Below, piece by piece: positions 1 through 22,972 of a stretch of DNA of 22,972 nucleotides. Within the stretch, counting starts at the first letter, position 1, and each line of letters starts with the position of its first letter. The DNA comes from a virus: positions 1 through 22,972 of IMG/VR virus record IMGVR_UViG_3300017523_000148; one strand, given 5' to 3'. A program made the translations under genes and the position numbers. A model generated the notes under the pieces. It worked only from the letters and a program-made list of their open reading frames with translations, searched no databases and had not been told where the DNA came from.

Positions 1-112
1 ACCTGTTGACCGGATTGCGGCGGTAAAGGAACACACCCGGAACCAGAATATGCAGACGACGAACGTCTACCGCGACTTCGTCACATTCGCCTCCGGGCGT
101 GGCAACAAATAG
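1..112 (+). CDS. C-terminal fragment of probable portal protein (5' truncated)
   Basis: An open frame enters from the left window edge (first complete codon at base 2) and ends at the TAG at 110-112, giving the last 36 residues of a protein ending in ASGRGNK. No domain can be recognised in so short a piece. The portal assignment rests only on position: in tailed phages the gene directly before a Mu gpF/SPP1 gp7-type head morphogenesis gene is usually the portal. The next start lies only 9 bases after this stop, consistent with one operon. It could be another head gene; the sequence upstream of the window would settle it. Confidence 0.6.
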   Translation, partial: PVDRIAAVKEHTRNQNMQTTNVYRDFVTFASGRGNK

Positions 113-121
113 GAACCCTAC

Positions 122-1372
122 ATGTGCCAGTACTGTGGAGACCCCACACACGAGCCGGTGAGTGAGGATGACAAGATCGTCATCGAAATCAACCACCCAT
201 TCGTCAACGGGGAGCAGAAATATCACCAAGCAATCTCCGTTCTCTCCAAAGCGTACAAGAAGCCAGAGCCCTTTAGTGACGAGACCCTCTCCAAGGAGGT
301 CTCCCCGTACGCGGCTGTGCGTGACCTCGAGCACGAGTCCAAGGAGCGGGTCTCAATTCTTCTACTAGAGTTATTCGACCAGATTCGATACCGGTGGCTG
401 AACTTGAGCAAGGCGAGGGACGATGACAAGCCGTTTAAGCTCGATGGTCGCATCTTCATCAACCCCAAGACCGGCAAGCCGCTGACCAAGAAGCAGTGGA
501 AGCAGATCAAGAAAGACCTCGCCCGGGCATTCGGGATTATCTATCAACAGGAAGAGGAGCGCATCGTAAAGGTGGCGATGGCGCTGGGGAAGATGCTCAA
601 TCAGACCTCGGTACCGAAGGCGATCAAATCTCCATTCTCATCGTTCAACCTGACCGCTAAGACTGCATCCCAGACCCTTGCTACCCCACCCTACTATTCC
701 GCACTCGAGTTCGCCGAGCAACAGACCGGGGAGGCGATAACTGACCTTACCAATCGCAGCTTCAAGAGGGTCCATGACACCATCGTGGAGGCGCAAAAGA
801 ACCGTACCGGCGCACAGCGGTTGGAGCGCGACCTATTCTATCAGTTTGGGGATATGAACCGAGACTGGCGCATGATCGCCCAGACTGAGATCGCCGCTAA
901 TGTCAATAACGGGCAGTTCATCACCGAAATCGAACGACAGAAAGAGAAAGACCCAAAGAAACCGATCTATATGAAGGGGACGTCGGCTCCGAATGCCTGT
1001 GATTTCTGTAGAACTCAGATCAATAACAATGTGGTGGTGCTACTCGAACGTCCCCCGGGAAACGGTACAGATACAGTCACCCGTGATGGGAAAGAGTACA
1101 CCGCTATATGGCCCGGAAAGAGTAATGTTGGGAGAAAGCGAGCAAATTGGTGGGTGGCAATACCGGCCCACCCTCATTGCATGTGCACGTTCAGTCGTCA
1201 CACCCCGGGCTTCGAGAAATACGACAAGATGCTCGACGATGCTATGGCTGAGGCATCGAAGAAATGGAAGGAAGAGCACCCCGTTGAGCAGGCAAAGGAG
1301 GATTGGAAGCGCAAGAACAAAGAGCTATACGACCGGATGAAGGTAGACGACCTTAAGGCCCGCAAAGGCTAA
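122..1372 (+). CDS. Minor head / head morphogenesis protein (Mu gpF / SPP1 gp7 type)
   Basis: This 416-residue protein belongs, by its C-terminal pattern, to the phage head morphogenesis family (Mu gpF-like, SPP1 gp7-like). These are minor capsid proteins that bind the portal and help procapsid assembly or DNA ejection. The diagnostic stretch runs from about residue 255 to 365: a QTEIAANVNNGQ helix, a CDFC pair (C293, C296), a beta-rich middle, then AHPHCMC (H350, H352, C353, C355), which together look like a metal-binding cluster. The N-terminus adds a second Cys pair (C2, C5) in MCQYCGDP, which I do not recognise as part of the family core. The C-terminal 50 residues are highly charged and helical. 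The start is the ATG at 122, preceded by AGGAA at 111-115. The family call is confident; the exact role in this phage is inferred. Confidence 0.85.
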   Translation: MCQYCGDPTHEPVSEDDKIVIEINHPFVNGEQKYHQAISVLSKAYKKPEPFSDETLSKEVSPYAAVRDLEHESKERVSILLLELFDQIRYRWLNLSKARDDDKPFKLDGRIFINPKTGKPLTKKQWKQIKKDLARAFGIIYQQEEERIVKVAMALGKMLNQTSVPKAIKSPFSSFNLTAKTASQTLATPPYYSALEFAEQQTGEAITDLTNRSFKRVHDTIVEAQKNRTGAQRLERDLFYQFGDMNRDWRMIAQTEIAANVNNGQFITEIERQKEKDPKKPIYMKGTSAPNACDFCRTQINNNVVVLLERPPGNGTDTVTRDGKEYTAIWPGKSNVGRKRANWWVAIPAHPHCMCTFSRHTPGFEKYDKMLDDAMAEASKKWKEEHPVEQAKEDWKRKNKELYDRMKVDDLKARKG

Positions 1373-1425
1373 CGTCCACAGATAGTGGATGCTATACTGA
1401 TAGTAGATGAATTGGAGGAAGAACA

Positions 1426-1842
1426 ATGAAGTTGAGTGATCTGTACGCCGGACTGCGTTACATCGCCTCGGTGGCACTCGAGTCGTACGAGATGGACGAG
1501 TTCGACCGGCACATAGAAATCCGTGGTCAGTCGGAGGGAGACCTTGCACGGGCGCTACGCTATTTGGCAAGCGTAACCCTCGGAACCAGGGAGTTCACCG
1601 AGTTCGATTCAGATATGCGCTATCATGACATGCAGAACCTCCAAGCCGCGACCCACAATCTCGCCGGTCGAGTGCTCGTTGGAGGCCACATGACGGAGTT
1701 TCGGGCATTCTTTCCCGACGTAGAGACCCCGGGTTCGGTAACGGACAACGCCCTAGAGCTGGAGCCCGAGCCTGAAGTAGTCGAACCGGAACCTGATCCA
1801 GACGATGAACCGGAACACGACGAGGAACCCGACGAGGAATAG
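1426..1842 (+). CDS. Small acidic head-operon protein with internal ~34-residue repeats
   Basis: A 138-residue protein of unknown function with a strong ribosome site (TTGGAGGAAG, ending 7 bases before the ATG). Residues 10-96 look like three degenerate repeats: LRYIASV (10-16) with MDEF (23-26); LRYLASV (44-50) with FTEF (57-60); and a weaker third copy LAGRVLV (79-85) with MTEF (89-92). The period is 34, then about 32 residues. The tail from about residue 112 is almost entirely Glu, Asp and Pro in EPEP-type runs, likely disordered. It lies between the minor head gene and the Com-like gene, so a head assembly or capsid-associated role is plausible by position only. Its stop (TAG at 1840-1842) is directly followed by the next ATG. 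Confidence 0.7.
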   Translation: MKLSDLYAGLRYIASVALESYEMDEFDRHIEIRGQSEGDLARALRYLASVTLGTREFTEFDSDMRYHDMQNLQAATHNLAGRVLVGGHMTEFRAFFPDVETPGSVTDNALELEPEPEVVEPEPDPDDEPEHDEEPDEE

Positions 1843-2175
1843 ATGCCCAAGACGATTCACGATCAGCCGGTAGATGAAGAGAAGTGGGAACGCGCCAAGC
1901 AGCTCGCGGAAGACGAGGGTCACGCCGGTGAGTACGACTACATCATGGGCATCTACAAGCGGATGGCGGGAATCGAAAAATCGCAGGGCATTGACCCAGA
2001 GACTGATACGGGCTACGATGAATCTAGACGGTTGGTAGTGAGGGTCAAGAAACCCACTACCCAGCGCTGTGAGAAGTGCAACGCCACGCTCTTTCGAGCG
2101 CGTGGCGACCTGAAGAAGAGCGGGGTCGGCATCGACATCAAGTGTCGTCGGTGCGGCCACATGAACCACTTCTGA
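1843..2175 (+). CDS. Com-like zinc-ribbon protein with N-terminal helical domain
   Basis: A 110-residue protein with two parts. Residues 11-45 form a helical unit with W15, the AKQLAED stretch and YDYIMGIYKRM, a pattern I associate with small phage head-region proteins. Residues 74-110 form a four-cysteine zinc ribbon: C76-x2-C79 and C101-x2-C104, with the closing GHMNHF. The spacing and the IKCRRCGHMNHF ending resemble the Com family of Mu-like phages; Mu Com is an RNA-binding activator of mom translation. No mom-like gene is seen here, so an RNA-binding regulatory role is inference and a structural zinc role is equally possible. The ATG directly abuts the previous stop, with GAGGAA at 1834-1839 as ribosome site. 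A terminator follows 17 bases after the stop. Confidence 0.7.
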   Translation: MPKTIHDQPVDEEKWERAKQLAEDEGHAGEYDYIMGIYKRMAGIEKSQGIDPETDTGYDESRRLVVRVKKPTTQRCEKCNATLFRARGDLKKSGVGIDIKCRRCGHMNHF

Positions 2176-2192
2176 GGAAGTAGAGCCCATCG

Positions 2193-2234
2193 AGGCCTGT
2201 TTGTACACCACCGGTGTGCACGCAGGCCTTTTTT
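2193..2234 (+). terminator. Strong intrinsic terminator inside the head operon
   Basis: AGGCCTG (2193-2199) pairs with CAGGCCT (2223-2229). The interior TGTACACC and GGTGTGCA also pair, with one G-T wobble, leaving an ACC loop. Six consecutive T residues (2229-2234) follow. This is a textbook rho-independent terminator. Only 14 bases separate the T run from the next ATG, and they are filled by the ribosome site, so there is no room for a promoter after the hairpin. Confidence 0.85.
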
Positions 2235-2248
2235 GTAGGGGAGAGAGC

Positions 2249-3175
2249 ATGGACGAACAGACAGCTATGGAGTTCAAGGCACCCATGCCCGGCGAGGGCG
2301 ACATTCTCATCAAGGCCGAGGAGGGCCCCAACGGCGAGTGGATCGTATACCTCGAGGCCTCCCGGGAGACTCCGGATCAAGAGGGGGAGACCCTCGAATC
2401 GGGGGCACTGAAGAAGGCCACCGAGCACTTCCTCGAACACGGGGTCGTCTCGTGGGATCACATGCACAAGTCGGGCGAGCGAGACCCGAAGTACATCATC
2501 GGTGAACCCATCGATGTTCAGTTCACCGATGATGGACGCACACTAGTAAAGGCCCGGCTGTATCGCGAGAACAAGATCGCGCAGTCTTTGTGGGACAACA
2601 TCAAGTCCGGTGCGAAGCGGCTGGGTGCCAGTGTGGGTGGTGGAGTCCTCAAGAAGGCCGCCTCGAAGATCAAGCAGGTGGTGTGGGACGAGATCGCGAT
2701 CACCCACAAGCCGGTACACGATGCGACACTCGGAAACGTAAGCATGGTTCCGTTCGCCGAGTTCGCCAAGGCCGTCGAGTACTGCGACGGGTACTCTACC
2801 GCCATCGACATGGACTACGACATCAGCCACGAGACATACCTCGAGTCGATGTCAAATGGAATGCGAGAGCGCTACAAGGGAAATACCCTCATCAAGGCGC
2901 TCATGGCTGGCTCCGGGGTTGACGCCTCCCAGTTCGAGGGCGGCCGGGCGCTCACAGGTGAGAGCCTGCAGGGCGCGGTCACCAAGATCGATGAGGAAGA
3001 GCTTCGGGGCATCTATAAGTCGGTTATCATGGGGATGATCGACGGCTCTATCAAGAGCTACAACGACATGGTAAGCGAAGTTCTGGAAAAGGGGTATCCG
3101 GAGGAAGCCTCTCGACAGATCATCGAAACAATCGCAACAAACGCCTCCAGCGTTGCTGGGCAGTTGCGGGATTAA
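2249..3175 (+). CDS. Prohead (capsid maturation) protease
   Basis: A 308-residue protein matching the HK97 gp4-like (S78/U35) prohead protease pattern. These serine proteases are packaged in the procapsid and cleave capsid and scaffold proteins during maturation. Candidate catalytic residues are H71 in SWDHMH and S128 in LGASVGG, spaced like the His/Ser pair of HK97 gp4. They are followed by WDEIAITHKPVH, the expected strand after the catalytic Ser. The ATG at 2249 is chosen because AGGGGAGAG lies at 2237-2245; an upstream in-frame TTG at 2201 lies inside the terminator hairpin and is unlikely. The C-terminal extension is unusual: residues 216-240 are nearly the same as the N-terminal arm of the major capsid protein (19 of 25 identical), followed by about 68 helical residues. 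The scaffold-like gene follows after 17 bases. Confidence 0.85.
   Translation: MDEQTAMEFKAPMPGEGDILIKAEEGPNGEWIVYLEASRETPDQEGETLESGALKKATEHFLEHGVVSWDHMHKSGERDPKYIIGEPIDVQFTDDGRTLVKARLYRENKIAQSLWDNIKSGAKRLGASVGGGVLKKAASKIKQVVWDEIAITHKPVHDATLGNVSMVPFAEFAKAVEYCDGYSTAIDMDYDISHETYLESMSNGMRERYKGNTLIKALMAGSGVDASQFEGGRALTGESLQGAVTKIDEEELRGIYKSVIMGMIDGSIKSYNDMVSEVLEKGYPEEASRQIIETIATNASSVAGQLRD
2894..2968 (+). repeat. Capsid-arm-like segment within the protease gene (copy 1)
   Basis: Codons for protease residues 216-240 encode KALMAGSG, then VDASQFEGGRAL, then TGESL. The capsid gene at 4010-4084 encodes KALEAGSG, ADASGFTGGRAL, IPESL. Nineteen of 25 positions are identical with no gap. The match is clear at the protein level, while the codons differ often, so it is not a recent DNA duplication. 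Confidence 0.85.
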
Positions 3176-3192
3176 TCAATAGGGAGAAACAC

Positions 3193-3918
3193 ATGGGAAA
3201 GAATGATCAGGTCTCCGAAGAGGAGCTGGAGAAGTCTTTCACTGACGCTCTGGCTGAACTCAGTAAGGCCGTCGACGACAGTCCCGAGCTGCAAAAGGCG
3301 AAGGGCGACAAGATGTCCAAGGGCGGAAACAAGAAGCGGATGGCCAAAGGCGACGACGAGGAATACGAAGAGGAAGAAGGCGACGAGGAAGAAGAAGAGG
3401 ACGAGGGCGAGGAAGACGAGCCCGAGGCCCGCCAGAAGTCGCTCGAAGACCTCGAGGACGAGCTTCGAAAGAGCGAGGACGAAGATGTGGCGGGAGCCCT
3501 CGACGTTTCCCCGCTTCTGCAACAGCTCGTGAAGTCCATCAGCGGCCGCGACGAGCACCTCGAGGGTCGGCTTGACCGACTCGAGCGCATCGTCAAGGCG
3601 CAGGCCCGTGTTCTTGAATCACAGGCCGATCTGGCAAAGAGCACGCATGATGAGACCCGGCGCATCGCCCAGACGCCGGTTGGCACCAATAGCGTGTTCA
3701 GCCTGCAGAAATCTCGGTTCGACGAGCGCGACCTCTCCAATGTCGGTGGCAACGAGGTGAAGCTCGCTTCTTCGAAGTGGCTTTCCAAGGGCAAGATCGA
3801 CATCAATGAGGCCGGGCGCATCGAGTTCCGTGCCAATAAGGGTACGCTGTTCAAGAGCGGCGACCAACTCGACCAGAAGGTTGAGAAACTACTGAAGTCC
3901 GAAAAGGGGGATGAGTAA
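3193..3918 (+). CDS. Probable scaffold / capsid assembly protein (very acidic)
   Basis: A 241-residue protein lying exactly between the prohead protease and the major capsid gene, where tailed phages usually keep a scaffold. Residues 1-50 are helical and lysine-rich. Residues about 53-80 are an extreme Glu/Asp run. Residues 81-160 are charged and probably coiled-coil (LEDLEDELRKSEDED, then EGRLDRLERIV). The end (GDQLDQKVEKLLKSEKGDE) is a charged helix such as scaffolds use to touch capsid subunits. I recognise no sequence family, so the scaffold role comes from composition and position. The ribosome site AGGGAGA precedes the ATG. Its stop TAA (3916-3918) lies one base before the preferred start of the capsid gene, suggesting translational coupling. 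Confidence 0.65.
   Translation: MGKNDQVSEEELEKSFTDALAELSKAVDDSPELQKAKGDKMSKGGNKKRMAKGDDEEYEEEEGDEEEEEDEGEEDEPEARQKSLEDLEDELRKSEDEDVAGALDVSPLLQQLVKSISGRDEHLEGRLDRLERIVKAQARVLESQADLAKSTHDETRRIAQTPVGTNSVFSLQKSRFDERDLSNVGGNEVKLASSKWLSKGKIDINEAGRIEFRANKGTLFKSGDQLDQKVEKLLKSEKGDE
3905..3910 (+). promoter_or_regulatory. Ribosome binding site that decides the capsid start
   Basis: AGGGGG lies directly against an in-frame ATG at 3911 (no spacer) but 9 bases before a second in-frame ATG at 3920. Standard spacing favours 3920, which would remove three residues (MSN) from the N-terminus. Confidence 0.6.
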
Positions 3919-3919
3919 T

Positions 3920-5311
3920 ATGAACGGCACTGACACTTTCCTCAACTCCATTGATCAGGACTATTCGGGCTACGCTATGGCTCAGAGCGAGAGCCTCGAG
4001 ATGCTGAACAAGGCACTCGAAGCGGGTAGCGGAGCAGACGCATCCGGTTTTACCGGCGGTCGTGCGCTCATCCCCGAAAGTCTGGACAACACGCTTGTCA
4101 ACATCCTGTGGAACCAGGATGAGGCTGTCCTGTTCCAGCGGCTGAAGAAGCAGCCGATCAAAAGCCCCGTGCACCAGTGGGATGTCCGCGATGAAGTGGG
4201 CTCAAACGACGGTGCGTGGGTTCCCGAAGGCGGTAACTCCGAAGAGGCAGATCAGTCGATTGCCCGTAAGTTCGAGACCGCCAAGTACCTGCAGACGCTC
4301 CGCAAGGTAACCCTGCAGGCCTCGATCTCCAACATGATCGAGAACGCCATGGTGCTCGAGCAGAACGCAGGCACCCTCTGGATCATCCGTAACATCGAGA
4401 CCTCGCTGTTCTACGGAAACGACGACTACGTCTCCGAGCAGCCCAACGGTCTCAACGCCCAGATTCCGGTGACCAACATCCTCGACGCACGCGGCGCGAG
4501 CGCCGATAGCGCGACCTTCGAGAACATGGTCAACGAGGGCCAGCGGATCATCCGGGAAAACTTCGGCAAAGGTGACATCATGCTCATGTCGCCGAAGAAC
4601 ATGGAAGACTTCCAGCGGCTGATGCGTGACCGCATCCGTGTCGCACCCTCCGAGGGTGGCATGGGCGCTTACGTGTTCGACCGGTACCCGACTACGTTCG
4701 GTACCCTTGAGCTGCGCGAAGACATCTTCATTCAGGAGGGTGTAGCTCCTTCCGCATCTTCACTGACCTCCAAGGTTCCGGGTACGCCCACGTTTGCTGG
4801 TGGTGACATCTCAGCCGGTGGCTCGGGTAGCCAGTTCACCGCCGGTGACGCGGGCACTTACAGCTACAAGCTTGTGGCGCTCAACCGCTACGGTGACAGC
4901 GCAGCAACCTCCGCGCAAACGGTGACAGTAGCGGCCGGTGAGGAGGTTACCATCACGGTGAACCACGGTACCGCTCCGGCTCCGACCGCAATCAAGGTAT
5001 ACCGGCAGGACCCGGGTGGTTCCGAGCACCTCTACGCGTTTACCGTTGCCGATCCCGGCGATGGTAATACCATCAAAGACACCAACGCCCATCTTCCGGG
5101 TACGTCGGACGTCTACATCCTGACCATGGGCCAGATGTACGACGCCATCGAGTGGTTCCAGTTTCTTCCGCTCATGAAGTTCGACCTTTACCCCACGAAC
5201 GCGGCTGTCTATCCGTTCCTGATGCTCCTCTTCGGGGCACTGGCGCTAAAGAAGCCCGTTCAGCACATCCGCATCAAGAACGTGGCACCGAGTTCTCTCG
5301 GATGGTACTAA
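3920..5311 (+). CDS. Major capsid protein (HK97-like) with inserted Ig/Fn3-like domain
   Basis: A 463-residue protein placed after the protease and scaffold genes. The N-terminal arm (residues 31-55) has the KAL-AGSG and GGRALIPESLD pattern seen near the start of many HK97-fold capsid proteins. It continues with a P-domain-like stretch (residues 56-270) and ends with an A-domain-like close. Residues about 275-395 do not look like capsid fold: they are Gly/Ser/Thr-rich with GTYSYKLVALNRYGDSAATS, then TAIKVYRQDPGG and LPGTSDVYIL, the pattern of an Ig/Fn3-type beta sandwich. The capsid sequence then resumes with MYDAIEWFQFLPLMKFDLYP. Such a domain would probably face the outside of the shell. 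Only about 30 residues precede the conserved arm, so there is no long HK97-type delta domain, which agrees with a separate scaffold. ATG 3911 is the alternative start. A hairpin pair follows the stop. Confidence 0.88.
   Translation: MNGTDTFLNSIDQDYSGYAMAQSESLEMLNKALEAGSGADASGFTGGRALIPESLDNTLVNILWNQDEAVLFQRLKKQPIKSPVHQWDVRDEVGSNDGAWVPEGGNSEEADQSIARKFETAKYLQTLRKVTLQASISNMIENAMVLEQNAGTLWIIRNIETSLFYGNDDYVSEQPNGLNAQIPVTNILDARGASADSATFENMVNEGQRIIRENFGKGDIMLMSPKNMEDFQRLMRDRIRVAPSEGGMGAYVFDRYPTTFGTLELREDIFIQEGVAPSASSLTSKVPGTPTFAGGDISAGGSGSQFTAGDAGTYSYKLVALNRYGDSAATSAQTVTVAAGEEVTITVNHGTAPAPTAIKVYRQDPGGSEHLYAFTVADPGDGNTIKDTNAHLPGTSDVYILTMGQMYDAIEWFQFLPLMKFDLYPTNAAVYPFLMLLFGALALKKPVQHIRIKNVAPSSLGWY
4010..4084 (+). 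repeat. Capsid N-arm segment shared with protease (copy 2)
   Basis: Codons for capsid residues 31-55, counted from the ATG at 3920. This is the partner of 2894-2968, with 19 of 25 residues identical. Confidence 0.85.
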
Positions 5312-5321
5312 GCGGACCTCT

Positions 5322-5341
5322 TGCTTGTGAGTGAACAAGCA
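5322..5341 (+). other. Small hairpin just after the capsid stop
   Basis: TGCTTGT (5322-5328) and ACAAGCA (5335-5341) form a perfect 7-base stem with a GAGTGA loop. It directly adjoins the larger terminator stem at 5341. No T run follows this first hairpin, so it may stabilise the capsid mRNA 3' end rather than terminate. Confidence 0.55.
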
Positions 5342-5366
5342 CCCGGCCCCTAATTGGGGCCGGGTT
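5341..5366 (+). terminator. GC-rich terminator hairpin after the capsid gene
   Basis: ACCCGGCCCC (5341-5350) pairs perfectly with GGGGCCGGGT (5356-5365), with a TAATT loop. The downstream tract is TTACTTTC, a weak U run, so termination is probably partial. The next gene starts 24 bases later with no visible promoter. Confidence 0.75.
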
Positions 5367-5389
5367 ACTTTCGAATACGGAGGCTGACA

Positions 5390-5677
5390 ATGGCCAATTT
5401 CAAAGACAAGCTCGCGAGGGCATTTCCGGTGTGGAGCGACATGCTGGAGCGACCCAAGTCGATCATCGATCAGACAATCGTAGCAGGGGCGGCCGCTGGC
5501 GATCTGACGGTGACGGGAATCAAACCTGGAGATGAGCTGGTATCGGTACTCGACATCACCGGTACTGACCTCACCTCTGAGTTCACCATCACGGGTGATG
5601 ACACGATCAACAACGACGGTGGAACATCCAGTGATACGAATCAGGTTATCGTTACGTGGGTCAAATACGCCGAATAA
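5390..5677 (+). CDS. Small beta-rich protein, candidate capsid decoration protein
   Basis: A 95-residue protein directly downstream of the capsid gene. After a short charged helix (MANFKDKLARAF) the rest is beta-rich, with TGIKPGDELVSVLDI, DLTSEFTIT and VIVTWVKYAE. The order (capsid, then a small beta protein) and composition fit a head decoration or stabilising protein, but I cannot place it in a named family. The ATG at 5390 is chosen for its CGGAGG ribosome site at 5379-5384; an in-frame TTG at 5354 lies in the terminator hairpin loop and is rejected. Confidence 0.65.
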   Translation: MANFKDKLARAFPVWSDMLERPKSIIDQTIVAGAAAGDLTVTGIKPGDELVSVLDITGTDLTSEFTITGDDTINNDGGTSSDTNQVIVTWVKYAE

Positions 5678-5687
5678 GGGGTGAGCA

Positions 5688-6212
5688 ATGCCTGCAACGG
5701 TCCAGATAGCTGAGACAAACGGGGTGGCCCCCGGCACCGATACCATCGGTGTCAACAACCTGAACTTCGGTAACTCCGATGCGGCAAACCTCGACCCGGC
5801 GGCGAATCCCATCACCGCACAGACCGACGGTCACAGCTTCGAGAAGTGGATCAGGGTGTACGTCTCCAATTTAGGAGGGAGTTCACAGATCGACAACCTC
5901 AAGGTGTGGGTATCAGACCTCGGTGGTGGGTATGCTACCGGTGAGGGCATCAGCACGAACCTCCGCGAGGCCGGATACTCACAGGCGTCATACGCTGATC
6001 CGGTGGAAACCGATTCAGCGGTTGCAGATCAGACGATGCCGACAACCGAGCCGACCGGAGCGAACCTCGGAATAGACGGGTCACTCACCAACGCAATTAC
6101 CACAGCCCCGAAGTTTAGCGACTACGCGGTGTTGCAGATGGATGTCACCGATCTGACCCCGGCGGGACCGGTGAACCAGAAGACGATCACGTTCCAGTGG
6201 GACGAGCAATAA
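5688..6212 (+). CDS. Hypothetical beta-rich structural protein
   Basis: A 174-residue protein rich in Thr, Gly, Asn and Asp, with no transmembrane segment or signal peptide. Visible pieces are NLNFGNSDAANLDPAANPI near residue 24, then SFEKWIRVYVSNLGG and LKVWVSDLGGGYATGEG, ending in a beta strand KTITFQWDEQ. I read it as a beta-sandwich virion protein. It follows the previous gene by 10 bases with AAGGGG as ribosome site. Position between capsid and neck genes suggests a decoration or head-surface role, but this is by context only. Its stop overlaps the next small start as TAATG. Confidence 0.6.
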   Translation: MPATVQIAETNGVAPGTDTIGVNNLNFGNSDAANLDPAANPITAQTDGHSFEKWIRVYVSNLGGSSQIDNLKVWVSDLGGGYATGEGISTNLREAGYSQASYADPVETDSAVADQTMPTTEPTGANLGIDGSLTNAITTAPKFSDYAVLQMDVTDLTPAGPVNQKTITFQWDEQ

Positions 6213-6289
6213 TGTACAAAATTGAGAAATTAAGCGTGGACGGTCAGTTGCCCCTGCTTCCTTGGCTCTACAGGGGAATGAAAAAATGA
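6212..6289 (+). CDS. Possible 25-residue peptide linking two head genes
   Basis: ATG at 6212 shares a base with the preceding TAA (TAATG), and the frame ends in a TGA at 6287-6289 that overlaps the next ATG at 6286 (ATGA). The product would begin MYKIEKLSVDG and end RGMKK. It has no good ribosome site of its own, so it would depend on translational coupling. The exact overlaps at both ends argue for real translation, at least as a coupling leader. It is too short to judge by composition. Confidence 0.4.
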   Translation: MYKIEKLSVDGQLPLLPWLYRGMKK

Positions 6290-6663
6290 GAGTGGAGCTG
6301 ATCGCCCGGGGTGAGAACGAGGCACCCCGGCCGATGTCATTTGAAGAGGCCTCGGTACTCCGAAAGGAGTTGAAAACAGCGGTGCTGCTGTGGAACGAAA
6401 ACTCGTACCTCGTCAGCATCGATCCGGAACGATTCACGGTAAACGGCGGGCGATACCTTCCGTTTCCGTATGAGGGGTACATCGACCCGGTACTCATCAT
6501 CGGTCGCAGGCACCGGCAGGATGTGTCGGTAAACGGCGAGCACGGTGAACACAGCATTTCTTACCTTCTCGGCATTGAGGCGGTGAAAGACGGGGAAAAA
6601 GTCGAGCTGCTTCTCGTGATATCAAAAGACGGGAAGCATTATGAGTGGAGGACGAAACGATGA
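6286..6663 (+). CDS. Hypothetical head-region protein
   Basis: A 125-residue protein of unknown function, with alternating strands and helices (MRVELIARGENE, PRPMSFEEASVLRKEL, PVLIIGRRHRQDV, KVELLLVISKDGKHYEWR). The ATG at 6286 is preferred because AGGGGAA (6272-6278) lies 7 bases upstream; a TTG at 6262 would extend it by 8 residues but has no such site. It overlaps the preceding 25-codon frame and the next gene as ATGA. No motif tells its role; by neighbours it is part of the virion set. Confidence 0.6.
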   Translation: MRVELIARGENEAPRPMSFEEASVLRKELKTAVLLWNENSYLVSIDPERFTVNGGRYLPFPYEGYIDPVLIIGRRHRQDVSVNGEHGEHSISYLLGIEAVKDGEKVELLLVISKDGKHYEWRTKR

Positions 6664-6938
6664 CAACTAACTATGGAACCGGGGTGATAGTACTCGACAA
6701 CACTGGCGACGACGTTCTTACGGGCAAGTTCATGGTCGCCCGGGTGGTGTTTCTGTCCCCCAATAACTCTGGAAGAATGACGGTGTCCGACAAGAACGGT
6801 CAGATCGTTGCCGCCGCCGTCGTTGACAACGCGAACCAGCCGACGGTGTCGGTGGAAGTAGATCACAACGTTCAAGGCCTCCAGCTTACCGCGACGGTGT
6901 CCGGTGGTGAGGCTCACATATATCTCAAGGAGTGGTAG
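6660..6938 (+). CDS. Small beta-rich structural protein
   Basis: A 92-residue, beta-rich protein. It reads TGKFMVARVVFLSPNNSGRM, then TVSDKNGQIVAAAV, then VQGLQLTATVSGGEAHIYLKEW. The order (strand, Asp-Lys-Asn-Gly turn, strand, then GL...G...IYL close) is a pattern I have seen in short phage structural proteins near neck or capsid genes, though I cannot name the family. The ATG at 6660 overlaps the previous stop and has GGAGG at 6647-6651. A GTG at 6645 is a poorer start. Confidence 0.6.
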   Translation: MTTNYGTGVIVLDNTGDDVLTGKFMVARVVFLSPNNSGRMTVSDKNGQIVAAAVVDNANQPTVSVEVDHNVQGLQLTATVSGGEAHIYLKEW

Positions 6939-7160
6939 GTGAGCGATCATCTTCGTCCTTGGATAACGAATGGAGATGGGCACGAAAGCCCGAACATCGA
7001 ATCCGTAGACGGGCCCGAAACCCCATCTACTGAGGGAACAAAGGGCGTCATTCTTCCAACCGTGTCCAACATTATATCAGGAGAAGAGAGAACCCCGACA
7101 ATCATTAGATCGGGAGAAGAGATGACTCCGACAATCCGTGATATTGATAATCCCGTATAG
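6939..7160 (+). CDS. Small hypothetical protein with tandem C-terminal repeat
   Basis: A 73-residue protein starting at a GTG immediately after the previous TAG, with AAGGAG at 6928-6933 as ribosome site. It is Pro/Thr/Ser/Glu-rich and likely unstructured. Its end holds two copies of an 11-residue unit, SGEERTPTIIR and SGEEMTPTIRD. Short extended peptides of this kind can bind another virion protein, but no function can be assigned. Confidence 0.5.
   Translation: MSDHLRPWITNGDGHESPNIESVDGPETPSTEGTKGVILPTVSNIISGEERTPTIIRSGEEMTPTIRDIDNPV
7077..7142 (+). repeat. Tandem 33-base repeat
   Basis: Two adjacent in-frame 33-base units (7077-7109 and 7110-7142) encode SGEERTPTIIR and SGEEMTPTIRD. The shared core bases include GGAGAAGAGA and CCGACAATC. 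Confidence 0.75.
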
Positions 7161-7176
7161 TAAAGGAAGACGGTAG

Positions 7177-8307
7177 ATGAATAGGGTCAAGATTGTAGTA
7201 AACAACGTCGGACTAGTGCTACAGACATATGATCAGATCAAGGTCTACCGTGCTAATACCGAGAACGGTACATATGCTGAAATCACCAATGCGGCGTCTC
7301 GTCTCCCTATCATCCCGGAACGGGAAATATATGAGTACATAGATAGCGGAGGGGACTCCACACACTGGTACAAAACCTCGTACTTCAGCAGCTCCCTGCT
7401 TACAGAATCCGACCTTTCTGGAGCACGGCGCGGGGGTACCGAGGAACAGAAGATAGGGTTCTCATTCGCAAACTACTCACCGCCGGACGGAGAGTGGGGA
7501 AAGATTCTCACCGCAGACGATATGCGCTACACCTACATGTTCGGGATCGATGCAATCGCTACCGACTCTCAGGAGAGTGAGTTCACCGACGCGCAGTTCG
7601 ATTACTTCGTTGAGGCGGCCCTCGAGGAGGTAGAGAGGTACCTTACCCTCGATATTCGACGCCGGGTCTACAAAACGAATCCCTCGGATAATCAAACACG
7701 GGCCCCAATTTACCGAAATGGTGTTGACTACACCGATTACGACGACCCCTACGAGTTCGACCCCAAAGAGTGGCAGAACTACGGCTTCGTACAGCTCAGA
7801 CACTGGCCCCTCATAAAGATCGACCGGGCAGTCCTGTACAGCCCGGTCAAGGGTGAGGTAATAGACTTCATCGATCAGAACTGGGTGCGCATGAGCCGAA
7901 ACATAGGTCAGGTGCACCTCTTCCCGAAGAGTGGGTTCAGCTATGGCCCGTATCAAATCAGCGGGATGCCGTGGATTCTCCTCGGTCAGCGCTACCCGTC
8001 GGCCTTTGAGTTCGACTATCAGACCGGATTCGAGACGGCTGCATTCGTCCCCCGCGACCTGCGCGACCTCGTGGGGATGTACGCCGCTATCAAGGCGCTG
8101 GACACAATCGGTGACGGACTGCTGGCCGGTTTCTCGAGCCAGTCGGTGAGCCTCGACGGACTCAGTGAGAGCTTCTCCTCGACGCAGAGTGCGACCAGTG
8201 CATACTTCGGTGCCCGCCTTCAGAGCTACGCGGAACACATCGAGGTCATCCTGCAGCGGAACCGGTACAAGTTCGGGCCGCCGCCGATAAGTTTCGTGGG
8301 GGTATAA
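7177..8307 (+). CDS. Head-tail connector protein with N-terminal Fn3-like domain
   Basis: A 376-residue protein. Residues 1-90 look like a Fn3-type module: DQIKVYRANTENGTYAEIT, then YEYIDSGGDSTHWYKTSYF, the usual strand order with a Tyr-Arg turn and a WYK strand. Residues about 105-375 carry a helical connector-like part (FTDAQFDYFVEAALEEVERYLT) and a C-terminal helical bundle (FVPRDLRDLVGMYAAIKALDTIGDGLLAG), as in gp6/gp15-type head-tail connectors that sit under the portal. Position, first of the neck genes before the tail completion and sheath genes, agrees. The start ATG at 7177 follows AAAGGAAG at 7162-7169. The connector role is inferred from order and helical pattern rather than a firm family match. 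Confidence 0.65.
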   Translation: MNRVKIVVNNVGLVLQTYDQIKVYRANTENGTYAEITNAASRLPIIPEREIYEYIDSGGDSTHWYKTSYFSSSLLTESDLSGARRGGTEEQKIGFSFANYSPPDGEWGKILTADDMRYTYMFGIDAIATDSQESEFTDAQFDYFVEAALEEVERYLTLDIRRRVYKTNPSDNQTRAPIYRNGVDYTDYDDPYEFDPKEWQNYGFVQLRHWPLIKIDRAVLYSPVKGEVIDFIDQNWVRMSRNIGQVHLFPKSGFSYGPYQISGMPWILLGQRYPSAFEFDYQTGFETAAFVPRDLRDLVGMYAAIKALDTIGDGLLAGFSSQSVSLDGLSESFSSTQSATSAYFGARLQSYAEHIEVILQRNRYKFGPPPISFVGV

Positions 8308-8308
8308 C

Positions 8309-9418
8309 GTGTCTGATGTTTTCCAGACGAATCAAACAGTCAGACGGTACGACGACGCTATCATACGCCACGCCCAGTGGATTCGCTGGGTGCGGGCGAT
8401 CACCTGCCCGTGTGTGAACCCGAACACCATGCAGCCGGACATCAGGTGCACGATGTGCAAGGGTCGCGGCTACATCTACCGGAATCCGGGCACCTTTTCC
8501 ATCAAGCAGGAGACGGCAAAGCACAACGGGGCCGGGGTGATCATCCCACGGTACGGGCCGGTATCAAACCCGGTCGTGTGGCGTCGGGGGGAAAAGCTGC
8601 CCCTCACCGATCCCCAGCCGGACCCCAACGTCATCACCCTCGAGGGTCCGAACTACCCCCAACTGTACCAGAGGATGTACATCGACTACGACTTCCGTCC
8701 GGTGCAGTCGATAACCGCCGAGGAGGCCGAGGTCATCGATACGAACATCCTCCGGGTGGTCGGGGCCCGGTTCGAGGACCAGGGGAAGCAATTCGAGGGC
8801 TCAATCGAGGCCGTCACCCGGGTGGAGAACGTCACCAAGAGCGAGACCTACACCGTGAGCGAGGCCATCAAGGAGTACATCTTCCTCGATGGAATGGGAA
8901 CCTACTCAGACGGGGACGTGATCGAGGTGGACTACACCTACATCCGGCCCTTTCGGTTCGTCCTGCACACGGTGACCCCGGCGATGCGCTATGAGCCATC
9001 CTACGTCTCACAGGACACCGCAGCGACCCTGCTGGTGCCGAGCTGGGCGAATCCCGCCCCGAATGACCTGTTCACTGCCATGGCGCAAGAATCACCGGCC
9101 AGCGCGGTCATCGATCCGACCTTCACCCCAGGTGATGACCTCATACGTGACTACTTCGATCTCTCGACCATAGAGTTCGTCATGGACAAGAACGGAACCG
9201 AGTACACCCCGGGCGAAGACGTGGTGCTTATCGGGCGAAACAAGGTGCACTGGCTGGTAACAAAGCCGACGGTAGCCTACACCATCGAGTTTACCCACCA
9301 CCCGACCTTCTCATCGGTAAAGGAGCCTCAGACCATCAGAACGGCTGAGAACAAGGAGTTCGCCAATAAGGTGAGCCTCAAGCAATACCAGATCACGAAT
9401 ACGGTGCAGAGTTTCTAA
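8309..9418 (+). CDS. Neck/structural protein with N-terminal Cys cluster
   Basis: A 369-residue protein starting at GTG 8309, one base after the previous stop. Residues 33-54 hold a compact Cys cluster: C33-P-C35, then C47-x2-C50 followed by KGRGY, a zinc-knuckle-like arrangement. The remaining 300 residues are beta-rich with paired strands (ADEVIDTNILRVVG-type segments near 150, YIFLDGMGTYSDGD near 195, NKVHWLVTKPTVAYTIEF near 315). Order among neck genes suggests a head-completion or neck protein. The Cys pattern is familiar from phage neck-region proteins but I cannot name the family. Its final base pair runs into the next ATG (TAATG), indicating translational coupling. Confidence 0.6.
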   Translation: MSDVFQTNQTVRRYDDAIIRHAQWIRWVRAITCPCVNPNTMQPDIRCTMCKGRGYIYRNPGTFSIKQETAKHNGAGVIIPRYGPVSNPVVWRRGEKLPLTDPQPDPNVITLEGPNYPQLYQRMYIDYDFRPVQSITAEEAEVIDTNILRVVGARFEDQGKQFEGSIEAVTRVENVTKSETYTVSEAIKEYIFLDGMGTYSDGDVIEVDYTYIRPFRFVLHTVTPAMRYEPSYVSQDTAATLLVPSWANPAPNDLFTAMAQESPASAVIDPTFTPGDDLIRDYFDLSTIEFVMDKNGTEYTPGEDVVLIGRNKVHWLVTKPTVAYTIEFTHHPTFSSVKEPQTIRTAENKEFANKVSLKQYQITNTVQSF

Positions 9419-10263
9419 TGGCAGAAGACATTCAGGTAGACGTATCAGACCTTCTCCCCGAGTTCGCCAAGCTGATTCAGGCCGGGTACGGAGATACTGT
9501 CTTCGCCCACACCCGGAACGCCCTCGGCCACATCGCGGAGATGTATCAGAAAGTGTGGCGGGGATACGCCACCGGAACACCTATTCCAGGAGCACCTCGG
9601 GTTATCAGCTCCGCGAGCTATGCGCGGTCCATTCAGGTCGACAACTCAGACCCCGACGTGAAGATAGTATACACCGACAACGACAAGTACCACGGGCTGA
9701 TAGAGAACGGGCGTCCTAGATACGACATGAAACCCGGACTTCTCTCAGGGCCGAACGCCAGAACCACAAAAGACGGCGGGAAGTACAACATCATACCATT
9801 CCGTCACCAAACACCTGGCGGCAGCCGGAATCCGATGCCGGTAAACGTCTACCGTACCATGCTCCGCGAGTCAGACCGGGCCGAGCTAAAGAAGCAGATG
9901 GGTATATCATCAACCGGCGGGAAAAGCCACACACTTTCATCCGGCCCAACCCCTGCACAGCGATCCTATAAGTGGGGGGCTCGGTTGAGCAAGTACGAAA
10001 ACACCCAGACCCCGCTTCACCCGAAGAAAAAACACTGGAAGTCCCCCAGCGTTTTCTCCGGGATGGTGCGTATGCAGGCCTCAACCACCGGCGCAAACCG
10101 CTCGAAGTACATGACCTTTCGGGTGGTGTCTTCCCGTAGTGACCCCGACTCATGGATTTCACCGAAGCTCGACCCTATACCGATTCGTAAGCGGGTTGTG
10201 GAGACGGTCAACCCGATTGCGGTGCAAATGCTTCAAGCGGCAATCGAGGGGGACATTCGATGA
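9418..10263 (+). CDS. HK97 gp10-like neck / tail completion protein
   Basis: A 281-residue protein. The first 60 residues are helical (VDVSDLLPEFAKLIQAGY, then ALGHIAEMYQKVWRGYA), followed by a strand and the YHGLIENGRPRYDMKPGLL turn. That layout, helix then a strand followed by a YxxxIExG-type motif, resembles the HK97 gp10 / head-tail joining family, which closes the neck and fits between connector and tail. The middle (residues 105-200) is Lys/Gly-rich and longer than in typical members of about 130-180 residues. The C-terminus ends in a helix, NPIAVQMLQAAIEGDIR. It overlaps the previous gene (TAATG) and the next (ATGA at 10260-10263). Confidence 0.55.
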   Translation: MAEDIQVDVSDLLPEFAKLIQAGYGDTVFAHTRNALGHIAEMYQKVWRGYATGTPIPGAPRVISSASYARSIQVDNSDPDVKIVYTDNDKYHGLIENGRPRYDMKPGLLSGPNARTTKDGGKYNIIPFRHQTPGGSRNPMPVNVYRTMLRESDRAELKKQMGISSTGGKSHTLSSGPTPAQRSYKWGARLSKYENTQTPLHPKKKHWKSPSVFSGMVRMQASTTGANRSKYMTFRVVSSRSDPDSWISPKLDPIPIRKRVVETVNPIAVQMLQAAIEGDIR

Positions 10264-11024
10264 AAACGAGTCGAACCAGTAACGCGTACATCCAGAAAGA
10301 CGCACAACTCCGTACCATACGAATACTTGACTTCGAGAATCCTGAAGTTCTTCTAGCGGAAAAACTTCGCCAGTTCACCGTCGAGGTCGGGTATTCGGAG
10401 ATCATGCCAAACTTCCAGAACCTGCGGATTCACACCGTGCACCCCTTTGCGATGCTCCTGTATCAATCGGCCATCGGGGAGAATCTGAGCATGGATATGT
10501 TTCCATCGGTCACCGTCGCTGATTCAACCGACAGCCAAACGGCACAGACGCTCGGATTCGATGAAAGCAACTTTGCCCTCCGAGAGCCGGACATCGCCCA
10601 CATCCGGAGCCTCAAGGATCAGCAGAAGGTGTGGATCGGTGACAGTAACCTGAACCGCCTCGAGAATGCGGTTGCGGACGGGTCTACGATCATGGCCCGC
10701 TCCTACCGGTTTCAGGAGACGCACCAGATCGACTTCAACATCTGGGCAGAGAACAAGGACGTGACGAGCTTTCTCTTCGATCTGGTGAAGGCGTTCGTCT
10801 ACCAGTATCGAAAACGACTCTACACCGAGAACGGAATTGCGCTACAAGGCGGGGTTCAAGGACGCCGGAGCGGAGACATCAACGTAGACTTCGAACGGCT
10901 GCTATACGGATCGAACATTACCGTGACAGCCGACATAACCTATTCAACGATTGAGGTAGAAATCCCGTACGGTCTGATCGACGGGGTCATCCTCGATCCA
11001 CACTACCGTGAATTGGAGGAGTAA
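10260..11024 (+). CDS. Probable tail terminator / tail completion protein
   Basis: A 254-residue protein between the gp10-like neck gene and the sheath gene, where myophages normally carry the tail terminator. It has an alpha/beta layout: ENPEVLLAEKLRQFTVEVGY early, a strand-rich centre (SYRFQETHQIDFNIWAENKD), then a helix (VTSFLFDLVKAFVYQYRKRLY), and closing strands (ITVTADITYSTIEVEIPYG). The pattern of strand, long amphipathic helix and beta hairpin resembles lambda gpU / T4 gp15-like terminators, but I see no diagnostic motif, so the role rests mostly on order. The ATG overlaps the previous TGA (ATGA). Confidence 0.5.
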   Translation: MKTSRTSNAYIQKDAQLRTIRILDFENPEVLLAEKLRQFTVEVGYSEIMPNFQNLRIHTVHPFAMLLYQSAIGENLSMDMFPSVTVADSTDSQTAQTLGFDESNFALREPDIAHIRSLKDQQKVWIGDSNLNRLENAVADGSTIMARSYRFQETHQIDFNIWAENKDVTSFLFDLVKAFVYQYRKRLYTENGIALQGGVQGRRSGDINVDFERLLYGSNITVTADITYSTIEVEIPYGLIDGVILDPHYRELEE

Positions 11025-11028
11025 TCAT

Positions 11029-11265
11029 ATGGAAGAGAGCACGGGAAATACGAAACCAATGGAAGAGAGCACGGAGGAGAAACGGTCAAAGCGGCGCTCG
11101 ACCAAGAAGAAGCCAAGCGCCGAGACGATGAGCTTCGAGAACTACGCACGTGATAATATGAAGAGAGCAAGCGGATATGTCATTGCTTACCTCCAGCCAA
11201 AGTACCGTGGTAGAATGAAAACCAAGGAAGAATGGGACGCAGAACTTGCGCCCTTCACCAACTAA
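11029..11265 (+). CDS. Small Lys/Glu-rich hypothetical protein before the sheath
   Basis: A 78-residue protein. The first 35 residues are low complexity with a repeated MEEST (residues 1-5 and 11-15) followed by a basic run (KRSKRRSTKKKPS). The rest is a small helical segment, MSFENYARDNMKRASGYVIAYLQ, then KYRGRMKTKEEWDAEL. The ATG at 11029 is chosen for GGAGGAG at 11015-11021; an upstream GTG-type start at 11008 would read through the end of the preceding gene. A second in-frame ATG at 11059 sits in an almost identical sequence but lacks a ribosome site. Function unknown. Confidence 0.55.
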   Translation: MEESTGNTKPMEESTEEKRSKRRSTKKKPSAETMSFENYARDNMKRASGYVIAYLQPKYRGRMKTKEEWDAELAPFTN

Positions 11266-11279
11266 AGAGAGGGTAAACT

Positions 11280-12977
11280 ATGGGAGTCGACTATCGAACA
11301 TTCCAGTCGGCCGGACGAATCAGCCAGCACGTCATCCCGGGCGCATACTCCCGTATCGACTCGGTGCAGGGTGCTGCAGGGTTCGTATCGGCCACAAACC
11401 TCGTCATCATGGGCAAGAGCCGTGGTGGGGAGCCCCAGACCCTCCTTCAGTTCAATAACGTCGGCGCGGCCATCAACACGCTGCGCAGCGGTGAGCTGAT
11501 GGACGCGGTCAGACTTGCGTTCAACCCGGGGAACAGTCTATCCCCCCAACGCATCTACGCGATGCGGGTGAACAACGCGACGCAGGCTACTGTAGACTTA
11601 GAGGATGGGTCGTCTAATGTTATGGCAACCATCCGAAGCCGGGATTACGGCTCGTACACGAATCAGATTCAGTTCGAGTTGGAAGACGGCACGAACGTGG
11701 GAAAGCAGGCAACGGTAACGTTTAAGGGTGATACCGAGGTCTTCGACGATATCAACCGTCCATTGATTGAAATCACGCACGCAAGTGAGACGATTACGAT
11801 CACTATCAACGACACCACGCAGGAGTTGTCGGATACCGGTACCTTTGGAACAATCGACCTCAACAACTACGACACCATTGCCGATCTGGCCACTTTTCTC
11901 AACTCGCAGTCGGGGTACACTGCAACACCGATCTCCGGTGAGGAAGATACGAGCCCGCTCGAACTTGACAGCGTCTCATCTGTCTCAGTAAACACCGCGA
12001 CAGAGTTCAATGCAAACCTCCAGGACATCGCTGACACGATCAACCTGTCTTCACTTCTCGTCGAGGCAGAACTGGTGTTCGGCTCCAACGACCGAACCGA
12101 GCCACAGAACCTCACGCCGTCTACCTTTCTCAGCGGTGGAGCCGAGGGCGACTACGACGCAGCCCAGTGGGCAAATGCCCTCTCAATACTCGAGGCAGAA
12201 GACGTGAACTTCGTCGCCACACCTGATACCGACCCCTCGGTACACAACGCGATCAAGAATCACTGCACGGCCATGTCTTCGGTTACGGGGCGCAAGGAGC
12301 GGCAGTTCGTGGTCGGACACGGCTGGGGGACACCTGCCGAAACGGCGATCTCCGAGGCGAAGATTCTCAACTCGAAGTGGGGTTCAACGGTATTCAACGG
12401 TGGGTGGCAGTTCGACCTAAACGGCAACAAGACCAGGTACCACGCCGGATACGCCGCGTGCATGTTCGCAGCAATGAAGACGGTGCTCGCGATCAACACG
12501 CCCCAGACCTTCAAGACGGTCAATTTCATCGAGCTTGAGCAGAAGATCACAGACGCCGACAAAGAAAAGCTCATCCTGGGCGGCGTAGCTCCGATAGCGT
12601 ACAACTCGAACGGAATCCCGCACGTTGTGCGGAGTGTAACCAATTACCAGAAGGCAGACCTGAAGTGGAACGAGTTCTCGATGGTCACCGAAATGGCGTT
12701 CGTCTCCCGAGACCTGCGAAACTTCCTCGAGACGCAGTTCGTTGGTAAGGCGGGCACAAACGTCGCAGGCGGAGTTCTCGAGGGCGCGGTGAAAGCGAGG
12801 CTGGTACAGTACACCGATCTTGGACTCTTCATTCGAGATGAGAGTGGAACCGCGTGGTGGAACGTCCAAATCGCCATCGTTGGGGATTCGTTTGAGGTAG
12901 ACTACGACGCATACCTCACCGCACCGGTGAACTTCATCTTTGTTACTAACCACTTCCATACACTGGTACAGACGTAA
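11280..12977 (+). CDS. Tail sheath protein
   Basis: A 565-residue protein matching the contractile sheath pattern. The N-terminal part (residues 1-95) includes HVIPGAYSRIDSV and LVIMGKSRGGEPQTL. A variable, Thr/Asp-rich insertion domain follows (about 100-270), then FLSGGAEGDYDAAQWANALSILE near residue 285, the glycine turn typical of sheath proteins. The C-terminal domain has the conserved run TEMAFVSRDLRNFLE, and the end WWNVQIAIVGDSFEVDYDAYLTAPVNFIF gives the terminal strands that hook neighbouring subunits. The sheath surrounds the tail tube and contracts on infection. It marks this phage as a myovirus. The tube gene follows after 12 bases. The ribosome site is GAGAGGG, just before the ATG. 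Confidence 0.92.
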   Translation: MGVDYRTFQSAGRISQHVIPGAYSRIDSVQGAAGFVSATNLVIMGKSRGGEPQTLLQFNNVGAAINTLRSGELMDAVRLAFNPGNSLSPQRIYAMRVNNATQATVDLEDGSSNVMATIRSRDYGSYTNQIQFELEDGTNVGKQATVTFKGDTEVFDDINRPLIEITHASETITITINDTTQELSDTGTFGTIDLNNYDTIADLATFLNSQSGYTATPISGEEDTSPLELDSVSSVSVNTATEFNANLQDIADTINLSSLLVEAELVFGSNDRTEPQNLTPSTFLSGGAEGDYDAAQWANALSILEAEDVNFVATPDTDPSVHNAIKNHCTAMSSVTGRKERQFVVGHGWGTPAETAISEAKILNSKWGSTVFNGGWQFDLNGNKTRYHAGYAACMFAAMKTVLAINTPQTFKTVNFIELEQKITDADKEKLILGGVAPIAYNSNGIPHVVRSVTNYQKADLKWNEFSMVTEMAFVSRDLRNFLETQFVGKAGTNVAGGVLEGAVKARLVQYTDLGLFIRDESGTAWWNVQIAIVGDSFEVDYDAYLTAPVNFIFVTNHFHTLVQT

Positions 12978-12989
12978 GAGGGGGATAGT

Positions 12990-13460
12990 ATGGCACAGCG
13001 TTTGATTGCGGGTGGCGCATGGGTTCAGGTCTGGATTCAGCACCCCACCCAAGGATTTATTCCGGTCGGACTCGCGACCGGTGCAAGCTACGACGAGGAC
13101 TGGGCCGTAAACCCGGCACAGGTGGTCGGGTATCACGGCCCAATTGACTTCGACTCGCAGGGCTACACCCTGTCAATCACACTTCAGACCTTCGTCCCGC
13201 AGGTCCCGAATCCGCCCGGAGGTGCGTGGCCGGATGGTGGTGTAGTCGCATTAGCGGACTTTCTCCCAACGAGGAGTGAAGTTCAGTCGAACGCCGGAAA
13301 ACCAGGCGAGTTTGACGTCATGCACTTTGTAAACCTAAGCACAGGGCAAACGATGAATGAGTTCCGAAAGGTGATGCTCGCATCCAATGGGGTGCAGATT
13401 GCTCCAAACTCGTTCGTGACGGCGAACATTAGAATGATGGGAGTTGAGCGCGCTAAGTAA
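12990..13460 (+). CDS. Tail tube protein
   Basis: A 156-residue protein directly after the sheath gene, the standard place and size for a myovirus tail tube protein. It is a mainly beta protein with no transmembrane segment. Strands are visible as GAWVQVWIQHPTQGFIPVGLATGASYDEDW, then YTLSITLQTFVPQ, FDVMHFVNLSTGQTMNEFRKVML and FVTANIRMMGVERAK. The central YTLSITL and closing NIRMMGVE strands are consistent with the tube fold (T4 gp19 / Mu tube relatives). Tube rings stack on the tape measure and form the DNA channel. A GAGGGGG ribosome site precedes the ATG. A 43-base gap with no terminator follows before the chaperone gene. Confidence 0.85.
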   Translation: MAQRLIAGGAWVQVWIQHPTQGFIPVGLATGASYDEDWAVNPAQVVGYHGPIDFDSQGYTLSITLQTFVPQVPNPPGGAWPDGGVVALADFLPTRSEVQSNAGKPGEFDVMHFVNLSTGQTMNEFRKVMLASNGVQIAPNSFVTANIRMMGVERAK

Positions 13461-13503
13461 GGGTGTGTTCAATCACGACAGCGATTAGAGGAGAAAACAA
13501 CGC

Positions 13504-13899
13504 ATGAGCTACGACCCGAAAGACAAGTCATTCAAGATTGGAAGCCAAGTCCTCCACGAGCAGGACTTGGAGTTCCCCGTAGAGTACAACGGCCAGACCT
13601 TCTACATGAAGTATCCGACTCCCGCACTCAAGGCGGCTATGGAGTCGGAGATTGCTCGAAGGCTGAATGGGTACCCGCGTGCCTCATTTGATTCAGACCA
13701 CCTCGCGTGGATCGAGGCGATGGTCTACGTTGATACTCTCGTAGTGAAGGACAAGAGTCCCGCGTGGTGGGACGGAGCATGGAACTGTTTGGACGAGGAG
13801 GCAATAGTAACCCTTTATAACGGTTACTATTCGTTTCGTTCGCAACTACGAGAACGACTGCGAAAGGGTGAGTTTCAGGAAGGCGGCGCGGGAAAATAG
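13504..13899 (+). CDS. Tail assembly chaperone, upstream frame (G-like)
   Basis: A 131-residue protein between tube and tape measure genes, the position of lambda G / Mu-type tail chaperones that hold the tape measure before tube assembly. It begins with strands (SFKIGSQVLHEQDLEFPVEYNGQTFYMKY), then has helices (PALKAAMESEIARRLNG, then AWIEAMVYVDTLVV) and ends with YYSFRSQLRERLRKGEFQEGGAGK. AGAGGAG lies about 10 bases before the ATG. The end overlaps the frame at 13868-14164, which is open from 13811, so a fraction of ribosomes probably shifts to make a longer fusion. Family assignment rests on order and the overlapping layout. Confidence 0.75.
   Translation: MSYDPKDKSFKIGSQVLHEQDLEFPVEYNGQTFYMKYPTPALKAAMESEIARRLNGYPRASFDSDHLAWIEAMVYVDTLVVKDKSPAWWDGAWNCLDEEAIVTLYNGYYSFRSQLRERLRKGEFQEGGAGK
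13811..13899 (+). other. Candidate programmed frameshift window (chaperone genes)
   Basis: Both chaperone frames are open across 13811-13899. The downstream frame is +1 (equivalently -2) relative to the upstream one. Candidate slip sites I can see are TTT-C at 13834-13837 (in TCG TTT CGT), TTT-C at 13873-13876 (both allow +1 re-pairing of the Phe tRNA), and GCG at 13888-13890, where a -2 slip gives GCG again at 13886-13888. The upstream-frame TAG is at 13897-13899. Confidence 0.6.
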
Positions 13900-14164
13900 T
13901 CTCGACCTATGGGTTCTCCACCACTTTCGGGTACTCCCGACCGATCAACGGTTCAAGGAACTAACCGAGAACCAGAAGGCGTTGCTCTTCCACGGGTGGC
14001 TCCATAATGCAAACTCCGATGACCTGTACCGATATCAGCGTGAGCGGGATAGCAGCCCGGAGGTGAGCGCCGAAGATGAGAAGAACTTTCAGCAGGCGGG
14101 GTACTCAACCGATCAGATCAACCGCATAAAAGCCGAACTGAGAAAGGCGGGTTACGATGCCTGA
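13868..14164 (+). CDS. Tail assembly chaperone, downstream frame (T-like extension)
   Basis: A 98-residue frame that would begin at GTG 13868 if made alone. That start has no spaced ribosome site (AAAGG directly abuts it) and no later Met exists in its first half, so it is more likely expressed as a C-terminal extension of the 13504 gene by ribosomal frameshift. The sequence is helical with DLWVLHHFRVLPTDQRFKEL, then LTENQKALLFHGWLHNA and DQINRIKAELRKAGYDA, typical of the second chaperone part in myophages. The stop overlaps the tape measure start by 8 bases. An independent small protein from the GTG remains possible. Confidence 0.7.
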   Translation: MSFRKAARENSLDLWVLHHFRVLPTDQRFKELTENQKALLFHGWLHNANSDDLYRYQRERDSSPEVSAEDEKNFQQAGYSTDQINRIKAELRKAGYDA

Positions 14165-16211
14165 CATTGAAAGTGAAATTAGGCTAAAAAGCAGCGGTGC
14201 GGACCAAGTAGCCCGCGATCTACACAAGATCAAAGAAGCCGCCGATGATACCTCGGAGTCACTGAAGGGGGCACAAGGGGACTATGCCTCCGGTGGTGGC
14301 TCCGATCCATTTTCCCGGGCAATCAACCAAGGCGCAAAACAATCCGGACAGACGGCCCGAGAGGTCATGGACCGTCAGGATCGGAACTCCCGTGAACTGG
14401 AGCGGGCAAAGGACCGAGAGGATGACTCACGGAGTCGAAGCCTAACCCGACAGGGACGAGATATACTCGCATATGGCAACCAACGCGCCCAAAATGCTGT
14501 AACCGGCGTAGCCCAGGGTGTCGACCAGATGTCACAAGGCGGCCCGGGTGGCTTGGTCGGTGGTGTCGGTGGGATGCTGGGTAAGCTGTTCAGCGGTCCC
14601 GCCGGTTGGGCTGCGTTGGCCCTCGGAGCGACTACCAAGGTCGTGGGTGGACAAGCGGAAAAAGCATTTCAATTCCACAGACAGGGATACTTGAGCGGAA
14701 CGGTACAACGTCTCGGTATATCAGGGGATCAACGGCGTGGAATATACCAAAAGATGATTGATACCGGAATCGCCCCAGAAATGGCCGGACAGTACCTGTC
14801 ATCCCTGAGTCAGTCCGGGGGAACTATCGAAACCGGCGAGAACGTGTCGGAGGGGATCGACTTCGTCATGGACGCGGGTGCGGACGCATCAACCGTGGGG
14901 CGATTATCGGGCATGACTCAGGCTATGGGAATTGGTGAAAGAAATGTTGCAGCGGGTAGAGAATCGGGATACAGAAATGCTGTAGCAAATAGAGAGATGC
15001 TCGAGAAAGTACTCCCAGGGTTCGGTCAACAGAACATAAACACGTTTCTCGGCGGTATGGAAACCTTTCTTCAAGGCCAACAACAGGCATATGTGGGAGG
15101 GAAAACAACACAGGACGCGATCAATGATCAAGCCGCATTTATGACCGATCTCAAAGAACAGGGATTGACCGCGAGTAGTGCAGCCCAGTTAGCAAACCAG
15201 ACAGCCGCCCGTGACCGTCAGACATCCAGTCTCGGCGACCCGACCGATATGGTAGCAATATCGATGATGAGAGAAGAGGGGGAATCAGTACGCGACACAA
15301 TGGCGCGAATGGAACAGAACCCCACGGCGACTCGAGAGAAACTTGTAGAGCGCTTATCAAGTTCAGGTATGAGTGACATGGCTCAAGAGATGTTCATTCA
15401 AGAGCGATATGGTGTAAATGTGTCCGGTGCCCGGGCAATACTCGCCGGTGAATATGAGGGGACCGACTTAGAAAACAGGAAGTCCGGGGAAATTGAGGAG
15501 AGAAACACAGATCGTGGTTATGAAGCGACATTCAGCAACCAGTTCTTTGCAGGGCTTCAGGATGCTATGCTCGATGTACTGGCAAAAGCCGGAGAAGCAA
15601 TGGGATTGTTCGATGAAGGTGACTTGGCCTCCGAGGTAAGCCTCACAGAAGGTGGAGCTATTGGAGGCTCTGACAAAAGAGAGATCGAGTTTCAGGAAAA
15701 TGTACGAGCCAACACCATGAATGTTGAAACCAATAGTGTCGAAGTCGTGTCAAGAGAAATGGGGGGTGGAAGTACAGTAGATTATCTACAAAACTTCGGC
15801 ATAGACTTCAGTAACACAAATCCGAATCAGTTTAGTGGAATGGGAACCGCTGTTTCCGTTATGGGACTGGGTTCTGGCGGCCTCTCAACCGCTCCGAGGA
15901 ACCTCGTTGAAGCGGCTGAAGATGCGGGGGCTTCTGATGATGAGATGGAAAGGGTAAATGCCATAGTTCGCGAACGTGCCAGCGCCCTTGGAGGAAGGCT
16001 GGGTCGCATTGACTCAGAATATGGGGACGACCAAGGAAAACAAGAAATGATGGCATTCATGAGTGCAATGAAAGATAGTCTCGAAAAGATGATCACCAAA
16101 ATAACCGATGAAACAGATTTAACACGCCAGGCAATAATGGATGCACTTGGATTCAATACTATAACTTCGGATGAGAGCCCCTCTCCATTTAATACCGAGG
16201 GTAATAGATGA
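14157..16211 (+). CDS. Tail tape measure protein
   Basis: A 684-residue protein following the chaperone pair and preceding the hub, the usual place for the tape measure, which sets tail length. At about 0.15 nm per residue this would predict a tail near 100 nm (rule of thumb). The first 120 residues are charged and helical (RSRSLTRQGRDIL). Residues about 128-165 are a Gly/Ala-rich hydrophobic segment (GGLVGGVGGMLGKLF, then GWAALALGATTKVVGG), the kind thought to insert in the host membrane. The rest is Ala/Gln/Met-rich and helical, with EMAQEMF-like and MMAFMSAMKDSLEKM stretches. No lytic enzyme domain is evident. Composition turns more AT-rich within the gene after about 14,900. The ATG overlaps the chaperone stop; the final TGA overlaps the hub ATG. 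Confidence 0.85.
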   Translation: MPDIESEIRLKSSGADQVARDLHKIKEAADDTSESLKGAQGDYASGGGSDPFSRAINQGAKQSGQTAREVMDRQDRNSRELERAKDREDDSRSRSLTRQGRDILAYGNQRAQNAVTGVAQGVDQMSQGGPGGLVGGVGGMLGKLFSGPAGWAALALGATTKVVGGQAEKAFQFHRQGYLSGTVQRLGISGDQRRGIYQKMIDTGIAPEMAGQYLSSLSQSGGTIETGENVSEGIDFVMDAGADASTVGRLSGMTQAMGIGERNVAAGRESGYRNAVANREMLEKVLPGFGQQNINTFLGGMETFLQGQQQAYVGGKTTQDAINDQAAFMTDLKEQGLTASSAAQLANQTAARDRQTSSLGDPTDMVAISMMREEGESVRDTMARMEQNPTATREKLVERLSSSGMSDMAQEMFIQERYGVNVSGARAILAGEYEGTDLENRKSGEIEERNTDRGYEATFSNQFFAGLQDAMLDVLAKAGEAMGLFDEGDLASEVSLTEGGAIGGSDKREIEFQENVRANTMNVETNSVEVVSREMGGGSTVDYLQNFGIDFSNTNPNQFSGMGTAVSVMGLGSGGLSTAPRNLVEAAEDAGASDDEMERVNAIVRERASALGGRLGRIDSEYGDDQGKQEMMAFMSAMKDSLEKMITKITDETDLTRQAIMDALGFNTITSDESPSPFNTEGNR

Positions 16212-17626
16212 TACGCACTCCGAATGTACAAGTGAAAATTGATCGATGGGAGTGGAATGAAGACAGGACAGCAAACCTCATCGATTCTACAGATATTACC
16301 TCAAAGGTACTCGGATATTCGTGGCAGAAGAGCATTAAGAACCCGTCCGGAAGTGCGTCGATAAACGTATTCCCAAGCCATGAGGGGCATCATCTGCTTG
16401 ATGCAGTAAGTACGATGGACGTAGTAAGAATCTGGGAGTTCGGCACTCTGAAGTTTCAAGGATTCATTCGGAATATATCCTACTCCGGTTCCATTCAGAG
16501 AGACGGCACACCACAGAGAAATGGCGTTATCGACGTCACTGAGATGATCGGGTTGCTTATGGAAACGGCAATTTCGTTCAATCTTGGGTTCATTGATCCT
16601 GATCAAGCAGACCAACAAACGACGGACCTAATAGAGGCTTCCGGTCGTGTGTTCGAAACAGTCGTACAAGCCGGTGAGAACGGCGAGATCACGTATTCTG
16701 AAATAGTGCAAACGATTATAGACGAGTGGCTGGACGCCGTTACTGATATGATTGACGCCACAGGATACCGAAACTACTTCGACACCTACATTGATTATAC
16801 ACTTGGTTTGAGTAAGAATGCGGCCCCAGGACTCCCGAGAGACCTCAATAAGCTGTTCACCGGCATGGAAGAACAACTCACAATGTGGGACATATTACAG
16901 AAACTCATAGAGGCCCCATTTCATGAAATCTGGTCTGACGAGGGCCCACGCCATGTATCGATAGACGGAACACCTACCTATTTATCAGGTGAAACGTCGT
17001 ATCTGATAATGAGAAAGACCCCATTCAATGGCGCAATACCCTTTACGGGTGGCGCTGAAGAACAACGGTTTGACGAGTTAGAAGAACGCAAAATACCCCT
17101 CGATTACCTCGTGTCTTTTAACCTCTCCCGCACAATGGACGAGGCGTATTCAGTATTCTTTGCCGTTCCGGTTGCCCTTCAACTCAACCAAAAGTATGCC
17201 GCAGTCGCCGGTAACTTAGCTATAAACAACTACACACTCACACGACGACTCTACCGACCAATGCAATATAATCTCTATTACATCAGGTCGGGTGAAGATG
17301 TTTCGAAATCGGATACCGAGTTCAAAGCAAGAAACGCGTCTTGGACTCTGAAACAGTGGTTTGAGAACAATTCAAGATATCTAAATGGTACCATACGGAT
17401 GATGGTACCGGATGAAAAAGACACACATGACATACGAATCGGAGAGAAGGCTTCTATAGAGGGTATAAAAGGGCAGTTCTATGTTGAATCCGTGAGTCAC
17501 AAGTGGCAATATCAGAGCACGCTCTCCGCCGACATTGGACTTACTCGCGGGTATAACTATGACAACGGGCCGGTTGGAGAGCCGGTCGAATTGGTCAATT
17601 CCATCTTCTCGAGGCCTACTTCATGA
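16208..17626 (+). CDS. Baseplate hub protein (T4 gp27 / Mu gp44 / P2 gpD class)
   Basis: A 472-residue protein between tape measure and spike genes. The N-terminus is beta-rich: VQVKIDRWEWNE, then DITSKVLGYSWQKSIKNPSGSASINVFP and VVRIWEFGTLKFQGFIRNISYSG. That is the ring-like double-barrel beginning typical of hub proteins, where self-defined coordinates and a displaced origin alternate. Residues about 135-250 are helical, and the C-terminal part returns to strands (GTIRMMVPDEKDTHDIRIGEKASIEGIKGQFYVESVSHKW), a common close in gp27/gpD relatives. It would form the trimeric hub joining the tail tube to the spike. The call rests on this pattern and the neighbours. Both ends overlap neighbours by ATGA. 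Confidence 0.75.
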   Translation: MIRTPNVQVKIDRWEWNEDRTANLIDSTDITSKVLGYSWQKSIKNPSGSASINVFPSHEGHHLLDAVSTMDVVRIWEFGTLKFQGFIRNISYSGSIQRDGTPQRNGVIDVTEMIGLLMETAISFNLGFIDPDQADQQTTDLIEASGRVFETVVQAGENGEITYSEIVQTIIDEWLDAVTDMIDATGYRNYFDTYIDYTLGLSKNAAPGLPRDLNKLFTGMEEQLTMWDILQKLIEAPFHEIWSDEGPRHVSIDGTPTYLSGETSYLIMRKTPFNGAIPFTGGAEEQRFDELEERKIPLDYLVSFNLSRTMDEAYSVFFAVPVALQLNQKYAAVAGNLAINNYTLTRRLYRPMQYNLYYIRSGEDVSKSDTEFKARNASWTLKQWFENNSRYLNGTIRMMVPDEKDTHDIRIGEKASIEGIKGQFYVESVSHKWQYQSTLSADIGLTRGYNYDNGPVGEPVELVNSIFSRPTS

Positions 17627-18432
17627 GACAAACAAGTTTGATACGATCCCGCACGGGTCAGAATGCTGTACGGAACCCAAACCAGGTTCCGTTTAACACG
17701 GCACCGTTTCTCGCAACGGTAGAGGCGGTATATACGGAAACCATGACGTGTGATGTTGTAGCCGGTCCCCGCTCACCGGGAAACAAGAAGGCTGGGTATA
17801 GGCTGAAAGACATCCCCGTGATGTCATTCGTTGGAACCAATGAGGATGAAGAAATCTACGGTACCAACGATCTGTATGAGGTTGGGACCCTCGTAATCGT
17901 AATGCCGATAGGACCCGCCCAAACTACGTATGTGATAATCGGGGCAATTGCTCCGTACTTGTATTCGGCGTTCAGGAGCGGCCAAGCTCCGGTGAACTCA
18001 GACAATAAGCAGTTCGCACAGAAACTGCTGGAGCCTCTCAAGAAGCTGTACCGGAAGATATTTCGGAGCGGTACTTCCGTGGAGGTATTGGAAGACGGTA
18101 CAATACAGGTAGAAACCCCGAGCGGAACCTATGCCCAGATTGATGAGTCGGGCGGGGTGGCAACACTTGAGGATCAGCACGGAAACACGGTGACGATGGA
18201 CAGTGCCGGAGTTCATATAACTTCGGCATTAGATATCTCGCTTAGCTCGACTTCAGGTGGGCTTATTGAGGCCACAAGCGACGCGCAGACGTTAAAAGGT
18301 CTGATCGATTCCTTGATAGATGAACTAATTGCGTTTCGAACATTCGGTTCGCCGACGCAACACGCAACCGACCCTGGAACGGTAGCGAATCTAACAGCAA
18401 TCAAGGCGCAGTTTGCGCAACTACTAAAGTGA
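17623..18432 (+). CDS. Baseplate central spike protein (gpV / gp45 type)
   Basis: A 269-residue protein. Residues 25-115 fit an OB-fold-like domain (FLATVEAVYTETMTCDVVAGP, then LYEVGTLVIVMPIGPAQTTYVIIGAI). A helical linker (residues 125-148, LLEPLKKLYRKIF) leads to short alternating strands, TSVEVLEDGTIQVETPSG, TYAQIDESGGVATLEDQHG and NTVTMDSAGVHITSALDISLSS, the regular turn-by-turn pattern of a spike beta-prism or beta-helix. The end is helical (FGSPTQHATDPGTVANLTAIKAQFAQLL). The spike trimer punctures the outer membrane or cell surface. I see no iron-binding HxH tip motif of P2 gpV type. It overlaps the hub stop (ATGA). Confidence 0.8.
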   Translation: MRQTSLIRSRTGQNAVRNPNQVPFNTAPFLATVEAVYTETMTCDVVAGPRSPGNKKAGYRLKDIPVMSFVGTNEDEEIYGTNDLYEVGTLVIVMPIGPAQTTYVIIGAIAPYLYSAFRSGQAPVNSDNKQFAQKLLEPLKKLYRKIFRSGTSVEVLEDGTIQVETPSGTYAQIDESGGVATLEDQHGNTVTMDSAGVHITSALDISLSSTSGGLIEATSDAQTLKGLIDSLIDELIAFRTFGSPTQHATDPGTVANLTAIKAQFAQLLK

Positions 18433-18439
18433 GGACGAT

Positions 18440-18673
18440 ATGCCGGTAGTGAAGTCTGACATAAAAGCTGATCTTCTCGCGCTCTACAATAGCGCGAAAA
18501 ACGGCGCGATGAGCGAGGATGATTTTGCCGACGAAATGGCGACTATTATTCGCGACGCCATATTGTCGGCGGATGTCACAACGACCGTAGCAGTTGCATC
18601 GGTTAGTGGTGTTACAACCGGAACACAGGTTTCCGGGCCCGGCTCCGGTAGTGGCACAGGGTCGCTCTCATGA
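18440..18673 (+). CDS. Small baseplate-associated protein with Gly/Ser tail
   Basis: A 77-residue protein. Residues 1-45 are helical (IKADLLALYNSAKNG, then DDFADEMATIIRDAILSADV). The rest is Val/Thr-rich, then VSGPGSGSGTGSLS, a flexible tail. Small proteins with this helix plus Gly-rich end are often found next to spike genes in contractile-tail systems, but their role is not firmly known. The ribosome site GTGAGGA is next to the previous stop. Its own stop overlaps an 11-codon frame that ends just before the next gene. Confidence 0.65.
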   Translation: MPVVKSDIKADLLALYNSAKNGAMSEDDFADEMATIIRDAILSADVTTTVAVASVSGVTTGTQVSGPGSGSGTGSLS

Positions 18674-18705
18674 TCGATCTCAGTGTATTGAAAACGGACG
18701 GATAA
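18670..18705 (+). CDS. Possible 11-residue coupling minicistron
   Basis: An ATG at 18670 overlaps the previous TGA (ATGA). The frame reads MIDLSVLKTDG and stops at a TAA at 18703-18705, one base before the ATG at 18707. The 18707 gene lacks a strong ribosome site (only ACGGACGG), so a short translated link could carry ribosomes to it. Chance cannot be excluded at this length. Confidence 0.3.
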   Translation: MIDLSVLKTDG

Positions 18706-18706
18706 T

Positions 18707-20323
18707 ATGGCATCAAATTGGTTGAAAAAAAGTTGGCTCTTCGAGATTGTTGACAAGGAATCGAGAGAAGTCGAAGAATCGTTTACCCTCATCTTTCCCC
18801 CGCAGAGCGTTGACATTCGAGAATCGCAACGGGTGAGCACCACAAAGACATTCGGAAATGTCATCGTCGATGACTACGGACCGGACAACCTCGAGATCAG
18901 CATCAAGGCCATATCCGGTACCACCGGCGTGTTTCCCACTTTTACTACCACGGGGGATCAGAACCCGTTAGACAGCCGTGTTGATGAACGAGCGGGCCTA
19001 ACGAACGGTGGGTATGACGCCGTCTCGAGTTTCTACACCTTTCGCGATAGTATCATGCGATACAAGGACGACCTCGGTAATCAGTACGGATCGAAGGAGC
19101 TTTTGGTCTACGATTTAGGTGATGAGCAGGTCTACCGTTGTATTCTTCTAGAGTTTCAACTTTCAAGAACCTCCGATCAACCCAGATGGTACCCATTTAC
19201 ACTGAGCTTGTTCGTCTATGACAGACCCGATTCTCCAGAGTACAAAAGCGAGGAAATAAAGAGTAAAAAGATCGATACCAGTCGAGATAAAAAGCAAGCC
19301 CTCGAAAAGTCAAAGAGCTTGTTAGAGCAAGCCAAAGCTATCTACGCAGGGGTAAATAATGTGTTGGGACAGATAAACGTTGCCATTGCACAAGTCGACC
19401 TGGCACTAACCCGAGTCGCAACTGGGGCACAACAAGTTGCAGGTCTTGTGCAAGGTGCGGCAGAACTTGCGGCTGCACCATTCGACATAAGTAAACGACT
19501 TGCGGACCTAACAAAGGCTACTATTGCCTCGGCTCGAGACGCATACCTTGCAGGCCAAACGACGTTCAACCAATACATGAACGCGAAAGAAATACTAAAC
19601 CAACAGTGGAGAGAAGTAAATGGTGTTTTCAACGCCGCCGTGTCTGAGGGTGCCCAAGAATCGAAAAGTGTTAACAGGCCGGTAGATACAGGGGTAACTA
19701 CCGCCGGGACATCACAGTCTGATAATCAAGTGTACAACTATTCTGGATTGAATAGCTACAGTGTAAGGGCAAACGATACCCTCCAAACTATCGCGCAGCG
19801 GGAACTCAATGATGAAGACCTGTGGTTCTACATCGCACAAGTAAATGGGTTAAGGGGCAACTCAGACATATCTGCGGGTCAAGAAATATACATCCCGACT
19901 CAGGTGGACTCTTCAGTGAAAGACATCTTCATCATTACGGATAATCCGCGCAGAAATCCGTATGGGACGGACATCGCCATTTCTAACACGGGTGATATCC
20001 TCATCAATGATCAAGGTAACGAGTTTCAGAAAAGAAGCGGAGTCGAGAACGTAAAACAGGCAGTGGATATCAAGTTCACGACTCCGGTCGGATCGATGCT
20101 GAAACAGACCGCTTTTGGGTTGTCCGCGCAAGCGGGAGCTGCCGGTGATGACCTCGCGATATCCTATCTCAGAATGAGCATGCGGTCAACATTGCTTTTC
20201 GATCCACGAATCGAAGAAGTGAACAATATGTCTATATCTATCGATGGGGGAAACATCAATGCTACAATGGACTTAGGCATAGTTGGGCGAGAGGAATCGC
20301 TGCCCGTATCAGCGAACATATAG
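18707..20323 (+). CDS. LysM-containing baseplate protein with C-terminal gp25-like domain
   Basis: A 538-residue multi-part protein. Residues 1-185 form a beta-rich domain (WLFEIVDKESREVEESFTLIF, then PPQSVDIRESQRVSTTKTFG) reminiscent of the N-terminus of XkdP-like tail proteins. Residues about 185-335 are Ala/Gln-rich helices, probably coiled-coil (LLEQAKAIYAGVNNVLGQ). Residues 346-395 are a LysM repeat (YSVRANDTLQTIAQRELND, then INGLR-like and GQEIYIPT), a fold that binds peptidoglycan or acts structurally. Residues about 404-538 resemble T4 gp25 / XkdS wedge proteins: GTDIAISNTGDILIN, then GVENVKQAVDIKFTTPVGSM, LLFDPRIEEVNNMSI. I see no separate gp25-like gene in the window, which supports the fusion reading. 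The N-terminal and gp25 parts are inferred from weak patterns; LysM is the firmest. Confidence 0.75.
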   Translation: MASNWLKKSWLFEIVDKESREVEESFTLIFPPQSVDIRESQRVSTTKTFGNVIVDDYGPDNLEISIKAISGTTGVFPTFTTTGDQNPLDSRVDERAGLTNGGYDAVSSFYTFRDSIMRYKDDLGNQYGSKELLVYDLGDEQVYRCILLEFQLSRTSDQPRWYPFTLSLFVYDRPDSPEYKSEEIKSKKIDTSRDKKQALEKSKSLLEQAKAIYAGVNNVLGQINVAIAQVDLALTRVATGAQQVAGLVQGAAELAAAPFDISKRLADLTKATIASARDAYLAGQTTFNQYMNAKEILNQQWREVNGVFNAAVSEGAQESKSVNRPVDTGVTTAGTSQSDNQVYNYSGLNSYSVRANDTLQTIAQRELNDEDLWFYIAQVNGLRGNSDISAGQEIYIPTQVDSSVKDIFIITDNPRRNPYGTDIAISNTGDILINDQGNEFQKRSGVENVKQAVDIKFTTPVGSMLKQTAFGLSAQAGAAGDDLAISYLRMSMRSTLLFDPRIEEVNNMSISIDGGNINATMDLGIVGREESLPVSANI

Positions 20324-20332
20324 GGAGAGAAA

Positions 20333-21415
20333 ATGGCTTTCAGAGTCAAAGATTTCGATGACATCGTCTCAGATATGGTCGCGTACATTGTCGCCAACGC
20401 AGATGAAATCAGCGACATGACCCCGGGGAGCGTAATGCGCTCATATGCGGAGGCGTCTTCTCTGGCCGTAGAAGAGCTATACGTTTCCACCTATCTTGAG
20501 TTCCGAAACTACCTCCAAACAATGAAGCCTCAGATATTCGAGTTCAAGCGAAAAACGGGAACCAAGGCCACCGCAACGGTTGTGTTCTCTAGAACCGGCA
20601 CAACCGGTCTGGTTACGATTCCGGAGGACACAACCGTTGCAACCGCTGCCGGACTCGAGTTTGTAACCACCGCAGTAGGTACCATTGCAGACGGGAACTC
20701 CACATCGGCTGCCGTAGAGGTAGAGTCAACCGAGGTTGGGGATAAGTACAACGTGCAATCGGACGCCATAGGCACTATAGTTGATGACGTTGACGGGGTA
20801 GAAGCTATCGACAGCTCAACGGCCGCCACCGGTGGCGTGAACGTCGAATCAGACCTTCAATATAACAACCGGTTTCAGGCATACATTGAGGGTCTTGGGC
20901 GTTCGAATAAAGCGGGTCTCAGAAGTGGGGCGCTCTCAATAGACGGTGTTACCAGTGCGAGTGTGGTTGAGATATTTCCGCCGACCGCTCCGGAATATCA
21001 AAACGTCGATCTATATGTTGATGACGGAAGCCTGAATGGAGTAACCAACTCAAAACTCAATGAAGTACAAGCCGTCATAGATGGAGACGGAACCGATGAA
21101 AATCCTGGGTATCGGGCAGGTGGGGTGAAGGTAATTGTGAAGAAGCCAAACACGATAACTCAAACGGTAACGATGGACGTAACTCCAATTTCCGGAATCG
21201 ACACCGAACAGGCGGCTGTAGACATCAAAACGAGCATCACCGCATATGTAAACTCGCTTGGTATTGGGGAAAACATTGTCCTAAACGAACTCAGACGGGC
21301 GGCGATGGCAATATTCGGAGTCTACGATCTCGAAATAACCGATCCGACAAGTAATGTATCAATCAATTCGACAGAGGTTGGTCGAGTATCGACTATCAAC
21401 GTCAACTTCGTATAA
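20333..21415 (+). CDS. Baseplate J-like wedge protein (P2 gpJ / Mu gp47)
   Basis: A 360-residue protein matching the baseplate J family, whose members form the wedge ring that triggers sheath contraction. The N-terminus is helical (FDDIVSDMVAYIVANADEISDMTPGSVMRSYAEASS), followed by a beta domain with the family pattern: GTKATATVVFSRTGTTG, the VTIPEDTTVATAAGLEFVTT loop, and the repeated VEVESTEVGDKYNVQSDAIG. A second beta part (SASVVEIFPPTAPEYQNVDLYVDDG) and C-terminal strands ending in STINVNFV follow. The length is close to the usual 300-390 residues. The ribosome site is AGGGAGAG before the ATG. The gpI-like gene follows after 9 bases, the conserved J-then-I order. Confidence 0.9.
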   Translation: MAFRVKDFDDIVSDMVAYIVANADEISDMTPGSVMRSYAEASSLAVEELYVSTYLEFRNYLQTMKPQIFEFKRKTGTKATATVVFSRTGTTGLVTIPEDTTVATAAGLEFVTTAVGTIADGNSTSAAVEVESTEVGDKYNVQSDAIGTIVDDVDGVEAIDSSTAATGGVNVESDLQYNNRFQAYIEGLGRSNKAGLRSGALSIDGVTSASVVEIFPPTAPEYQNVDLYVDDGSLNGVTNSKLNEVQAVIDGDGTDENPGYRAGGVKVIVKKPNTITQTVTMDVTPISGIDTEQAAVDIKTSITAYVNSLGIGENIVLNELRRAAMAIFGVYDLEITDPTSNVSINSTEVGRVSTINVNFV

Positions 21416-21424
21416 GGGGAGCAC

Positions 21425-22207
21425 GTGGCAGGGCCATTCATTGAGTTGGTGAACAAAACACTTCCTAACCTCATCAATCGAGAGGGTAATGTTCATACCG
21501 CGCTCGTAGGCCGAGAGGATTTTACCCCGGAGTCGGTGATATCTGAGTCTTCAGATTTCAACTGTGGGGCCTTATGCAATGAGTTTGAGTTTGCTCGGAA
21601 AGTAACACAGTACTATGCAAGCGCACTCTGGATCGAAAACGCCGAGGGAGAGGAACTCGATGAATTGGTAATGAATCTGGTCGACCTGTCCCGTAGATCA
21701 CGGAGCGAGCCTGATTCGTTATACCAGAATCGGTTCAAGTTTCTAGTGGTTGCAAAGACAAACCCGCGTCGAACCACGAAGTGGGCGATCATTGATTCAA
21801 TCTCTCACTTCATCAATGACTCGAATCGGATCAATATCTTCGAGTTCGGATCGAGCTGGCCACAATTTGAGGTTAGAATCGAAAGTGAAGAGTTGGAAGA
21901 AGATGTATTGGTCTTAGATGATCCTACATTTGGATATCTGGACAGCTTCTATGTCAGCGGATTCGGAATCGGAGCTAATGTATCCTACATCAGCGAATTG
22001 ATCGACCGAATCAAAGCGGCCGGTGTTGACTCCAGTGTGACATTCATATCAAAAAACAAGGTGGACCTTACATCGAATATGTGGATCGGATCGGTACAAA
22101 TATATTTGTCTTCTGATGCCATCATTAGTGCTAACGTAGGGTACATATCGTCCTTGGATGACCCTACATTTGGATATCTGGACAGCTTCTATTTCGACGA
22201 ATCATGA
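21425..22207 (+). CDS. Tail protein I-like baseplate protein with duplicated C-terminal motif
   Basis: A 260-residue protein starting at GTG 21425 (site AAGGGG), directly after the J-like gene as in P2 and Mu-type operons. Residues 1-145 are helical and charged with EFEFARKVTQYYASALWIENAEGEELDELV and RTTKWAIIDSISHF, resembling the wedge part of gpI/XkdT-partner proteins. From residue 155 the protein differs: LDDPTFGYLDSFY occurs at residues 164-176 and again at 244-256, just before the stop. Between them lies IKAAGVDSSVTFISKNK, the strand-helix unit typical of the C-terminal end of this family. The C-terminal extension could connect the wedge to the fibre encoded next. Base composition is AT-richer than the head genes. 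Confidence 0.65.
   Translation: MAGPFIELVNKTLPNLINREGNVHTALVGREDFTPESVISESSDFNCGALCNEFEFARKVTQYYASALWIENAEGEELDELVMNLVDLSRRSRSEPDSLYQNRFKFLVVAKTNPRRTTKWAIIDSISHFINDSNRINIFEFGSSWPQFEVRIESEELEEDVLVLDDPTFGYLDSFYVSGFGIGANVSYISELIDRIKAAGVDSSVTFISKNKVDLTSNMWIGSVQIYLSSDAIISANVGYISSLDDPTFGYLDSFYFDES
21914..21952 (+). repeat. 39-base direct repeat, copy 1
   Basis: Encodes LDDPTFGYLDSFY. It matches 22154-22192 at 37 of 39 bases, the two differences being silent third-position changes (TTA/TTG and GAT/GAC). The copies start 240 bases apart, in the same frame. Confidence 0.9.
22154..22192 (+). repeat. 39-base direct repeat, copy 2
   Basis: Partner of 21914-21952, ending 15 bases before the end of the gene. 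It encodes the same 13 residues. Confidence 0.9.
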
Positions 22208-22232
22208 ATTGAGATGATAAGAGAGGTATAAA

Positions 22233-22972
22233 ATGAAAAAGCTAACGGAATCACGTGGGGTAAAATCCCCGCTTTGGCAGGCGAACGAGATAGTTAGAAG
22301 CGATGAAATCAACGAGGTCTCGGAGTCTCTGTACCAGCTTGTAACCGACATGTTCGTAATGCTCTCACAAGAACAGGCCGGTACCACCTCTCGCGTACTG
22401 GGCGGGCTTCGAGTGACCCCTAAGAGCGGGCTTACGCTCACATTAGGGGCCGGTGGTGCAGTGTCGTTTGAAGGAGAATACCGCGAAGATGATACCTACA
22501 ACTTCGATTTCGTCTCGGAGACCGGTTCTCCGTTTTCGGCGATACTCCAGCAGGATGAAGACGTTGGGATCAATACTGCGGATACTACAAACCCCAGAAT
22601 TGATGTAATTGAGATTCGGCCCGTTCAAGATACTTACGACCCGAGGACGCGTAAGTTCCGTGATCCAGTGACGGGGGTTATCTCTTCTTCCATTATCTCC
22701 ACCAACATCTCATATCAAACAGAGATTCAGGTCTTAGAGGGTACCCCGGCCGCTTCTCCCTCGGCACCGGCATCTACAACCGGGTGGATCAAAATAGCCG
22801 AGGTCACGGTTCCCGCGAATGCCTCTTCAATTGGAACCGGTGACATCAATGATTATCGTGATTCTGATGTCTGGGATGCTGAGGCGTCGAGTGTTCTTCC
22901 GGTTCAGACACGGGCGAAAGACGCCACAATTGAAGACTCATCCGGGTATTTCACATCCGACAACGTAGAAGA
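22233..22972 (+). CDS. Tail fibre / baseplate appendage protein (3' truncated)
   Basis: An open frame from ATG 22233, with site GAGAGG at 22221-22226, runs to the window edge (246 complete codons, no stop). The start MKKLTESRGVKSPLWQANEIVRSDEIN is helical, then comes a beta part: VTPKSGLTLTLGAGGAVSFEGEY, NPRIDVIEIRPVQDTYDPRTR, WIKIAEVTVPANASSIG. The DVIEIR/TDPRT-like unit followed by IAEVTVPA strands is characteristic of N-terminal baseplate-attachment parts of phage tail fibres and related appendage proteins. Position after the gpI-like gene agrees. The receptor-binding end is outside the window. Confidence 0.75.
   Translation, partial: MKKLTESRGVKSPLWQANEIVRSDEINEVSESLYQLVTDMFVMLSQEQAGTTSRVLGGLRVTPKSGLTLTLGAGGAVSFEGEYREDDTYNFDFVSETGSPFSAILQQDEDVGINTADTTNPRIDVIEIRPVQDTYDPRTRKFRDPVTGVISSSIISTNISYQTEIQVLEGTPAASPSAPASTTGWIKIAEVTVPANASSIGTGDINDYRDSDVWDAEASSVLPVQTRAKDATIEDSSGYFTSDNVE

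Follow-up and report, generated by a model that had tools for sequence, protein, structure and literature searches.

The region analyzed here raises the question of why a phage prohead protease should carry, beyond its catalytic domain, a near copy of the N-terminal arm of the capsid protein that it is predicted to cut. The window, that is, the complete stretch of 22,972 bases under study (IMG/VR record IMGVR_UViG_3300017523_000148), encodes a head-morphogenesis gene followed by the protease, scaffold and capsid genes and then by tail genes (Table 1). In this study, we show that the match between the protease tail and the capsid arm is real. Protease residues 216–240 (KALMAGSGVDASQFEGGRALTGESL, nt 2894–2968) and the capsid segment KALEAGSGADASGFTGGRALIPESL (nt 4010–4084) are identical at 19 of 25 positions without gaps, as the initial annotation of this DNA had reported. 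When the protease and capsid sequences are shuffled (300 shuffles), their best 25-residue match without gaps has 8.3 identities on average and never more than 10. Aligned locally with gaps, protease and capsid score 96, where shuffles average 38 (fitted p about 1e-6). Chance as the source of the match is ruled out by these shuffles together with the presence of the copy in 135 of the 136 loci described below. The nucleotide coordinates first given for the capsid segment are correct; its residue numbers, 31–55, apply to a start at ATG 3920 and become 34–58 with the ATG at 3911. As for the accompanying remark that the codons differ, codons are shared at 9 of 21 usable identical residues where 7.6 are expected from codon usage, giving no sign of recent DNA copying. 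Codon identity of copy and arm is likewise near expectation (0.50 against 0.43), and a recent DNA duplication or gene conversion is therefore rejected.

Table 1. Features of the protease–scaffold–capsid region (positions in the window)
Feature	Coordinates	Strand	Details
Prohead (head maturation) protease	2249..3175	+	308 aa; PHROG 1028 head maturation protease, E 1.2e-19; T4 gp21 fold
Protease catalytic domain, about aa 27–174, ending in F-A-K174 motif	2327..2770	+	Structure alignments span model residues 23–174
41-aa insert (aa 175–215) between K174 and the capsid-arm copy	2771..2893	+	Comparison of protease tails
Capsid-arm copy, aa 216–242, from K216; predicted auto-cleavage bond K216/A217 (after nt 2896)	2894..2974	+	
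C-terminal helical domain of protease, aa 249–308	2993..3172	+	Three helices, pLDDT mostly >90
Acidic head scaffold, 241 aa, with several L/V-x-K-[AS] sites	3193..3918	+	PHROG 15087 head scaffolding protein, E 4.8e-4
Major capsid protein, 466 aa	3911..5311	+	PHROG 752, E 2.4e-69; fold of SPO1 capsid 9vel
Capsid propeptide, aa 1–34, predicted removal at K34/A35	3911..4012	+	K34 conservation; phage 812 mature chain
Capsid N-terminal arm K34–N60, the segment copied in the protease	4010..4090	+	Sequence comparison

By its predicted structure the enzyme is a prohead protease of the T4 gp21/assemblin fold, with proteolytic activity on capsid and scaffold predicted; the model matches T4 gp21 (5jbl_B) with a Z of 11.3 and an rmsd of 2.6 over 128 residues, and a PDB search with the protease gave weak matches alone, which we judged spurious. 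Residues D43, H71 and S128 are invariant in 92 of 92 aligned homologues, and H71 and S128 are presumably catalytic, as in the family; K174 is present in 87 of the 92, the remainder having gaps there. The initial annotation had drawn its comparison with HK97-type proteases; the enzyme has the gp21/assemblin fold, and HK97 itself lacks the arm copy. The capsid protein is a major capsid protein (MCP) of the SPO1/phage 812 type (PHROG 752) by both sequence and fold, its nearest solved structure being the SPO1 capsid 9vel (Z 34.6 over 382 residues). Its arm matches PHROG 1028, the protease family profile, at E 0.05, and this was the first hint that the copy occurs across the whole protease family. 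The protease extends past its catalytic domain (aa 175–308), and AlphaFold2 predicts a confident catalytic domain, a disordered copy (pLDDT below 50 at residues 204–223 and 235–243) and a confident C-terminal helical domain, for which similarity to the capsid body is absent in relatives. The capsid N-terminal arm is likewise of low confidence in its predicted model. The structural comparison proposed in the initial annotation accordingly finds both segments predicted to be disordered in models of the single proteins.

Distribution of the arm copy among phages

Twelve annotated relatives were compared, comprising Herelleviridae of Bacillus, Enterococcus, Staphylococcus and Levilactobacillus, myophages of Pseudomonas, Morganella, Bordetella, Enterobacter and Aeromonas, and Thermus phages. 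In all of them the protease gene is followed by the scaffold and then the capsid gene, and the best match of every protease to its own capsid lies within the N-terminal arm; taken singly, the matches in Mecenats66 (p 0.005) and ENFP1 (p 0.001) are weak. The match was checked directly in phage K (protease against arm, z 12.2) and in Listeria phage LP-125 (score 115). For scans of larger collections the 13-sequence whole-family alignments were too diverse, and sub-family capsid alignments were used; a scan of genome contigs with alignment A6 returned a single fragment, and scans of IMG/VR with the capsid sub-alignments brought the total to 157 loci with both genes, 136 of them non-identical. The proteases at the 157 loci were picked by a catalytic-domain profile that excludes the copy. 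One of the capsid patterns used in the scans, LDTAMKT, reaches into the distal part of the arm; the sampling of loci is therefore partly dependent on the arm, yet independent of the protease.

In 135 of the 136 non-identical loci the protease tail matches its own capsid arm better than 200 shuffles do. Among the relatives of Bacillus phage SPO1 and Staphylococcus phage K that were sampled, nearly all have the copy, as this phage does, and the first finding that the initial annotation had named as counting against its idea, protease relatives that lack the segment, is not borne out. The single exception, L140, keeps LRKSL (a K/S site) and has lost the remainder of the copy. A 62% capsid relative of the window, L002, retains only KALMAGGGVNAGSFT, about 14 residues of the copy, before its helical end. 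The 41-residue insert before the copy is found in the window and in L001 and is absent in L154, L156, L157 and L160, in which the copy directly adjoins the end of the catalytic domain (FAEFAK/ALMAG).

The arm copy was not found in the protease of HK97 (z 2.1) or D3 (z −0.4), nor did T4 gp21 match the first 352 residues of gp23 (z 0.6), and a general feature of HK97-fold phages is rejected on these negatives, of which that for T4 covers those 352 capsid residues. In SU10, no separate protease is annotated between portal and capsid. A search of 50,697 phage records with one arm peptide of phage K found it 1137 times, in 588 records and hence about twice in each of these. The SPO1 and phage K arm peptides match essentially only capsid and prohead protease genes, and with the Touem01 peptide giving the same picture, the idea that the arm serves as a tag common to several head proteins was rejected.

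The copied segment and the predicted cleavage site

When each copy is aligned with its own arm on the capsid lysine, the two agree at the K in 94% of cases, at 75–87% at positions +1, +2, +4, +5, +7 and +9, and at 75–91% at +15, +16, +20 and +24; agreement is 31% or less upstream of the K and below 30% after +26. The P1 K is absent in 8 of 134 aligned mimics, in some perhaps through misplacement. For Staphylococcus phage 812, the mature MCP deposited as 9row has S25 as its first residue, right after K24, and 5lii lists the full precursor of this protein. Modelled chains of the SPO1 MCP comprise 434–445 of 468 residues, and the longest has the length of a chain starting at A24 after K23, a start that we infer from chain length. 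The equivalent of phage 812 K24, K34 in the window, is invariant across 13 MCPs, and the capsid maturation cut in this phage is predicted to fall after it. From the phage 812 chain, the SPO1 chain lengths and the limits of the agreement, the copied segment appears to be the cut-site lysine together with the mature capsid N-terminal arm, from P1/P1′ to about P26′.

The scaffolds of 133 relatives contain 639 sites of the form [LIVFM]xK[ASG] plus a hydrophobic residue against 37 in shuffles, a 17-fold enrichment, and the same motif occurs in the MCP body at 0.91-fold of expectation. The arginine and glutamate versions are not enriched in the scaffolds, [LIVFM]xE[AS] being depleted (0.52-fold). 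This pattern fits a protease that would cut after K in that context, with cleavage of the scaffold predicted. The scaffolds show no resemblance to the capsid arm (median z 0.28); that they are rich in the K motif and yet lack the arm suggests that the copy is more than a cut site, and it also suggests that cutting need not require the additional 26 residues. A resemblance limited to the cut site is rejected, given scaffold sites without the extension and a similarity that runs to about +26. In the protease, K22, K174 and K216 flank the folded core; further motif matches at K101 and K136 of the catalytic domain are probably within folded strands, and we do not propose them as sites of cutting.

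The main rival to the reading that we favor below would treat the copy as an extended self-substrate or pseudosubstrate; like our preferred reading, it would include self-cutting at K216/A217. Here, a product-side exosite would read the arm, and the copy, held in the active site of the precursor, would keep the enzyme off until copy and capsid are cut together in one timed step. In favor of this account, the copy starts at the lysine of the capsid cut site and, in the close relatives that lack the insert, lies directly after the catalytic domain; in L140 and L002 the junction is retained although most of the remaining copy is gone. Moreover, residues at the N-terminus of T4 gp21 block the enzyme until it has cleaved itself (PMC9958956). 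The scaffold motifs without the 26-residue extension speak against it, however, as do a copy that is disordered in the monomer model with no confident docking and the behavior of the catalytic domain described in the next section, and we consider this account rather unlikely.

Co-variation of the copy with the capsid arm

Among non-overlapping pairs of phages, the pairing of each copy with its own capsid beats the swapped pairing 45 to 13 (p 1.5e-5), and the advantage is larger at greater distances between the phages; in the closest pairs (capsid body distance below 0.2) the own pairing is no better than the swapped one (21% against 44%). In partial Mantel tests, the mimic correlates with the arm when both the catalytic domain and the capsid body are controlled for (r 0.33, where permutations reach 0.108 at most). 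With the catalytic domain alone controlled for, it also correlates with the capsid body (r 0.465), mostly via the arm. The arm does not track the catalytic domain given the mimic (r 0.056; permutation 99% 0.076), which argues against an exosite that reads the arm. These Mantel tests are weak, as distances saturate and the protease and capsid genes are adjacent, and their results lean weakly to a capsid-side partner, i.e. docking, over an exosite. Overall, copy and arm change together across phages.

This bears on the suggestion, made in the initial annotation, that the copy is the remnant of a gene fusion. In such a history an ancestral protease–capsid fusion or a partial gene duplication would have left a functionless arm behind the protease. 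The copy does stand where the capsid arm would be in a protease–capsid fusion, and both PHROG 1028 and PHROG 10 (a major head protein profile of 752 positions) match the capsid arm weakly. However, the copy is kept in 135 of 136 loci and across Gram-negative myophages, Herelleviridae and Thermus phages, it still tracks the capsid arm, and with codon identity near expectation recent gene conversion is not the reason for this; the remnant is disfavored and, in our view, improbable. About equally improbable is a third factor, in which a scaffold, a portal or a host chaperone would bind both arms in the cytoplasm or procapsid, with the copy recruiting the protease by way of that partner and not of the capsid lattice. 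It would explain the shared sequence past the cut site equally well, and T4 core proteins are described as reaching the prohead by a short core-binding targeting sequence (PMC7411985); yet the arm peptide is found essentially only in capsid and protease genes.

A putative propeptide modelled on the capsid arm

The reading that we favor, at roughly even odds, is that the protease tail is an auto-cleaved C-terminal propeptide that places the enzyme in the procapsid by imitating the capsid arm. The imitation is well supported, and the docking and the cleavage are what we infer from it. The propeptide would consist of a copy of the capsid cleavage junction and mature arm, with a small helical domain after it. 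During assembly of the procapsid, this copy may occupy, or compete for, the binding place of a capsid arm, and a limited number of enzyme molecules would thereby be anchored within the shell. After activation, the protease would cut itself at K216/A217, and probably at K174/A too, alongside the capsid arms and the scaffold; this would free the catalytic core to digest the scaffold, and the tail fragment might be left bound or be expelled. Both functional ideas of the initial annotation gain support in part. Self-cleavage is favored by a copy that starts at the lysine of the capsid cut and by the enrichment of the same motif in scaffolds, and docking by the roughly 26 residues that are copied past the cut and are absent at scaffold sites, although the two events themselves are predicted. 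L140 and L002, which lack most of the copy, count against the favored reading and suggest that the full arm is not always needed. The closest pairs with no advantage for the own pairing, the aligned mimics without a P1 K and the low model confidence of arm and copy also count against it.

The closest precedent for a propeptide of this kind is the protease of the giant phage SPN3US, whose C-terminal propeptide is removed by autocleavage and has been inferred to act in prohead targeting (PMC5694885, PMC7411985); according to the latter paper, truncation within this propeptide left the protease active in vitro, but in vivo the truncated enzyme was apparently not taken up into heads. SPN3US gp245, with its phiKZ counterpart, resembles the present enzyme in being T4-gp21-like with a C-terminal extension. 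It differs in cutting after A-X-E, whereas the matched junction here is K/A and not A-X-E, and the passages on its propeptide mention no resemblance to the capsid arm, whereas here the extension copies both capsid arm and cut junction. T4 shares with this phage the gp21 fold (5jbl) and the order protease, scaffold, capsid, but in gp21 the active site is reportedly blocked by the N-terminus of the enzyme (PMC9958956) and not by an arm copy at the C-terminus. The T4 capsid targeting sequence, like the proposed role of the copy, is a short prohead-entry peptide that is then cut by the prohead protease. It is about 10–20 residues long, N-terminal on its cargo and described as core-binding, whereas the tag here is C-terminal, about 26 residues long, carried by the protease and a copy of the capsid. 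In HK97 and D3, the prohead incorporates the protease, which trims the N-terminus of the capsid protein, and neither protease has the arm copy. Structure comparison also gives herpesvirus assemblin and this protease the same fold. The assemblin precursor enters the capsid by means of an extension at its C-terminus, from which the enzyme later frees itself by self-cleavage; that extension is the scaffold protein and not a copy of the arm of the capsid protein. We did not find a capsid-arm copy on a prohead protease described in the open-licence literature, outside which most subscription journals lie, and its novelty is likely but not proven.

The present finding bears on how, in large phages, prohead proteases enter the shell in the proper number, stay quiescent until it closes and are then released. 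It offers a precise element of about 26 residues, including a predicted cut bond, that can be tested in the well-studied laboratory and therapeutic phages SPO1, K, 812 and those of Listeria, and it yields a predicted scaffold cleavage motif as well as a tag that might serve to load cargo into such capsids. More generally, and somewhat more tentatively than the propeptide itself, an enzyme may here be recruited and counted into a compartment by a copy of the arm of the building block, cut at a like bond, which would represent mimicry within one virus across the Herelleviridae and related phages of Gram-negative bacteria and Thermus.

Insert and arm copy in the prohead protease

A 41-residue insert separates the catalytic domain of the protease from the copy of the capsid N-terminal arm and, among the window's close relatives listed, is common only to the window and the related virus locus L001. 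The protease of another related locus, L159, has at the corresponding place an insert shorter than these 41 residues. In the locus L140 (2595-3524), the sole such protease among those sampled, the arm copy has been lost and the K|S junction, the predicted cut bond, is kept; the copy was not recovered in either of the other two reading frames of that interval.

Features of the window
Feature	Position	Length
Protease insert	2771-2893	41 residues
Scaffold stop/capsid start overlap	3911-3918	
Direct repeat, first unit	21906-21969	64 bases
Direct repeat, second unit	22146-22209	64 bases

Repeat in the ORF at 21425-22207

This ORF contains a direct repeat (81%), both units of which encode LDDPTFGYLDSFY, the second forming the C-terminus.

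Scaffold and capsid

Sites of the form [LIVFM]xK[ASG]-hydrophobic number about five per scaffold, 17-fold over shuffles, in the window's scaffold (3193-3918) and 133 homologous scaffolds; this pattern is a likely cleavage motif for the protease family. The capsid start overlaps the scaffold stop (ATGAGTAA), which suggests translational coupling of the two genes, and an ATG at 3920, downstream of 3911, offers an alternative capsid start.

The 4.7-kb contig that carries a relative of the capsid (L170, 1-795) was placed in the bin of a Candidatus Heimdallarchaeota MAG, and this bin may be contaminated. Capsid residues 300-386 (about 4808-5068) match PHROG 19622 (esterase/lipase) and are probably an inserted beta-rich decoration domain.
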